This document shows, piece after piece, positions 1 to 64,000 of a DNA stretch of 64,000 nt. Each line of letters starts with the position of its first letter. Positions within the stretch are counted from its first letter, which is position 1. The notes under the pieces were generated by a model, which did not search any database, was not told the DNA's origin, and worked only from the letters and a program-made list of their open reading frames with translations. This DNA comes from Scytonematopsis contorta HA4267-MV1. GTDB lineage: Bacteria; Cyanobacteriota; Cyanobacteriia; Cyanobacteriales; Nostocaceae. A program made the position numbers and the translations under genes. The stretch is taken from positions 1-64,000 of the forward strand of contig JAHHIC010000069.1 of the NCBI GenBank assembly GCA_019359035.1, written 5' to 3'.

Positions 1-2
1 TT

Positions 3-110
3 AAGATGCTACCGAAAAAACCACACAAGGTTTTATTATCTCAAATATTTGATAGAATAGCCTCATTGGGACGTATCCACGCCCCTAAACCTTCTGTCAC
101 CACTTCATAA
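3..110 (+). CDS. 3' end of an unidentified gene (partial)
   Basis: An open frame enters from the left edge and ends with TAA at 108-110, giving about 35 residues that finish in RIHAPKPSVTTS. The stop is only 20 bases before the RNA ligase start, so the two may be co-transcribed. The fragment is too short to recognise a family, and it could also be chance read-through of non-coding DNA. Confidence 0.4.
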   Translation, partial: KMLPKKPHKVLLSQIFDRIASLGRIHAPKPSVTTS

Positions 111-130
111 TTGGCGAAGGTATTGATAAT

Positions 131-1123
131 ATGAGCGTTTTTAAAGTTGAAGTTGTTAAGATTAACAGTGTTATACCTCATCCGAATGCAGACAGACTAG
201 ATATTTGTTCTTTTGAAGGAATGGCTTATCAAGTAATAACTGCTAAGGGTAATTTTAGACCTGGAGAATTAGCATTTTATTTTCCAATAGATAGTGTTAT
301 TCCAGAAAAATACTTATACGAATTTGGAATCCGTAATTATTATTCTAAAAAATTACGTGCAGCAAAGCTAAGAGGAATTTTCTCCGAAGGTTTGTTAATT
401 CCTGTGGGAGATAAATTTACTGGTAATCCAGGGGATGACTACACAGAAAATTATGGAGTAACCAAATATGAATATCCTATTCCTCGCGGAATGAGCGGAG
501 AAATGGAACATCATGTTGGGCAATACAAATTTCCTAGCCCAGAACACATGAAGCGCTACAAAGATGCGCTAACTGTAGGTGAGGAAGTAGTAGTAACAGA
601 AAAGATACATGGAACTAACTTCACTATTTTAGTTGATGCAGAAGGTATTGTTAAAATCGGTAGCCATAATTATTTTTGGAAAGATAATGAAGCTAACAAA
701 AACCTCGTTTATATTCGTGCCTACTATGAATATGAAGCATTACAAAAACTTCCTCCAGAGACTCAAATATTTGGGGAAATATACGGTGTACAAGATATTA
801 AATATGGTTTAAATAATGGCAAAATTGGACTTGCGTTATTTGCTATCCGTCGTCAAGGTAAGTTCCTAAACTATAGCGAGTTTATGGCATTTTGTGATGT
901 CTTTTCTTTACCCAGAGTCCCTGTACTGTACAAAGGTGCTTTCAGTTGGGAAGTAGTTTCTCAATTTAATAATGCTAATAGTGTTCTTTGTCCCAGTTGT
1001 ATTATGGAAGGTGTTATTGTGCAACCAGCAATTGAAAGGTTAGACACAAAAATCGGTAGAGTCGTGCTGAAATTAATCAGCGATAGATATTTATTACGAA
1101 AAGATGGAACAGAATTGCACTAA
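131..1123 (+). CDS. RNA ligase, DRB0094 (Rnl5) family
   Basis: This is an ATP-dependent RNA ligase of the covalent nucleotidyltransferase superfamily. Motif I is EKIHGTN at residues 157-163, with K158 the predicted AMP-accepting lysine. Motif III-like FGEIYG lies near 214-219, motif IV EGVIVQP at 293-299 and motif V VVLKLIS near 311-317. The first ~110 residues match the extra N-terminal domain of the Deinococcus DRB0094 type, and the 330-residue length fits. An AAGG about 10 bases upstream supports the ATG. Such enzymes seal breaks in duplex RNA; a role in repair of damaged RNA is inferred. It lies upstream of an AAA+ ATPase that may be its partner. Confidence 0.88.
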   Translation: MSVFKVEVVKINSVIPHPNADRLDICSFEGMAYQVITAKGNFRPGELAFYFPIDSVIPEKYLYEFGIRNYYSKKLRAAKLRGIFSEGLLIPVGDKFTGNPGDDYTENYGVTKYEYPIPRGMSGEMEHHVGQYKFPSPEHMKRYKDALTVGEEVVVTEKIHGTNFTILVDAEGIVKIGSHNYFWKDNEANKNLVYIRAYYEYEALQKLPPETQIFGEIYGVQDIKYGLNNGKIGLALFAIRRQGKFLNYSEFMAFCDVFSLPRVPVLYKGAFSWEVVSQFNNANSVLCPSCIMEGVIVQPAIERLDTKIGRVVLKLISDRYLLRKDGTELH

Positions 1124-1151
1124 GGAGTTTGTAGGTTGGCTCGTTCCACGA

Positions 1152-1250
1152 AACCCAACATTTATAAGCTTTTTGTTGGGTTATCCGAAGCGGACGCTGC
1201 GCTTAAATAGCTTATAAAAAATCTCAACTAAACCCACGTAGGTGGGTTTT
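1152..1250 (+). terminator. two hairpins after the RNA ligase
   Basis: Two inverted repeats follow the ligase: AACCCAACA (1152-1160) with TGTTGGGTT (1174-1182), and AAACCCACG/GGTGGGTTT around 1230-1249 ending in TTTT. The second has terminator form. The rest of the 1124-1417 gap shows no gene. Confidence 0.5.
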
Positions 1251-1417
1251 CCGAGTCGTTGCCGCGATTTCAATCGCCGGGTGTAATAATCGGCTCAAGT
1301 GTATGCATTTATTTACACCTGACGACAAGTACACACTCACAACTTCCAAACTATAAGTTATAAGTTATGAATTAGGAGTGGCTCCTTACTCCTGAAAACC
1401 CTTGTATAATAGATAAT

Positions 1418-2620
1418 ATGGACTTTGATTATTTTAGACACGGCGAAAGCACTTCCACAAACAGCAATCGTCAAAGCTTGCTGACAAGCGGCTGGCGACC
1501 ATTTAATCGGGAGTTTGACTGGGGGTATTTGTGGCAGTTAATGTCTAGCGACTCGCGGGAATTTATGCAAAAAAGCGTGAATTTAGCTAGTAACTTCGCT
1601 GATGCTTTGGGACGAAATCATTATACTTGGTGGGCAAATCTATTAAATGTCGCTTCTGACAATACTCGTTATGAATTCGAGAAATACTGGAATTATGTTA
1701 CACCAGAACCATTGGCGCCAGACCACCGCTACAAGGATGTCCTGGCAACGGAAACACCTATAGTACAGTTTGTTAGTCGTAACAGTATACCTATTGATTA
1801 CGTTCTCAACCGTCTGCAGGAAATAAGCGTCATAAGAGTTTTGCAATTGCTAGGGCGTCCAGATGTTATCACACAATATTACATGGAGCGAGATTTTTAT
1901 TTTCCTCCAGACAAATTTGTGAGTTGGGAACGTTTAGATGTGGTTAATACTGTTTATGCCTATTGGGGTGAACATGATATTTGGTTGCAAATTGACCCAT
2001 ACGACCGAGGACGACGACAATACACTTTGATGGCAAAAAAATTAGCGCCATTAGTTAACAAAGCGACTTACGACTTAGCTGTAATGCTAAGTGGATATCA
2101 AAGTCGTGTTGGTAAGGTTCACAGCCAATTTGATATCAAATCTTTTCCAGATGAAATTCAAAGTTTTTCCGACTCTGTACAACATTCGATTCTAAACCAA
2201 AAACAGTTAGCTGTTTTAGTTCATGGTGAACCGGGTACTGGTAAAACAGCATGGACGCAAGCGGTCGCTAAGGAAATTCTAGTACCCTTGGGTTTCGTGA
2301 TTTTTATCTTAGACCATGATGCTATTGCTAATTTTGTTCCACCCACATATTTGGAAAGAATTTGCATAATTATCAACGAAGCTGATAATTTAGCTCAAAA
2401 TCGCGCATATGAAGTTGCACAATACAATAATAAAACTGAGCATATTCTGAGCTTGTTGGATGGGACTTTGTATCAAAGTGTGATTGATGACTCTGGAGTA
2501 CAGATGAATCAGCGATTAGTTGTGTTGATGACTTGCAACACAACTGAAAGATTAGACCCTGCGATGTTAAGGAAGGGAAGAGTTGATTTAATATGCGAAT
2601 TTACTAAGAGATTCGTATAA
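1418..2620 (+). CDS. AAA+ family ATPase with unknown N-terminal domain
   Basis: Residues 265-400 form an AAA+ core: Walker A GEPGTGKT at 270-277, a Walker B-like strand ICIIINEAD at 315-323, sensor-1 asparagine in VVLMTCN (N374), and LDPAMLRKGRVD at 379-390 with arginine-finger candidates R385 and R388, like classical AAA proteins. The Walker B aspartate is replaced by asparagine (N320) before the catalytic E321. Residues 1-240 match nothing I recognise. The N-terminal part probably binds a partner or substrate. It follows the RNA ligase on the same strand after about 300 bases containing terminator-like hairpins, so it may have its own promoter. Confidence 0.8.
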   Translation: MDFDYFRHGESTSTNSNRQSLLTSGWRPFNREFDWGYLWQLMSSDSREFMQKSVNLASNFADALGRNHYTWWANLLNVASDNTRYEFEKYWNYVTPEPLAPDHRYKDVLATETPIVQFVSRNSIPIDYVLNRLQEISVIRVLQLLGRPDVITQYYMERDFYFPPDKFVSWERLDVVNTVYAYWGEHDIWLQIDPYDRGRRQYTLMAKKLAPLVNKATYDLAVMLSGYQSRVGKVHSQFDIKSFPDEIQSFSDSVQHSILNQKQLAVLVHGEPGTGKTAWTQAVAKEILVPLGFVIFILDHDAIANFVPPTYLERICIIINEADNLAQNRAYEVAQYNNKTEHILSLLDGTLYQSVIDDSGVQMNQRLVVLMTCNTTERLDPAMLRKGRVDLICEFTKRFV

Positions 2621-2638
2621 CAATGTAAAAATTATTTG

Positions 2639-2664
2639 TAGAGACGCGAAATTTCGCGTCTCTA
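2639..2664. repeat. 26-bp perfect palindrome, GAGACGCG family
   Basis: A perfect palindrome built on TAGAGACGCG and its complement, followed by a second partial arm (TTTCGCGTCTCTAC). The same family recurs at 25763-25788, 53982-54001, 54079-54098 and 55761-55790, always between genes. Confidence 0.8.
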
Positions 2665-3286
2665 TTTCGCGTCTCTACATTTTTGTATGTATTTATTAAG
2701 ACAAACTTGATATTTGATATCTGTAACAAATTTATCTTTATTTCAATTGTAACCAAAATATCTTGCGTTAAATGTCTACAAAAATTTCATATTGACTTTA
2801 TAAATCAATACACAGTAAGATATGCTCTTGTATATTTTTTCCTCTCTCCAGAGCGAAAAGAATAGATGAAAAGCGGACACAGTTATTCTTATAAGAAATA
2901 TGCTGTATCTGTGATTCAGAAAGCCAAATCTCTCTCATTCAGCGAAAATTATGGCAAAAAATCTCAAAAAAGCTACTTGGCAAAAATAAAAAATTACTGT
3001 AAAAAGTAAAACAGTAATAAATATTACTTTATTTTGTTAACTCCAAATTTATATTTCATTTAAAAAAGTATATAATTAGGTGGTTATGCAAAAAAATGTT
3101 GTAAATGTGCAAAGAATTGTTGTAAATTTTTTAGTTGAAAACCACGGTAACAAAAATCGTAATCTGACTTTTGTTGCTGCTATTTTGTCTACAAAAGTGG
3201 TCGCAAGCTGAGTATTTGCAAGGAATTGCGAGTAATCATAGGTTGTATATTTTTGTGGATTGCACTCGATAGCGAGGCTTTTGCGA
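2665..3286. other. AT-rich intergenic region before the polysaccharide locus
   Basis: About 620 bases without a convincing gene. A 60-codon open frame at 2683-2865 has no ribosome-binding site and looks accidental. This stretch must hold the promoter for the glycosyltransferase operon, but no clear -35/-10 pair could be chosen. Confidence 0.6.
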
Positions 3287-4519
3287 ATGCGTAAACCTGT
3301 CCTGACAATTTTTTACCAGTTCAATCCTTGGCACGCTAGTATAGGGGGTATTCAAACACTTATCAGTTCGTTTATTAAGTATTCTCCCCCGGAAATGGAG
3401 GTGAGGCTGGTAGGAACAGGAGACGATGTGAATTTACAAGTAGGTGTATGGCAACAAGCGGAATTCGCTGGTAGGGAAATCAGTTTTCTACCGCTATTCA
3501 TGCTCAAAAACGATAATGTTAGAAATTTAATACCTACGACACTTAAATACACTGCCGCACTGCTGGGAAAATGCTTTGCATCAGATTTTATGCACTTTCA
3601 CCGTCTGGAGCCAACATTTGCAACACGTAACTGGACTGGAGATAAAACACTTTTTATACACAACGACATCCACACCCAGATGCGAACAGTTCCGGACAAA
3701 AAAGCTATTTTATGGAGAAGATTTCCCCATGCATATTTTGCCTTAGAAAAACTGTTAGTACCTCAGTTCAGCCAGATTTTTTCATGCAACACAAATTCAG
3801 CACAGCTATACAAGCAACTTTACCCTCACTTAAGCGACCGCGTTGGTTATATCAAAAATTCTTATGACAACGAAATTTTCTATCCATTGATAGATGAGGA
3901 GAAGAAAGTATTGCGGGTTAATTTTGCGAAAAAGCTATTTTTAGCAGAAGAAACACGTTTCATAGTGTTTGCGGGTCGATTGCATCCGCAAAAAGACCCG
4001 ATTTTGTTATTGCGTGCATTCGCAGCTTTACAGGAATCGCATATTCACTTGTTAATCGCAGGAGATGGGGAATTAGCTCCACAAGTACGTGCAGAAATTA
4101 CTTCACTAGGGTTATCGCAAAAAGTAACGATGTTGGGTGCAGTTCCTCCAGCAGAACTGGCTAATTTACATCGTCTGTCTAGTGCCTTAGTGTTGAGTAG
4201 TGCTTATGAAGGATTACCTTTAGTAGTACTAGAAGCTCTTGCTTGTGGAACACCAATAGTAACAACCGATTGTGGTGAAACCCCAAGACTGCTGACACCG
4301 GACAGTGGAATAGTTTGTAACCAGAGGAATCCCGAATGTATCGCAGATGGTCTAAGCAAGATTCTCAAAAATCCCCAAGACTATACTCAAGATAGTTGTG
4401 TAAGAGTCGCAGAACCGTATGCAGCTCGTACCGTTATCAAAGATATTTACGACCAGATGTTGGAAAAATGGGAGTGGGAAGTGGGGAGTAGGGAGTGGGG
4501 AGTAGGGAGTAGGGAGTAG
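3287..4519 (+). CDS. GT4 glycosyltransferase of the polysaccharide locus
   Basis: A GT-B fold, group 1 (GT4) glycosyltransferase that should transfer a nucleotide-activated sugar at the cytoplasmic membrane face. The C-terminal donor domain shows FAGRLHPQKDP and the E-x7-E motif in EGLPLVVLEALACGTPIV. I chose ATG 3287 (MRKPVLTIFY) over an in-frame TTG at 3260 because GAGG sits about 10 bases upstream. It opens a run of exopolysaccharide genes. Oddly, the last ~16 codons are made of the GGGAGTA-type tandem repeat that continues downstream, so the natural C-terminus was replaced or extended by the repeat (residues alternating EWGVGSR). Confidence 0.85.
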   Translation: MRKPVLTIFYQFNPWHASIGGIQTLISSFIKYSPPEMEVRLVGTGDDVNLQVGVWQQAEFAGREISFLPLFMLKNDNVRNLIPTTLKYTAALLGKCFASDFMHFHRLEPTFATRNWTGDKTLFIHNDIHTQMRTVPDKKAILWRRFPHAYFALEKLLVPQFSQIFSCNTNSAQLYKQLYPHLSDRVGYIKNSYDNEIFYPLIDEEKKVLRVNFAKKLFLAEETRFIVFAGRLHPQKDPILLLRAFAALQESHIHLLIAGDGELAPQVRAEITSLGLSQKVTMLGAVPPAELANLHRLSSALVLSSAYEGLPLVVLEALACGTPIVTTDCGETPRLLTPDSGIVCNQRNPECIADGLSKILKNPQDYTQDSCVRVAEPYAARTVIKDIYDQMLEKWEWEVGSREWGVGSRE

Positions 4520-4682
4520 GGAATGGGGAGTAGGGAGTAGGGAATGTGGAGAATTAGGGATAATTATAATTTTCCAATACCTTCCTTACCTTACCCTCTT
4601 CCCCTCCCCTACTCCTTCCCTCTCCCCCTCTTCCCCCCCACTCCCAACTCCCCACTCCCCACTCCCCACTCCCCATTCCCCT
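4468..4682. repeat. inverted pair of G-rich/C-rich heptamer repeats
   Basis: GGGAGTA/GGGGAGT-type tandem repeats run from about 4468 to 4550, and their complement (CCCCACT, CTCCCC units) runs from about 4590 to 4682. The two blocks could pair into a long hairpin between the two GT4 genes. The left block overlaps the end of the first gene. Confidence 0.85.
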
Positions 4683-4705
4683 AACAAAGCAACAGAACTA
4701 ACTTT

Positions 4706-5875
4706 ATGAAAATAGCCGTAATTGGAGCTAAAGGTTTGCCACCAAAGCAGGGTGGTATCGAGCATTATTGTGCGGAAGTGTATCCCCGAATGGTTGCACA
4801 GGGTCATTCTATAGATTTATTCGCTCGTTGTTCCTACACGGAAAATCCTCCTTTTTCTCGTGACGAGTTTCAAGGAGTTCAGGTAATTTCAGTACCGGGA
4901 TTACCCATGCGTGGGTTTGATGCTTTTGTTACATCGGCATTAGGTGCTATGAGCGCTGGTGGTAAACAATATGACATTGTGCATTTTCACGCTTTAGGAC
5001 CATCTTTGTTTAGCTCGGTATCGAAGATTGCTTCTAATGCAAAAGTTGTAGTTACCTGTCAAGGATTAGATTGGCAACGCTCAAAATGGGGTAATTTCTC
5101 TAGTCGAATAATTTATACGGGAGAAAAAGCAGCAGTACGTTTTGCACATAAAATAGTTGTGGTGTCAAAAGACTTGCAGTCTTATTTCTGGCAAACATAT
5201 GGGAAAAAAACCGATTATATTCCCAATGCACCAGCAACTTACCCGGAATCAGACGCAGATTTTACCTACGGTAACAAAGTGGGTTTAACTAAAGGACGTT
5301 ACATTTTGTTTCTTGGTAGACTGGTACCAGAAAAGCGTCCAGAATTGTTAGTTGAAGCATTTTTACGACTAAAACCCCCAGGATGGAAACTTGTTTTGGC
5401 TGGTGGTGTTAGCGATACAAAAGTTTATACTTCGGAACTTTTGTCGATGATAGGTTCATCGAGAGATGTAATATTTGCTGGGGAACTATTAGGAACTCGC
5501 AAAGCTGAAATTATGCGAGGAGCGGGTTTATTTGTTCTTCCTTCGGACTTGGAAGGATTACCTTTAGCGATGTTAGAAGCAATGCAAGAAGGAATTCCGG
5601 TGATGGGAAGTGATATCGAACCCCATCAACAATTAATTAGTAATAACAGAGGAGTACTATTTGAGACCGGAAATTTAGAATCTTGTATAAATCGCTTGGG
5701 ATGGGCAATAAATAATCCAGTAGAATTAGCTGCAATGGCTAAGAATGCACGTAACTACATCAAAACAAATTACAGTTGGGAAAAAATTACCACTGAAAAT
5801 CTCAAACTTTACACAGAATTACTAGCTTCACCAACCACTTCAGTATCAGAGAAGCAAAAGGAATTCTCAGTTTAA
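4706..5875 (+). CDS. GT4 glycosyltransferase, DUF1972/Cps2T-like N-terminus
   Basis: The N-terminus MKIAVIGAKGLPPKQGGIEH is typical of the DUF1972 acceptor domain found in rhamnosyltransferase-like enzymes. The C-terminal GT4 domain shows FLGRLVPEKRPELLVEAF and EGLPLAMLEAMQEGIPVMGSD from about residue 283. The length of 389 residues is normal. It is predicted to add a sugar to the lipid-linked polysaccharide repeat unit on the cytoplasmic side. It lies between the other GT4 gene and the Wzz-like gene, all on one strand. The exact sugar cannot be read from sequence. Confidence 0.86.
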   Translation: MKIAVIGAKGLPPKQGGIEHYCAEVYPRMVAQGHSIDLFARCSYTENPPFSRDEFQGVQVISVPGLPMRGFDAFVTSALGAMSAGGKQYDIVHFHALGPSLFSSVSKIASNAKVVVTCQGLDWQRSKWGNFSSRIIYTGEKAAVRFAHKIVVVSKDLQSYFWQTYGKKTDYIPNAPATYPESDADFTYGNKVGLTKGRYILFLGRLVPEKRPELLVEAFLRLKPPGWKLVLAGGVSDTKVYTSELLSMIGSSRDVIFAGELLGTRKAEIMRGAGLFVLPSDLEGLPLAMLEAMQEGIPVMGSDIEPHQQLISNNRGVLFETGNLESCINRLGWAINNPVELAAMAKNARNYIKTNYSWEKITTENLKLYTELLASPTTSVSEKQKEFSV

Positions 5876-5923
5876 ATTAAGAGTTTTCTACATCTGGTAA
5901 TTTATTTGAAGAGAAATTTACTA

Positions 5924-7417
5924 ATGGCTGAGATTACACAAATGGTAAATTTGCATCCAAAATCTAGTTCTACATCAAAAGGTAAAATATTGTACCCTAT
6001 TTTATGGTTGCTGAGTAATGCGTTAATTTGGGGTGCTACTTATGCTTACCTAAAATATAGACCAGTTACTTATACTAGCAAATGGTCAATTAACGTACCT
6101 GCTGCTGCTTCAACTACAAATGTTAGTGTTCCGGAGATTGGACAAGCATTTTCTTCCAATGACTCTCCTTACAAAAGTTTTGCTGACCCTAGAGAAAACT
6201 ATAAATTTCTCATAGAAAGTGATGAAATGCTAGAATTAGCGGCAAAACAAGTGAATATGCAGGTGGAAAAGTTTAATCGACCCCGGGTAAAAATCATCGA
6301 TAACACTACCCTGATGAGGTTGGATATGAAGGGTAAAACTCCCAAGCAGGCTTTACAAAAAGCACGAGCAGTAAATATAGTTTTGCAGAGGACGTTAAAT
6401 AAACTCAGACTCCAAGAAACTTCTCAGCAAGACGAGAATTTGGAAACTGCTATTAAAGGTGATGAGAAAAAATTACAAGCAGCAAAGCAACAACTGTTTA
6501 ATTTTAAAGTCAGGTCACCTTTAAGTTCGGAAAGTCAATTACGTGAGTTATCAACAAACTTGGAAGGTTTGCGTCGTCAAAGAGCGGAAACTGTTGCGGA
6601 GTTAAAACAAACAACTGCAAAAGTAGAGCAGTTATCCAGAAATTTAGGTTTATCTCCCCAAGAAGCTGCTGATGCTTTAACTCTACAGTCAGATAGAGTA
6701 TTTCAACAATATTTAGTAAATTTCAGCCAAAAAAGCTCTGAGCTATCAAATTTAAGTGCTAAATTGTTGCCAACTAATCCCATCTTTATTACAAAACAAG
6801 AAGAGCAACAAGCATCTTATGTTCAACTTTTACGACAAGGACAGTCACTTTTGGGTCGTCCTGTTTCCAGCATTACATTAAAACAAATAGTTGTTAATGG
6901 TAGTGGTTCAGCAGAGTTGTCTTCACAACGGACAAATTTGTTTCAAGAATTGATTTCGCTTCAGGTAAAACAGCAGGGAGTACAAGCTCAAGCTCAAGAG
7001 TTGGAAAAGCAAATCGCACAATTGGAAAGTAGATTAAATATATTGTCCCAACAGGGGTCAAAATTGGGAAGTTTAGAGCGAGATGTCAAAATTGCGGAAG
7101 CTGTTTTCTCATCTAATTCAACTAAATTGAATTTAAGTAGGTCGGATGTTTCTACATCTTATCCACGAATTAGTATCGTTACTCCACCAAGTTTAGCGAA
7201 GGAAGCAGATGGTCCTAAACCGATATTAGTAATGTTAGGTTCGGGAGTATGTTCTTTTTTCCTCACAACAGGATTGATTGCTCAACTAATACGCAACCGC
7301 AAATTTAAACAAGCTAACACAATTCCAGTTACGAATGGTAGTAGCAGTAGTAATAACGGTAGCGGTCATTATATACATAAACGTCGTAAAAGTAAGACTC
7401 CACTACCGAAAAATTAG
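5924..7417 (+). CDS. Wzz/GumC-like polysaccharide chain-length protein
   Basis: A polysaccharide co-polymerase of the inner membrane. Membrane segments lie near the N-terminus (ILYPILWLLSNALIWGA) and the C-terminus (PILVMLGSGVCSFFLTTG), with a long periplasmic region between them rich in heptad glutamine/leucine stretches predicted as coiled coil. There is no tyrosine-kinase domain, so it is the kinase-less type. A TTG frame start exists at 5906, but ATG 5924 (MAEITQMV) has GAAGAG about 10 bases upstream. It lies 9 bases before the polymerase gene, so they are surely one transcript. The tail is Ser/Asn-rich then basic. Confidence 0.82.
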   Translation: MAEITQMVNLHPKSSSTSKGKILYPILWLLSNALIWGATYAYLKYRPVTYTSKWSINVPAAASTTNVSVPEIGQAFSSNDSPYKSFADPRENYKFLIESDEMLELAAKQVNMQVEKFNRPRVKIIDNTTLMRLDMKGKTPKQALQKARAVNIVLQRTLNKLRLQETSQQDENLETAIKGDEKKLQAAKQQLFNFKVRSPLSSESQLRELSTNLEGLRRQRAETVAELKQTTAKVEQLSRNLGLSPQEAADALTLQSDRVFQQYLVNFSQKSSELSNLSAKLLPTNPIFITKQEEQQASYVQLLRQGQSLLGRPVSSITLKQIVVNGSGSAELSSQRTNLFQELISLQVKQQGVQAQAQELEKQIAQLESRLNILSQQGSKLGSLERDVKIAEAVFSSNSTKLNLSRSDVSTSYPRISIVTPPSLAKEADGPKPILVMLGSGVCSFFLTTGLIAQLIRNRKFKQANTIPVTNGSSSSNNGSGHYIHKRRKSKTPLPKN

Positions 7418-7426
7418 TGAGTAATC

Positions 7427-8692
7427 ATGAGTAAGATTAAACCAGAAATTAAGCCAGAAAACCTTCCGGAAACTTTAGTTTGGTATTATCTTCTTGGAAC
7501 TTACCCGGTTTATTATTTAGGAGCACAGCTTTATGTTGCATCATTATTAGCGTTTGTTTTAACAATTTATTTGTTTTGGAAATGGTGGAATCAAACAGAC
7601 GCAACTAATGAGGATGAAAAAATAAAGATATCTCCAACAGCTTGGGTGTGGGTAATTTCCATGCTAGTAATTGCTTTTACTGTTGTTGTTTCTCATATTA
7701 ATTTTGATTTGGGGTTGGAAAAAACTGCTAAAACTTTGGTCGAGTGGTATCGGACTTGGGGGTTATTAGCATTCTTCCCTTTAGCGGGACATTTAAATAT
7801 CCGACCTAAATTAATTTATCGGGGTATTTGTATTCTCTGCTTACAAAGTTTGGTGGTGATACTAATTGGTACTATCGCTGGTGTTCTCAAAATCCCCAAT
7901 ATTCTTTATGTTTCTCCTTTAAAAGGTTTGGGGGGGGATATTCTTCAGTTTAATGTGCAAGTTTTTCATGGTGTACAAGAACGACTCAGGTTGTTTGCTG
8001 TTTGGCCAACTTTCTTGGCTTTGCTGGGAAATATTTACTTTTTTACATCCCAGGAAGAAAAAAGTAAATTATGGCGATTTATTGGGATGTTTACGGGTAT
8101 TTTTCTGATTGTTTTTTCGCAATCGAGAGCTGCGTCGTTGTGTTTACCGTCTGTGATGTTAATTGTGTGGATATTAACTAATTTATATCGTCCTTGGGTA
8201 CATTATTGTACTGCTTTTTCTAGCTTTTTGGCTGCGATATTTTTACCTGCGGCAATGGATACTGTAAATGCTTTTAGGGAAACATTTGATAAAGCTCGTG
8301 CTGGTTCTTCGGAAACTAGACATACTATATATCGGATGTCGTTACAACGTTGGTGGGATGAAGCTCCTATTTGGGGTTTTGGTATTAGAGATGAGAAGCC
8401 GGCATATATCTATAATCTACCTTTGGGTACTCATCATACTTGGATTGGTGCTTTATACTCTAATGGTTTGATTGGATTTGTGGCTTTAAGTATTGCTGTT
8501 TTATGGACTTTTGTTGATTTGATAATTAAGGCTCAGGATTCTCGGCAGGCTAGGTTAGGTTTGAAGATTTTTTTGGTTCTTTTTATCTGTTCTTTTGCTG
8601 ATAATTTGGAGTATTTTTCTTATTTGCTATGGCCGGGTTTATTGATTATGGGGATTGGGATGAAGGAAGGTTCGGGAGGTAAGTTAGCTTAA
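7427..8692 (+). CDS. O-antigen ligase/polymerase family membrane protein (Wzy/WaaL-like)
   Basis: A polytopic protein of about ten membrane segments. The conserved Wzy_C-type region includes FSQSRAASLCLPSVMLIVW and, later, PIWGFGIRDE followed by LGTHHTWIGALYSNGLIGF, where arginine and histidine in periplasmic loops are the usual functional residues. The family polymerises repeat units or ligates glycans outside the cytoplasmic membrane. Next to Wzz- and Wzx-like genes, a Wzy polymerase role is the better guess. Confidence 0.8.
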   Translation: MSKIKPEIKPENLPETLVWYYLLGTYPVYYLGAQLYVASLLAFVLTIYLFWKWWNQTDATNEDEKIKISPTAWVWVISMLVIAFTVVVSHINFDLGLEKTAKTLVEWYRTWGLLAFFPLAGHLNIRPKLIYRGICILCLQSLVVILIGTIAGVLKIPNILYVSPLKGLGGDILQFNVQVFHGVQERLRLFAVWPTFLALLGNIYFFTSQEEKSKLWRFIGMFTGIFLIVFSQSRAASLCLPSVMLIVWILTNLYRPWVHYCTAFSSFLAAIFLPAAMDTVNAFRETFDKARAGSSETRHTIYRMSLQRWWDEAPIWGFGIRDEKPAYIYNLPLGTHHTWIGALYSNGLIGFVALSIAVLWTFVDLIIKAQDSRQARLGLKIFLVLFICSFADNLEYFSYLLWPGLLIMGIGMKEGSGGKLA

Positions 8693-8717
8693 TATTTACA
8701 AATACAGAATAAATAGT

Positions 8718-8744
8718 CTCACGCAGAGCCGCAAAGCCGCAAAG
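8718..8744. repeat. dispersed CTCACGCAAAGCCGCAAAG-type repeat
   Basis: A copy of a short repeat (CTCACGCAGAGCCGCAAAG and continuation) that recurs in reverse orientation at 24235-24261. Both copies are intergenic. It is a familiar type of scattered repeat in cyanobacterial genomes; function unknown. Confidence 0.7.
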
Positions 8745-8867
8745 AAGAAAGAATCGAATTGATAATTTTTAGAGACGATTTAGGGATACGATGAATAATG
8801 GTATTATTATTTTTAGAAATTAAAACGATGAATAGAATAGTAAATAATATTGGGGTGTTTGGTGATT

Positions 8868-9848
8868 ATGCCAAAAGTTACTGTGGTTATTCCTGCTTAT
8901 AATTCGATGGGTTATCTCCCGGAGACAATGGAGACTGCGTTAGGACAGTCTTTTACTGATTTTGAAGTTTTGGTTGTGAATGATGGTAGTACTGACAATA
9001 CTTCGGAATGGGTTTTGGGGGTAAGTGAAACTGATAAACGAGTCAGAATGGTTTCTCAGGAAAATAAGGGTTTAGCTGGTGCTCGTAATACTGGTGTGAT
9101 TCATGCAAAAGGAGAATATATCGCTTTTTTGGATGCTGATGACCTTTGGGAACCAACTAAGTTAGAGAAGCAAGTGCGTAGTTTGGATGAAAGTTCTGAG
9201 GTTGGTTTGGTTTATACTTGGACTGCTTTAGCTGACAAAGATGGGAGGTCTACGGGTAGGGTAATTACATCTCATGCTGAGGGTGATGTTTGGCAAGATT
9301 TGACTGAATTCAATATAGTTGGTTGTGGTAGTACACCTTTAATTCGTCGTCGCTGTTTTGATGAGTTGGGTTTATTTTACGAAGCTGTAACTCCCTCTGA
9401 TGATTGGGATATGTGGCTACGTATTGCTAAGAAATTTTCATTTAAAGTGATAAAAGAGCCTTTAATTCGTTATAGACAGCACGCTAGTAATTCTTCTAAA
9501 AAGTCAGCGGTGATGCTGGAAACTTGTCGGACTGTAATTGAGAGAGGGTTTGCTGATGCTCCTACTGAGTTTTTATATTTAAGAAATCGTAGTTATGGTT
9601 CTATATATCTTTATGTTGCTTGGAGAGCGATTGAAAGTATGGATTATAAGCAAGCTATATATTTTTGTCAGCAAGCTTATGCTCATAATCCTAAGTCATG
9701 TTTATCGAGAAGTTATCTACGTTTAAATTTTGCTATTGCATTAGTACGTTTATTTGGTCCTCAATCTTATAGTAAGGTTGTAAATTGGATTTATATTTTA
9801 CGTAGAGGTTTTCAAGGTTTTGCGAAAAGAACTCCTCTTCAAAGCTGA
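8868..9848 (+). CDS. GT2 family glycosyltransferase
   Basis: A GT-A fold inverting glycosyltransferase. It shows VTVVIPAYN at residues 4-12, VVNDGSTD at 36-43 and the metal-binding FLDADDLW with DADD at 89-92, then DDWDMWLRIAKKF as the catalytic-base region and RYRQHASN. An in-frame TTG at 8850 would add six residues, but ATG 8868 aligns with the paralogue next door. It likely adds a sugar to the same repeat unit as its neighbours. Confidence 0.88.
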   Translation: MPKVTVVIPAYNSMGYLPETMETALGQSFTDFEVLVVNDGSTDNTSEWVLGVSETDKRVRMVSQENKGLAGARNTGVIHAKGEYIAFLDADDLWEPTKLEKQVRSLDESSEVGLVYTWTALADKDGRSTGRVITSHAEGDVWQDLTEFNIVGCGSTPLIRRRCFDELGLFYEAVTPSDDWDMWLRIAKKFSFKVIKEPLIRYRQHASNSSKKSAVMLETCRTVIERGFADAPTEFLYLRNRSYGSIYLYVAWRAIESMDYKQAIYFCQQAYAHNPKSCLSRSYLRLNFAIALVRLFGPQSYSKVVNWIYILRRGFQGFAKRTPLQS

Positions 9849-9914
9849 GAGGGGATTGAAATTCAGGGGTTTTAAGTCAAAATATACATCTACTAATGTA
9901 AATAATATCAAACT

Positions 9915-10898
9915 ATGCCGAAAATTTCTGTGATTGTTCCTGCTTATAATGCAGAGCTAACTATTCGGGAAACTATTGAGTCTGTTCAAAAACAAACATT
10001 TTCCGATTGGGAGTTGATTGTTGTTAATGATGGGTCTTGCGATAGAACATTAGAAGTAGTTAGGAGTATAGATGATGAAAGATTGAAAGTTTTTGATTAT
10101 GAACAAGGAGGTGTTTCTGTTGCTCGTAATCGTGGAATTTCTCAAGCATCTGGTGAGTATATTGCTTTTTTGGATGCTGATGATTTGTGGGCTTCAGATA
10201 AATTAGAGTTACAGTTGGAAGCATTACAAAAAAATCCAGAAGCTGGTGTTGCTTACAGTTGGATTTATTTTATTGATGAAGAAGGGAAACCTGCATATGC
10301 AGGTAGTCGTATATTATATGAAGGAAATGTTTATGCTGATTTATTGCTAACAAACTTTTTGCAGAGCGCTTCTAATCCTTTAATTACTAAGCAAGCATTA
10401 GTATCTGTGGGTGGGTTTGACCCTAATATTAGATTAGGTGAAGATTGGGAGTTTTATTTACGCTTAGCTGCAAAATGGCAATATGTTGTAGTGCAAAAAT
10501 ATCAATTTTTTTACCGTCAACATTCAAATTCAAGTTCAAATTCTCCCAGCAAAGTTAAAGAAATGAATATTGTCGGTTCTAACATGCTGGAAAGATTTTT
10601 TAGATTAGCTCCTAAGGAACTACAATATTTAAAAAATCATAGTTTGAGTATATTTAATGTCTATTGTGTTGATAAGTCTTTAAAGTATAGTCATGAGATT
10701 AATCAAATTCTTCCAGCTGGACAATATCTTTTTAAGGCTGTTTTGTTGTATCCACAAATTTTGTTAAAGAAAGATACTCTCCGGTTAATAATAAAATATT
10801 TTTTGAAAGTTATTTTGCCTGCTAATATTGCTAATTCTTTGCTTCAATTTATCAAGTTTGTCAAAAATAGTCGTTTTCAAACTGAAAAAGTCAAATGA
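9915..10898 (+). CDS. GT2 family glycosyltransferase (tandem paralogue)
   Basis: Same family and layout as the gene before it: ISVIVPAYN at 4-12, VNDGS at 37-41, DADD at 87-90, GEDWEFYLRLAAKW and FFYRQHSN. The two are similar enough to be an old tandem duplication, now probably acting on different sugars or acceptors. The stop overlaps the flippase start by 4 bases (ATGA), showing translational coupling. Confidence 0.88.
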   Translation: MPKISVIVPAYNAELTIRETIESVQKQTFSDWELIVVNDGSCDRTLEVVRSIDDERLKVFDYEQGGVSVARNRGISQASGEYIAFLDADDLWASDKLELQLEALQKNPEAGVAYSWIYFIDEEGKPAYAGSRILYEGNVYADLLLTNFLQSASNPLITKQALVSVGGFDPNIRLGEDWEFYLRLAAKWQYVVVQKYQFFYRQHSNSSSNSPSKVKEMNIVGSNMLERFFRLAPKELQYLKNHSLSIFNVYCVDKSLKYSHEINQILPAGQYLFKAVLLYPQILLKKDTLRLIIKYFLKVILPANIANSLLQFIKFVKNSRFQTEKVK

Positions 10899-12160
10899 TA
10901 ATAAATAAGTTAAAACGTATATTATCGGGTCAATTTATTAGAAATATTGGGTGGTTGACTGGTGCTGAGTTACTAAACCGTATTTTTCGTTTAGGAAGTA
11001 CTGTTGTTCTTGCTCGTATGTTTAGTCCTGGGGACTATGGTATATTAGCGATAATTTTCACAGTTTTTGATTTTGCGAATGTTTTCACTCTTAAAGGTGG
11101 TATTGGAGCGAAAATTATTCAAGCTGATGAGAAAGATGTTGAGATTATATGTAATACTTCTTATTGGTTAAATTGGATTTTATGTGGTTTGCTTTTTATT
11201 ATTCAATGTCTAGCAGCTTTTCCTGTTTCTATATTTTATCATAATAATCAGTTAATTTTACCTATTTGTGTTATTGCGACTACTTACCTAACGATTCCTC
11301 TTTTTATTGTACAATCTGCAATGATTCAACGAGAAAATCGTTTGAGCATTACAGCATTGTCCAACGCAGTTCAATCGACTTTAGTTAATATTCTTACGGT
11401 AAGTTTTGCTTTATTAGGGTTGGGTATTTGGGCTGTGGTTTTACCGATTGTATTAACAAGCCCTGTACCAATTATTATCTCTTATCTGAAACATTCTTGG
11501 CGACCTCCTCAGAATTTTAATATCGAAAGGTGGCAAGAAGTTATTAAGTTTGGTAAAAATATGTTGGGAGTGGAGATTCTCAGCAGGGTTAGGGGGAATA
11601 TAGATTATTTAATAGTTGGACATTTTTTGGGAATTGAAGCTTTAGGATTATATTATTTTGCTTTTAATGCAGGATTTAGTATTAGTTTAAATATTTTAAC
11701 CTCGTTTTTCTCCGCTTTGTTTCCTCATCTTTGTGCTGTACGTCATAACTATAAAGAATTTAAGCATCGGTATATGCAAAGCTTAAAAATTATCACTTTA
11801 GTTTTTGCTCCTATTATTATTTTGCAAGCTGTTTTAGCTCAATTTTATGTGCCAGTTATTTTTGGACCAAAGTGGATACCAGCAATTCCCATACTTCTGA
11901 TGACCTGTTTGTCTGTTATACCTAATGCGTATTGGTGGTCTTTTTCTGTTCTGCTGAATTCCTTAGATAAAACTCATATTACGTTTTATTTGGATATGAT
12001 TTTCACTGTCTTATTTACATTTTCTATATTGGTAGCTGTAAAATCGGGTGTGTTTTGGGTCGCTGTGGCTGTTTTGATATGCAGAATAGTTGCTCTACCG
12101 ATGTTTATTCCTTTCTTGAAAAAATACCTCAACAAAAATTTAATCTCTATTTCGACATAA
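10895..12160 (+). CDS. Wzx-type polysaccharide flippase (MOP superfamily)
   Basis: A membrane protein of about twelve segments related to the PST/Wzx branch, with the family-typical N-terminal GWLTGAELLNRIFRLGSTVVLARMF region (VLARMFSPGDYGILAI) and the FGKNMLGVEILSRVRGNIDYLIVGHFLG region in the middle. It should move the lipid-linked repeat unit across the cytoplasmic membrane. The 4-base overlap with the GT2 gene places it in the operon. Confidence 0.87.
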   Translation: MIINKLKRILSGQFIRNIGWLTGAELLNRIFRLGSTVVLARMFSPGDYGILAIIFTVFDFANVFTLKGGIGAKIIQADEKDVEIICNTSYWLNWILCGLLFIIQCLAAFPVSIFYHNNQLILPICVIATTYLTIPLFIVQSAMIQRENRLSITALSNAVQSTLVNILTVSFALLGLGIWAVVLPIVLTSPVPIIISYLKHSWRPPQNFNIERWQEVIKFGKNMLGVEILSRVRGNIDYLIVGHFLGIEALGLYYFAFNAGFSISLNILTSFFSALFPHLCAVRHNYKEFKHRYMQSLKIITLVFAPIIILQAVLAQFYVPVIFGPKWIPAIPILLMTCLSVIPNAYWWSFSVLLNSLDKTHITFYLDMIFTVLFTFSILVAVKSGVFWVAVAVLICRIVALPMFIPFLKKYLNKNLISIST

Positions 12161-12209
12161 TAAAAAAAGAACCGCTTTGCAAACCTTATTTTTATTATGT
12201 GACTACATT

Positions 12210-13046
12210 ATGCAACTACATAAATTTACAGATGCAAGTCAATTCTATGACCGAGTAAAAGACTACTTGTTGAGCCATGAATCCGACCATTGCTTGCTGT
12301 TTGGTGTAATCAATACCTTGGTTCATAATCCTGAGAGGTATAATTGCAAACCCTACTTAGCCACAGTTGACAATAATGGGAACATAATAGCAGTGGCAAT
12401 TAGAACCCCTTCTTTTCCGTTATTATTGTCAAAGATACAAGATTTTCAGGCTGTGGAGTTATTTGTTAAGGATTTGTACTCTCTTGATGAATTATTACCT
12501 GGTGTTAACAGCTTTACGAGAGAAGGGCAAATTTTTGCTGAAACTTGGCAAATAATCGCTAATCAATCTTACCAGGTGGAAATGGAAATGCGGATTCATT
12601 CTTTAGATAAAGTGCAACCTATTGCTCAGTCTAACGGATATTTACGCCTAGCAACACAAAGTGACCGTGATTTGCTTGTACAATGGTGTGAAGCATTTGG
12701 TATTGAAGCTGCAGGTTCGGCAGATAGATTTAACGAGCATTTTGTAGATAATTATTTGCAGCAGAAAAATTTTTATATTTGGCAAAATCAAGTACCTGTA
12801 TCGATGGCTTGTGCGAAAGTTTCAACTCCAAATGGTGCATTAATCGGGCCTGTTTTTACTCCACCAGAATATCGTCAAAAGGGTTATGCTAGTAGCTGTG
12901 TTGCTAATTTGAGTCAAACTTTACTCGACCAAGGAAATAAATATTGCTTTTTGTTTACGAATTTGGCTAATCCAACTTCTAATCATATTTATAGAGAAAT
13001 TGGATATCAACCTGTTGCAGATTGGAATAATATCAAATTTATCTAA
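12210..13046 (+). CDS. GNAT family N-acetyltransferase
   Basis: The C-terminal half (roughly residues 145-275) carries a GNAT domain: GPVFTPPEYRQKGYASSCV holds the acetyl-CoA pyrophosphate-binding RQKGYA loop, followed by NPTSNHIYREIGYQPVADW, typical of the last strand. The N-terminal half is not recognised. A TTG at 12177 would extend it by 11 residues, but ATG 12210 (MQLHKFTDA) looks better. It lies 50 bases after the flippase and may modify a precursor or be unrelated. Confidence 0.75.
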   Translation: MQLHKFTDASQFYDRVKDYLLSHESDHCLLFGVINTLVHNPERYNCKPYLATVDNNGNIIAVAIRTPSFPLLLSKIQDFQAVELFVKDLYSLDELLPGVNSFTREGQIFAETWQIIANQSYQVEMEMRIHSLDKVQPIAQSNGYLRLATQSDRDLLVQWCEAFGIEAAGSADRFNEHFVDNYLQQKNFYIWQNQVPVSMACAKVSTPNGALIGPVFTPPEYRQKGYASSCVANLSQTLLDQGNKYCFLFTNLANPTSNHIYREIGYQPVADWNNIKFI

Positions 13047-13076
13047 GAATATTTAATAATTTTATCTTGAAAGCTC

Positions 13077-13176
13077 CAATTACCAATTACCAATTACCAA
13101 TTACCAATTACCAATTACCAATCACCAATTACCAATTACCAATTACCAATTACCAATTACCAATTACCAATTACCA
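13077..13176. repeat. STRR: tandem heptamer AATTACC, about 14 copies
   Basis: About 100 bases of near-perfect AATTACC/CAATTAC heptamers with one ATC variant. The array ends directly on the start codon of the next gene and fills its whole leader. Confidence 0.92.
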
Positions 13177-14139
13177 ATGTCTAATAATAATTCCGTTACA
13201 ATAAATGATGTGCAATCTGCTGCAAATCGTCTTTTTGGTATTGCACACCGTACTCCTGTACTCACATCTAGATTAATTAACGAACGCACAAATTCTCAGG
13301 TGTTTTTTAAGTGCGAGAATTTTCAATGTACAGGTTCTTTTAAATTTCGCGGTGCTTATAATGCATTATCACAGTTATCGGAAGCACAGAGACAAAAAGG
13401 GGTAATTACTTTTTCTTCCGGAAATCATGCTCAAGCTATTGCTTTTGCGGGAAATTTATTAAAGATTCCCACTACTATTGTTATGCCTGATGATGCTCCT
13501 ACAGTCAAGAGAACTGCGACGTTAGGTTATGGTGGTGAGGTGATTTTTTATAATCGTCAAACAACTAATCGGGAAGAGTTAACTCGAAGCTTAGCCCAAG
13601 AACGAGGTTTAATGGTAATTCCCCCTTATGACCATCCTCATATTATTGCGGGACAAGGAACGGTTGCGAAAGAATTGGTCGAAGAGGTGGGTCATCTGGA
13701 TTTATTATTAGTGTGCTGTGGAGGTGGTGGGTTAATTTCTGGCTGTGCAATTGCAACAAAAGCAGCGCTTCCTAATTGTAAAGTTATTGGAGTTGAACCA
13801 GAACGGGGGGATGATGCAACTCGTTCTTTTTATAGCAAAACTCTACAAACTGTAACTAATCCTGATACTATCGCAGATGGTGCTCGTACTCCTTCTCTTG
13901 GTCAGTTAACTTTTCCCCTGGTGCTTAATTATGTCGATGATATGGTGACTGTTTCGGAAGAAGCACTTATCAAAACTATGTTCTTTTTGTGGGAAAGGTT
14001 GAAAATTGTTGTTGAACCGACGGGTGTTTTAGCTGCAACGGCTTTATTGGAAGGAGTTGTAAAGTCTCCGGGGATGAAAATTGGCGTTATTATTAGCGGT
14101 GGAAATGTTGATTTAGCGCAAATCGGTAAACTTTTGTAA
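13177..14139 (+). CDS. PLP-dependent threonine/hydroxyaspartate ammonia-lyase-like enzyme
   Basis: A fold-type II pyridoxal-phosphate enzyme. The Schiff-base lysine is K56 in GSFKFRGA (53-60), SSGNHAQ follows at 80-86, and the phosphate-binding glycine loop CGGGGLISG is at 181-189. At 320 residues it lacks the C-terminal regulatory domain of biosynthetic IlvA, so it belongs with serine/threonine dehydratases, serine racemases and threo-3-hydroxyaspartate ammonia-lyases; substrate unproven. The heptamer array abuts the ATG, so there is no Shine-Dalgarno sequence. No other start in the first 40 codons fits homologues better. Confidence 0.86.
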   Translation: MSNNNSVTINDVQSAANRLFGIAHRTPVLTSRLINERTNSQVFFKCENFQCTGSFKFRGAYNALSQLSEAQRQKGVITFSSGNHAQAIAFAGNLLKIPTTIVMPDDAPTVKRTATLGYGGEVIFYNRQTTNREELTRSLAQERGLMVIPPYDHPHIIAGQGTVAKELVEEVGHLDLLLVCCGGGGLISGCAIATKAALPNCKVIGVEPERGDDATRSFYSKTLQTVTNPDTIADGARTPSLGQLTFPLVLNYVDDMVTVSEEALIKTMFFLWERLKIVVEPTGVLAATALLEGVVKSPGMKIGVIISGGNVDLAQIGKLL

Positions 14140-14170
14140 TTTAGCTATCTTCTGCATCCAATATTTTATT

Positions 14171-14602
14171 CCCCCCTTCCCTAGTAGGAATGGCTACCGT
14201 GTACACACAAATCAAATTACCTGTCATTGCGTTCACGGAGTGTTCCCTCTTAGAGGGTGTTTATAAATAAAATGTTAAGTACCATGCATATCATAAACCA
14301 GCCAGTGACTAAAGTCACTGTCTAAAAGCTGAAGTCCTCTGAAAGAGGACTGAATAATACATCCAAACAAGTATTTTACACAATTTAAAGTACTCCTAAA
14401 AATCTTATTTCTTCTTAGTCCTCTTCAGAGGACTTTAGCTTTTAGACAGTGACTTTAGTCACTGGCTGGCTGGCTGGCTGGCTTGTAATATGCTGGACTG
14501 TAATATACATAGCGCTTAATATTTTATTTATAAACACCCTATGGCGGGAACACTCCGTGAACGCAATGACAGATGTGTGTACACGGTAGGTAGGGAAGGG
14601 GG
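14171..14602. mobile_element. MITE-like element with nested inverted repeats
   Basis: About 430 bases folding almost end to end. The outer arms pair CCCCCCTTCCCTA...CTACCGTGTACACA near 14171-14207 with the complement at 14575-14602, then TGTCATTGCGTTCACGGAGT (14222-14241) with its complement near 14552-14571, and TTTATAAATAAAAT with ATTTTATTTATAAA. Inside, GTGACTAAAGTCAC and GTCCTCTGAAAGAGGAC are themselves palindromes with counterparts at 14418-14465. It has no coding capacity. The shared termini with 21203-21304 mark a non-autonomous transposon family. Confidence 0.8.
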
Positions 14603-14690
14603 GTAGGGGGGTTAGGTCTGCATGTAAATTTGTAGCCTTTCAAAATAAGCGAGCTGCATAAACTATTTTTTCATACCTAATAACCTGTAG

Positions 14691-14730
14691 AGCGGTTTCC
14701 AAGCTCTACCATTGAAGTCAAGAAACCGCT
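14691..14730 (+). promoter_or_regulatory. 9-bp stem-loop in the leader of the secreted protein gene
   Basis: AGCGGTTTC (14691-14699) pairs with GAAACCGCT (14722-14730) about 45 bases before the start of the next gene. No T-run follows, so it is more likely a leader structure or operator than a terminator. Confidence 0.35.
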
Positions 14731-14776
14731 AGTTAAATTTGGCTGTAAAGATTATTTAAACTAAGGAATCACTAAA

Positions 14777-15175
14777 ATGAATAGCTTGAACAAAAAAGCA
14801 CAAAAATCTATCTCCGCGATTTTGGCTACAGTTTGTGGTGCTGCGTCAATCGTGACTGTAGCATCTGTTGCTCCTTCTCCTGCTTTAGCTTCCAGAAATT
14901 TATTTTCTTGTAGTGCAGAAGGTTTAATTGTTCAAGTTAGACGCTTAAGAAACGGAACATTCCGTTACGAAGCTTATAATATTCCTACTAATATGCGTCG
15001 TCCTGATTTAGTACTCAACAATGGTACAGTTAGACGCGACCTCAAAGGAGATACTTATTACAGCTTTACAAATGGCACTTACCGCTATGTTGCTATTCAA
15101 GACCAAGGTTATGGAAAGGTTATTGTGTATAACAACAACCGAGTAATTGCTAAAAAATATTGTGGTGATGTTTAA
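14777..15175 (+). CDS. small secreted protein of unknown function
   Basis: 132 residues starting with a signal peptide: a basic N-terminus (MNSLNKKAQKS), a hydrophobic stretch to about residue 32 and a probable cleavage after ALA near 36-38. The mature part has two cysteines (one early, one in KKYCGDV near the end) that could form a disulfide, and is rich in Tyr, Asn and Arg. AAGGA about 10 bases before the ATG supports the start. I do not recognise the family. It is a periplasmic or exported protein with a stand-alone promoter. Confidence 0.75.
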   Translation: MNSLNKKAQKSISAILATVCGAASIVTVASVAPSPALASRNLFSCSAEGLIVQVRRLRNGTFRYEAYNIPTNMRRPDLVLNNGTVRRDLKGDTYYSFTNGTYRYVAIQDQGYGKVIVYNNNRVIAKKYCGDV

Positions 15176-15262
15176 TTTATATAAGCATTTTACTTATGTA
15201 AATCAATCATTTATTTTAATTATAAGGGAAGCATCCCAATTTCGTACTAATAACTAATAATA

Positions 15263-15300
15263 TCAAAGATAGCCAGGATGTGAGTCTTGGCTATTTTTGA
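15263..15300 (+). terminator. Rho-independent terminator of the secreted protein gene
   Basis: ATAGCCA pairs with TGGCTAT, extended by TCAAA/TTTGA, and the 3' arm runs into TATTTTTGA. The remaining bases to 15542 hold no gene. A copy of the AGCATCCCAATTT motif (15230-15242), shared with 33144, lies just before it. Confidence 0.75.
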
Positions 15301-15542
15301 TTAATACCTGATTGATTGCGTTCAAAATATCTTCCTAGTGACAGTTAAATATCTGTCATAACTAACAAATGTTAATCATGCTGTGTATAGTATTTTTTTA
15401 CTAAATAATCGTTGTCAGTACTTTACTCTAAATCTAGCTTTTGATGACAAAACCTATTTTTAGACTCACGGATTCATTTATATTATATTGCTATAGAATT
15501 TTGGTTAAATAAATGGGTTAAACAAAAAATAGGAACAGGGTG

Positions 15543-17462
15543 ATGACACGAAAACAAGCACCGTTTGGGTCTTGGAAATCTCCTATCACAGCAGATTTAA
15601 TAACTTCCAGTACTATTGGACTAGGGCAAATTTTTCTAGATGGTTCAGATATTTACTGGAGCGAATCACGACCTTCCGAAAAAGGTCGTAACGTAATTGT
15701 CCGACAAAATATTAATGGTATTGTAGATATTACGCCAGTTCCTTTTAATGCACGTACTCGCGTACATGAGTATGGTGGTGGTTCCTATTTTGTGGTTGAT
15801 GGAACTGTTTATTTTTCTAACTTTGCCGACCAACGTCTTTATTCTCAAACAGCAGGAAACGAACCTCAACCTATCACCCCGGAAGTAGCTTTCCGTTATG
15901 GGGATGGAATTTTTGACCGTCAGCGTCAACGGATAATATGTGTATGTGAAGACCATACAGTTACTGACTCTCAACCAACTAACACGCTCATCAGTTTGAG
16001 TCTGGATGGTAACCGTGAAATTCTGGTTTCTGGAAATGACTTTTATACTTCTCCTCGTTTAAGTCCCGATGGTTCTCGCTTAGCTTGGTTGACTTGGAAC
16101 CACCCAAATATGCCTTGGGATGGTACAGAATTATGGCTGGGAGATATACAAGAAGATGGTTCGATTCGTAACCAAGTTAAAATAGCGGGTGCTGTAGACG
16201 AGTCTATTTTTCAGCCAGAATGGTCACCCGATGGCATTTTATATTTTATCTCCGACCGCACTGGTTGGTGGAATATTTATCGCTGGAATAATGATAGTAT
16301 CGAAGCTGTAACAAAGCAGAAAACGGAATTTGGTAAACCGCAATGGTTGTTAGGAATGTCTACTTATGGTTTTGAGTCACCACAGCAGATAATTTGCAGC
16401 TATTTTTCAGAAATTTATTGGCATTTAGCGAGTATCGATATTGCTACAGGTCAAATCAAAGAAATAGATGTACCATATACGGAAATAAATTCCCTAAAAG
16501 TTGCACCAGGGAAAGTGATATTTAATGGTGCTTCTCCATCCAAACGTTCTGCGATTGTCTGTTTGGACTTAACAACAAAAAAAATCACAGAACTTCGTCG
16601 TTCCAGCGAAGTCACAATAGAAGATGGGTATTACTCTTATCCTATACCCCTGAAGTTTCCCACCGAGGACGACAAAAACGCTTACGCTTTATTGTATCCA
16701 CCAGCAAATAAAGACTACTCAGGCACACCTGGTGAAAATACTCCTTTAATAGTCAACAGTCACGGTGGTCCCACTGCTGCTGCTCATACTGGTTTAGATT
16801 ACGGGATTCAATTTTGGACAAGTCGGGGTTTTGCAGTTCTCGACGTAAACTATCGTGGTAGCACTGGTTATGGCACTGAGTATCGCAGAAAACTAAATGG
16901 TCAATGGGGAATTGCGGATGTAGAAGATTGCGTCAACGGAGCGCTTTTTTGTGCAGACGAGGGATTAGTTGATGGTAATCGCTTAGCAATTTCTGGTGGT
17001 TCTGCTGGTGGTTATACAACTTTGTGCGCTTTGGTATTTACAGATACATTCAAAGCCGGAGCAAGTCACTATGGTGTCAGCGATTTGGAAGCTCTAGCAA
17101 AGGATACCCACAAATTTGAATCCCGGTACTTGGATGGACTGGTTGGACCCTACCCAGAAAAACAAGAGATTTATAAAGAGCGATCGCCAATTTATTTTAC
17201 AGACCGTCTGACTTGTCCGTTGATATTCTTTCAGGGACTGGAAGACAAAATTGTTCCACCGAACCAAGCGGAAACTATGGTAGAAGCATTGCGGAAAAAG
17301 GGTTTACCAGTGGCTTATGTTCCTTTTGAAGGGGAACAACATGGTTTCCGTAAAGCAGAAAATATTAAACGCTCGTTGGAAGGGGAACTATATTTTTACT
17401 CACGGGTTTTTGGATTTGAAGTTGCGGATGATATAACACCCGTGGAAATTGAAAATTTGTAA
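15543..17462 (+). CDS. S9 family (prolyl oligopeptidase-like) serine peptidase
   Basis: The N-terminal ~370 residues form a beta-propeller of WD40/TolB-like blades (for example RLSPDGSRLAWLTW and PEWSPDGILYFISDR). The C-terminal alpha/beta hydrolase carries the triad: S487 in SGGSAGGY, D568 in GLEDKIVP and H600 in EGEQHGFRK. HGGPTAAA around residue 415 supplies the oxyanion region. No signal peptide is visible, so it should be a cytoplasmic peptidase of short peptides. AGGA is 8 bases upstream of ATG 15543; a GTG one codon earlier is less likely. Confidence 0.88.
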   Translation: MTRKQAPFGSWKSPITADLITSSTIGLGQIFLDGSDIYWSESRPSEKGRNVIVRQNINGIVDITPVPFNARTRVHEYGGGSYFVVDGTVYFSNFADQRLYSQTAGNEPQPITPEVAFRYGDGIFDRQRQRIICVCEDHTVTDSQPTNTLISLSLDGNREILVSGNDFYTSPRLSPDGSRLAWLTWNHPNMPWDGTELWLGDIQEDGSIRNQVKIAGAVDESIFQPEWSPDGILYFISDRTGWWNIYRWNNDSIEAVTKQKTEFGKPQWLLGMSTYGFESPQQIICSYFSEIYWHLASIDIATGQIKEIDVPYTEINSLKVAPGKVIFNGASPSKRSAIVCLDLTTKKITELRRSSEVTIEDGYYSYPIPLKFPTEDDKNAYALLYPPANKDYSGTPGENTPLIVNSHGGPTAAAHTGLDYGIQFWTSRGFAVLDVNYRGSTGYGTEYRRKLNGQWGIADVEDCVNGALFCADEGLVDGNRLAISGGSAGGYTTLCALVFTDTFKAGASHYGVSDLEALAKDTHKFESRYLDGLVGPYPEKQEIYKERSPIYFTDRLTCPLIFFQGLEDKIVPPNQAETMVEALRKKGLPVAYVPFEGEQHGFRKAENIKRSLEGELYFYSRVFGFEVADDITPVEIENL

Positions 17463-17463
17463 T

Positions 17464-17645
17464 TGGTGACGGTTGACAGTTGACGGTTGACTGTTGACAG
17501 TTGACGGTTGACTGCTGAAGGTTGACTGTTGCATTTTTTAATACCTACCCTAAAAACGTCTTTGTCGCTCACAAAACACCCGTCATCAGTCATCAGTCAA
17601 CATTCATCAGTCAACAGTCAACAGTCAACAGTCATCAGTCAACCA
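17464..17645. repeat. inverted pair of GTTGACx heptamer STRR blocks
   Basis: 17464-17535 repeats GTTGACG/GTTGACT/GTTGACA heptamers, and 17578-17645 repeats the complement (GTCAACA, GTCATCA). The two blocks can fold back on each other around a 40-base loop just after the S9 peptidase stop. Confidence 0.85.
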
Positions 17646-17703
17646 ATCCCTATGTTACGATTTATTGGAGAAATCAATTGAATATTTATAATTAATTATT
17701 ATT

Positions 17704-18135
17704 ATGCAACAAGCTAAATCTTGTGGTGTAATTGTGTTGCGAAATACACCAAAACTCAGTTTCTTGTTAATGGAAAAACCAAATCGCTATGACTTGCCGA
17801 AAGGACATGTCGAGGGGAATGAAGACGAACTGAGTTGCGCTTTGCGAGAATTACAGGAAGAAACTGGTATTTTAGCGAGCGATTTAGAAGTAGATGTAAG
17901 ATTTAGATTTGTTGAGACTTATCATACACGTTATAAACGTTTTGGTAAACAATTGGTCGAAAAAAGTGTGATTATATTTTTAGGTTGGTTAAAGCATGAT
18001 GTGGAAATTAAACTGACAGAACATAGTGGTTATAAATGGGTTGATTGGCAACCACCACATCTAATTCAAATTAAAACTATTGACCCTTTGTTGAAACAGT
18101 TAGACGAATATTTAAAGTCTAGTAACGGATGTTGA
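17704..18135 (+). CDS. NUDIX hydrolase
   Basis: A complete Nudix box GX5EX7REUXEEXGU runs from G34 to I56 (GHVEGNEDELSCALRELQEE and TGI), which binds the catalytic metal. The 143-residue size and the YDLPKGHVE lead-in resemble diadenosine tetraphosphatase-like members, so cleavage of a nucleoside diphosphate-linked or dinucleoside polyphosphate substrate is likely; the exact substrate is unknown. The last codons (Ser-Asn-Gly-Cys) and the stop lie inside a dispersed ACGGATGT repeat. The KptA gene follows. Confidence 0.88.
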   Translation: MQQAKSCGVIVLRNTPKLSFLLMEKPNRYDLPKGHVEGNEDELSCALRELQEETGILASDLEVDVRFRFVETYHTRYKRFGKQLVEKSVIIFLGWLKHDVEIKLTEHSGYKWVDWQPPHLIQIKTIDPLLKQLDEYLKSSNGC

Positions 18136-18250
18136 ACGGATGTAGCGGATAGCTTATTTGTGAATTCAATATATAATTGAATAATCAACTTGTGAATCCC
18201 ACAGATAAAACATCCGTTACATCCGTTAGTCATCCGTTGCAAAGTCCGTT
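18124..18250. repeat. inverted copies of the GGATGTAACGGATG repeat
   Basis: AACGGATGTTGAACGGATGT and a tail TTATTTGTG (18124-18162) face a reverse copy ending CATCCGTTACATCCGTT (18191-18248). The left copy overlaps the NUDIX stop and the right copy touches the KptA start. Confidence 0.8.
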
Positions 18251-18253
18251 GCC

Positions 18254-18799
18254 ATGAATAATCGTGTAGTTAAAGTTAGTAAATATTTAAGTAAACACTT
18301 ACGCCATAGTCCTGAGAGAATTGCTCTTGTGCTTCAGGTTGGGGGTTGGGTGGAGGTTGATAAATTATTAGCTGCTTGTAATAAAAATGGTTTTGCTATT
18401 AGTCGTGAGGAATTAGATTTTGTTGTGGCTAATAATGATAAAAAACGCTTTTCTTTTGATTCTACTGGTCAATTAATTCGTGCGAATCAAGGACATAGCG
18501 TAGAAGTTGATTTACAATTGGAACCGAGACTTCCTCCTTCTATACTTTATCACGGAACGGGACGTCAATATGTTGAGTCAATATTGGAAACAGGACTTTT
18601 GAAAATGTCGCGTCATCACGTGCATTTGTCAGAAAATATAGAGACTGCGACAAATGTGGGTGCTAGACATGGTAAGCCTTTGGTATTTATTGTTGATGCA
18701 GTAAAAATGTATGAGGATGGGTATGTTTTTTACTGTTCAGACAATGGTGTGTGGTTGGTAGATAATGTTCCTCCGCAATATTTGAAGATAAACGGGTAA
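18254..18799 (+). CDS. kptA: RNA 2'-phosphotransferase Tpt1/KptA
   Basis: Tpt1/KptA transfers an internal RNA 2'-phosphate to NAD+, making ADP-ribose cyclic phosphate. The sequence has the family start (VSKYLSKHLRHSPE) and candidates for the conserved Arg-His-Arg-Arg tetrad: R17, H18, R65 and R120, plus LYHGT at 98-102 and HVHLSE at 122-127. The length of 181 is normal. Bacterial substrates are not well defined. There is no Shine-Dalgarno sequence; a repeat occupies the leader. The final Gly codon and TAA stop are the first unit of a GGGTAAT heptamer array. Confidence 0.92.
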   Translation: MNNRVVKVSKYLSKHLRHSPERIALVLQVGGWVEVDKLLAACNKNGFAISREELDFVVANNDKKRFSFDSTGQLIRANQGHSVEVDLQLEPRLPPSILYHGTGRQYVESILETGLLKMSRHHVHLSENIETATNVGARHGKPLVFIVDAVKMYEDGYVFYCSDNGVWLVDNVPPQYLKING

Positions 18800-18881
18800 T
18801 GGGTAATTGGTAATGGGTAATGGGTAATGGGTAATTGGTAATGGGTAATTGGTAATGGGTAATGGGTAATTGGTAATTGGT
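18793..18881. repeat. STRR: GGGTAAT/TGGTAAT heptamers
   Basis: About 12 tandem heptamers alternating GGGTAAT and TGGTAAT, the complement type of the array at 13077. The array begins inside the last codon of KptA and supplies its stop codon. Confidence 0.9.
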
Positions 18882-18887
18882 TGGTAG

Positions 18888-18936
18888 AGGATGTAACAGA
18901 TGGGTTATCTGTGGGTAGTGTATGTAAATTTACTAT
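18888..18936. repeat. GGATGTAAC-type dispersed repeat copy
   Basis: Copy with GAGGATGTAACAGATG, TTATCTGTGGGT and GTATGTAAATTTA. The same order of blocks is at 21097-21145. Confidence 0.7.
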
Positions 18937-19081
18937 TTTTTGACATTACAGATAAAAGCGATTTTAATGGACGCAAATTCAGCTAAAGTCAAGTTAGGTC
19001 ATTCTGGTGAAATTGGCTGAGTTCGCTGTTATCCTCTGGTGTCTGGTGTTATCTGGTGTTGTCTAATAAGGGTGAGTATTT

Positions 19082-19570
19082 ATGATACACAAAATTCTAG
19101 CTAGTAGTAAAAAATTAATTCTCTTAGCGGTTATTTGTTCATTTATCGCTTCGATTACGGTTTTAATTTACGGTGTTGTTCAAACAGGTCACGCGATTGT
19201 GGACTTAGTACACGATGGTGCTTTTTCTAGTAAAGGTGGAAAAAATTTAGTTGTATCGCTAGTTGAGGTAATTGACTTCTTTTTGCTATCAACTTTTTTT
19301 TATATTACTGCATTAGGGCTTTACGAATTATTTATTGACGACCGACTTAATATACCTGCATGGTTGGAAATTCATAATATAGATGATTTAAAAAGCAAGT
19401 TACTTAGCGTAATTGTAGTAGTACTAAGTGTATTGTTTTTAGGTAGAGCTGTAACTTGGGATGGTGAAGCTAATTTTTTACCTTTTGGTGCGAGTGTTGC
19501 TTTGGTGATTGCGTCACTCACTTATTTTTTGAGTGGACAGTATAAGAATGGCAAACCTAGTAAATATTAA
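19082..19570 (+). CDS. YqhA/UPF0114 family membrane protein
   Basis: 162 residues with four membrane segments: near 12-32, 60-80 (IDFFLLSTFFYITALGLYEL), 108-122 (LLSVIVVVLSVLFLG) and 133-150. The FFYITALGLYELFI stretch is the family signature. Function unknown; it is a conserved inner-membrane protein. GGGTGAG upstream of the ATG serves as ribosome-binding site. Confidence 0.85.
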   Translation: MIHKILASSKKLILLAVICSFIASITVLIYGVVQTGHAIVDLVHDGAFSSKGGKNLVVSLVEVIDFFLLSTFFYITALGLYELFIDDRLNIPAWLEIHNIDDLKSKLLSVIVVVLSVLFLGRAVTWDGEANFLPFGASVALVIASLTYFLSGQYKNGKPSKY

Positions 19571-19604
19571 CAACGGATTTTAACGGATGTAACAGATAAA
19601 GCAC
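19569..19604. repeat. partial GGATGTAAC-type repeat
   Basis: AACGGATTTTAACGGATGTAACAGATAAAGC begins on the stop of the YqhA gene (written here in short blocks: ACGGATTTTA, ACGGATGTAA, CAGATAAAGC). It is the fourth copy in this 3-kb stretch. Confidence 0.7.
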
Positions 19605-19671
19605 TCTATCAAACTAAATACAAAGGATATGATTGAGTGCATTACCAAATAATCATAGTTATTTAATTTAT

Positions 19672-20898
19672 TTAGTTACTAGTTTGAGTAAAGTTTTTCA
19701 CTTTAGCTGCGGTTTCTTCTGGTTTTCCTGTAAAGGGGAAAATTAAAACACCCTTGATTTTGGTGTTATCAGTTAGTTCTTTTAAGTGATGAAACTGGTA
19801 ATCTGTAATGGCGACTCCAGCGTATTGTTCAGCATAATTTAATTCTTGTTTAAAATTGGCTTCGTTATAAGCTTGTATAAATACTCGGTCAACTTTCCAT
19901 TTTTCCCAGTCTGCTGCAAAATAGCGCTTAGCCCAATAAGGATTGTGATGACAAATGTCAAAACTAACTTTCGGGTTAGCCTTTTTCATATCAGCTATCA
20001 TTTGCTGCAAAAAATTAGTCAAACGGGCTGTGCGGTCAACTTTACCGGGTAATTCGGCATGATAACCTAAATAGTCATCCCACTGAACTGCGTCGATGGT
20101 TGGATATTTTTGAACAAATTCTACTAAGATTTTTTTGAATAAGTTAGCAACTTCTGGAACTTCTACATCTAGGACATAGTGGTCAACTCCAGGGTAGGTT
20201 TTATCTACTCCAGGCACAATCCATTTTTTAGAAATAGCCATGTCAAATATGGGACTATTTTTATCTATTTTAATGCCTTTCTCAAAATAAGCGTGAACTT
20301 GCATCCCCTGTTTATGTGCTTCGTCGATTAACCAATTTAGCCATTGGTCTTGAAACTGATTGGGACAACTTTTGTATCCTAATGTTTGCTGCATAACTTC
20401 ACTATTGTACATTGTGCAAGCATTACCCCAAACTCCGTGAATAATAGTATTAATTCCTTGAGAACGGTAATAACGAACTCGTTGTCGGATTGTTTGTTCG
20501 TCTGCGTTATTAGTAATTTGATATCGGCTTAAATAAATTCCTCTAATTGCTTTTTTCTCCCAAGGAGTTTGAGGTAATGGTAATTTTTGGGGTGTTACGG
20601 GTGTTGGTGTTGGGGTGGGTGTTACTGTGGATATTGGTGTGGGTGATAGTGTGGATGTTGGTATGGGAGTTGGGACTGTTTGCGTTTGGGGAAGGGTCGC
20701 AATAGGTTCGGGTTTGTTGGGAGCTGGGGACAAAATGGGAGTGGCTATTTGTTGGATATTAGGCAAGAGTTGGATGATTTTGTTGAGATTATCTAAGTGA
20801 ATAAACCACCAATAAGCACCGCCTAAGATGAGTATAATTACAGAGAATGGAATACTCGCACATCCGCATCCGCATCCTTTTTCTTTTTTGGTTGGCAT
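19672..20898 (-). CDS. GHL10-like putative glycoside hydrolase, membrane anchored
   Basis: The N-terminus is short and Cys-rich (KEKGCGCGCAS), followed by one membrane segment (VIILILGGAYWWF) and a Pro/Thr-rich linker of TPTPTP repeats. A catalytic-like domain follows from about residue 115 (IRGIYLSRYQITNN, GINTIIHGVWGN, DAVQWDDYLGYH, SFDICHHNPYWAKRY). This is the glycosyl-hydrolase-like 10 (PF02638) type, expected to act on a polysaccharide outside the membrane. I prefer ATG 20898 (MPTKKEKG); upstream in-frame ATGs to 20982 would add 28 residues unlike the family. Confidence 0.78.
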   Translation of the reverse strand: MPTKKEKGCGCGCASIPFSVIILILGGAYWWFIHLDNLNKIIQLLPNIQQIATPILSPAPNKPEPIATLPQTQTVPTPIPTSTLSPTPISTVTPTPTPTPVTPQKLPLPQTPWEKKAIRGIYLSRYQITNNADEQTIRQRVRYYRSQGINTIIHGVWGNACTMYNSEVMQQTLGYKSCPNQFQDQWLNWLIDEAHKQGMQVHAYFEKGIKIDKNSPIFDMAISKKWIVPGVDKTYPGVDHYVLDVEVPEVANLFKKILVEFVQKYPTIDAVQWDDYLGYHAELPGKVDRTARLTNFLQQMIADMKKANPKVSFDICHHNPYWAKRYFAADWEKWKVDRVFIQAYNEANFKQELNYAEQYAGVAITDYQFHHLKELTDNTKIKGVLIFPFTGKPEETAAKVKNFTQTSN

Positions 20899-21432
20899 AA
20901 TAATAAAAAGCAGTGCTCCAAAGTTAGGTACTAAAAATTGATTTATAAATAGCATTGAGCTGTGCTCAGCCATAAAAATCAAGTTTTCTCAATACTGTTA
21001 TATAGCTTCAAAGGTTGAGATTCATTTTTCGTACTTACATTTGGTTTTTTAGTACTAAGTATCTGTTGTAACTCAATAATTTGGCGACTGATGCTTTACG
21101 GATGTAACGGATGAGTTATTTGTGGGTTCTGTAGGTAAGTTTTGTGTATGACTCATTCCTACAAAGGGAACCCCACCCCCAACACCACGAATTGCGCGCA
21201 GGGCTACCGCGTACACACAAATTCAATAAACCCCCTCACTTCAGTGAAGGGGTTTTTCAGGAAACTTTAGGATTATTTTAAGACTTCTGTGTACACGGTA
21301 GGCACGTGGGGAGGGGGGCTACGATAATACATAGTAAACTTAACTGCATGATTATAAAATAAATATTTACTACTATCTCAATTATATAGGCAACGGATGC
21401 TGAGCGCATGTTGTGAAAAGCAGGTATAAATT
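20899..21432. other. repeat-filled intergenic region
   Basis: Between divergent genes. It holds a GGATGTAAC-type repeat (21097-21145, with ACGGATGTAACGGATGAG and TTATTTGTGGGT), a MITE-like element (21203-21304) and a short ACGGATGC relic near 21393. No gene seen. Confidence 0.75.
21203..21304. mobile_element. short MITE with CTACCGTGTACACA-type ends
   Basis: GCTACCGCGTACACACAAA at 21203-21221 faces TGTGTACACGGTAGG at 21288-21302. The centre is a hairpin CCCCTCACTTCAGTGAAGGGG with a T-run that may also act as a terminator. It shares its ends with the 430-base element at 14171 but not its interior. Confidence 0.7.
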
Positions 21433-22224
21433 ATGCCAAAAATTCATGTCAATGGGATTGATTTGTTTTACGACATTAAAGGAACGGGTACACCTTTAGT
21501 ATTAATTGCTGGATTTGATTGTGATAGCTCCTACTGGTCGGCTGTTGTGCCAGCACTTGTAAATAAATACCAAGTGATTCGATTAGATAACCGAGGAGTA
21601 GGAAAAAGTTCGGCGCCGGATAGTCCATATAGTATTAAACAAATGGCGGATGATACTGCAGCACTATTGAATTATTTGGGAATTACCAAAGTACATGTAG
21701 CGGGTCATTCAATGGGTGGACAGATTGCCCAAGAATTAGCTATCTCCAACCCTGAAATAGTCAAAAGTTTGATATTGCTTTCATCTTGGGCAAAAGGTAA
21801 TGCTAAGTTTAATTCGCTAATTGAAATGTTTGGTAACTTATCTAATCATTTAGAAGCAATAACTTATCAAAAAACCTTGCTACCCTGGATGTATACTGAA
21901 TATTTTTACTCGGATGGACGCATTGAGGAAATTATTACTATTATTGAATACTACCCATTTTTACCAACACCCCACGTAATTTATCATCAAAGTCGAGCTA
22001 TTCTTAACAACGATACAAGTGACCGTATCAGAAATATTGTTTGTCCAACATTAGTTGTAGTTGGTAAGGAAGATATTCTTACTTCTTTAGCGTTTTCTAA
22101 GCAACTTGTTGATGGTATTCCTAATGCCGAACTTGTCGTTATTGAATGCTCTGGTCATGGTTTGTTAGTTGAGTCGGCAGATGCTGTAGTGAAAGTAATG
22201 CTTCAATTTCTAGCAAAACAATAG
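21433..22224 (+). CDS. alpha/beta hydrolase
   Basis: A cytosolic single-domain alpha/beta hydrolase. Nucleophile elbow GHSMGG with S93, acid D214 in VVGKEDIL, base H242 in ECSGHGLL, and the oxyanion-region LIAGFDCDSSYW near 24-35. The length of 263 is typical of esterases and of the 3-oxoadipate enol-lactonase/haloperoxidase group. The substrate cannot be told. AGG about 9 bases before the ATG may be the ribosome-binding site. It converges with the phosphotransferase gene. Confidence 0.88.
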   Translation: MPKIHVNGIDLFYDIKGTGTPLVLIAGFDCDSSYWSAVVPALVNKYQVIRLDNRGVGKSSAPDSPYSIKQMADDTAALLNYLGITKVHVAGHSMGGQIAQELAISNPEIVKSLILLSSWAKGNAKFNSLIEMFGNLSNHLEAITYQKTLLPWMYTEYFYSDGRIEEIITIIEYYPFLPTPHVIYHQSRAILNNDTSDRIRNIVCPTLVVVGKEDILTSLAFSKQLVDGIPNAELVVIECSGHGLLVESADAVVKVMLQFLAKQ

Positions 22225-22288
22225 TTAAGTAGTAAGACCGCTGATGGTATTTTGTGTGCTTGAATCAGATTAAGCCAGCTTTATTTGT

Positions 22289-23197
22289 TTACCAATCCTC
22301 TGAAACACGATGTAATGTTTTCTCTCCCATCACCGCATGTCTTGGGTTATCAACTAGTCCCGTGTCCAGTAGCAATACACCAAAAATTATCGCCCATCCT
22401 TTAGCACGTTGCAATGTTGCATCAGAAATATTTGCATATTCTGCTATCGCTTGCTGGCGTGCATTTTGCTCCCCAAAAAGCATCCATATCGAAGCAATGT
22501 CTGTTGCAATATCACCTGACGTAATGTCTCCCCAATCGATGATGCCGACAATCACACCGTTCTCAACTAAAACATTACGTGCGTGAAGGTCACCATGTAG
22601 CCATGTAGCTTGAACATCAATAGGCGCGTTTAAAGCCTTATTCCAGGTATTCTTTATCTCTGGAGTAATTAGGTTTGTTTTCCTCTCAAGCCGTTGCATA
22701 CGTTCTTCGATAGAAGCTGCCCGCTGATTTAACGGCACACCCCGTACCAGATTTAGTGGCGCATTTAGTGGCGCTGGTACGTGCAGTGATCGCAAAAATG
22801 AAGCGAACAGTTTTGCTTGATTTACATGAGGTTCCTGTTGGTCAGCAGCTACACCGGACAGCCAAGGTAACACACTCCATCGCCAAGGGTAACCTCGTGC
22901 TGGCTTGCCTATTCTGTAAGGAGTTGGAACAGGGATAGGAAGCCTATCAGCCAAAAATGGAAGCCAAGTTTGCTCATTTTCGATTAGTGTGGCAGCGACT
23001 TTTCGACGGGGGAGCCGAACAGACAAGTGCTCACCCAGTCGAAACATTGTATTGTCCCAACCCGCATCAACGAGATGAATCGGTAGGTGTGTGAGTTCTG
23101 GGTGCTGTTCTTGCAACAAATTGTAGACGAGCGCCGCATCTATTTCTAGTTCGGATATTGGCGTCCCTGTGGGAATTGATTTTTCCTCCGACCCCAT
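22289..23197 (-). CDS. aminoglycoside phosphotransferase (APH) family protein
   Basis: A small-molecule kinase of the APH/choline kinase fold. The catalytic loop WLHGDLHARNVLV contains the Brenner motif HGDxxxxN and the metal site is in IIDWGDITSGD. The N-lobe has FRLGEHLSVRLPRR. GAGG 7 bases before ATG 23197 makes this start better than the GTG at 23221. Many such proteins are not resistance enzymes; the substrate is unknown. GC content is somewhat higher than in its neighbours, which may hint at transfer. Confidence 0.85.
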   Translation of the reverse strand: MGSEEKSIPTGTPISELEIDAALVYNLLQEQHPELTHLPIHLVDAGWDNTMFRLGEHLSVRLPRRKVAATLIENEQTWLPFLADRLPIPVPTPYRIGKPARGYPWRWSVLPWLSGVAADQQEPHVNQAKLFASFLRSLHVPAPLNAPLNLVRGVPLNQRAASIEERMQRLERKTNLITPEIKNTWNKALNAPIDVQATWLHGDLHARNVLVENGVIVGIIDWGDITSGDIATDIASIWMLFGEQNARQQAIAEYANISDATLQRAKGWAIIFGVLLLDTGLVDNPRHAVMGEKTLHRVSEDW

Positions 23198-23366
23198 ATT
23201 TACCTCGTATATAATCACCAAAACGTCAACTTAACTACTTTATCTTCTTTTAGTTTATGTGGTTATTTGTGAGGTTTAGTTTTTCAAACATAAAATTATC
23301 AACCTCATTAAATAAAATACATAATTCTTCATTTTTTTCTGCTAGTTCAAGTATTTCTTCCAAGCG

Positions 23367-24164
23367 TTGCTTCTTGCAATAGTACGAGATGCAAAACTTG
23401 GAACACGATTTGCTGATAAATTAGTCAAGATTTATCGTTTAAATGGAGAAGAAGACTGGATACTTATACATATAGAAGTTCAAAGTCAAGAAGAAACTGA
23501 ATTTCCCAAAAGGTTGTACATTTATAACACTCGTATCTTCAATAAATATGACAAGTTTGTTGTATCTGTGGCAGTTTTGGGTGATAGTGCTATCAATTGG
23601 AGACCGTCGCAATATAGCAAACAAGTATTTCGTTGCAGTGTGAATTTCCAATTTCCAGTGATAAAACTGCTAGACTACGAACAAAGGCTACCTGAACTTG
23701 AAACCAGTAAAAATCCCTTTGCTACAGTAGTTATGGCACATCTACTATCTAAAGCAACCACCAGCAACCGTACTGAACGCAAGCAACAAAAACTTGTGTT
23801 GGTAAAAAGGTTGTATGACTTAGGGTTTTAGCAACAAGACATACTTAATTTATTCTACTTTATCGATTGGATGATGACTTTGCCCGATAATTTAGAAAAA
23901 GAATTTTGGCAAGAATACACTAGTTTTGAGGAGTCTAAACGTATGAAATATGTAACGAGCGTTGAAAAAATTGGCATTCGTAAGGGTTTATTGCAGGGGA
24001 TTGATTTAGGCTTGCAATTGAAATTTAGTACAATGCAGGCAGAACTATTTGAGGAAATTTCTCAAATTTTAGATGTTCAACAGTTGGAAGCAATTTTAAC
24101 TGTATTAAAAACAGTTAATACAGTGGAGGAATTAAGACAAGTTTACCAACCAATAACAGAGTAA
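23367..24164 (+). pseudogene. broken Rpn-family nuclease/transposase-like gene
   Basis: Two open stretches in the same frame (23367-23831 and 23871-24164) are separated by a TAG at 23829-23831. Read through the stop, the protein is continuous: LVKRLYDLGF, stop, QQDILNLFYFIDWMMTLP. It matches the Rpn/PD-(D/E)XK family (LIHIEVQSQEE, NPFATVVMAHLL). The usual N-terminal ~40 residues are also missing. It is therefore a gene broken by a nonsense mutation and a 5' truncation, unless the stop is suppressed. Confidence 0.8.
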
Positions 24165-24176
24165 CATAAACTTATT

Positions 24177-24195
24177 AAGCCCCCACTTGGGGGTT
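24177..24195 (+). terminator. terminator after the Rpn pseudogene
   Basis: AAGCCCCC pairs with GGGGGTTT around a 3-base loop shortly after the pseudogene stop. Further on, 24235-24261 is the reverse copy of the CTTTGCGGCTTTGCGTGAG repeat seen at 8718. Confidence 0.6.
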
Positions 24196-24396
24196 TATAA
24201 ATTTTTTAGTCAGCTTCTAATAAAAATTTTCTTCCTTTGCGTCTTTGCGGCTTTGCGTGAGAATGTACCCCAGTTTAGAAGCAGAGGTACATCCACAGAA
24301 TGCTTATTTTTCTAAAGTTTGAAAGAATCGAGTAAAGTAATCGGGAAAAGTCTTTGCAGTACAACCGGGTCTTTAATAGAACCAAAAATTAAATTG

Positions 24397-25185
24397 CTAT
24401 TCTAAAGCTTTTCTGATTGTTTCTGTATCTAATTCTAGTAGTTCAGCTATTTCTTGAATGCTAAGTCCTCGTTCGACTAGTTTTGGCAAAATTTCTAGCT
24501 TATTTTCTAATTTTCCTTCTTCTTTACCTTCGGCTTTTGCTTCTTGATAAACTCTGGTTTCTTTAAGTAAATTTAGATTTAGCATGGTTTCTATTTCCTC
24601 TCGACTTAGGTTAGGGAACTTGTAGACTACGATTGTCTCTATAAATTCTACAACTTTTTTCTGGATGAGCGTGTCTGTTAACTCCTCTCTGGCTTTGCCA
24701 ATAAGCTGTTTCGCAAATTCTGTTGCTTGTTTATTGTTTTCTACGACTAAGCGTATAATCCCTAGACCTAAAGAATTATCCTCTATGTCTCCAATGTCTT
24801 CTAGATAAAAACGTCGTAAATGAGGTTGTTGTAAAGCTCGGTAACGTGGGGGAAAGTTTCTCTCTGTGCTACGCTTGTCGTAGATAGCTATTGCATACCA
24901 GTCTGGATTTGTTGGTTGGTATTGGCTAAAATAAAGGAAAATACTTGTAAAAAACCTGTCGTAGAATTCATCATCTTTATAAAACTGGATTTCTGCGAAG
25001 TAAATTGCTTCTTCTGGAAATTCTTCTAGGGGAGAAAATACTCCATCCAACCGAAAGCTTGTTTGTTTAATTTCTGGTGATGTAAACTCATAGTTACTGG
25101 GGTTAGCGTCTAGTTTTCCAATTAGTTCAAAGAAAAAGTTGGGGAATTCTTGAAATATTTCTGAAAAGATTGCGTCTGTTTTCAC
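24397..25185 (-). CDS. DUF2887 / Rpn-like PD-(D/E)XK protein
   Basis: A 262-residue member of the cyanobacterial DUF2887 group: MKTDAIFSEIFQEFP start, FRLDGVFSP with the metal-binding aspartate, and YFAEIQFYKDD with the ExQ motif of the nuclease-like core. The C-terminus is a charged helix (EAKAEGKEEGK) and then a short HTH-like LVERGLSIQEIAELLELD. Starts on GTG with GGATG upstream. The family is thought to be recombination-promoting nucleases; activity here is inferred. The catalytic residues look intact, unlike the neighbouring pseudogene. Confidence 0.82.
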   Translation of the reverse strand: MKTDAIFSEIFQEFPNFFFELIGKLDANPSNYEFTSPEIKQTSFRLDGVFSPLEEFPEEAIYFAEIQFYKDDEFYDRFFTSIFLYFSQYQPTNPDWYAIAIYDKRSTERNFPPRYRALQQPHLRRFYLEDIGDIEDNSLGLGIIRLVVENNKQATEFAKQLIGKAREELTDTLIQKKVVEFIETIVVYKFPNLSREEIETMLNLNLLKETRVYQEAKAEGKEEGKLENKLEILPKLVERGLSIQEIAELLELDTETIRKALE

Positions 25186-25468
25186 TTTTTACATCCATTG
25201 TCTTTACTATAGATATAATTACATTTTTTAGCGAATAAAGTATATTATTAGTAATTTTTAATAATTCATAATTTTTTTTGTAAATAATATAAATTTATAC
25301 TTATTATTCACAATAAATTAATTAGTATATGTTGTATTTTTAACATAAAGTTTTTTCATTATAATAGTAAGATGGCAATCTTAAGTGATTCACGATTAAA
25401 TACTTTATTACTTGAGTTTATTTATTTAGTATAATAATGAGTTGCTTATACTATAGCTAAAAATTAAA

Positions 25469-25765
25469 ATGACAAAAGTAGAAGCGAATCAAGCACAAGA
25501 AAAATTTTCAGAGCTTCTTGCTCTAGTTGGAGATGGAAAAGAGCGTATTGTCATAGAGTCAGAAGGACAAGTGGTTGCAGTTGTTGTCAGTTATGCTGAT
25601 TTAAAGCGTTTGGAGGCATTGGAAGATGCAAGAGATGTTGCAGATTTTCAGCGTGCTATTGCTGAGAGTGGCGGTGAGTCTTATTCTGTAGAAGAGGTGA
25701 TTTCTCACTACAACAAACTTCATGGTACTGACTTTACTCGAAAAAATATTTTAAATAAAAGGTAG
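25469..25765 (+). CDS. Phd/YefM-family antitoxin, no toxin beside it
   Basis: 98 residues with the Phd/YefM N-terminal fold (TKVEANQAQEKFSELLALVG, then RIVIESEGQVVAVVVSYADLKRLEALED). Members bind DNA as dimers, repress their operon and neutralise RelE/ParE- or Doc-type toxins through the C-terminal tail. No toxin gene follows; the stop is immediately before a palindromic repeat and an IS remnant. A -10-like TATACTATAG lies about 20 bases upstream. It may be an orphan regulator or have lost its toxin. Confidence 0.82.
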   Translation: MTKVEANQAQEKFSELLALVGDGKERIVIESEGQVVAVVVSYADLKRLEALEDARDVADFQRAIAESGGESYSVEEVISHYNKLHGTDFTRKNILNKR

Positions 25766-25788
25766 AGACGCGATTAATCGCGTCTCTA
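25763..25788. repeat. palindrome, GAGACGCG family
   Basis: A 26-bp perfect palindrome with centre GATTAATC, starting inside the antitoxin stop codon region. It could also act as its terminator. Confidence 0.8.
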
Positions 25789-25794
25789 CATTTA

Positions 25795-26274
25795 TATTGG
25801 ACTTTGGACAAAAAGGAATTGTTCGCGTAAATCATTCGCGAACCAAAAAAAGATGTAACTTTTCTATCTCAGTCTTGAATTCTACTGAGTAAAACAACCG
25901 TATTTCAAGCAAAACTACGCAACTTGCTGTTGTGGGTTGTTCGATTTTTGTCCTTTCTTAATGACAGGACACTTAACTCGTTTTGTTTGAGTTTGACCTG
26001 CCGCCCGACCGGTCGAATTTCCTCGGGTTTTGGGAGAATGCCCAGGTTTGCCAATCTCCGAAATAATTCTTTGGAAATTACGTTGAACTTACTTAAAAGC
26101 TGTGGAGCAAGTAGTGGCAAGAGCTAAAATAGAAGGGCTGCAACGAGCTATAGATATTTTAATACAAGGGTCAGCAGATTTAATGGAAGAGGCTAAAAAA
26201 TACAGGTAATACGTAGGACTGGTTCGCGTAAATTTTACGCGAACCAGTCCTCATATTTTGTCCAAAGTCCAATA
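25795..26274. mobile_element. decayed insertion sequence with 19-bp perfect terminal repeats
   Basis: TATTGGACTTTGGACAAAA at 25795-25813 is repeated in perfect inversion at 26256-26274. Just inside each end are palindromes around TTCGCG (25822-25843 and 26222-26243). If the outer TA is target DNA, a TA duplication would fit. The inside holds a transposase remnant on the minus strand and a short open stretch 26101-26209 on the plus strand (AVEQVVARAKIEGLQ...), with no full gene. Confidence 0.75.
25915..26085 (-). pseudogene. C-terminal remnant of a transposase
   Basis: On the minus strand one frame reads FQRIISEIGKPGHSPKTRGN, then STGRAAGQTQTKRVKCPVIK, to a TAG at 25915-25917. The pattern QIG-P-PKTRGKS-GR...KR-PVIKK is what I remember from the tails of cyanobacterial DDE transposases. 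The frame has a stop upstream and no N-terminal domain. A 71-codon open frame overlapping it is a shifted reading. Family assignment is from memory and should be treated as probable. Confidence 0.5.
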
Positions 26275-26460
26275 CAATTAATATGAAATCTCAACTAAAC
26301 TCTGCTTAATTAGTTTTGCTTATAGGTTATCACTTAAGCGAACGCAGCATATACAAAATATATTTTCTGTTGCCTGTGCGAGTTAACCCGTATTTCTCAC
26401 AAGTGAGAAAAAACACTGAAATTAGCTAAATTGTGGATAAGTCTTAATGAACTCTCAAAT

Positions 26461-26495
26461 AAAAAAAGAAGTGTTTAAATCACCTCTTTTTTATT
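26461..26495 (-). terminator. terminator hairpin of the first DUF4351 gene
   Basis: AAAAAGAAGTG pairs with CACCTCTTTTT. A-run and T-run on both sides allow use in both directions. Copies lie at 27658-27686 and, degraded, at 28842-28867. Confidence 0.75.
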
Positions 26496-26512
26496 TCATC
26501 AATTCACTTTTT

Positions 26513-27466
26513 TTATACTTCCTGTTGCCCTAACCAAGCTTCTAAATCAGCAAGGGTAGAAAAATCTAACAAAGCTTCTCCTAAATCTTCTAACTTTTCA
26601 ATCGACAGTCCCCTCACTCGCTCAATCAACGACGAGTCGATTTCACCAAGACGGCGATTTAGTAGACGTATAATTAGGAGTTGTTCCCGACGTATAACTA
26701 GGAATTGTTCCCGTTGTTGTGCTTCTTGTCGTTCTTGTTGTCTTCCTTTTAGTATTCCTTCTTGTTTAGCTCGTTCCCGCTCTTGTTGAAAAAGTGGTGC
26801 TAATCGCATAATTAACTCCGTATCATCTTTGGGTGGATTGTCGGCCACTATTAAACTCTGCTGCAAGGCATAGAGTAATTCTAGCGTTGCTTTTGCATAT
26901 GGGTGTCTCAATGGTAACGCTTCTAACTCATCAATGGCTTGCTTTTGCACCTTTCCCCTACCAAGAACCCTCAGCCATAATGTTTCTGGTATGCGTGGTA
27001 GCTGATGAATCACCACTATGACTGTCCGTAAAGATTTTGCCATTAAGTATACTCCGGGCACCCAATCTGCTGACTCTACAGCACCAAAGTCTGACAACTT
27101 CCTTTTGGATGCACTTGGAGTCAGAATCCAAAGTTTCGGCAGTGCTGATTCTGAGATACGAGTTTCATTGCGTCTTGCCTCTCGCTGCAATGCACCCCGA
27201 ACAGATAGTGATTTCAATACACAATTACAAATCTCTTCTTCTGAAGCTGCATTGCGAAATGGTTCAAATATTGATGGAGAGGAGGCACATCTTCCTAAAA
27301 GTCCTAAGGTTTGTAAATTTGTTTCTTTTCCTGGAAAAGGAGTAAATAAAACATCGATTTCCCTGACTTCCGATGGCACTTTTTCCGATGATTTAAATTC
27401 GCCATAACGTTGGAGTAATCTTTCCAAGTATTCTTTGGCGAACTGGTCATGTATAAATCTAGTCAT
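26513..27466 (-). CDS. DUF4351 Rpn-like protein (intact copy of a tandem pair)
   Basis: 317 residues. The N-terminal part (DQFAKEYLERLLQRYGEFKS, then VPSEVREIDVLFTP) resembles a nuclease-like Rpn domain. A Gln/Glu/Arg-rich coiled segment follows (about 228-262), then the DUF4351 C-terminus (LLNRRLGEIDSSLIERVRGL, LEDLGEALLDFSTLADLEAW). These proteins are abundant in filamentous cyanobacteria and are often tied to mobile DNA; function unproven. The gene and its flanks are duplicated at 27707-28649. Long plus-strand open frames opposite it are shadows. Confidence 0.82.
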   Translation of the reverse strand: MTRFIHDQFAKEYLERLLQRYGEFKSSEKVPSEVREIDVLFTPFPGKETNLQTLGLLGRCASSPSIFEPFRNAASEEEICNCVLKSLSVRGALQREARRNETRISESALPKLWILTPSASKRKLSDFGAVESADWVPGVYLMAKSLRTVIVVIHQLPRIPETLWLRVLGRGKVQKQAIDELEALPLRHPYAKATLELLYALQQSLIVADNPPKDDTELIMRLAPLFQQERERAKQEGILKGRQQERQEAQQREQFLVIRREQLLIIRLLNRRLGEIDSSLIERVRGLSIEKLEDLGEALLDFSTLADLEAWLGQQEV

Positions 27467-27657
27467 TCACTTTTGTATGTTGCTATTTCGTTTTATTTTG
27501 TTATTAACATTTTATATTATTTCTAGACTTAATAATCATATTATTTCAAATATTTAATATAGTAAATATCTAGATAATTGATATTTTTTAATTCGTTATT
27601 CAATGTATTTTGTCTTCAAAAAAAGCTTTATTTTAGACATGAATATTGACATGAAAT

Positions 27658-27686
27658 AAAAAAGAGGTGCTGAAATCACCCCTTTT
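27658..27686 (-). terminator. terminator hairpin of the second DUF4351 copy
   Basis: AAAAGAGGTG pairs with CACCCCTTTT with a 7-base loop. It marks the border between the two tandem units. Confidence 0.75.
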
Positions 27687-27706
27687 AGATTAAATTAATT
27701 GATTTT

Positions 27707-28649
27707 TTATACTTCTTGTTGTGCGAACCAAGTTTCTAAATCACTGATGACTGAAAAATCTAACAAAGCTTCTCCCAATTCTTCCAACTTATCAATAGAT
27801 AATCCCCTGACTCGCTCAAGCAACAACAGGTCAATTTCTCCAATACGGCGATTTAGTTGACGTATAATTAGGAGTTGTTCCCGCTGTTCTGCTTTTTGTC
27901 TTCCCTCTTGTATACCTTCTTGTATTCCTTCTTGTCTTCCTTCTTGTTTAGCCAGTTCTTGTTGCTGGTGAAAAAGTGGTGCTAATCGCATAATTAACTC
28001 CGTGTCATATGAACGGTGGATTGTCAGCCACTATTAAACTTTGTTGCAAAGCATAAAGTAATTGTAGCGTTATCCAAGCATATGGATGTCTTAATGGTAA
28101 CGCTTCTAACTCATCAATGGCTTGTTTTTGTACTCTTCCTCTACCAATAACCCTTAACCATAGGGTTTCTGGTGTGCGTGGTAGCTGATGAATCACAACT
28201 ATAGCTGTTCGTAAAGCTTTTGGCATCAAGTATACTCCAGATACCCAATCCGCTGCTTCCGTTGCACCAAAATCTGATAACTTCCTTTTGGATGCGCTCG
28301 GAGTCAGAATCCAAAGTTTCGGTAGTGCCGATTCTGGGATACGGGCATTATTGCTTCTTGCATCTCGTTGGAATGCACCCCGGACGCATAGTAATTTCAA
28401 TATACAATTACAAATTTCATCATCTGATGCTGCATTGCGAAATGGTTCAAATAATGCTGGGAAAGAAGCAAATCTTCCTAAAAGTCCTAAGGTTTGTAAA
28501 TTGATTTCTTCTCCTGGGAAAGGAGTAAATAAAGCATCGATTTCTCTGACTTCTGATGGCACTTTTTCTGATGCCTTAAATTCACCATATCTCTTAAGTA
28601 GTTCTTCCAAATATTCTTTGGCAAACTGGTCATGTATAAATCTAGTCAT
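27707..28649 (-). pseudogene. DUF4351 Rpn-like gene broken by a frameshift
   Basis: The second copy of the tandem pair is split into 28005-28649 (214 residues ending VADNPPFI) and 27707-27991 (94 residues starting MRLAPLFHQQQ). The intact copy reads VADNPPKDDTELIMRLAPLF across the join. Comparing the DNA, copy two has one extra base plus changes between AATCCACC and ACGGAGTTA, which shifts the frame. Both halves otherwise keep good coding sequence, so the break is recent. Confidence 0.85.
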
Positions 28650-29217
28650 TCACTTTTGTCTATTGGTAGATGGTTTATTTAACTTTTAATATTTTATATT
28701 ATTTGAATAATTAATCATCAAAATATTACATCTATTTAATATAATAAAATTCTATAAATTTGATAGTTTTTAATTAGTTAATTGATGTATAATCTTAACA
28801 ATAAAAAGCATTTTTTATACATCCACGTTGACATTAAAATAACAAAGAGATAATTAAATAACCTCTTTCAAGTAGTAAGTAAATAGATGTAAATAAATAT
28901 AATATTATTTGTCATTGGGGAACTCCAAAAAATAAATTCTTTAATCTTGTGGGGTGGGCATCCTCTTACGCCTGCCCCTATTGACGGCATTTCATGCAAT
29001 CCCACAATCCAAATTGGTGATTTTTTTTATTTGGAAGTCCCTTGCCAGACGATTGCTCATTGCGTTAGCGCTAATGCAATTAAATTTTACGTTTAATTAT
29101 GCCTGCCCGCTTAGGCTTTCTAATTCTGGATTTCTGTCAATTTTTCGTTTTCATGCTACCAAGCGTGGTATCTTTAGCGCTGTACACGCAGTGTAACGCA
29201 ACTAAAAACCTTAAAAA
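28650..29217. other. AT-rich gap with relics of the tandem unit
   Basis: 28690-28840 resembles 27520-27657, the leader of the first unit. It ends with a degraded terminator (AAAGAG/CTCTTT, 28842-28867). 28945-28990 has the GGGTGGGCATCC repeat also found at 48350-48370. No gene is seen; the open frames here lack a ribosome-binding site. Confidence 0.65.
29059..29080. promoter_or_regulatory. 22-bp palindrome upstream of the PBP4 gene
   Basis: ATTGCGTTAGC facing GCTAATGCAAT, one G:T mismatch. It sits about 140 bases before the dacB-like start, a position suited to an operator, though a repeat is also possible. Confidence 0.35.
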
Positions 29218-30567
29218 ATGTACAAGTCGCGTAAATTTTATTTCAACCTCACCACACTTTTACCTTTGGTCTTGTCAGCACTCGTGAGTGGATGCTCCCC
29301 CACAGAAGCACCACAAGCCACATCGACAACCCCAATTTCTGGAAGCGAAAACAAAAATCAAGCTGCTGCATCCACAGTAACCAAACCCAATTTACCCTTA
29401 ACCGTAGCCCCAGAAAATCCTGACCCGACAATCAACAATCAAGCATCACGATACATTAAATCTCTGGGAGCTAAGCAATTCCACGGAGTTTGGATACAAT
29501 CAGAAGATAAACTATTAGCAAATCAGCAAGGTACTGTCCCCTTACCAGCCGCTTCCATCACCAAAGTAGCCACATCCCTTGTGACATTACAAACCTTCGG
29601 TCCCGAACATCGTTTTATTACACAAATTGGTACAACAGGTGAAATTAAAGACGGTGTTTTGCAAGGGGACTTAGTATTTCAAGGAGACCAAGACCCGTTT
29701 TTTGTATGGGAAGAAGCGATGGCTGTGGGAAATGTTTTAAATAAAATGGGTATCAAGCAAGTCGCTGGTGATTTAGTCATTGTCGATAAATTTTATATGA
29801 ACTATAAAACAAACCCAGAAATAGCAGGTAAATTACTCAAAACAGCCTTAAATAGTAAAACTTGGAACGCAGAAGCAACCACCCTACATCGCGCTTTACC
29901 CCCAGGAACACCAAAACCCCAAGTAATAATAAGTGGTTCTGTTAAAGCCTTGGACGCACCTCCCGATAATATTAAACCTTTAGTGCGTCACTCATCTTTC
30001 CCCATTGCCGAATTGCTGAAAAAAATGAATAAATATAGCAATAATTATATGGCAGAAATGTTAGCAAACTCCGTCGGTGGGGCAAAAGTAGTAGCTCAGA
30101 AAGCAGCAGAAACAGTGGGAGTTCCGACAAAAGAAATTCAACTAGTTAACGGTTCTGGCTTAAGTCCGCAAAACAAAATATCACCCCGTGCTGCAACAGC
30201 TTTATTTAGAGCGATAGAAAATTACCTAAAGCCTTATAATATGACAATAGCAGATGTTTTCGCTGTTGTTGGGGAAGACAAAGGAATACTTTCACCCCGT
30301 CCTCTACCTCAATTAGCAGTAGTCAAATCAGGAAGTTTAAATAATGTTAGTGCTTTAGCGGGAGCATTACCAACCAAAAATCAAGGAACCGTTTGGTTTG
30401 CAATTATGAATTCTGGTGGAAACTTCGAGGCATTTCGCAAACAACAAGAAATTTTTCTTAACAGTGCAGTCAGAGAATGGGGAAGCGTAGCAACTTCACC
30501 AGGGGAATTAATTGCGAGTCCACAAAGAAAAGACAAAACCTCCACCAGTGAAATTGTAATGCGATAA
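29218..30567 (+). CDS. dacB: D-alanyl-D-alanine carboxypeptidase, PBP4/S13 family, lipoprotein
   Basis: A class C penicillin-binding protein that trims peptidoglycan peptide stems. Motifs: S113-ITK-116 (SxxK nucleophile), SNN at 274-276 (SxN) and KSG at 370-372 (KTG equivalent). The N-terminus is a lipoprotein signal with lipobox LVSGC, C26 the lipidated residue, followed by a Ser/Thr/Ala-rich linker. At 449 residues it is slightly shorter than the enterobacterial enzyme, mainly in the inserted domain between SxxK and SxN. It acts in the periplasm. Confidence 0.88.
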   Translation: MYKSRKFYFNLTTLLPLVLSALVSGCSPTEAPQATSTTPISGSENKNQAAASTVTKPNLPLTVAPENPDPTINNQASRYIKSLGAKQFHGVWIQSEDKLLANQQGTVPLPAASITKVATSLVTLQTFGPEHRFITQIGTTGEIKDGVLQGDLVFQGDQDPFFVWEEAMAVGNVLNKMGIKQVAGDLVIVDKFYMNYKTNPEIAGKLLKTALNSKTWNAEATTLHRALPPGTPKPQVIISGSVKALDAPPDNIKPLVRHSSFPIAELLKKMNKYSNNYMAEMLANSVGGAKVVAQKAAETVGVPTKEIQLVNGSGLSPQNKISPRAATALFRAIENYLKPYNMTIADVFAVVGEDKGILSPRPLPQLAVVKSGSLNNVSALAGALPTKNQGTVWFAIMNSGGNFEAFRKQQEIFLNSAVREWGSVATSPGELIASPQRKDKTSTSEIVMR

Positions 30568-30597
30568 ATCATAGCAAATTTCAAATTCATTAAGTAC

Positions 30598-30675
30598 AAG
30601 TGGGCGGTTCGGGATGCCTAACGCCAGTCACTTACGTCGGTTAAGCCAGATGCAGTGCTGGCCTCTCCCACTCAT
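30598..30675. other. GC-richer structured stretch between genes
   Basis: AGTGGG near 30599 pairs with CCCACT near 30667, enclosing a more GC-rich stretch than its surroundings with possible inner stems. It could be a repeat or a structured RNA; nothing more can be said. The 280-base gap has no gene. Confidence 0.25.
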
Positions 30676-30847
30676 TGTTTTGGTATTAAGCCGATGTACC
30701 TGTTGAGTATTATTTCCAGGAAAGGTAAAAAAGATGTAAGACTGTACAGGATGAGGTATCCGCACTTTCACTCTGGGTGTAAATTCTTAAGCAAATAAAC
30801 GATATAATGAAGTGGCATGGAAGAAAAAAATATAATTATATATACTT

Positions 30848-31267
30848 ATGTCTGCTAGAGATGTCTTTCATGAGGTTGTCAAAAGAGCGTTACAAAAAGA
30901 TGGTTGGCGGATAACTAACGACCCACTATCATTTAGCGTAGGTGGCGTGAATATGTCGATTGATTTGGCAGCAGAAAAAATAATTGCAGCAGAACGAGAA
31001 GGAGAAAAAATTGCCGTAGAGGTCAAAAGCTTTTTAGAAAAATCGTCTGCTATTTCCGAATTTCATACAGCATTAGGGCAATTTATTAATTACAGAGGTG
31101 CATTAAGGCGACGAGAAGCCGAGCGTATTTTATATTTAGCGGTTCCTCTGACGACTTACCAAACATTTTTTCAGCTTGATTTCCCTAAGGAAATGGTAGA
31201 AGAAAATCATATAAAAATAGTTGTTTATGATATTAAAAAAGAGGAAATAGTTCAATGGAAAAATTAG
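30848..31267 (+). CDS. xisH: XisH family protein
   Basis: 139 residues matching XisH, first described as an fdxN-element excision controlling factor in Anabaena. It starts MSARDVFHEVVKRALQKDGW, has a PD-(D/E)XK-like core (MSIDLAAE with the aspartate, IAVEVKSFL with ExK), and the family end FFQLDFPKEM...IVVYD. It overlaps xisI by 13 bases, so they are coupled. XisH/XisI pairs are widespread where no fdxN element exists; a toxin-antitoxin or nuclease-control role is an inference. Confidence 0.9.
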   Translation: MSARDVFHEVVKRALQKDGWRITNDPLSFSVGGVNMSIDLAAEKIIAAEREGEKIAVEVKSFLEKSSAISEFHTALGQFINYRGALRRREAERILYLAVPLTTYQTFFQLDFPKEMVEENHIKIVVYDIKKEEIVQWKN

Positions 31268-31590
31268 CACGATATCGTCAACTAGTACAACAGATATTAC
31301 AGGAATATGGCAAAAACAAACCAGCTTATGGTGATATTGAAGTTGAGCAAATTTTTGATAAAGAACGTGACCATTACCAAATCCTTCACGTGGGCTGGGA
31401 AGGTGAAAATTGGGTACATTGCTGCATCCTTCACATAGATATTAAAGGTGAAAAAATTTGGCTTCAGTGGAACGGGACAGAAGATGATATTGCCTTGGAT
31501 TTAGTTACAGCAGGAGTTCCAAAAGAAGATATTGTGTTAGGTTTTCAGTCTCCGTTTATGCGGCAGTTTACTGAGTATGCTGCGAGTTAG
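31255..31590 (+). CDS. xisI: XisI family protein
   Basis: 111 residues with the XisI hallmarks: MEKLARYRQLVQQILQEYG, then DHYQILHVGWEG, IHIDIKGEKIW-type LHIDIKGEKIWLQWNGTEDD and the tail VPKEDIVLGFQSPFMRQFTE. It is the partner of the overlapping XisH. Starting inside xisH, it depends on the same transcript. The biochemical role is unknown. Confidence 0.9.
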   Translation: MEKLARYRQLVQQILQEYGKNKPAYGDIEVEQIFDKERDHYQILHVGWEGENWVHCCILHIDIKGEKIWLQWNGTEDDIALDLVTAGVPKEDIVLGFQSPFMRQFTEYAAS

Positions 31591-31703
31591 CTTAAAGAAG
31601 AGGTCATTAGCGTTGGGTTTCCCTGCTCGTCGGCTTTTACTTCGTGAGTTTGAAAGCTGCTTCATGTTCTGTCTCTACAAATTCAAAACTCAAAACTTTT
31701 CCT

Positions 31704-32396
31704 TTAACAGTGACTTCTTAAATGCCACATAATAGGAGCAGAAAGCGTACTCAACAAAGGAGTATTTACATTCGCCAATTTTAGAGCCTCAGCCGTCCAA
31801 TTATTACAATTTTTGAGAATTGAGTAACTTCCTAAAGCATCGTAAAAACCACCCCAAGAACGGTAGCCATTAGCAACTCTATTCACACGACCATTTTTAT
31901 CAGTTTGAAAAGTATTTTTAATAAATTTAGCCAAATTTAAATAATCGTCATAACTAACACGCACAGACTTAACATCGACATACTTTTTATCAGGTAATTC
32001 ATTAAAACCTTGAACATGCATAACAGCACTATTATTTGGGTACAATAAAGCTTTAATAACCGTATTAACTTTAACATCTGCCACAGTAGGAGTATTTAAA
32101 TAAAAATTTCGTTCACCCCAACCAAAGCTAAGATATCTATATTTTTGATTGATATCTGTACCAATACCTTCTAAAGAAATATATTTATTCCAGTCAAAGT
32201 TTTTTGTTTTTACTGGAATTATAATATCGCTATGTAAACCAGCGTTAACTACACGGATATCAACATCACAACTTTTGCTAGTGTCAAAAAACCATTTAGT
32301 AGGAGTTAAAGCACCTATAATAATCACAATAACAGCGGACAGAATTGCGATTAAAAAATAATTGCGGATTTTTCTGAACTTAGCTTGTAATTTCAT
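31704..32396 (-). CDS. DUF2459 (TIGR02117-type) membrane-anchored protein
   Basis: 230 residues. One N-terminal membrane segment (YFLIAILSAVIVIIIGAL) is followed by the family core: VNAGLHSDIIIPV with a conserved histidine, YLSFGWGERNFYLNTP, and NCNNWTAEALK near the C-terminus, where a cysteine and the early histidine could form a protease-like pair. The family is of unknown function and is predicted to face the periplasm. No operon partner: both neighbours are in the other orientation. Confidence 0.8.
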   Translation of the reverse strand: MKLQAKFRKIRNYFLIAILSAVIVIIIGALTPTKWFFDTSKSCDVDIRVVNAGLHSDIIIPVKTKNFDWNKYISLEGIGTDINQKYRYLSFGWGERNFYLNTPTVADVKVNTVIKALLYPNNSAVMHVQGFNELPDKKYVDVKSVRVSYDDYLNLAKFIKNTFQTDKNGRVNRVANGYRSWGGFYDALGSYSILKNCNNWTAEALKLANVNTPLLSTLSAPIMWHLRSHC

Positions 32397-32627
32397 TAAA
32401 TATTCTAAAAGTAAAATTGTTGAGTAGAAAAAACCGTACCAAAATTATTACTGTTATCCTCACCTTTAATTATCTCTTATTTTTTTGTTCGGTATTCATC
32501 AATAACTAAGTGAGAATAACCGTATTTTCAGCAATTTCAATTATTACTACTATAGGAATCAAGCAAGGATAAATCGAACAAATAATTAACAAACCTACAA
32601 ACCTACACATATTAAGGTAAGAGTAAC

Positions 32628-33056
32628 ATGTTAGCACGATACAACCCCTGGCAAGAATTAACCACAATCCAACGTCAACTGGATTCACTGTTTGAAGATT
32701 TTCAAACTTCAACATTTAAGACCCCAGCTGCTGAACTGCATGAAACAGAGGATGCTATACACCTGAAGCTAGAACTCCCTGGTGTTGATGCTAAAGACGT
32801 GGATATCCAAGTCACCGAAAATGTAGTTAAAGTAGTTGCGGAACGTAAATCGGAAACTAAAACCGAAGATAACGGTAAAACAAGAAGTGAGTTTTACTAC
32901 GGTAAGTTCCAAAGAGTAATCCCTCTACCTTCGAGAATTCAAAATACCAACGTTAAAGCAGATTACAAGGATGGTATTTTGAATCTAACTCTACCCAAGA
33001 CCGAACAAGAAAAAAATAAAGTTGTTAAGGTTAATCTTGGGGAAGCTACTGCATAG
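32628..33056 (+). CDS. hspA: small heat shock protein Hsp20
   Basis: A 142-residue alpha-crystallin-domain chaperone that holds unfolding proteins and binds membranes. N-terminal arm MLARYNPWQELTTIQRQLD, alpha-crystallin domain about 36-130 (IHLKLELPGVDAKDVDI, then DGILNLTLPK, the conserved G-x-L motif), and VVKVNL as the C-terminal I-x-I-like motif. GGTAAGAG lies 6-13 bases before the ATG. No CIRCE element was found upstream. Confidence 0.93.
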   Translation: MLARYNPWQELTTIQRQLDSLFEDFQTSTFKTPAAELHETEDAIHLKLELPGVDAKDVDIQVTENVVKVVAERKSETKTEDNGKTRSEFYYGKFQRVIPLPSRIQNTNVKADYKDGILNLTLPKTEQEKNKVVKVNLGEATA

Positions 33057-33105
33057 AGTTGATATCGAGAAACGGAAATGAATGCTGATTGTATGAATTA
33101 AATTT

Positions 33106-33140
33106 AAGCCTGGTTGAAATTTATCACCCAGGCTTTTTTT
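33106..33140 (+). terminator. Rho-independent terminator of hspA
   Basis: AAGCCTGG pairs with CCAGGCTT, followed by a seven-T run, about 50 bases after the stop. Confidence 0.88.
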
Positions 33141-33143
33141 GGC

Positions 33144-33259
33144 AGCATCCCAATTTTTTAAAAATAATTTGTAGTGGGACGCATAAGCGACCTATTGGTG
33201 TCAGAAGCTGGCTGGAAGCCCGTACTACAAAACCTATAAATTTACAAATTAGGGATGCT
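33144..33259. repeat. 116-base inverted-repeat element (AGCATCCCAATTT ends)
   Basis: AGCATCCCAATTT (33144-33156) faces AAATTAGGGATGCT (33246-33259), with an inner pair TTTGTAGT/ACTACAAA. One end of the same motif stands alone at 15230-15242. It may be a small MITE. Confidence 0.6.
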
Positions 33260-33314
33260 CCCTTTTTTTTAGTTTTAGCCAGATTTATCTCTAAACTGGG
33301 TAAAAATTTATAAT

Positions 33315-34136
33315 TTATGACTTGATTAAAACCGCAAGAGGACATCTACTAGCTGCAAAACCATCTCTTACTGGCTTGACTCTAGGTTGCCAAAATTGCT
33401 TAATAAAACCCCAAAATTTTTGTTGTAAAGAATTAGCTTGTTGAATTTCTCCTAATTTTTGTATACCATCCGCTGCTTGCATTTTGCCTCCAGAAGTTAG
33501 TTTATCTAAGAATTTTGTGTTGTCATAATAGTGTTCCAAAGAGAGAATTTTTAAATCATCGCTAACTTGTACAATACTCATACCAATAATTTCAATCGTC
33601 TCTCCGGTAGGAACAAAATCTTTATAAGCACCTCGAAAATGTCCCCAATGTCGCCATTTAACAGTAATAGTTGGTGGTGCGGAATAAACTTCTAATACTT
33701 CCCACAGAAAACCATCAGGAAATGCAGAATGAAAAAGATTTGTCGATGTTTCAAAATTTTCTTCATCTGCTTTATAATGTCGAGTATTACCAATTAATAG
33801 CTTATAAGTACCCGACTCTACTATATCAGTCAACTTGTAACTAACACCAGCGTTAGTACTCATGCGAAATTTATCTTGAACAACAGATAGCCACTCGGTA
33901 GGATTAGTTTTGAAATTTGCTTCAATATCAAAAGCTCGCACTAAGTTTTGTACAAGTGCTTCCAGGGAATTTGCTGAATGATTTTGTCTACTCTCCTTTG
34001 CTAAATTTTCATTGGAACGAGTATAATCTGGCTGCTTACCATATCTCCACTGAACGTTAGTATTATATTTGAGAAATATGTCTCGGTTCTGAACCCAAAG
34101 TGGTAGATTTTCGACATCAACATTAACTTTAGTCAT
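33315..34136 (-). CDS. SnoaL-like protein resembling plant pathogen-related proteins
   Basis: 273 residues. Two halves are visible: residues about 65-145 (EWLSVVQDKFRMSTNAGVSY, SGTYKLLIGNTRHY) and 145-215 with the SnoaL/NTF2-like strand pattern FPDGFLWEVLEVYSAPPTIT, VKWRHWGHF, PTGETIEIIGMSIVQVSDD and EHYYDN. The WEVLEVYS and FKWRHWG motifs recall eukaryotic pathogen-related proteins of the SnoaL group. No catalytic function can be assigned. The last ~15 codons have a decayed second copy at 43305-43360. Confidence 0.65.
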   Translation of the reverse strand: MTKVNVDVENLPLWVQNRDIFLKYNTNVQWRYGKQPDYTRSNENLAKESRQNHSANSLEALVQNLVRAFDIEANFKTNPTEWLSVVQDKFRMSTNAGVSYKLTDIVESGTYKLLIGNTRHYKADEENFETSTNLFHSAFPDGFLWEVLEVYSAPPTITVKWRHWGHFRGAYKDFVPTGETIEIIGMSIVQVSDDLKILSLEHYYDNTKFLDKLTSGGKMQAADGIQKLGEIQQANSLQQKFWGFIKQFWQPRVKPVRDGFAASRCPLAVLIKS

Positions 34137-34460
34137 AAATACCTCTACTCCAGCTCTACTTCAAAAAATCTTTACCGCAACAGGTGATACAGCTTTTTTT
34201 CTAGCTTTTGTTAATAATCAACTTGCTGTGTAATGGTTGTTTTCGACTTCCCACTTGTAAGCATGATGACACCTGATAAAAATCAAAACCAGGGAAGTTC
34301 AGGAAGTTAGCAAATTAGCCTGAAAAGAGGAATACCTTAACTGACTTAAATCTTGAATTAGCAATACTTGTAAGCTCTAAAAATTTAGTTTCTAGGACAG
34401 TGAGTAAAAATCCTCAAAAATCCAGAAAAATCAATAACTTCCAGATTATGGATTATCATC
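34137..34460. other. divergent promoter region
   Basis: 324 bases between two divergently transcribed genes, so promoters for both must lie here. No palindrome, repeat or small gene stands out. Confidence 0.6.
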
Positions 34461-37400
34461 ATGGCAGGACAAGCACGAGGTAAGCGAGGAGTAGTTCTCA
34501 CAAATCAAGGATGGGAGCGACTGCAAAAAGTTCAACAAGATTGGGAAAATCATCAAAATTTGGGTATCCCTTATACCATTGAAGCTTTAAGCGAACTCAC
34601 CCAACTAGACCCTGCTACAGTTTCTAAGGTATTACATCGAGAAATAGGGGTTGATAGACGTACTTTAGAGCGTTATTTTCGGACTTTTGCTCTGGAACTT
34701 TGTAAAGCTGATTATACAAAACCAGATATAGTAAGCGAAAAATCTCCAGAAGTTAATTATCCAAGACAAAATCGACTTTCTTGGGGTGAAGCTCCAGATG
34801 TTTCTATTTTTTACGGTCGTAATAGCGAGTTAGATGTACTAAAGAGATGGATTGTAGATGACCGTTGTCGTTTAATCACACTCTTTGGTATTGGTGGTAT
34901 TGGTAAAACTACTTTGTCAGTTAAAATTGTACAAAATTTGACTGAAGATTTTGATTTTTTGCTTTGGCTTTCGTTGCGTAATGCTCCACCAGCTTTAGAA
35001 GTAGTGGCTAATATAGTACAATTTTTATCGAACGGTGAGGAAACTGATTTACCCAAAAATATTACCCAAAGAATCAATTATCTTTTGGAGTATTTACAGA
35101 ATAAACGCTGTTTGTTAGTATTTGACAACCTTGAGGCTATTTTTTATGGTGGTGATTACGCAGGTAATTACCTTGAAGGCTATGAAGGTTACAGGGAAAT
35201 ATTTCAGAGAATTGGAGAAACTTCTCATCAAAGTTGTTTGTTAATTACTTCCAGAGAAAAACCAAAAGAAATTGCAGCAATGGAAGGTAGTCAACTTCCT
35301 GTTCGTTCTTTACAATTAAATGGTTTAGATATTTCGGCAATTAAAAATATTTTTCATACCAAAGGTATTTCCGTCAATACGGATGCGGATTTAGAAAAAT
35401 TAATTATTAATTATAGAGGTAATCCTTTATATCTAAAAATAATTGCGACTACTGTATTAGATTTGTTTAACGGTAAAATATCTGATTTTGCATCTCAAGG
35501 GATAACTATTTTTGGGGATGTACGTAATCTTATCAAGCAACAATTTAATCGCTTGTCAGATTTAGAAAAATCTTTGGTCTATTGGTTAGCAATTAACCGC
35601 GAGCCTATTGAGTTAATACTACTAAAAGAAGATTTATTATCACCACTGAGCCAATATGAAATTATAGAAGTACTAGAATCTTTATATCGTCGTTCGCTAA
35701 TTGAAAAAAATACTAATAGTTTTACGCTACAACCTGCAATCATGGAATATGTGACTGTGGACTTTACTGAGCGAGTTTCTCAAGAAATTGTCAGTAAACA
35801 AATATCACTATTTCAAAGTCATGCTCTAATTAAGGCAACTGCACCTGATTATATTCAAGAAATACAAATCCGATTTTTGCTTACACCTATTATTGAAAAA
35901 TTGCAATTATTATTAGGAAACGCTAATCGAATTGAAGCACATTTGCAAAATATTATTAATGACTTTCGCGGGAAATCACCATATTCTACTGGCTATGTTG
36001 CAGGAAATATAATAAATATACTTTCTCAAATATTACTAAAAATAAATAATCAAGATTTTTCTCATTTAACAATTTTGCAAGCAAATTTACAAAACTGTTC
36101 TTTAAATCATGTCGATTTTACTAATAGTCATTTTGCTAAATCAGTTTTTACTAATACTTTTGATATAATTTTTAGTCTTGCTTTTAGTTCGGATGATGAA
36201 CTGTTGATTACAGGAAGCATTGATGGTATACTTTGCTTGTGGAAATGGCGAGAGAATCAACAAATTTTTCAACAGAAAGCACATAATACCATCATAGAAT
36301 CTGTTACTTTCAGCCCCGATTGTCAAAGAGTTGCTAGTTCCAGTCGTGACAAAACAGTAAAAATATGGGATGTCGCTACAAGTCAATGTATTTTTACTTT
36401 AAATTCACCTAATAATTCCATAGTTAAAAATATAGAATTTAGTCAAGATGGAAATAAGCTATTGGGTTATACGGAAAATAAAGTTATATGCTGGGATATT
36501 AATACTGGTGATTGCAACACCTTAGCTGAAACTAATAGTCGTATTTATTCGATGTCTATATCGGCTCATCACAATATTTTAGCATTTGGCTGTGCAGACG
36601 GGTCGATTAATATATTTAATCTAGATGTTTGTGAAATAGTTAACAAATTAGATACAAATAGTGGTGTAATCTTATCTGTGAAAATTACCGATAATGATAA
36701 AATTATAGCTAGTAGCTTAATCGATAAAACTCTCAAGATATGGGATATAGCTATGGGTGATTGTATACAGATTCTCCAAGCACAAAGCTATAATTTTTCC
36801 TTAATATCGATTAGCAACGACGGACATATATTAGCTACAGGTAGTGGGGAGAAAATTATTAAAATTTGGGATGTTAATAAAGGTAACTACTTACAAAGTT
36901 TAGAGGGACATTTATCTGAGATTAACACGATAGCTTTTAGCAACAAAAATAAAATATTAGCGACTGGTAGTGTTGATAGAACTATAAAATTATGGGATAC
37001 AATTACAGGAAAATGTCTGAAAACGTTGCAAGGACGTACTGATTTTGTACATTCAGTAACCTTTAATAGAGATGCTAAAATACTTGCTAGTGGTAGTCAA
37101 CACAAAATTCATCTTTGGGATTTAAATTCTGGTGAGTGCATCACGACTTTATCTGATTATCAAAATTGGCTTTACTCCCTTGCATTTAGTCCAGATGGAC
37201 AGATGCTTGCTTGTGGAAATATTGGTAATGGAAATAATATCATCAGACTTTGGCTAGTTAATTCCCTTGATAAGGCAAATCCGCAACAAGTACCTAATCA
37301 AATATTACAAGGACATACGGATAGCATTTGGTCAATTGCTTTCAGCCCGGATAGCAAAATTATAGTTAGCGGAAGCAGCGATCGCACTGTCAAAGTTTGG

Positions 37401-38030
37401 GACTCTCAAACGGGACAATGCTTAAAAACCTTTGTCGAACACACCCGTCCAGTACTTTCAGTGACTTTTAGCCCGGATGGAAAAATGATTGCCAGTTGTG
37501 GGGGACACTCAATTATCAAGCTATGGGATGTCGTGACCGGGGAATGCAATCGAACAATAAAAGAACAAGCTTCCTATACGATTGCTTTTAGTTCTAATGG
37601 CTACATTTTGGCTAGTGGAAATACTAGTGGTTTGGTCAAACTTTGGGATGTACGGGATGGTCAATGTACAGGTACGTTCGGTAAATATGGAAAACCGATA
37701 ATATCTATTGCTTTCAGTCCAGATGGAAAAATACTAGCTTGCGGTAGTTTTGATGGCACAGTGAATTTGTGGGATACGAAAACAAATCAATGTATCCAAA
37801 CCTTTGAAAATAAAATTGGTTCTGCGTGGTCGCTAGCTTTTAGCTCGGATGGTACGCAGCTTGCAGTTGGTGGAAATCAAGAGTTAATTGGGCTTTGGAA
37901 TGTTAATACAGGTGAATGTACCAATTTATTTAAAGGAAATAGACCATACGAAGGAATGAAAATAAAAGGTGTTACGGGTTTGACACCTGTGGTGATAGCT
38001 AATGCTAAAGCATTGGGTGCTCGTGGGTAA
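34461..38030 (+). CDS. NB-ARC ATPase with C-terminal WD40 propellers (STAND sensor)
   Basis: 1189 residues. Residues 1-85 form a helical, HTH-like domain (GIPYTIEALSELTQLDPATV, RRTLERYF) of the type that precedes many cyanobacterial STAND proteins. The NB-ARC domain (about 115-400) has Walker A GIGGIGKTT at 143-151 and Walker B LLVFDNLE at 218-225. A short pentapeptide-like bridge (LQANLQNCSLNHVDFTNSHF) precedes about fourteen WD40 repeats from ~565 to the end (repeated SPDGK, GSxDRTVKVWD). Such proteins switch on ATP exchange when the propellers bind a ligand. No enzymatic effector domain is visible, so it may signal through a partner. Confidence 0.88.
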   Translation: MAGQARGKRGVVLTNQGWERLQKVQQDWENHQNLGIPYTIEALSELTQLDPATVSKVLHREIGVDRRTLERYFRTFALELCKADYTKPDIVSEKSPEVNYPRQNRLSWGEAPDVSIFYGRNSELDVLKRWIVDDRCRLITLFGIGGIGKTTLSVKIVQNLTEDFDFLLWLSLRNAPPALEVVANIVQFLSNGEETDLPKNITQRINYLLEYLQNKRCLLVFDNLEAIFYGGDYAGNYLEGYEGYREIFQRIGETSHQSCLLITSREKPKEIAAMEGSQLPVRSLQLNGLDISAIKNIFHTKGISVNTDADLEKLIINYRGNPLYLKIIATTVLDLFNGKISDFASQGITIFGDVRNLIKQQFNRLSDLEKSLVYWLAINREPIELILLKEDLLSPLSQYEIIEVLESLYRRSLIEKNTNSFTLQPAIMEYVTVDFTERVSQEIVSKQISLFQSHALIKATAPDYIQEIQIRFLLTPIIEKLQLLLGNANRIEAHLQNIINDFRGKSPYSTGYVAGNIINILSQILLKINNQDFSHLTILQANLQNCSLNHVDFTNSHFAKSVFTNTFDIIFSLAFSSDDELLITGSIDGILCLWKWRENQQIFQQKAHNTIIESVTFSPDCQRVASSSRDKTVKIWDVATSQCIFTLNSPNNSIVKNIEFSQDGNKLLGYTENKVICWDINTGDCNTLAETNSRIYSMSISAHHNILAFGCADGSINIFNLDVCEIVNKLDTNSGVILSVKITDNDKIIASSLIDKTLKIWDIAMGDCIQILQAQSYNFSLISISNDGHILATGSGEKIIKIWDVNKGNYLQSLEGHLSEINTIAFSNKNKILATGSVDRTIKLWDTITGKCLKTLQGRTDFVHSVTFNRDAKILASGSQHKIHLWDLNSGECITTLSDYQNWLYSLAFSPDGQMLACGNIGNGNNIIRLWLVNSLDKANPQQVPNQILQGHTDSIWSIAFSPDSKIIVSGSSDRTVKVWDSQTGQCLKTFVEHTRPVLSVTFSPDGKMIASCGGHSIIKLWDVVTGECNRTIKEQASYTIAFSSNGYILASGNTSGLVKLWDVRDGQCTGTFGKYGKPIISIAFSPDGKILACGSFDGTVNLWDTKTNQCIQTFENKIGSAWSLAFSSDGTQLAVGGNQELIGLWNVNTGECTNLFKGNRPYEGMKIKGVTGLTPVVIANAKALGARG

Positions 38031-38033
38031 CCG

Positions 38034-38153
38034 GCGCTACGTCGTGAAAATCCCGAATGCGTTCTCTACTTGGCTGTGCCAGATTTAACTTATAACAGCT
38101 TCTTTCAGCTTGATTTTCCAGTTCCAGACAACAGCCTGGAAGCGAAATTGTGA
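38034..38153 (+). pseudogene. C-terminal fragment of a XisH gene
   Basis: Right after the WD40 gene, a frame reads ALRRENPECVLYLAVPDLTY, then NSFFQLDFPVPDNSLEAKL and stop. It aligns with ALRRREAERILYLAVP...FFQLDFP of the intact XisH at 30848. The first two-thirds of the gene are gone. This shows a second XisH/XisI locus once stood here. Confidence 0.82.
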
Positions 38154-38180
38154 TTTTTAAGTCAAACTTTTAACGTAAAT

Positions 38181-41100
38181 TTAGCTATTTTTATTTTGCA
38201 GGCTCTCTATTTTTTCTATCAAGAGACGAACTTGAGCGGGTTTGTTACGGAACCAATCTGTTGACCAAATTCGATGAATTTTCCAGCCAAGCCTTTCAAG
38301 CACTTGTTGTCTGAGACGGTCGCGGTCTCTAGCAGTAGGTGAACTATGGTAGGATGCACCATCGCATTCGACCCCCAGCAAAAATTCTCCTGGGTGATTT
38401 TTGTTGACGACTGCTAGGTCAATTCGATACCCCGAACATCCAACTTGAGTGCAAATAGTATATCCCCGTTCTACCAAGCTGTGGTAAACATCTTCTTCAA
38501 ATGGTGAGTCGAATTTAAGTTCATCAGTATAAAAATTACCTTCAAGTCTTTCGCCACCACTTGCTGCGTATTCTAGGTAATCTCTTAACAATGTTATACC
38601 TTCACTTTTTGTGCGTGTTAAATCGATATCACCAGCCAAGAGGGAAGATACTAATGTAATTTTGCTTTTTGCTCGTGTAATAGCTACATTCAGTCGTCGC
38701 TCTCCACCTTGCTTTATGATTGGACCAAAATTAAGGTAAAGTTTACCGTCAGAGTCACGAGCATAGCCAACACTGAGTAAAATCGCATCTCGCTCATCAC
38801 CCTGGACATTTTCCAGTGCTTTGAGAAAAAATTGAGGTGAGTTATCACTGCAAAATATCTCAAAATCGGGGTAGTCTTTTCCCAAAATCTCAATTTGCTC
38901 TTGTATCGCATTAGCTTGAGTTTCGCTAAATGCAATAATACCAAGAGATTCGTTAGGGGCCCTTTGAAAATGTTCTAGGGCTAATTTAGCAACAACTTTT
39001 GCCTCTCGTGGATTATCTCTGCGTCCACCTCGGTCGTAAATACCATCCGGAACATGCTTAAACCATACTCCCAAATTTGGGTTTTGAACTGGATTGGGAA
39101 ATGTTATTAATTTAGAGTCATAAAAATGTCTATTGGAGAAAGCTATCAAACGCTCATCCTGACTGCGATAATGCCATTTAAGCATGTGAGAAAACATAAA
39201 AAGTCGGCATTCATCTAAAACGCTTTCATAGCTTGTATTATCCTCATCATCTAAATTATCTTCGTTATCTCCAGTTGCGAAGAAGGATGTAGGCGGAAGT
39301 TGTTTGTTATCACCAATAACAATAACTTGGTCGGCACGAATAATCGAAGGAACAACATCTTCTGTGCGAAGCTGTGATGCTTCATCGAAAATCAGAACAT
39401 CAAAATGAACTATATCAGCATCAACATATTGACTAACTGATAGCGGACTCATCATCCAACAAGGTTTTAGAACTTTAACTAGATTTGGTATCCCTTTTTG
39501 TTTGTCATTAAGAAGTTTACGAATTGGCAAATGTTGCTTTTTCTTAGCGACTTCTCTTTTCAGTATTCGTAACTCAGCTTGTATAGTAGAGGCTTTTCCA
39601 TAATTTTGCCAGCGTCCCACATGAAGCTGTTTTAAACGTTCTCTAGCAGTATCAAGTTGATAACTATCAAGTTGAGAGAACTCTCGAATTTGCCGTTCGT
39701 GTACCTCAAGATTAAAATTCTTTAACTCTGGTTTTTGAGAAAGGATAGCATCAAGGCAGGTTTTATAAATAATTTTTTCCAGACATGCAAACCATTGTTT
39801 CGATTCTAAATTATTCTCACGTAAAGCATCAAGGAATTTTTGCGTTCCTAAACTTTCTAGCTTTCCGCAAGTTTCTTTGTAAGTTAACCATTCTTGAAAG
39901 TCGGTTAGGTCAGATTGAGCCAAGTTGAGGAAATTTGATAATTCTAAGAAAGAAATTTGATTTATTGGCTGGAAAGAATCTGTAATATCACTGGCGTTAA
40001 AGTGCGAAAGCAGAAAACCACATCCTTGCTTGATATTGTTATGAGTTAATTCAAAGCTTTTAACAAGTTCATTTATTTCGCGTCGCAGGGAGGTAGAATT
40101 TACAATCTGCTGTACAGAGTCAATATTTAGCGAGTAAGATTGTAAGGCAAGCAACCAGTTCAAGGCGTCTTCAATTACTTTTAACTCAGCTTCGCTAGAA
40201 ATTTGCGGATTAAACAAAAACCCAAAAACTTGACGAGCGGGGTAGTCAACTTGACTTAGCTTATTTCGTAAAACAACAATAGGATTAGGTTTATTGTCTC
40301 GCAAAGCATCTACAAATTCTTGAAGCCTTAATTTTTCTAGTTGTTCGGAAATTTCTCTGAAAGTCAACCATTTAGGAAAGTGTGGTAAGTCAGTTTTAAT
40401 TAAACTTAGAAAATTTACTAAGTCGGCAAACAAAATTTCATTATGAGGTAAATACTGTTCAATAATATCATGCTCATTAAAGTATACATTTAAAAAATCC
40501 ATCCCTTGTTGAAAAACTTCAGGAAATGATTCAAGTCTTTCAACCAAATTAGATAATTCGTAACGTAAAGAAGGGGAAGCTATAGTTCGACGAACAGAAT
40601 CATGAGACAGTGAATAATTTTGCAAGCTAGTTAGCCAACTTAAAGCTTGTTCAATTTTGATTAGTTCTGACTCACGAGAAAATTCGGGATTAAATAAAGA
40701 CCCAAAAATCTGACGAGCAGGATAGTCGTTTTTATATAGTTCATTTCTTGCTGCTTGTACTTGAACAGCTTTTGATAAATCACGTTTTAATTCGTTAAAT
40801 GAAATCTGTCCCTCTTGAATGCGTAGTTTCTTCAGATACTTAACATCTTCTCTGTATTTGGCATGAAAAATTCTAATAATCCAAAAGCGATTATATCTTT
40901 GAAATCTATTATTCAAAGCTGGTAATTCTGAAGAGAATAATTCAGAGCGGTATTTTTGTTTTAGAACTGGTTCATTTTCTTCTAAAAACTCAACATTTAT
41001 TTTTAACGACGTGAAGGCATTCTCAGCACTTAAAGCATTTACTTCTGCCAAATTTTCAGGGAAATCAGATGGAGCTTTCAATATATGTTTAATAGCTAAA

Positions 41101-43109
41101 ACAGCTGCTTCTACATCTTCCAGATTTAATAATGGCTGAATTTTTAAAATAGTTTGAAGACGTTGGCTATCAGTTTGTAGAAGAGAAATAGCTTGTTGAA
41201 AATTATCTATTTTCTTGGTTAGCTCTAATTCTAGGGTCTCTGAGCAAGACTGCAATTTACTTTTTACCCAAATAGTGGCTACTTCTTCTCTCAAAAATGA
41301 TACAAACGAAGAAAGCTGTTCCAGTAAATTTAGTCCTTGTTGCGAAGGCTTCTTTTTCTCAATTTCTTGAAAGTCTTGTTTCAAAATAGCAAAAGCATTT
41401 TGAGCAATTGAAACATCTGTGCTCAGCCAATTTTCTGGCAGATTTAGTGGAGCTTGTGATATATGAAACAAGGCTGGGTAATAAGTTTCTAGAGACTCTA
41501 AATTATATAAAGGTTGAATTTGCAGCCTTGCTTGTAGCTGTTGACTAAGATTTTGGATAGAAATAATTGCTTGCTGGAATTCTCCTATTTTCTCTCTAAT
41601 TTCCAATTCAAGCTCATAGGAGTAAATCTCAAGAAAGCTTTTTGCCCAAACAGTAGTTTTCTCTCCTTTAAAGAAAGAGATAAATTGTGCCAACTGGTTC
41701 AACAAACCTTCTGCTTCTTGCAATCTACTTATAGTCCATTGGTTGAAGTTAGGAAATATAACATTTATATCTGGAATTCCTTCACGCTCTTTTTTCAAAA
41801 GCTCACCAAATATCTCAAATGGCGACTTGTCTAGAGGCTTTTCCTTCGCATGTAAACTTGTCTGATATAAGTTGATTAATTGACGATTAGAAGCAAATCT
41901 CTCAAAGAATAGATTGTGATTTTCTGTGCTAGATATTTGGGAAAGATAATCGATAGTTTTGTCTAAATTATTTACAAGTACCCGTTTATTAGTTGTACCA
42001 CTGTGGTGAAGATTCAGACATATATGGTCTAAACCACATTCTGCCATGCGCTTATAAACGACACTTAATGCTGTTTCTTTTTCTGCAACTAGTAGAACTG
42101 ATTTACCCTCACCAATAAGTTCAGCCATCATATTTACAATTGTTTGGCTCTTACCTGTTCCTGGTGGACCTTGGACAACAAAGCTCGAACCACTTTTAGC
42201 AGCTTCTATCACAACTTGCTGGCTAGAATCAGCATCCAGAATTTGAAATATTTTTTCCGGTTTAACGAGCGAATCTAAAGTAGATGCTGGTGGTGGTTCT
42301 CTAAAGTTGGACTGGTAGCTAGTTAAATCTCCACTGATTGCTTGTAAAATCGGGTGAGACAAAATTCGAGCTTCATTTTCAATTATGTCCCTAACCATGG
42401 CAGCTTTGGCATAAGAAAACAGTGAGATATATACATTATCTTTAATTTGCCAAGTTGTTTGTTTTGCTATAAGTTCGCGAATTTGAGCGATTATTTCGTT
42501 GTAATTTAGTTCTTGTAAAGTTTCTGGGTCTGGAAACTCAATCCCAAAGGTTTGCTTTAACTTTTGTGCCAACGTTGGATTTAATATCACCTCTTCTTCT
42601 AAGGCAGATATTTTATATGCATCTCGTCTGGGTTCTTTAATTAACTCTACAGGAATTAAAATGAGTGGCGAGATTAAAGCCTCCTCTGGTTTATCTTTGT
42701 CATACCAAGCCAGCGTTCCCAATGCAAGAAATAAGCTGTTTACCCCTCGCTCCTCAAATGACAGTCGCGCTTCCGTACGTAGTTTCTTCAGTCGCTTGAG
42801 TTGTTCGCTACCTGTTTGACGAGTAATTAATTCGAGAGGATTTTTTTCTGCTGGTAACGCTTTAATTTTTTTTGATAGGACAATATCTTGATACTCGCTA
42901 TCAAGCATAGGAAAAATGAGCGTTTTCTTCGCGAATATAAGATTTTGGAAGAGAATATCTGGTTCCTCTGTTAATATCTCCAAAGTTCGAGGACTATCTT
43001 GCTTAAACTTGATGAGAGGATTTCGTTTCCCCAAATCAGCCAATCCAGCTTTCCACTTTGCAATCTTTTGAATAAGCTTTTGCTGAAAGTCCAAAGCTGG
43101 TTGCTGCAT
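38181..43109 (-). CDS. DUF4011-type SF1 helicase with C-terminal Vsr/MTES_1575-like nuclease
   Basis: About 1642 residues from ATG 43109 (AGAAGAGAG upstream); an ATG at 43148 adds 13 (numbering here counts from that one). N-terminal DUF4011-like KWKAGLADLGKRNPLIKF; helicase motif I GPPGTGKS at 327-334; a long helical insert 430-1200; motif II LIFDEASQ at 1252-1259; III VIGDNKQLPP; V NVQGDERDAILLSVGY; VI RRLNVAITRAK near 1484-1494. The nuclease at ~1548-1640 shows RIDLAVV, LGVECDGASYH and GWKIHRIWSTDWF, the Vsr/DUF559-type fold. Proteins of this build occur in anti-phage loci; defence is inferred. The insert contains two internal tandem duplications. Confidence 0.85.
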   Translation of the reverse strand: MQQPALDFQQKLIQKIAKWKAGLADLGKRNPLIKFKQDSPRTLEILTEEPDILFQNLIFAKKTLIFPMLDSEYQDIVLSKKIKALPAEKNPLELITRQTGSEQLKRLKKLRTEARLSFEERGVNSLFLALGTLAWYDKDKPEEALISPLILIPVELIKEPRRDAYKISALEEEVILNPTLAQKLKQTFGIEFPDPETLQELNYNEIIAQIRELIAKQTTWQIKDNVYISLFSYAKAAMVRDIIENEARILSHPILQAISGDLTSYQSNFREPPPASTLDSLVKPEKIFQILDADSSQQVVIEAAKSGSSFVVQGPPGTGKSQTIVNMMAELIGEGKSVLLVAEKETALSVVYKRMAECGLDHICLNLHHSGTTNKRVLVNNLDKTIDYLSQISSTENHNLFFERFASNRQLINLYQTSLHAKEKPLDKSPFEIFGELLKKEREGIPDINVIFPNFNQWTISRLQEAEGLLNQLAQFISFFKGEKTTVWAKSFLEIYSYELELEIREKIGEFQQAIISIQNLSQQLQARLQIQPLYNLESLETYYPALFHISQAPLNLPENWLSTDVSIAQNAFAILKQDFQEIEKKKPSQQGLNLLEQLSSFVSFLREEVATIWVKSKLQSCSETLELELTKKIDNFQQAISLLQTDSQRLQTILKIQPLLNLEDVEAAVLAIKHILKAPSDFPENLAEVNALSAENAFTSLKINVEFLEENEPVLKQKYRSELFSSELPALNNRFQRYNRFWIIRIFHAKYREDVKYLKKLRIQEGQISFNELKRDLSKAVQVQAARNELYKNDYPARQIFGSLFNPEFSRESELIKIEQALSWLTSLQNYSLSHDSVRRTIASPSLRYELSNLVERLESFPEVFQQGMDFLNVYFNEHDIIEQYLPHNEILFADLVNFLSLIKTDLPHFPKWLTFREISEQLEKLRLQEFVDALRDNKPNPIVVLRNKLSQVDYPARQVFGFLFNPQISSEAELKVIEDALNWLLALQSYSLNIDSVQQIVNSTSLRREINELVKSFELTHNNIKQGCGFLLSHFNASDITDSFQPINQISFLELSNFLNLAQSDLTDFQEWLTYKETCGKLESLGTQKFLDALRENNLESKQWFACLEKIIYKTCLDAILSQKPELKNFNLEVHERQIREFSQLDSYQLDTARERLKQLHVGRWQNYGKASTIQAELRILKREVAKKKQHLPIRKLLNDKQKGIPNLVKVLKPCWMMSPLSVSQYVDADIVHFDVLIFDEASQLRTEDVVPSIIRADQVIVIGDNKQLPPTSFFATGDNEDNLDDEDNTSYESVLDECRLFMFSHMLKWHYRSQDERLIAFSNRHFYDSKLITFPNPVQNPNLGVWFKHVPDGIYDRGGRRDNPREAKVVAKLALEHFQRAPNESLGIIAFSETQANAIQEQIEILGKDYPDFEIFCSDNSPQFFLKALENVQGDERDAILLSVGYARDSDGKLYLNFGPIIKQGGERRLNVAITRAKSKITLVSSLLAGDIDLTRTKSEGITLLRDYLEYAASGGERLEGNFYTDELKFDSPFEEDVYHSLVERGYTICTQVGCSGYRIDLAVVNKNHPGEFLLGVECDGASYHSSPTARDRDRLRQQVLERLGWKIHRIWSTDWFRNKPAQVRLLIEKIESLQNKNS

Positions 43110-43792
43110 ATCCGCTCTCTTCTTGTAATTAGACCTGTACTGAAACATTGTAGCTATTTTAGCTAAATAGTGTTTGTCTAAAAAAATACTTTATAAACAA
43201 ATAAAGATGTCTATTATTCCTTTATCTCTAAATCAGTATCAGGAAAAATCTAGCGGTATTCTGTATCGATAAGTGTCAGGAAAATCTATTTTTACCATAA
43301 TAGTGTATAATTTATAACTTCATTAAAACCCTAATGGGACACCTACTAGCGGCAAAACCTCGTGGGTAAGCGTGGTGTCTCACAGTTATCAATAAGGGTA
43401 AAACTTCACCCCAGCCTTTAAAATTCATCGAACTCACACCAAATGAAAATAAAAAATTGTAGCGTGAGGGCGCATATTTAATTTTTTAATTTTCGGAGAT
43501 GTGTATTAGAACGACAGAAAATTTCCAAAACTTACCTCTAAAAAAACAAACCTTCAGTTTCCAATACAAAATATGCCCCCAGACAGTTACAGCACCTTTA
43601 CATAGGTGACAAAAATACCAATTTCAATCATTTGTTTTATCGCTGTAGCAAGATTTTGATACTAGCGCAAGATTCCGAAAGATTTTCCCTCAAGATTTCT
43701 TTAACTTATATATATAATCACGAGATAACACGAGATAATCACAAACTAAGCACTAGCAAATCACGTATATCTCATACTTATTTACAGACATT
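43110..43792. other. long leader region with a gene-tail relic
   Basis: Divergent genes flank this stretch. 43305-43360 is about 80% identical to 33309-33363, which codes for the tail of the SnoaL-like gene (minus strand, reading GFAASRCP...). The rest is AT-rich with no gene recognised. Confidence 0.6.
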
Positions 43793-45148
43793 ATGACCTC
43801 AATATCTCTAAAATCCAACTTAAAAAAAGAAATCCGAGAATTTATCCAACTAGCAGTACCTCTAGCCAGTGCTCAGGTAGCACAATCGATGACCGGTTTT
43901 ATAGATACGGTAATGATGGGTCGCTTAGGACAAGAATCTCTTGCTGCTGGGGGATTAGCTTCGTTAACTTTTGTTGTGTTATTAAGCATAGCCAGTGGTG
44001 TTGTTATGGGGGTTAGTCCCCTTGTTGCCGAAGCTTATGGTGCAGGTAAAAAGACGCGAATCGAGCAAATAGGACGTCAGGGATTATGGTTATCGCTGCT
44101 GATTGCTATACCCATGATGTTCCTAGTTGGGCACATGGATACTTTAATGATTAAATTTGGGCAAGCAGTAAACATCGTCACTCTAGCCAATAGCTACTTA
44201 GATGTGATGCTGTGGGGATTATTTCCTGCGGTGGGATTTGCAATGCTGCGGGGTGTCGTCTCTGGACTTTCCCAAGCTCGTCCGATAATGGCAATTGTGA
44301 TTGGGGGAACGCTGTTTAATATTGTTGGAAATTACACTCTAGGATACGGTAAATTTGGCTTTCCCCAGATGGGAATAGCGGGTTTAGCTTTATCAAGCGC
44401 CCTTACTCACTGGATAATGTTTTTGTCTTTAGCCATTTATATACTAAAACACGAACAACTAGAAAATTACCGTTTGTTTCAAAACTTACATCATATAAGA
44501 CCAACAATTCTCCAAGAGCTATTGTGGATTGGCGCTCCAATAGGGGTTGCAGCAGCTTTAGAAAATGGGATGTTTGCAGTTGTTACTTACCTCATGGGTA
44601 TATTAGGAACTGACGTACTCGCAGCGCATCAAATTGTCTTGCAAACAATTATCGTCATTTTTATGGTTCCCCTAGGTATGTCTTTTGCAACCACGGTTCG
44701 TGTCGGTCAATGGTTGGGACAAGAGAACAAAGAAGGTATGCGACGAGCTGGTTATGTCAGCATATCGAGTGCAGTAATATTTATGACCTTAATGGCTATA
44801 GTACTCCTTACCCATTCGCGGCAAGTTATTGGGCTGTATTTAGATATTAACAATCCAGAAAATGCCAAAGTATTAGCCTTAGCAACCCCAATGTTAACAG
44901 TCGCAGCTTTCGCACAGATATTAGATAGCGTACAAAAAACTACCTATGGCGCATTACAAGGATTACAAGATACCCGCGTACCAGTAATTTTGGGCTTGTT
45001 GGCTTTTTGGGGAATTGGCTTAACTAGTGGTTATTTGCTGGGGTTCCACTTTGGTTTTGGTGGTACAGGTTTGTGGTTGGGGCAATCGGTAGGTGTCGCA
45101 GTTTCCGCTATATGCTTTATCTCGCGTTTTCGCAAATTGGTGAGGTAA
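43793..45148 (+). CDS. MATE family efflux transporter
   Basis: 451 residues with about twelve membrane segments in two related halves. The N-terminus EFIQLAVPLASAQVAQSMTG is followed by FIDTVMMGRLGQESLAAGGL, the hallmark of the NorM/DinF family; the second half has PIGVAAALENGMFAVVTYLM and ALQGLQDTRVPVI. It should export cationic or amphipathic compounds using a Na+ or H+ gradient. A broken epimerase-like gene follows 17 bases later and may once have been co-transcribed. Confidence 0.9.
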   Translation: MTSISLKSNLKKEIREFIQLAVPLASAQVAQSMTGFIDTVMMGRLGQESLAAGGLASLTFVVLLSIASGVVMGVSPLVAEAYGAGKKTRIEQIGRQGLWLSLLIAIPMMFLVGHMDTLMIKFGQAVNIVTLANSYLDVMLWGLFPAVGFAMLRGVVSGLSQARPIMAIVIGGTLFNIVGNYTLGYGKFGFPQMGIAGLALSSALTHWIMFLSLAIYILKHEQLENYRLFQNLHHIRPTILQELLWIGAPIGVAAALENGMFAVVTYLMGILGTDVLAAHQIVLQTIIVIFMVPLGMSFATTVRVGQWLGQENKEGMRRAGYVSISSAVIFMTLMAIVLLTHSRQVIGLYLDINNPENAKVLALATPMLTVAAFAQILDSVQKTTYGALQGLQDTRVPVILGLLAFWGIGLTSGYLLGFHFGFGGTGLWLGQSVGVAVSAICFISRFRKLVR

Positions 45149-45165
45149 TTTTGGTGAGGTAATCT

Positions 45166-45482
45166 ATGAAAGTCTTTTTGACGGGAGCAACGGGTTACAT
45201 TGGTGCTGTCGTTGCCGAGAAACTTCAAGCCGCAGACACCATATAATAGGACTGACTCGAACCGAGACAGTTGCCAAAATTCATTGTGTTTCAGATGACG
45301 ATAGCGACAACACATTAGTACCATTCTCTACCGAACAGTCCATTTCTGCCGCTTTGTTGGGGAAAGAAAAGGAATTTGTAGAATCAATTGTTAGCTTCGG
45401 CGAAAGCTATGGTGCAATAGTATATGAAGACCACCGTCTATTTGTTGATGCTTTCCGCAACAATCGCTTTCCAGGATTGTAA
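45166..45482 (+). pseudogene. broken NAD(P)-binding epimerase-like gene
   Basis: ATG 45166 (GAGG upstream) opens MKVFLTGATGYIGAVVAEKL, the Rossmann start of an extended SDR, but stops at 45244-45246. In another frame it continues IGLTRTETVAK, as the family expects, then goes straight into IHCVSDDDSDNTLVPF...FRNNRFPGL and TAA at 45480-45482, which I cannot place. A frameshift and a large internal deletion are the simplest explanation. Confidence 0.7.
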
Positions 45483-45993
45483 CTAAAAAGTTTATCGTGC
45501 AAAAGTAGTAATCAAAAATAGGAAAAGATTAATATCCTACCATACATTCTTTGATGGATTTGTAGTAAAAAATTTATAACTCCGTAGCAAGCAATGCCTT
45601 TACCATAAACCATACTATAAACCATCAAAGATTATGTGGCACACCCCGAAAAAGACACAGAGTCAACAGCCTACATACTAGTACATGAAGGCAGAAGTAC
45701 GGAGGCAGAGGGCAGAAGGCGCAAAAGCTTTTTTCTGTTACTAATGGTCTATTTATTTCCGCCGATGCGTACTAGAAGTACCCTCAAGGGTATCGTCAGA
45801 GTTTCATATATTCTGTTAAATTAAGAACACAGAAAAGTTTCATGTATCAAAAAAATAACTAAAGTAAAGTACTTAAATTAGGGACATCTAAGGCTGAATG
45901 AGAGCTAATTATCAACCCAGACATAAAAAGGGTTTCACCTCAAATTGTAAGTTTTGACACGCTGAAAAGTCGTAGTAAGGAACTAATATTAAT
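45483..45993. other. intergenic region, no convincing gene
   Basis: TCTTTGATGG (45548-45557) and CCATCAAAGA (45622-45631) form an inverted repeat. A 62-codon frame at 45636-45824 is low-complexity (GGCAGAAG-type units) and has no ribosome-binding site. A promoter for the next gene is expected near the end. Confidence 0.55.
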
Positions 45994-47601
45994 ATGGCTA
46001 TTGTTAGAAGCACATGGGCAGAACGACCTATTTTTATAGGTAAATTTCCGTTTCCGGTTGGTTCTCCAATACTATCTCCTCAAGAGTGGTCGCAAGCTGG
46101 AATTATGCCCATACCTAATGGGTATTTAATGGTTAAGAATAATGCTGAGTTTTTGTATGTTGCTCTTGATTTGGTTAATGACCAAGGACAAGATTCAGGA
46201 ACAGGGGACTATTTTTGGTTATCTATAGATGTTGATAACAATCGCCAAATTACCCCCAACCGCGATATAAACTATGCTCTTTACCCAGGACAGCCAAATA
46301 GATTGGGACGTCAATACTATCTTGGCCCAGGTGTATGGACTGGCATACTTAATGAAGAAAGCGAATCTCTTGTGAGAATAGGTTTCGAGGGTTCTCCTAA
46401 CTCTAGTACTCCCCATCGTATTTGGGAAATGCGGCTTTCTTTGAAAGAACTGGGAGTAGATTTAAATGCTTCGACTATACCTCCAAGTGTTAGATTTGGT
46501 CTACGGGTTGCTTCGACGAATCCACAATTTACATTTGACTTTCCACTAAATTTCTTTAGAGATTTTAGTAATCTGCATGAAATTATTTTAGCTAGATTTG
46601 CAGACCCGAAATATCCACCCCTTACTGCTGGAGATGTCATTGGTGGAGTTGGTTTAATTCCTGCTACTAAGATTAGTGCAGACGGCTATGCGAATACGGA
46701 TGCATCCTACATTCCTTTTGTTACAGATACAGCTTTTGGAGGGATATTAAATTTCATTGGCAACCGCGTGACAATGCAGAATTTATGGAATCTAGGTGCT
46801 AGAAAATATCGAGTTCTCAGCCGTTTCCTTGGTTCTAGTCCTAGTGAATTTTCATCTGTGCGTCAAACTTGGTCTAACTACCGTTGGGGTGGAACAAATT
46901 ATGTTTTGGAATATTTTGGACCAGACGCTCAACAAAACTATCCTTTGCTAAATCCTGCTGATGACTATTCCATAGATGATTTACTTTTACAATGGAATTC
47001 AGTTGGAGTAAGTGCAGGTGTTCATCAGTTTAAAGTACAGTTTTTCCAGGCTGATGGAGTAACTATTGTACCTAGCACAGAACAATTTTTAAACTTAAGA
47101 ATTGACAATAATTTACCTCGTGTGGAGATTGCTAATATTTTATATAATGGAAATCCCATACCTGTTTGTGCAATTCAAAGACTTTCTAGTAGTAGTGATG
47201 GAATTCAATTTAATATTACCGTAAATGACCCTGAGGGGAATTTAGGTAGTTATGAACTTAGGGCTTATTATGGCGATGGTTGGTCTTCTTACATTACTGG
47301 TGACTCCTACACAAATCATCAAAATCCCAGTCGTCAGTGGCAAGGTGTAAATAATAGTCTAGTTCCTTCTGGTAAATGGATACCTCCTGTTACCTGTGCT
47401 TATCAATTTCGTTTATCTGCTAGTCCTAGAGTTACTAATGGTTACTCTTACATCGGTTATGTAGAAGCAACTAAACACATTACTTTGATTAAATCGGAAG
47501 GAAGCACATCTGTTGCGGGCAAATTTTCTTCGGAATTGCCATTAGGTATGACTCAAGATGGTTCGATTACTCCTGGAGAAGAACCTGCAAAACTGGGTTA
47601 A
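45994..47601 (+). CDS. uncharacterised 535-residue protein with CBM9/DOMON-like start
   Basis: I do not recognise the whole protein. Residues ~50-200 look like a beta-rich carbohydrate-binding module of the CBM9 or DOMON kind (FLYVALDLVNDQGQDSGTGD, YFWLSIDVDNNR, SVRFGLRVAST). The rest is beta-rich with many Asn, Ser, Tyr and Trp (residues ~300-500: NYRWGGTNYVLEYFGP, FNITVNDPEGNLGSYELRAY), like fibronectin- or Ig-type modules. There is no signal peptide, yet the composition is that of a surface protein, so export by another route is possible. Stand-alone gene. Confidence 0.7.
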   Translation: MAIVRSTWAERPIFIGKFPFPVGSPILSPQEWSQAGIMPIPNGYLMVKNNAEFLYVALDLVNDQGQDSGTGDYFWLSIDVDNNRQITPNRDINYALYPGQPNRLGRQYYLGPGVWTGILNEESESLVRIGFEGSPNSSTPHRIWEMRLSLKELGVDLNASTIPPSVRFGLRVASTNPQFTFDFPLNFFRDFSNLHEIILARFADPKYPPLTAGDVIGGVGLIPATKISADGYANTDASYIPFVTDTAFGGILNFIGNRVTMQNLWNLGARKYRVLSRFLGSSPSEFSSVRQTWSNYRWGGTNYVLEYFGPDAQQNYPLLNPADDYSIDDLLLQWNSVGVSAGVHQFKVQFFQADGVTIVPSTEQFLNLRIDNNLPRVEIANILYNGNPIPVCAIQRLSSSSDGIQFNITVNDPEGNLGSYELRAYYGDGWSSYITGDSYTNHQNPSRQWQGVNNSLVPSGKWIPPVTCAYQFRLSASPRVTNGYSYIGYVEATKHITLIKSEGSTSVAGKFSSELPLGMTQDGSITPGEEPAKLG

Positions 47602-47934
47602 TAGCAGTTACCCAAAATCCTAATTTTTCCTAGTATTTTGGGTCATATAGCAATTCTAAATCATTCATAAAACTTGTGTGTTATGGAGACCGAATATATT
47701 CGGTTTCTACATTTAAGTATTTTTTACAAATCATATATAGCAATCCTAAATCATTTGTAAAAAATCATAATAAAAGTGTAGTGCGGGCATCTTGCCCGCT
47801 TTCAGTGCCATTATTTAATAGCAAGTTATAAAAATAACTTGCTTAACTTCTAGAACCAGATGCAGTTGTATTGGTTTAATTTCTATCACGATAACTTTAA
47901 TAAAGTTATAATAGATACTTAAACACAAAGCTTT
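47602..47934. other. repeat-rich gap
   Basis: Contains two direct copies of TATAGCAATTCTAAATCATT (47646 and, as TATAGCAATCCTAAATCATT, 47735), a palindrome GAGACCGAATATATTCGG (47686-47707), a hairpin TTTTTTACAAAT/ATTTGTAAAAAA (47720-47764) and a GCGGGC/GCCCGC hairpin (47783-47799). No gene. Confidence 0.7.
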
Positions 47935-48210
47935 TTAGAAAGACACTTCTTCCTTGGGTGTAGATGTCTCATACTGTTTTTCCGGCTGTTTCAGTGTTGG
48001 ATTCATGATAAGCAATAGAACAGAGCATAGAGCTATTAACTGTAAACAAGCAGTGCAAAATTTTTCAAATGTTTCAACACTTGAACAGCTTTTATATTTA
48101 TAATTTAGAGGCTTTGTAGTTTTTATATCGTCCATATCCATACAAAGCAGTTCAATATCTGATTCACTAAGTGTAAACCACTCATTGTGTTTTTTTCTAT
48201 GTAAAAACAT
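47935..48210 (-). CDS. small hypothetical membrane protein
   Basis: 91 residues from ATG 48210. One membrane segment is clear (LQLIALCSVLLLIMNP, about residues 56-71), with five cysteines before or inside it. Acidic ESDIELLCMDMDDI precedes and a Pro/Glu-rich tail follows. There is no good ribosome-binding site and I know no homologue, so it may not be a real gene. Confidence 0.35.
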   Translation of the reverse strand: MFLHRKKHNEWFTLSESDIELLCMDMDDIKTTKPLNYKYKSCSSVETFEKFCTACLQLIALCSVLLLIMNPTLKQPEKQYETSTPKEEVSF

Positions 48211-48796
48211 CAAAGATGATGTGGTAGAGTAATATGCATTACAATAGATTACCTGTAGTACAAGTTCGTGATTTCTCAGTTCACATCTGACATCAACGTG
48301 ATAAGACTGAAAAAAAAGTTTTTATTAAAACATAATTTTAAATACACCGGGCGGGCAAGGATGCCCACCCCACAAGAGTTTTATTTTCTCCTCTGTACCT
48401 CAGTAGCATGGTAAATTACCTGCGTACATTCGATGGTGGCGATTAACAACAAAAGTAATAGCATCAATTTCTGCACGGTCATCAATATGCTCATCAATAA
48501 CTTTTACCCAAACAGGGATATGGCTAAATTTTCGCGACCGTACTCAAGCGGCAATCTTTGCAAATTCGATTTTGCCATTGCTTGAGCAAAGCAAGGACTA
48601 AAATTGAATGGCACTAAGAAAACCTGAAAAAAGGCAGGGAGCGGGGTGTAGGGAGCAGGGAGACAGAAATCCAGCATGGGAGCAGAGGGAATAATTTATT
48701 GTAGAAGAAAAAACCATCCGTTATCACTTGTACGGGATATTAGCGAAGGCAAAGCAGCAGAAACCATTATCACATAATATATTTCCCGACTGTTCG
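48211..48796. other. gap with repeats and gene relics
   Basis: 48345-48378 carries the GCGGGCAAGGATGCCCACCC repeat. 48640-48690 has GGGAGCAG/GGGAGCGG G-rich units. A relic on the minus strand (48400-48552) is listed separately. Nothing else recognisable. Confidence 0.5.
48400..48552 (-). pseudogene. short coding relic of unknown family
   Basis: A minus-strand frame reads VRSRKFSHIPVWVKVIDEHI, then DDRAEIDAITFVVNRHHRMY, and ends AGNLPCY-stop at 48400-48402. Composition looks protein-coding, but a stop precedes it and there is no start. It is probably the tail of a lost gene. Confidence 0.35.
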
Positions 48797-49423
48797 CTAT
48801 TTCAAAGAGCCAGGAGGAGATAAGAAAGGAATACCCAGCCCAATCGTCATAAATGGAAATATCCAACCTGTTTTAATTGCATGAATAGCGTCAGCACTGA
48901 TATTCTTTTCAACGATTGTAATTCCCAATATTGCCAATGGAAATGCTCCTAAAAAGACAATAGCTGACAAACCATAAATTCGCCAACTCAATCGCAATCC
49001 GCATCGTTTAGCTGCGACCCAAGCTAACACCAAAATGGCAGGATATACAAATAATATTGACAATCGCAATAATGAAAAAACAACAGTTCCTAAGTTTGCC
49101 ATTGTCATAAAAGCTCCAGGACCACCCAAAAAGAAATAACTAAAAGAAATACTAAGTATAAAATATAGTGGAATAGCAGCAACTAAAAATACACCAGCCA
49201 ACCACAGCCTTGTTTTCAATACAGGAATTGTGCTAAAAATAGCTAACCAAACCGCAAATAAAATAACACCTATTGGAACTGCCCAATGGAAATAGGAAAT
49301 CCATTTTAAGCCTGACCATCCTTGCATTTCAACTTCTATACGCCAAATAATTCCAGAAATAAGTCCAAAAAGTATTAGAGTCCATATACTGGCTTTATTT
49401 TGTCTGAGACACTGGTAAATCAT
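48797..49423 (-). CDS. hypothetical membrane protein, five to six segments
   Basis: 208 residues, mostly hydrophobic: segments near 15-30, 46-66, 73-98, 105-137, 148-170 and 185-200. No family motif recognised. The Gly/Pro-rich end (GIPFLSPPGSLK) is unusual. It is transcribed away from the repeated-RNA array that begins about 140 bases upstream of its start. Confidence 0.65.
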   Translation of the reverse strand: MIYQCLRQNKASIWTLILFGLISGIIWRIEVEMQGWSGLKWISYFHWAVPIGVILFAVWLAIFSTIPVLKTRLWLAGVFLVAAIPLYFILSISFSYFFLGGPGAFMTMANLGTVVFSLLRLSILFVYPAILVLAWVAAKRCGLRLSWRIYGLSAIVFLGAFPLAILGITIVEKNISADAIHAIKTGWIFPFMTIGLGIPFLSPPGSLK

Positions 49424-49570
49424 CAGCCGTTCACAAAAAGCAATAAATTTGTATCCAGATTAACACCTAAAAAAACAACTTCACTGATTTAGTTCATTAA
49501 TAGCGAAAAGAAACAGAGATATAGGGGGAGGTGAGGCTTTGGTGTAAAATCCCCAAAAATTCCTTCTAGT

Positions 49571-49690
49571 TTTCCGTAATCGCTAAACCTACTGCTGTAT
49601 CTATCATTAGAGAATCAACTATAAAGAAACTATATCTAAACCACGGGGACTTACCCCACCTGAACCCAGTCTTAAGTGATTGGGTTTTTG
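49571..49690 (+). ncRNA. tandem RNA unit A (5' part degenerate)
   Basis: First unit of an array. Its 3' part is well kept: hairpin GGGGACTTACCCC (49645-49657), then terminator AACCCAGTC/GATTGGGTT (49663-49686) and T-run. The 5' part (TTTTCCGTAATCGCTAAACC onward) aligns only loosely with units B and C, and its large stem is lost. Confidence 0.45.
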
Positions 49691-49762
49691 AGTTTTTGCT
49701 GTTTTTCAAGCTTTTCAAGTATTTTTGACTGATTCAGCTGCAAAACTGCATAAGTTCATTTT

Positions 49763-49786
49763 GCTATACCTATAAATAGATATAGA
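49763..49786 (+). promoter_or_regulatory. conserved AT-rich box before unit B (promoter candidate)
   Basis: TTGCTATACCTATAAATAGA and following TATAGAA, repeated before unit C at 50013-50040 (TTGCTACACCTATAAATAGA). After unit C a looser form (TCTATAAATATATACAC) stands at 50276-50292. Conserved spacing to the first hairpin suggests a promoter, unproven. Confidence 0.45.
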
Positions 49787-49945
49787 ACACGAAACACACT
49801 CTGCGGAGAAACATAATAATTTGCTTCTCCGTAATTATTTAAAACGTGGTGTGTTTATTTAAATAAAAACAACTATATCTCATTTATATTTAAAGCACGG
49901 GGACTTACCCCACCTTAACCCAATCCTAAGTGATTGGGTTTTGAG
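49785..49945 (+). ncRNA. tandem RNA unit B (complete)
   Basis: Predicted ~160-base transcript: outer stem AAACACAC (49792-49799) with GTGTGTTT (49849-49856); inner stem CGGAGAA (49804-49810) with TTCTCCG (49825-49831); hairpin GGGGACTTACCCC (49899-49911); terminator AACCCAATC/GATTGGGTT (49917-49940) and T-run. No ORF of useful length. The gene family is not one I can name. Confidence 0.6.
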
Positions 49946-50037
49946 TATTTATTACCCTTCAAGGGTTTCAGATATTTTTAACTAATTCAACCGCAAAACT
50001 GCATAAATCAATTTTGCTACACCTATAAATAGATATA

Positions 50038-50205
50038 GAACACCAAACACACTCTACGGAGAAACATACATAATATATTTGCTTCTCCGTAATTATTTAA
50101 AACGCGGTGTGTTTATTTAAATACAAATAACTATACCTCACTTTTATTTAATGCACAGTAATTTATCCCAAATCAACCCAACCGTTAGTACGGTTGGGTT
50201 TTTAT
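50038..50205 (+). ncRNA. tandem RNA unit C (complete)
   Basis: Same order as unit B: AAACACAC (50045-50052) with GTGTGTTT (50107-50114); CGGAGAA (50057-50063) with TTCTCCG (50083-50089), the loop being five bases longer; the GGGG/CCCC hairpin is lost; terminator changed to AACCCAACCG/CGGTTGGGTT (50175-50200) with pairing kept, then a T-run. This compensating change argues for a working RNA structure. Confidence 0.6.
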
Positions 50206-50325
50206 TTAAGTTCAAGAGTTTCAAGTATCTTTGATTTTTTTCAACGACAAAACTACATAATTTGATGTTGTTGAATCTATAAATATATACACAGTCCAAT
50301 TACCTAAAAGCATAAAAGCGTTTAG

Positions 50326-50964
50326 TTAAACACTGCTTGCAAAGTCGTACTTACCTCCACGTTCAAGCGCACGTTTGTAAGCAGGTCGCTCATGTATCCG
50401 AGCTACAAATTCCTTGATTTTTGGTCGATTTTCAATATCTTCAGCAACTCCCGCAATCATTTCTAGGGGGAAGCTCATTTGAATATCAGCAGCAGTAAAT
50501 TCCTCACCTGTGAACCATATACTTTTAGCAAGTTCGTCCTCAATATAATCAAAGTGAAGCTTTAGTTGGGGTGCGACAAATGCTTTCATCGCATCACTAT
50601 CTCCCATTCCAAAACTGCCTAAGACGAGTCTAAAAATAAGCGGCAGTATTGCGGAACCTTCAGCGTAGTGCAGCCAATATGTGTAACGTAGATGTTCAGG
50701 TGTATTGGGTGCTGGGATTAATCGACCATTACCGTAGTTATCTACTATGTATTCGATAATAGCACCAGACTCAGTAATTGTTAGGGCTCCATCTGTAATC
50801 GTTGGTGACTTACCGAGTGGATGGACTTGACGTAGCGATTCTGGTGCTAGCATCGTTTTCGGGTCTCGCTGGTAGTACTTGATTTCGTACTCAATATCTA
50901 ATTCTTCAAGCAGCCATAGCACCCGCTGTGAACGCGAGTTGTTAAGGTGATGCACAATTATCAT
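50326..50964 (-). CDS. glutathione S-transferase family protein
   Basis: 212 residues. Thioredoxin-like N-domain with HHLNNSRSQRVLWLLEELDI, where serines/asparagine near residue 9-11 take the catalytic position, and the conserved cis-Pro/TESGAIIEYI motif (HPLGKSPTI, ITESGAIIEYIVDNYG). All-helical C-domain with EEFTAADIQMSFPLEM. It conjugates glutathione or reduces peroxides in the cytosol; substrate unknown. Same strand as the MFS and P450 genes upstream. Confidence 0.87.
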   Translation of the reverse strand: MIIVHHLNNSRSQRVLWLLEELDIEYEIKYYQRDPKTMLAPESLRQVHPLGKSPTITDGALTITESGAIIEYIVDNYGNGRLIPAPNTPEHLRYTYWLHYAEGSAILPLIFRLVLGSFGMGDSDAMKAFVAPQLKLHFDYIEDELAKSIWFTGEEFTAADIQMSFPLEMIAGVAEDIENRPKIKEFVARIHERPAYKRALERGGKYDFASSV

Positions 50965-51100
50965 AAAAATTCCTCTTATTCGTGGGCTTTTAATTAAGCG
51001 ACTTATAGAACTAATTGTTTACTCCTGAACTAAAGTTAAGACACAATAACATTTACTATCAATCCCTCAATAGGAATACCTATTTAGTAGCACTTATTGA

Positions 51101-52318
51101 TTAACTAGTGCGAATACCGGAACTTCTAGATGCTACCACCCCAGTTATTAGCATAGTCACTCCCGCTGAGACAAAAAGAAAAGTCAAATTTATAGCGCTC
51201 AAAAAACCTGATATGGCTTGCGAAAATGGGTCTAAAGCAATAGCAGCAAACATTAATAAACTCATCACTCTTCCCTGCATCTGTGATGGCGTATTTTGTT
51301 GTAACCAAGCTACCGCAATAACACTAACAATTCCACCACCTATTCCCATTAATGCAAGCACAGCATAAGCTAACCATTGATTGTTTACAAAAGCGAGTGC
51401 TATTAATCCCACACCAAGACTGTAAGCTAGCATTATTAAAGATATCCCAGGATTTTTAACAGACCCAATTTTGCTTGAGATAAATACCCCAAACAATGCT
51501 CCAACCCCGTAAGCTGCTTGCAAATTACCAAATACCGAAGCACTCCCCCCTAAACGAACTTTAGCTAATTCCGCACCACCAATAACAATCGGTCCCAGCA
51601 TCGCAAAGTTTAGCATCGCAATAACTAACAAACTAATGCGAATAGCAGGGTTTTTCCAAGCATAGCGCAGTCCTTCTCCAATCTCACTTGCTAGTTTTTG
51701 TTGGCTTACGGTGATATTTACAGTAGTTATATTTTTAATTCTTTTACGTTGCCGCACTAAGTAAATAAACAAACCAGCGAATGCAAATAATACTGAGTTG
51801 ATTGCAAAAGCAAAGGGTAAGCCAAAAGCACCTATCGTCAAACCAGCAGCAGCAGGCCCAACCACGTTCATTATCTGCTCCCCACCTTGTATAAGAGAAT
51901 TAGCCTTAGCAATTAGAGAGCGATTAACAATTCGTGGCAGCATACTCATGATTGCTGGATATAAAAAAGCATCCGATAAACCAGACACCCCAGAAATCAC
52001 TATTAAATTGCTTAAATTAGTCTTGCCTAAAAATACTAATAAAGTTACACAAATAGCTAAAATAGTATTGATTAAAACTGATACACCCGCCACAAAATTG
52101 GGTGGAAATCTATCACTAATCGCTCCTCCAATTAATATAAATAGCGTTCGGGGAATAGCCGCAGCAACAAGGACAGTACCAACAGCTAAACCTGAGTTGC
52201 TTTCCTGTAAAACTAACCAAGTGAGTGTTACCATCCAAAATTGTACGGCACATAGCATTAGCGCTTGTCCACAAAATAGCAGACGAAAGTTAGGTATTTG
52301 CAAAGGAGATGTCAACAT
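51101..52318 (-). CDS. MFS transporter (EntS/MFS_3-like)
   Basis: 405 residues and about twelve membrane segments. The start NFRLLFCGQALMLCAVQFWM and the loop GGAISDRFPPNFVAGVSVLI (motif A-like GxxxDR) are typical of the MFS_3 group of multidrug and siderophore exporters; the second half has AAYGVGALFGVFISSKIGS and LQQNTPSQMQGRVMSLL. It should export a small compound across the inner membrane. It lies 80 bases after the P450 gene on the same strand, so co-transcription is likely. Confidence 0.85.
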   Translation of the reverse strand: MLTSPLQIPNFRLLFCGQALMLCAVQFWMVTLTWLVLQESNSGLAVGTVLVAAAIPRTLFILIGGAISDRFPPNFVAGVSVLINTILAICVTLLVFLGKTNLSNLIVISGVSGLSDAFLYPAIMSMLPRIVNRSLIAKANSLIQGGEQIMNVVGPAAAGLTIGAFGLPFAFAINSVLFAFAGLFIYLVRQRKRIKNITTVNITVSQQKLASEIGEGLRYAWKNPAIRISLLVIAMLNFAMLGPIVIGGAELAKVRLGGSASVFGNLQAAYGVGALFGVFISSKIGSVKNPGISLIMLAYSLGVGLIALAFVNNQWLAYAVLALMGIGGGIVSVIAVAWLQQNTPSQMQGRVMSLLMFAAIALDPFSQAISGFLSAINLTFLFVSAGVTMLITGVVASRSSGIRTS

Positions 52319-52398
52319 TTTAATAAATTTTGGTGTGTTTTATAGTGCGTTGGCTGCGGCATAGTAGAGCGGAGCGCTAACGCACTACTGGGTTATAA

Positions 52399-53619
52399 TC
52401 AACGATTAAATTTAACGGGCAAACTCATTACTCCCCTAGCGACAAGACTGGGACGCCATTGCAACTCCGAGGGGAAAATATTCAGGTCAATGTTTGGTAT
52501 CCGTCTTAGTAGGGTGTTGATAGCTATTTTTCCTTCCATTCTTGCTAATGACGCACCCAAACAATAGTGAATACCATGTCCAAATGCTAAATGACGGTTT
52601 TCAGTACGTTGAATATCGAGTTTATCTGGATTACTAAACTTTCTTTCATCACGGTTTGCTGAAGCAAGAACCACCATCACCTGCTCTCCACGAGGAATTC
52701 TTGTCCCTCTCAGTTCCACATCTTCACTCGCATAACGAAATGTTGCATATTCAACAGAGCCATCGTAGCGCAGAAACTCCTCAACAGCAGAATCTATTAA
52801 CTCTGGATATTGTTTAAGAAGTGCTAGTTGCTCTGGATGTTGAAACAAAGCTAGCATCCCGTTTGTAATTAGATTGACAGTAGTTTCATGTCCAGCAACT
52901 AGCAACAACAAAACCATCGAGTATAATTCTTTTTCACTCAATTTATCACCAGCATCTTCAGCTTGAACAAGAGCGCTAATCAAATCGTCCTTAGGATTAA
53001 TACGTCGTTGAGCAAACATTTCTTTGAAGTAATCAGTAAATTCTCGCGTTACCTCAACCAGATGTTGCTGATTTTCTAATGACATATCATCTACAATCAC
53101 TTCATTTGACCAGTAGCGGAATTTATCACGGTCTTCAACTGGTACACCCAGCATTTCTGCAATCACAATAATTGGTAACAGATGGGCATAATCCTCTATT
53201 AAATCCATCTTATCCTGGTGTTCTACTGCATCCAGTAAACTATCAGCAATTTCCTGAATACGCGAATCAAGCTGCTCAATCATTCTTGGTGAAAAAGCTT
53301 TTTGCACTAGAACCCGTAACCTTGTGTGATTCGGTGGGTCGAAATCAAGCATCGTGTTACCTAACAGACTCAACAGTTCTTGTTGGTAAGGCATTTTTGC
53401 AACTTCTTCAGGTGTCAATATTTGACGCAAGTCTTTTACAAATCGTCTATCTTGCATTACCAATACTGCGTCATCATAGCGAGTAATCAACCATGCTCTG
53501 CTTCCATCTCGTAAGGTTATAGGATGAACAGGTGACTCTGTACGCAAAAGCTTAAAGGTTGGATAGGGGTTAGCAATAAATGTTGGTTCGAGTATGTCAA
53601 TGTTCGCTAATGTTTTCAT
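52399..53619 (-). CDS. cytochrome P450
   Basis: 406 residues, the size of soluble bacterial P450s. I-helix AGHETTVNLI (oxygen activation), ExxR in EEFLRYDGS, and the haem loop FGHGIHYCLGASLAR with the thiolate C353. FDPPNHTRLRVLVQKAFSPR is the C-helix region. It inserts oxygen into an unknown substrate with electrons from a ferredoxin. With MFS and GST downstream it may start a small operon for modifying and exporting or detoxifying a compound. Confidence 0.92.
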   Translation of the reverse strand: MKTLANIDILEPTFIANPYPTFKLLRTESPVHPITLRDGSRAWLITRYDDAVLVMQDRRFVKDLRQILTPEEVAKMPYQQELLSLLGNTMLDFDPPNHTRLRVLVQKAFSPRMIEQLDSRIQEIADSLLDAVEHQDKMDLIEDYAHLLPIIVIAEMLGVPVEDRDKFRYWSNEVIVDDMSLENQQHLVEVTREFTDYFKEMFAQRRINPKDDLISALVQAEDAGDKLSEKELYSMVLLLLVAGHETTVNLITNGMLALFQHPEQLALLKQYPELIDSAVEEFLRYDGSVEYATFRYASEDVELRGTRIPRGEQVMVVLASANRDERKFSNPDKLDIQRTENRHLAFGHGIHYCLGASLARMEGKIAINTLLRRIPNIDLNIFPSELQWRPSLVARGVMSLPVKFNR

Positions 53620-54156
53620 TGTCTTTTCCTCTATATATAGAACATCTCGGTCAAATTAAGTCTCAAAAGCTTCAAGACTGGTTTATCCTGCATCATCGCT
53701 TTTAGGGAGACATCCTCAATTTAAATATATCGAACACTCGTTATATTTAAATTGTTTACAAAAATATAGTCCACAAAGCTTACACTAGGTACTAACTGTG
53801 TTATGGCACCGAAAGCCTTCCGAACAGTTTCAGCGATCGCACTTTTTTGGGGTTTTACTTGTTTTTCACTCGTTTATATAACGTTTGTTATAAATAACTT
53901 TACTCTCATGTCCGCTTAGTTGTCAACTAGTCCGGGCAGGATTTTGGATATTTCCCAAGCTGGGAATGCCTTGCTATATAAAGACGCGATATATCGCGTC
54001 TCTACATGAAAGTTCGATAATTTAAACAGAATTCTTCGCATAGCGATTGCAACTGATAAATTCCCAACAAAATTGTAGAGACGTGATTAATCACGTCTTT
54101 AGCACATTTTCGACAGTTAGCAACAAATAAATTGAATTAATTCGGTGTATAAAAAT
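53620..54156. other. intergenic region with palindromes and HIP1
   Basis: No gene seen in 537 bases. Two members of the palindrome family lie at 53982-54001 (AGACGCGATATATCGCGTCT) and 54079-54098 (AGACGTGATTAATCACGTCT). HIP1 (GCGATCGC) is at about 53834-53841. The first ~150 bases should contain the P450 promoter. Confidence 0.7.
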
Positions 54157-55527
54157 TTAAAGCTCTTGTAGCAAACATTCCGCAATGCGTCGTGCAGCAC
54201 CAGCTTTACCCATACGTCGCAGACCATTTTCCGCAATAATATGCATTTGGTCGGGATTATTAAAAAGTTTACGAATCGCATCCGCAACTTCCATAGGTTG
54301 CTTAACTAAAGTCACCGATAAACCCAAATGACGACTTTGAGCTTCTGCAAAACCAGGGTTAAATTGTGGTCCTTTTCCAGGTATAGTAATAGCAGGCTTA
54401 CCCAAACCGATAAATTGCTCTGTAGCTGTACCAGCCATTGCAATAGCAGTATCACCTAAGTGCAAGCAGTCATTATAAGCGTTTTTTGTTAAAATAAAAT
54501 ACGCATTTTTTTGTTTAAATGTCAAAGCTTGGGAATCAGGAATTTTGATAGGACATTCATCGTTGGGGTGGGAATGCCAACCTTGCAATTTCAGACTTTG
54601 GCTTAAAATACTAAAGTCCAAAGCGGAAGCAATCGCACCTAAAAAGACAACAGTTCCAGAAGTGTGGAAAATGCTATCGCGTTCACGAAAACTTCCCATC
54701 AAAGCGGAAACACCGATTAAAATTGTTTCCCAGTTAGAGTAAGCTTCGTTAGGACGAGAACCAGGAAGAAGAGTAACAATAAAAGGTCTTTGAATTTCTT
54801 GATGTTCGGCGTCAGCATTATAAAATCTTTGTAGCGGGAAAGATGGCTCTAAACCGTCCATCATTGGGTTGCCTAAATCAAAAGCAGGAATATTCCGCCA
54901 TTTTTGTAAAAATTTTGTTGTAAGAGAATCTCTAGGGAAAACAGCTTTGCAACGACTGCGACTCATTAAGTAGCGTTCCCACGGGTGGTAAATAGAACCA
55001 GAAAAATTTTCCCAATAGGAGCCTTTATTCGTACGTTTCAATAAACCAGCTTCATCCTGAACATAATATTCAGACTTTGCCGTACCAACAAAAGTATAAT
55101 TTGCACCACTAATCCAAGCAAACAACAATGGAACAATATCACCAACAGCTAAGATAGCAGCTTTATTGCCCAACTTTTTCTCTTGTTTTACCCAGTTTCG
55201 CACAGCTTTAATTTGATTTAAAGTAAATTGTGCCAAACCAGAGCGCACATCCTTTACTAATTCTCGTCCATCCATATATACAAACCCACCACTCGGCATA
55301 GTTTGTACCGAACCGATGAAGGGGATATCCAATTTATGGTAAGCACGTCCTTCTCCCACCAAGGGTAAAGCAAAAATATCTGGTGGGTTAGGCTGTTCTT
55401 TAAGCTCTTGCAAGATACGGGAAGCAATTACATCTTCGCCATGTCCATTACTTAATACTAATAGACGTAAGCCAGAAGTGGTTTTTTGCGGGTTCGAGGC
55501 TAGTGGGAAGGTCGAAAAGTCACTCAT
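54157..55527 (-). CDS. lipid-A-disaccharide synthase-related protein (TIGR03492-type)
   Basis: 456 residues. The start LRLLVLSNGHGEDVIASRIL and the segments PSGGFVYMDGRELVKDVRSG, ILAVGDIVPLLFAWISG and VTLLPGSRPNEAY match the cyanobacterial LpxB-related family. The C-terminal AGTATEQFIGLGKPAITIPG is the GT-B sugar-nucleotide site. It is a glycosyltransferase-like protein whose acceptor is not known; a role in cell-envelope glycolipids is an inference. Stand-alone gene. Confidence 0.85.
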   Translation of the reverse strand: MSDFSTFPLASNPQKTTSGLRLLVLSNGHGEDVIASRILQELKEQPNPPDIFALPLVGEGRAYHKLDIPFIGSVQTMPSGGFVYMDGRELVKDVRSGLAQFTLNQIKAVRNWVKQEKKLGNKAAILAVGDIVPLLFAWISGANYTFVGTAKSEYYVQDEAGLLKRTNKGSYWENFSGSIYHPWERYLMSRSRCKAVFPRDSLTTKFLQKWRNIPAFDLGNPMMDGLEPSFPLQRFYNADAEHQEIQRPFIVTLLPGSRPNEAYSNWETILIGVSALMGSFRERDSIFHTSGTVVFLGAIASALDFSILSQSLKLQGWHSHPNDECPIKIPDSQALTFKQKNAYFILTKNAYNDCLHLGDTAIAMAGTATEQFIGLGKPAITIPGKGPQFNPGFAEAQSRHLGLSVTLVKQPMEVADAIRKLFNNPDQMHIIAENGLRRMGKAGAARRIAECLLQEL

Positions 55528-55760
55528 GAGAAAAAGTAGTACTCTGTAACTGTCTTTTGAGTCAATAGGTCAAAGGGAGAATTTTCCGAAAAAGGAGTCA
55601 TTAGTTATATCCCCATGAATACCTCTTTACAAACTAAGGGATGATAAATCAGGCTATATAATAGCAGTAGATATAATCCCCATCCGGAAAAAAAATTGTA
55701 GCGCCCCAATTCTCCCAAAATACTCTTAGGGTGCAAAGTACCATCCGCAACAATTAGAAA

Positions 55761-55790
55761 TGTAGAGACGTTACATGTAACGTCTCTACA
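55761..55790. repeat. 30-bp perfect palindrome, GAGACGTTACATGTAACGTC core
   Basis: The longest and most perfect copy of the GAGACG palindrome family in the window, in a 387-base gap (55528-55914) that holds no gene. Confidence 0.8.
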
Positions 55791-55914
55791 GAAATTTTAT
55801 GATTACAAAAAAGGTTTTGTAAATCTTTATACAAAATATGTAATTGCACTCAGGGATATCTAAAAATAAGAAAATAAAATACATATAAACTCGGCTTAGC
55901 TCACCAAGATTTAT

Positions 55915-57180
55915 ATGAAATACTCCTACCAACTGTGTCTATTAGGATTATTTATCCAGCTATTTCCAGGCGTTGCTTACGCACAAATATTACCAGATAG
56001 TACAGTAGGTACAAAGTTAACATCAAATGCATTAATTAATGGTGATAGAATCGATGGTGGAGCGCTTCGAGGTAGCAATCTTTTTCATAGCTTTCAGGAA
56101 TTTAACATCAATGCTGGACGAAGCGTTTTCTTTACTAATCCAGCAGATGTGACCAATATTTTCACGAGGGTAACAGGAACAAATCCTTCCAATATCAACG
56201 GGACTCTGGGTGTTTTGGGTAATGCGAATTTGTTTTTCATGAACCCCAATGGCATTGTCTTTGGTACAGCTGGAAAATTAGATGTGAAAGGCTCATTCTT
56301 GGGAACAACAGCAAGTAGTATCAATTTTGCAGACGCTTCCGTCTTTTCCAGCACTCCCAACTCTTCAATCTCAACTCCCCTTCTTTCAGTAACCGTACCT
56401 GTGGGACTGGGATTTGGGAGTAATCCTGGAGCAATTAAAGTGCAAGGAGTTGGACATAATTTAACTAGCCGTGACCTGATTTTTTCACCCTATACTTCCC
56501 TAAGTCCCACAACCACAGGATTACAAGTTCAACCGGGTAAAACACTTGCTCTGGTTGGTAGCGAAGTCAACCTAAATGGAGGTATTTTAACCGCACCTGG
56601 TGGAAGAATTGAAGTAGGTGCAGTTGCTGCAGCAAGTCAGGTGAACTTAAATCCAGCTACCTGGGGATTTACGCTGAACTATACAAAAGCACCATCTTTG
56701 CAAAATATTCAACTTTCACGACAAGCATTGCTGAACGTCAGTGGTTCCACTGCTTCAAGTGCAGGTTCAATACAATTGCAAGGAAAACGTATCAGTTTAA
56801 ATGATGGCTCAACCCTTTGGAGTCAAAATCGCGCTGCTCAAGCTGGAGGAGACATTAACGTTCACGCAACTGAGTTACTGGAACTAAGCGGGACAACGAC
56901 TGATGAGAAAATACGAAGCGGTATCATGAGTGAAACGTTAGGAAGAGGTGCTAGTAGTAACATTAATATCTCGACAGCAAAACTAACCATGCAAAATGGC
57001 ACGGTTATAAATAGCAAAACCTTTGGTTCCGCTCCCAGTGGCAATATCAATATTAATGCAACTGATTCCGTACAAATGCGAGGCTTGTCACCAAAAACTC
57101 GTGCTTACAACGTCATCGGCTCTCTGACTTTCTTTACATCAGGGTCTTTCTGTATTAGCAAAGTCGTAGAACAGATGTAA
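55915..57180 (+). CDS. TPS-domain filamentous haemagglutinin-like protein, truncated
   Basis: A signal peptide (1-23, ending VAYA) is followed by a two-partner-secretion haemagglutination domain (ILPDSTVGTKL, LFHSFQEFNINAGRSVFFTN, NPNGI at 110-114 and FG). Such proteins cross the outer membrane through a TpsB porin and form a beta-helix. Beta-helix repeats run to about residue 390, then the frame changes character (AYNVIGSLTFFTSGSFCISK) and stops at 421. Relatives are usually over 700 residues, so this copy is probably truncated. No TpsB gene is nearby. Confidence 0.8.
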   Translation: MKYSYQLCLLGLFIQLFPGVAYAQILPDSTVGTKLTSNALINGDRIDGGALRGSNLFHSFQEFNINAGRSVFFTNPADVTNIFTRVTGTNPSNINGTLGVLGNANLFFMNPNGIVFGTAGKLDVKGSFLGTTASSINFADASVFSSTPNSSISTPLLSVTVPVGLGFGSNPGAIKVQGVGHNLTSRDLIFSPYTSLSPTTTGLQVQPGKTLALVGSEVNLNGGILTAPGGRIEVGAVAAASQVNLNPATWGFTLNYTKAPSLQNIQLSRQALLNVSGSTASSAGSIQLQGKRISLNDGSTLWSQNRAAQAGGDINVHATELLELSGTTTDEKIRSGIMSETLGRGASSNINISTAKLTMQNGTVINSKTFGSAPSGNININATDSVQMRGLSPKTRAYNVIGSLTFFTSGSFCISKVVEQM

Positions 57181-57437
57181 TTTCAATTCTCAGTCAGAAG
57201 TTTGATGCATAATTAGTATAAGCTGAGAATTTATTGAAATTCTGAAATGCTAAGTGTTTGTATTTCTCATCTAATTTTCAGTTAACTTGTGTAAACTGCT
57301 TATAAGCTCGCAGAAGAGCAAAGTAATCTCAAATTATTTTTATCATTCACGTTAATAAGAATAACTATTGGGGTACTATAAACGAGGATAAATAATCCTG
57401 AATTACTTTGGAGTAAACGACCTCAATATCAATTCAT

Positions 57438-58604
57438 ATGTCCAATCTACATTTCTACGAACAACTAGCTGCTTTTATAAATTTTAAGGACTTTACTAAT
57501 CTAAATCTCTACTTAGATGCACCAGAAGATTGGTATGTTGTAATTACTGATGTTGTTAATTCCACTAAAGCTATAGAACAAGGACAATATAAGTATGTCA
57601 ATATGGCTAGTGCCCTTTCACTAGTTGCAGTGATTAATCTTAATCCAAATTTAAAGTTACCATTTATATTTGGTGGTGATGGTATCACGTTACTGATACC
57701 GAAATCAATGCTGTCTGATGTACAAAGTGTCTTATCAGATAATCGTAATTTAGTTCAAAAAACTTTCAATCTAAGCCTAAGAGTAGGATGTGTATCAGTC
57801 AAAAAAATTTACGAAGCTAGTTATGAATTGAAGATAGCTAAATATAAAATTTCTTCCCAATATTCTCAAATTTTAATTATTGGAAACGGTATCGATTATG
57901 CAGAATACCTAGTAAAAAATCATCATGATAGTGCTAATTATTTGATTGCGGACAACTATAAACCCCATAAGAAAGCGGATTATTCTGGATTCGCTTGTCC
58001 TTTTGAGGATTTTATAAGTCACAAAGAGGAAATTTTATCGTTAATTATTAAAGCTAAAGGTGATAATTTTCAAAATCAAAGATATGTTTATCAAGAAATA
58101 ATAGATAAGATGGAATTTATTTTTGGTTCTTTTGAAGAGTGCCATCCTCTATCTTTATCTAGTTTTAGGTTAGCTGGTGGAAAAAGTGACCGAATAAAAG
58201 CTACAATGGAAGTCAATTTAGCGCCAAAAAATGGATTAAATAAAAAACTGAAAATCCTAGTTTTTAAAATAATGTTTTTTGTACAAACAATATACATGAA
58301 AATTCTACATCGTTTCTTCAACGCTCAAAATATGGTAATTAATTCTTCTGATTACAAAAAGTTTGATGGCTCGCTCAAAATGACAATATCATGTTATAGG
58401 GAACAAAGAAAACTATTTGAAGCCTATCTTAAAAATTTACATCAGGAGGATAAGATTTATTTTGGATTACATATTTCTAACCGTGCTTTAGTTACTTGTT
58501 TGGTAGGAAATCAACAAGTACATTTAGTCGATGCTGCTGATGGCGGATATGCTCTGGCAGCAAAGCAGATGAAACAGCAAATAGCAAAAGATTTAAGTAT
58601 TTAA
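57438..58604 (+). CDS. DUF3095 protein, nucleotide-cyclase-like fold
   Basis: 388 residues. Residues ~30-180 resemble a class III cyclase half: VVITDVVNSTKAIEQGQYKY holds a D-x-x-(N)-S-T pattern at the usual metal-aspartate place, and LPFIFGGDGITLLIP has the second FGGDG signature. The C-terminal half (KKFDGSLKMTISCY, HISNRALVTCLV) is the DUF3095 tail. Cyclic nucleotide synthesis is unproven; it might instead bind nucleotides. AT-rich like the host genome, in contrast to the next two genes. Confidence 0.82.
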   Translation: MSNLHFYEQLAAFINFKDFTNLNLYLDAPEDWYVVITDVVNSTKAIEQGQYKYVNMASALSLVAVINLNPNLKLPFIFGGDGITLLIPKSMLSDVQSVLSDNRNLVQKTFNLSLRVGCVSVKKIYEASYELKIAKYKISSQYSQILIIGNGIDYAEYLVKNHHDSANYLIADNYKPHKKADYSGFACPFEDFISHKEEILSLIIKAKGDNFQNQRYVYQEIIDKMEFIFGSFEECHPLSLSSFRLAGGKSDRIKATMEVNLAPKNGLNKKLKILVFKIMFFVQTIYMKILHRFFNAQNMVINSSDYKKFDGSLKMTISCYREQRKLFEAYLKNLHQEDKIYFGLHISNRALVTCLVGNQQVHLVDAADGGYALAAKQMKQQIAKDLSI

Positions 58605-58672
58605 AAGTTTTGAATTGACAACTGCCTGAACCAAAAGTGAATACGATTAATCCAAACCATAACAAAACGACT

Positions 58673-59950
58673 ATGACAAATGATTCAGGCTCATCGTCTA
58701 ATCCCCGTAGAGTCAAACTCTATGGTCAAGCAAATTCAGCCGCCGCTTACGAAATTCGAGATTTTCTCAACCGCAGCGTGGTCGAATTTGACTGGATTGA
58801 ATTAACGAGCGATCAGGATTGTGATCGCGAACTGAGTCTTTCAACATTGGCTGATATCCGCTTGCCTGTGGTTGAATTTCCAGATGGCACTCAACTTTTT
58901 GCCCCAACCATTCGAGAGATTGCTCAACGGCTCGGTTGGGTGACGCAACCCAAATTCAAAGAATACGATCTGTCGATTTATGGTGCGGGTCCTGCTGGTT
59001 TGAGTGCAGCTGTATATGCTGCATCTGAAGGGCTACGCACCGTTCTGATTGAGCGCCATGCTGTTGGTGGACAAGCAGGCACCAGTTCCTTGATTGAAAA
59101 TTATATGGGATTTCCTGAAGGTATTAGCGGTGCTGATTTAGCGGAACGAGCACGCCAACAGGCGGTCAAGTTTGGGATCGAACTATTGCTGTTGCGTGAG
59201 GGCATGAAATCAGAATTTCGAGACAATCGCATCTACACGGACATGACGGATGGCAGCAAAATGGTTGCACGAGCCAACATCTGTGCTACGGGTATTGAGT
59301 ACCGACGGCTCAATCTTCCCAATGAAGACCAGTTTCTTAAAGTCGGATTGTTTTACGGTGCGGGTGCAAGTGAAGCACCTCTATGTGGTGACGAACATGT
59401 TTTTATTGTGGGTGGCGGTAACTCAGCAGGTCAAGCAGCCATGTACCTGTCGCGCTATGCCGAAAAAGTCACCATGCTGATTCGCGGCGATACCCTAGCG
59501 GCGACCTTATCGCAGTACCTCGTGGAGCGCATTACCCAAAAAAGCAACATTGAAGTACTTTTTCAGGCTCAGGTGACTGGACTGGCAGGAGATACCTCGT
59601 TGCAGCAGATTGAAGTGACCCACTGTCGCGATCAATCGGTACAGAAAATCGATACTCGACGGCTATTTGTTTGCATTGGCGGTGCGCCGAACACAGAATG
59701 GGCAAAGGATACCAACATCATTCGCGATCAGGCAGGCTACCTGGTGACAGGGTCAGATTTAGTCAAAGAGGGTCATCTACCGGAATGCTGGACGCTTGAG
59801 CGCGATCCATTTTTTCTGGAAACCAGTGTTCCCGGTTCCTTTGCTGCGGGAGATGTGCGGCATGGTTCTGTGAAGCGGGTGGCTTCATCCGTGGGTGAAG
59901 GGGCAATGGCGGTAACATTTGTTCATAAGTATTTAGAGGAAATTGCATGA
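58673..59950 (+). CDS. thioredoxin-reductase-like FAD/NAD(P) oxidoreductase, no CxxC
   Basis: 425 residues from ATG 58673 (a GTG at 58637 adds 12). Residues ~12-90 are a glutaredoxin-like domain (VKLYGQANSAAAYEIRDFLN) lacking its active-site cysteines. The FAD site is DLSIYGAGPAGLSAAVYAA and the NAD(P) site HVFIVGGGNSAGQAAMYLS. Where thioredoxin reductases have CxxC there is AGASEAPLCGDE with one cysteine, so classical disulfide reduction is unlikely. SFAAGDVRHGSVKRVASSVG is the flavin tail motif. GC is clearly higher than in flanking genes. It overlaps the next gene by 4 bases. Confidence 0.85.
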   Translation: MTNDSGSSSNPRRVKLYGQANSAAAYEIRDFLNRSVVEFDWIELTSDQDCDRELSLSTLADIRLPVVEFPDGTQLFAPTIREIAQRLGWVTQPKFKEYDLSIYGAGPAGLSAAVYAASEGLRTVLIERHAVGGQAGTSSLIENYMGFPEGISGADLAERARQQAVKFGIELLLLREGMKSEFRDNRIYTDMTDGSKMVARANICATGIEYRRLNLPNEDQFLKVGLFYGAGASEAPLCGDEHVFIVGGGNSAGQAAMYLSRYAEKVTMLIRGDTLAATLSQYLVERITQKSNIEVLFQAQVTGLAGDTSLQQIEVTHCRDQSVQKIDTRRLFVCIGGAPNTEWAKDTNIIRDQAGYLVTGSDLVKEGHLPECWTLERDPFFLETSVPGSFAAGDVRHGSVKRVASSVGEGAMAVTFVHKYLEEIA

Positions 59951-61104
59951 ACGCTACAGGAAACCGTGCCCTTGTGATTGGTGGGTCATTGGCTGGGTTG
60001 TTTGCAGGAACTTTGTTGAGATCGATTGGTTGGCAGGTGGATATTTACGAGCGCTCGCCCCATACTCTCGACAGTCGCGGCGGCGGAATTGTGCTGCAAC
60101 CGGATGTGGTGGAAGCGTTTCAACGAGCAGGAATTGCGGATGAAGTTCCTTTGGGCGTGATAGCACACGAACGATATTACTTAAACCGAGACGGCAGCAT
60201 TGCTGAAACGATGCCAATCCGTCAAACGTTAACTTCCTGGAACTTACTTTATAGCTCAATGCGGCGGCAGTTTCCGGCTGAACATTATCATCAAGGCAAA
60301 CACCTGAGCGAGATTGCTCAAGACGAGACACAGGTAACTGCGATGTTTGCCGATGGCACTCGCGAGACAGGTGATATGTTGGTGGGTGCGGATGGACCGA
60401 CTTCAACAATTCGCCACTTGCTCTTGCCTGACTACACGCCCCAATATGCTGGGTATGTTGCCTATCGCGGCTTAGTGGATGAACAGGAACTGGATTCGGC
60501 AACGGCGAAACTGTTGACTGAACGATTTGTATTTTATCAGTTTCCAAATTCCCACATTCTGCAATATGTGATTCCAGGAGAGAATGAATCGTTGATTCCT
60601 TTGGAACGCCGCTTCAACTGGGTGTGGTATGTCAATTACGAGCAAGAAACTGAATTGCCGCATATTCTAACCGATAAAAACGGTCATCGTCGGGAATATT
60701 CTATCGCGCCAGGAAAGATCCATCCGGCTGTAGAACAAGCGATGCGAGCGTATGCCGATCAACTCTTAGCACTTCCGTTTCAAAAATTAGTGGCAGCAAC
60801 CAAAGAACCATTTGTACAAGCCATTTTGGACCTTGCAGTACCGCAAATGGTGTTTACTCGCATTGCCCTGATTGGTGACGCTGCTTTTATTCCCCGTCCC
60901 CATACGGCTGCCAGTACTGCTAAAGCTGCTGCCAATGCGATCGCTCTTATCGATGCCTTGGTTGACTCCAATCATAATGTACCCAAGGCACTGGAGGCAT
61001 GGGAAGGCGATCAGTTGGCACTAGGAATGCGCCTATGTAAATCGGGGCAGGCTTTAGGAGAACGATCACAATTTATGTACGGTAAAGGACAAAGGTCGGG
61101 ATAG
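59947..61104 (+). CDS. FAD-dependent monooxygenase (PHBH-type hydroxylase)
   Basis: 385 residues. Dinucleotide-binding start ALVIGGSLAGLFAGTLLRS, the DG motif VGADGPTSTIRHLL and the GD motif ALIGDAAFIPRPHTAASTAK identify an aromatic-type flavin hydroxylase, nearest to 2,6-dihydroxypyridine- or salicylate-hydroxylase-like groups. It would hydroxylate a small ring compound with NAD(P)H and O2. The ATGA overlap with the oxidoreductase suggests a joint pathway or electron supply. Same raised GC, so both probably arrived together. Confidence 0.86.
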   Translation: MNATGNRALVIGGSLAGLFAGTLLRSIGWQVDIYERSPHTLDSRGGGIVLQPDVVEAFQRAGIADEVPLGVIAHERYYLNRDGSIAETMPIRQTLTSWNLLYSSMRRQFPAEHYHQGKHLSEIAQDETQVTAMFADGTRETGDMLVGADGPTSTIRHLLLPDYTPQYAGYVAYRGLVDEQELDSATAKLLTERFVFYQFPNSHILQYVIPGENESLIPLERRFNWVWYVNYEQETELPHILTDKNGHRREYSIAPGKIHPAVEQAMRAYADQLLALPFQKLVAATKEPFVQAILDLAVPQMVFTRIALIGDAAFIPRPHTAASTAKAAANAIALIDALVDSNHNVPKALEAWEGDQLALGMRLCKSGQALGERSQFMYGKGQRSG

Positions 61105-61120
61105 TTTATATTTGAACAAC

Positions 61121-61294
61121 TTATAGCGCTTTGTTTGCTTCCCCATTAAAAAGATTCAGCATCTGGTTGCACCAAGATACAATCGGGTCGTTAGCCTCCA
61201 AAAGCGAGAAAGAACTGATACAGCGAGACCATTGGAAAGCACTAAAAGTTACATAGTCTGCCCAAGCTGGCTGGGAACCTGCTAGAAAGGACTG
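61121..61294 (-). pseudogene. C-terminal remnant of a glutathione S-transferase-like gene
   Basis: Minus-strand frame QSFLAGSQPAWADYVTFSAF, QWSRCISSFSLLEANDPIVS, WCNQMLNLFNGEANKAL and stop. FLAG-x-PAWADY matches the GST C-domain signature where substrate-pocket helices begin. The N-terminal domain is missing. Confidence 0.65.
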
Positions 61295-61298
61295 ACAA

Positions 61299-61427
61299 AG
61301 CTATATTACATCAGGAGGTGCTCTTCAACCACGAGATATTGCCCGTAGCGTGCGGTTCATTTTAGAGCAGCCAGACCATGTTTTAATACCTAGAATGCTA
61401 GTTGTGCCTACAAATCAGCCTGTTTAA
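61299..61427 (+). pseudogene. C-terminal remnant of a short-chain dehydrogenase
   Basis: Plus-strand frame SYITSGGALQPRDIARSVRF, ILEQPDHVLIPRMLVVPTNQ, PV and stop. L-P-DIARSVRFIL-QP--V-IPRMLVVPT is the usual tail of classical SDRs. Nothing of the Rossmann part remains. Confidence 0.7.
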
Positions 61428-61440
61428 GCTATATTTCAAT

Positions 61441-61485
61441 AGACATCTCCAATAACTTAGAATATTAAGATTTCGGAGATGTCTA
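61441..61485. repeat. 10-bp inverted repeat over a small ORF start
   Basis: AGACATCTCC (61441-61450) faces GGAGATGTCT (61475-61484). The right arm contains GGAG directly followed by an ATG. Confidence 0.6.
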
Positions 61486-61610
61486 ATAAACAATTAGCAC
61501 GGCGATTGCATCAGTCAAAATTGCTACTAGAATTGCCGTGGATTCGTTTAGCTCGCACTCGCGTGCCCCATTACCTGCATGTCATGGTTCTTCCCAACGA
61601 AAAAAAATAA
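61479..61610 (+). CDS. small ORF of 43 residues, unknown
   Basis: Starts MSNKQLARRLHQSKLLLELP and ends HYLHVMVLPNEKK. Basic, amphipathic, no family known. The start lies in the right arm of an inverted repeat with GGAG touching the ATG, which is too close for normal initiation. It may be the 5' relic of a longer gene rather than a real small protein. Confidence 0.25.
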   Translation: MSNKQLARRLHQSKLLLELPWIRLARTRVPHYLHVMVLPNEKK

Positions 61611-61973
61611 AAGTAATATTTGGTTAGGAGACTTAATATAACTACATGTTCATATTAATGAATGTTTATTTACTTAAAGCTTTTCTAGAAAATTGATTGT
61701 AATCATATAAATCTACCACCCTAATAGCCTATATCTTTTCTGGTAAATATTTTTATTGGGGAAGGGTTGCGGCGCCATTTTGGGTTTAGTTTTAACTAAA
61801 AAGTTTAGATTTTACTGAGAAAATCATAAGAATTTTCAATGGTAAATTCTCAGCTTTCTAGATAGAAATTCTTAGGACTTAATAATTTTCATGTTGATTA
61901 TTCAAGCAACAATCAAGTTAATTAGAGCAATATCTGATAACCAACAACGCTCCAACTCACAGGAAAAGCATTT
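61611..61973. other. AT-rich leader of the dehydrogenase gene
   Basis: No complete gene. Contains the relic at 61747-61818, described separately, and presumably the promoter of the SDR gene. Confidence 0.5.
61747..61818 (+). pseudogene. relic of the membrane protein gene found at 63750
   Basis: The frame IFLLGKGCGAILGLVLTKKF matches SSLLGTGCGAIFGLLLTSNS of the partial gene at the right edge, and the DNA around GGGTTGCGGCGC is nearly the same. Only about 24 codons remain. Confidence 0.6.
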
Positions 61974-62771
61974 ATGAAACTTAAAGGTAAAGTAGCCCTA
62001 GTTACAGGTAGCAGTCAGGGAATTGGACAGGGAATAGTTCTGCGTCTTGCTCGAGAAGGAGCAGATGTTGTGATTAATTATCGCTCTCACCCAGAAGGAG
62101 CAGAAGAAACATTGGCAAAAGTACAAAGCCTGGGTGGTAAATGTTACATGGCTCAATGTCCTAATTCTCACGGTTACACAATTAAGGCTGACTTAGGCAG
62201 TGTGGCAGAGGTAAGCCAACTAATAGCGGATAGTATCGACCATTTTGGCAAGCTAGATATTTTAGTCAATAATGCTGGAATTGAAAAACACGCATCCTTC
62301 TGGGAAATTACGGAAGAGGATTATGATGCAGTAATGAATGTAAACCTCAAAGGCGTTTTATTTGCAACTCAAGCATTTGTTCAACATTTAATGCAAAGCA
62401 ATCGTCGGGGAAAAATTATTAACATCAGTTCGGTACATGAAGAACTGCCATTTCCCAATTTTACTGCTTATTGCATGAGTAAAGGCGGAATGAAAATGCT
62501 GACTCGCAATCTATCCGTTGAGCTAGGTTCCTTAGGAATAACTATTAATAATGTCGCGCCTGGTGCAATCGAAACTCCCATCAATACCAAGCTGTTGAAC
62601 GACCCAGAAAAGCTGGGTGCGCTGTTACAGAATATTCCTCTCGGTCGTCTCGGTCAACCACAGGATGTTGCTTCCCTAGTAGCATTCTTGGCTTCTTCAG
62701 ATGCAGACTATATTACAGGAAGCACCTTTTTTGTCGATGGCGGATTGCTCTGGAATTATCAGGAACAGTGA
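61974..62771 (+). CDS. SDR family glucose 1-dehydrogenase-like oxidoreductase
   Basis: 265 residues, classical SDR. NAD(P) motif TGSSQGIG at 11-18, NNAG at 99-102, catalytic S152/S153 in NISSVHE, Y166 and K170 in AYCMSK. The tail ADYITGSTFFVDGGLLW is that of glucose 1-dehydrogenases, but many SDRs are so named and the sugar substrate is unproven. There is a short insertion (CYMAQCPNSHGY, 57-68) after the third strand. AGGA lies about 9 bases upstream of the ATG. Confidence 0.86.
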   Translation: MKLKGKVALVTGSSQGIGQGIVLRLAREGADVVINYRSHPEGAEETLAKVQSLGGKCYMAQCPNSHGYTIKADLGSVAEVSQLIADSIDHFGKLDILVNNAGIEKHASFWEITEEDYDAVMNVNLKGVLFATQAFVQHLMQSNRRGKIINISSVHEELPFPNFTAYCMSKGGMKMLTRNLSVELGSLGITINNVAPGAIETPINTKLLNDPEKLGALLQNIPLGRLGQPQDVASLVAFLASSDADYITGSTFFVDGGLLWNYQEQ

Positions 62772-62800
62772 TGGTTTTGAGTTTCGAGTTGCCAACAATT

Positions 62801-62859
62801 CAAAATCTAAAATCTAAAATCTAAAATCCAAAATCTAAAATCCAAAATCCAAAATCTAA
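62801..62859. repeat. STRR: AAAATCT/AAAATCC heptamers
   Basis: About eight tandem heptamers filling the leader of the aquaporin gene and ending eight bases before its ATG, so no purine-rich ribosome-binding site remains. Confidence 0.88.
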
Positions 62860-62866
62860 GATTACC

Positions 62867-63697
62867 ATGAATACTCTACGCAGGCACTACCCCGAATATT
62901 TAATGGAAGCTGCTGGTTTGGGAATATTTATGATTTCTGCGGCTGTTGTCGCGACATTTTTGTCACACCCAGATTCTCCCGTGCGGCAGGCAATTTCGGA
63001 ACCACTGCTGCGACGCGCTTTGATGGGTCTGCTAATGGGATTCACTGCTATTTCTCTTATCTACTCGCCTTGGGGTAAACAATCTGGCGCACATTTCAAC
63101 CCTGCTGTCACCTTCACTTTTTTTCGTTTAGGTAAAGTAAAAGCTTTAGACACTTTTTTTTACATCTTAGCGCAATTTATTGGAGGTTTGCTAGGACTAC
63201 TTGTAGCTGGGAAATTGTTAGGAGAAGCTATTACCCATCCCGCAGTTAATTATATTGTCACAACTCCCGGTAGGGGTGGAGCCATAATTGCCTTCATCGC
63301 TGAAATAATTATCTCCTTCGGGATGATGCTAATGGTACTGTTTGTCTCCAATAATCCAAAGCTGGGAAAATATACCGGAATATTTTCAGGTATATTGATT
63401 GCAACTTATATAACCGTAGAAGCGCCACTGTCAGGTATGAGCATGAACCCCTCTCGTACAATGATTTCGGCAATTCACGCACAGGTTTTTTCTGCTATTT
63501 GGGTATATTTAACGGCTCCAATTATCGGGATGCTTTTAGCCGCCGAGATTTACGTGAGACTGATGGGCAAAAATGCTGTAAAGTGCGCCAAATTGCATCA
63601 TCATAACAATAAACGTTGCATTTTTTGCTGTGGTTATCGTCAGCAAATGTTGCGTGATGGGAAATGCCTATTAAGCGACCGTTTACCTCATACTTAG
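62867..63697 (+). CDS. aquaporin/MIP family channel
   Basis: 276 residues and six membrane segments. First half-helix motif NPA at 78-80 (SGAHFNPAVTF); the second is NPS at 194-196 (SGMSMNPSRTM), a common variant. It passes water or small neutral solutes through the cytoplasmic membrane. The C-terminal tail is unusually rich in Cys and His (KCAKLHHHNNKRCIFCCGY), which might bind a metal. It follows the SDR gene by 95 bases, separated by heptamer repeats. Confidence 0.88.
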   Translation: MNTLRRHYPEYLMEAAGLGIFMISAAVVATFLSHPDSPVRQAISEPLLRRALMGLLMGFTAISLIYSPWGKQSGAHFNPAVTFTFFRLGKVKALDTFFYILAQFIGGLLGLLVAGKLLGEAITHPAVNYIVTTPGRGGAIIAFIAEIIISFGMMLMVLFVSNNPKLGKYTGIFSGILIATYITVEAPLSGMSMNPSRTMISAIHAQVFSAIWVYLTAPIIGMLLAAEIYVRLMGKNAVKCAKLHHHNNKRCIFCCGYRQQMLRDGKCLLSDRLPHT

Positions 63698-63749
63698 TAT
63701 TACCAGGTAAAATAAAAAAAACTATGAAAACGCCAAGGATATCAAGAAG

Positions 63750-64000
63750 ATGTTAGAAAATATTCGACAAATTCATAATCCGATAATTAGAACTTTTACC
63801 ACTGCTAGTATAGCATTTTCAGCAGTCACCATTCTTTCTGGAATACTACTTGGTTTTACCCATCCTAAAGATAAATCAGCCTCTCAAATTGGTGTATATT
63901 CATCGCTATTAGGGACGGGTTGCGGCGCGATTTTTGGTTTACTATTAACGAGTAATAGCAGTCAGCAAAAAGCCAAACAACAAATATGTGATACCAAGAT
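63750..64000 (+). CDS. small membrane protein, cut by the window edge
   Basis: ATG 63750 with AAGGA and AAGAAG upstream opens MLENIRQIHNPIIRTFTTAS and continues to the edge without a stop (83 codons). Two membrane segments are seen: TASIAFSAVTILSGILLGF and VYSSLLGTGCGAIFGLLLT. Family unknown. A fragment of a second copy lies at 61747-61818, on the other side of the SDR and aquaporin genes. Confidence 0.6.
   Translation, partial: MLENIRQIHNPIIRTFTTASIAFSAVTILSGILLGFTHPKDKSASQIGVYSSLLGTGCGAIFGLLLTSNSSQQKAKQQICDTK

Follow-up and report, generated by a model that had tools for sequence, protein, structure and literature searches.

The locus considered here raises the question of what a tandem array of structured repeats, each ending in a terminator-like hairpin, encodes in the genome of Scytonematopsis contorta HA4267-MV1. 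The array lies at 49.57-50.21 kb of the window (the whole 64,000-nucleotide stretch of DNA analysed), on contig C69 of the 10.66 Mb genome. Its neighbours, named by reading, are minus-strand ORFs resembling a membrane protein (208 aa) on one side and a GST on the other. The direct repeats start at 49565, 49819 and 50077 (spacings 254 and 258), and the first-pass annotation was right to describe three tandem direct units of about 250 bases. The outer copies share 64% and 84% identity with the middle one (49819), and the inter-repeat regions are also repeated. That no protein is encoded seems likely: the alignment of the units shows no conserved start codon, as judged by eye. We consider it probable that the array is one locus of a multi-copy, stand-alone, NsiR1-like family of trans-acting sRNA genes of heterocyst-forming cyanobacteria. 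The conserved architecture, the structure and the distribution of this family are observed; transcription, start site, RNA lengths, heterocyst specificity and action in trans are predictions.

The three units, all on the plus strand, are not built alike. Unit 1 (49570-49693) is of a simple type. It opens with box 1 (TTTTCCGTAAT, 49570-49580), a DIF1-like -35 element whose hexamer TCCGTA has one mismatch to TCCGGA, followed by box 2 (GTATCTATCATTAG, 49597-49610), a candidate extended -10 element 18 nt past the hexamer. The RNA module (49608-49693, 89.2 bits with model R1, see below) comprises an AU-rich leader, a hairpin GGGG-ACTTA-CCCC (49645-49657, from sequence and folding), and a terminator (49663-49689, from terminator scan and folding). 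Units 2 and 3 possess about 100 extra bases in front, carrying a promoter-like element (P1) and nested stems. In unit 2, P1 (CTGCATAA...CCTATAAATAGATATAGAA) spans 49746-49787 and precedes a 5' leader (49792-49856) that folds into an outer stem AAACACAC/GTGTGTTT (49792-49799 with 49849-49856) and an inner stem (49802-49810 with 49825-49833). The conserved 3' module follows (49862-49947, R1, 84.5 bits), with its hairpin at 49899-49911 and its terminator at 49917-49942, both from folding. Unit 3 displays P1 at 49999-50040, a leader at 50045-50114 (outer stem 50045-50052/50107-50114, inner stem 50055-50063/50083-50091), and a 3' module at 50120-50207 that scores 54.8 bits with R1, in which the GGGG hairpin is decayed and the terminator (50175-50200, from scan and folding) is intact. 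A remnant of a fourth unit, corresponding to a promoter region or unit start, is found at 50240-50289 (repeat family D4, 76%).

The array is thus real, but the first-pass annotation smoothed over the differences between its units. The single order attributed to all three is wrong in detail, unit 1 being simpler and unit 3 having a decayed hairpin. The large stem, with its enclosed CGGAGAA/TTCTCCG pairing, exists in units 2 and 3 and is missing from unit 1; in unit 3, the outer stem is present in the 80-nt fold and absent from the 149-nt minimum-energy fold. Likewise, the GGGG hairpin assigned to every unit forms in units 1 and 2; in unit 3 it is lost through degeneration of GGGGACTTACCCC into CAGTAATTTATCCC, so that function is not required of every copy. 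A terminator with a T-run is detected by scan in units 1 and 3 (two sites, against a shuffle mean of 0.5); that of unit 2 escapes the scan, its stem being visible and its T-run short. The shift of terminator sequence with maintained pairing is seen across the units, the stems being AACCCAGTC/GATTGGGTT, AACCCAATC/GATTGGGTT, and AACCCAACCG/CGGTTGGGTT. Compared with dinucleotide shuffles, folding gives z values of -5.1 for unit 2, -3.7 for the 5' part of unit 3, and -2.8 for the 3' part of unit 1. A sigma-70 consensus scan returns no site on the plus strand and three on the minus strand, with 3.9 expected in all.

Copies of the unit are numerous. Within the S. contorta genome, BLAST yields 16 matches, and R1, a covariance model built from 16 copies of the 3' module (the AU-rich leader together with the GGGG-loop-CCCC hairpin and the terminator), finds 17 copies at 13 places, with tandem copies on contigs C69, C12, and C48. 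Two of these places (L103 and L104, or L013 and L015; contigs C103 and C7) have an equal R1 score of 96.1 bits and near-identical 3' flanks, which indicates a duplicated region, and their upstream flanks differ. Beyond this genome, with a threshold of E <= 1e-3, R1 has matches in 126 of 217 genomes from the window's family. A second model, R2, covering the whole simple unit and built from 54 copies, matches 163 of them at E <= 1e-4; the other 54 include no match under the stricter filters of that search, which lose weak ones. In an order-level sample, 40 of 388 genomes match, all from the same family, which we call Nostocaceae because the named records bearing the unit are heterocystous genera. 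A scan of GTDB genomes with an exact pattern retrieves 15 stretches, from Westiellopsis, Fischerella, Calothrix, Nostoc, Rivularia, Rhizonema, and Scytonema. A copy is also present in Nodularia spumigena CCY9414, whose published text was searched for transcription start positions and does not give them. Tandem arrays recur elsewhere, with a period of ~152 bp (five copies in genome G092) or ~168 bp (five in G051, six in G050), and two queries match 13 and 14 plasmid records, amounting to 15 different plasmids.

Homologues with compensatory pairing in most genomes of the family, found by a covariance-model search of the kind proposed for this array, bear out the earlier view that its RNA structure is selected. 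Among 110 distinct copies, 13 base pairs are intact in 98.4% of cells, in an alignment that is fitted to the model and leans that way; when the partners are slid, pairing drops to 64% or less. Both sides have changed in 10 of the 13 pairs, which argues for selection of the RNA structure, with 75 such cells against 18.2 in shuffles, none of 500 shuffles reaching as high. In single sequences, the stems GGGG/CCCC, GGAG/CTCC, and AGGG/CCCT enclose short A/U-rich loops, and locus L184 carries a terminator of unrelated sequence at the equivalent place. Compensatory structure and an own terminator, as expected of a stand-alone sRNA, are both found.

The same data bear on another explanation, in which the unit is a non-autonomous repeat, MITE-like or a recombination substrate, spread by transposition or plasmid integration, its RNA-like features being incidental. 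Its dispersal over chromosomes and plasmids would fit, as would the integrase or tyrosine recombinase genes lying within 4 kb in 6 of the 10 plasmid regions read (a raw count). The compensatory pairing, the conserved boxes flanking an unconserved spacer, the recurrent sites across species (see below), and the wholly different terminator at the same place in L184 speak against it, as does the absence of matches when viral contigs were scanned with one exact core pattern. Nor is the unit an obvious piece of a mobile element, and we regard this explanation as very unlikely. A phage origin was also discarded, the window DNA having no match in phages and that single exact core pattern none in viral contigs. 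In the plasmid regions with nearby recombinase genes (L173, L174, L175, L179, L181, and L182), these genes are located 3' of the copy in all six, and in L173 also 5'. Genes for a cobyrinic acid a,c-diamide synthase (ParA-like) and a CopG protein stand directly upstream of the copy in two Scytonema plasmids, and HNH genes also occur near some plasmid copies.

The neighbourhood of the copies bears on whether the RNA would act in cis, as a leader or attenuator, or would be a mere terminator of neighbouring genes. In 32 of 46 loci, some of which come from close relatives and are not all independent, the nearest downstream ORF given by a simple ORF caller runs in the opposite direction; the count covers 46 of 47 rows, the second element of L094 being left unseparated. 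A same-strand ORF comes next in the other 14, as a cis-acting leader would have it, and an SDR-like ORF lies 63-187 bp downstream in six of the seven loci of one group. However, the neighbours differ widely, the predominance of opposite-strand ORFs runs counter to a cis role, and tandem units each have their own boxes and terminator, which makes such a role very unlikely. A type III toxin-antitoxin RNA was rejected as well, there being no constant gene downstream. Two sites are recurrent: in nine loci of one genus the unit converges on an FtsH-like ORF, and in seven loci of two genera, Nodularia spumigena among them, it stands beside the SDR-like ORF (both proteins named by reading). These recurrent sites suggest old resident genes and later copies. 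Two copies (L094 at ~15246 and L114 at ~2992) are close to ORFs resembling, by reading, double-glycine leader (bacteriocin-type) peptides.

How the stand-alone unit might be expressed is suggested by its 5' part. The simple unit opens with boxes TTTTCYGRAAT and GTAGTNATTAT at a near-fixed distance, constant in 52 of 54 aligned units, and the hexamer of box 1 is 18 nt from the GTA of box 2 in 50 of them. Information per column amounts to 0.38 bits in the spacer, versus 1.63 and 1.26 for the boxes. This alignment derives from 75 copies, four of which were dropped for a missing box (a TCTGGA variant is seen in three of these); selection by hand to reduce redundancy then brought the other 71 down to 54. 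The hexamer is TCCGAA in 29 units, TCTGGA in 11, TCCGGA in nine, TCCGTA in two, and one of three other variants in one unit each; it is within one mismatch of TCCGGA in 53 of 54, although the rows were partly chosen by a box 1-like motif and this is not a free estimate. Further copies, themselves found by a box 1-like regex in 33 of 39 usable loci from regions selected out of hit lists, display the exact TCCGGA in 30 of 33. The exact box pair gives 49 matches in 42 of 208 genomes and none when reversed; 31 of the matches were read, and in 29 of them the leader, hairpin, and terminator come next. It is absent from the S. contorta genome, where the copies, unit 1 included, have degenerate boxes.

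These boxes recall the DIF1 promoters, which, according to the available part of the source, combine TCCGGA, or a variant with a single mismatch, close to -35 with a spacer of 17 bp and an extended -10; in the test described there, heterocyst specificity required both the DIF -35 and the DIF -10 (PMC6133370). Promoters of DIF1 type are reported to be HetZ-dependent in the portion seen of another study (PMC7377430). A hexamer with at most one mismatch to TCCGGA is present in the unit at about -35, relative to a predicted start. In the S. contorta NsiR1 array, TCCGGA begins 35 nt before the Rfam-predicted RNA (e.g. 3662 and 3697 in L264), and by analogy the start of unit 1 is predicted near 49608. 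Three observations count against a plain DIF1 assignment: the NsiR1 -10 region AGAACAATTAAG differs from box 2, the box pair is nearly confined to the module, unlike a general promoter class, and the S. contorta genome lacks an exact box pair. Two other regulatory assignments were rejected. The SigJ J-Box (GGGAATACT, as given in the part of PMC11407516 at hand) has no likeness to boxes 1 and 2, and the NtcA motif GTAN8TAC has an unconserved second half-site in the alignment, as judged by eye.

Between box 2 and the hairpin, the spacing of two TATA motifs is 13 in 51 of 54 simple units, and inter-module lengths vary. They can be read as DNA or as RNA. In the former case, the same sRNA genes would start at the TATAAAT before the hairpin and produce an RNA of ~50 nt (hairpin and terminator), the boxes and twin TATA being operator or promoter DNA, so that expression need not be heterocyst-specific. 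The second TATA is indeed almost invariant and begins 13-17 nt before GGG, and Nostoc PCC 7120 has a 51-nt terminator-ended RNA, 4547237r, restricted to heterocystous strains and seen in late growth and long nitrogen deficiency, as far as the accessible text goes (PMC4734099). In contrast, the S. contorta copies L010, L013, L015, and L012, in which box 1 is lost, still have the twin TATA, now preceded by a new promoter-like element; this is easier to reconcile with a part of the RNA. The spacing from box 2 to the first TATA also ranges over 23-28 nt, although most values differ by one, with the modules themselves rigid. A start at TATAAAT seems on balance rather unlikely.

With the longer RNA as the preferred reading, the following scheme may be proposed. 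The ancestral gene would be the stand-alone unit, whose DIF1-like promoter would have box 1 as its -35 and box 2 as its -10 element, with a start ~35 nt past the TCCGGA-like hexamer. Its RNA would measure ~80-110 nt and begin with an AU-rich single-stranded leader, in which two UAUA motifs mostly keep a distance of 13 nt. A short G-rich hairpin would follow, and a Rho-independent terminator would close the RNA. Tandem copies of this gene would have arisen where it resides on the chromosome, and further copies would have reached other sites and plasmids. If NsiR1 is a guide, the RNA probably works in trans, mainly while heterocysts differentiate, its leader base-pairing with mRNAs or binding a protein. 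The rigid twin UAUA leader with the adjoining G-rich hairpin is the best candidate for a contact surface with mRNA or protein. A CsrA-type GGA-loop RNA was rejected, the loop being AUAUA or ACUUA.

Some S. contorta copies, units 2 and 3 included, would subsequently have acquired a structured leader with a further promoter-like element in front of it, their RNA reaching ~150-190 nt with the unchanged module at its end. Judged by their sequence, units 2 and 3 are of this derived type. R2 matches them from 49823 and 50081, respectively, which places TTCTCCG on box 1 of the model and GTGTGTTT roughly on box 2; as far as sequence tells, the large stem is made of the box-1 and box-2 positions paired with new upstream copies of them. 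The inner 5' stem has changed on both sides among derived units (UACGGAGAA/UUCUCCGUA versus UAUGGAGAA/UUCUCCAUA), and two different hairpins replace it in L094 and L103. The P1 pattern, AAACTGCATAAGTTGATTTTGCT-ACACCTAT...TATAGAA, is conserved before derived units. P1-like sequences also exist without the RNA module in genomes G004, G005, and G011 and on S. contorta contig C29 (L224, L225, L226, L232), which, with the derived units, suggests that the module was placed behind another promoter. One truncated derived unit (L233, G000:C86:9567) has P1 and the first stem and no hairpin-terminator module.

If transcribed as predicted, the unit defines a sRNA family widespread in heterocystous cyanobacteria, and it offers, beside NsiR1, a second case in which to ask what drives the tandem multiplication of sRNA genes in differentiating filaments. 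With the derived units, nature supplies a series in which the RNA module is constant and the promoter-like element in front of it varies, and the plasmid copies make the spread of a possible developmental regulator testable. More tentatively, the family might be a second, unlinked tandem sRNA family of the heterocyst programme, parallel to NsiR1 and dispersed, whose copies swap promoter and 5' leader around one RNA-end module, so that a single RNA effector would come under several signals and travel between strains on plasmids. The open-licence literature yielded no account of another dispersed family of tandem sRNAs in Nostocales, and some members may already figure in the supplementary sRNA tables of PCC 7120.

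Several known systems can be compared with this family. NsiR8, NsiR9, and 4547237r of Nostoc PCC 7120 (171, 122, and 51 nt, two of them HetR-dependent) are likewise stand-alone, terminator-ended, of broadly similar size, and restricted to heterocystous strains; this comparison is by description, from the part of PMC4734099 available, the sequences sought for an identity check being absent from the published text. The DIF1 (DIF+) promoters of hetR, patS, patX, and nsiR1 share the TCCGGA-like -35 and the 17-bp spacer (PMC6133370, PMC7377430, both seen in part), whereas box 1 of the new family is longer and its box pair almost private to the family.

The closest parallel in organization is NsiR1. 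Rfam has no match in the window at gathering score, and the eight obtained around the array at E up to 5 are far below gathering scores and are taken as chance. The NsiR1 model (RF02399) matches elsewhere in the S. contorta genome, with 20 matches over 3.5 kb (L264 3141-6675, in G000:C57:28500-35500), a large array beside a putative hetF on contig C57, a CHAT-domain ORF adjoining it. The window array does not lie upstream of hetF, and the earlier reading, which did not recognise it as NsiR1, is upheld; repeated small-RNA genes, NsiR1-like yet distinct and predicted to be transcribed, are its best reading. In PCC 7120, 12 NsiR1 copies are reported, and sibling copies regulate hetF and alr3234, according to the part of the source consulted (PMC9045159). 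In genome G227, a HEARO RNA (RF02033, 136 bits, L266 5282-5501) is located ~0.75 kb past the last NsiR1 match. NsiR1 and the new family co-occur in S. contorta, G222, G227, G062, and G004, and both consist of tandem small RNAs with their own promoters, in which 17 nt separate a TCCGGA-type hexamer from the -10 region. Their RNA sequences and structures, however, are different, R2 matching the NsiR1 arrays at the five hetF-like loci no better than E 0.5. NsiR1 forms one array beside a hetF-like gene, whereas the new family is dispersed over many loci and plasmids, has a different -10, and includes derived units with a structured leader.
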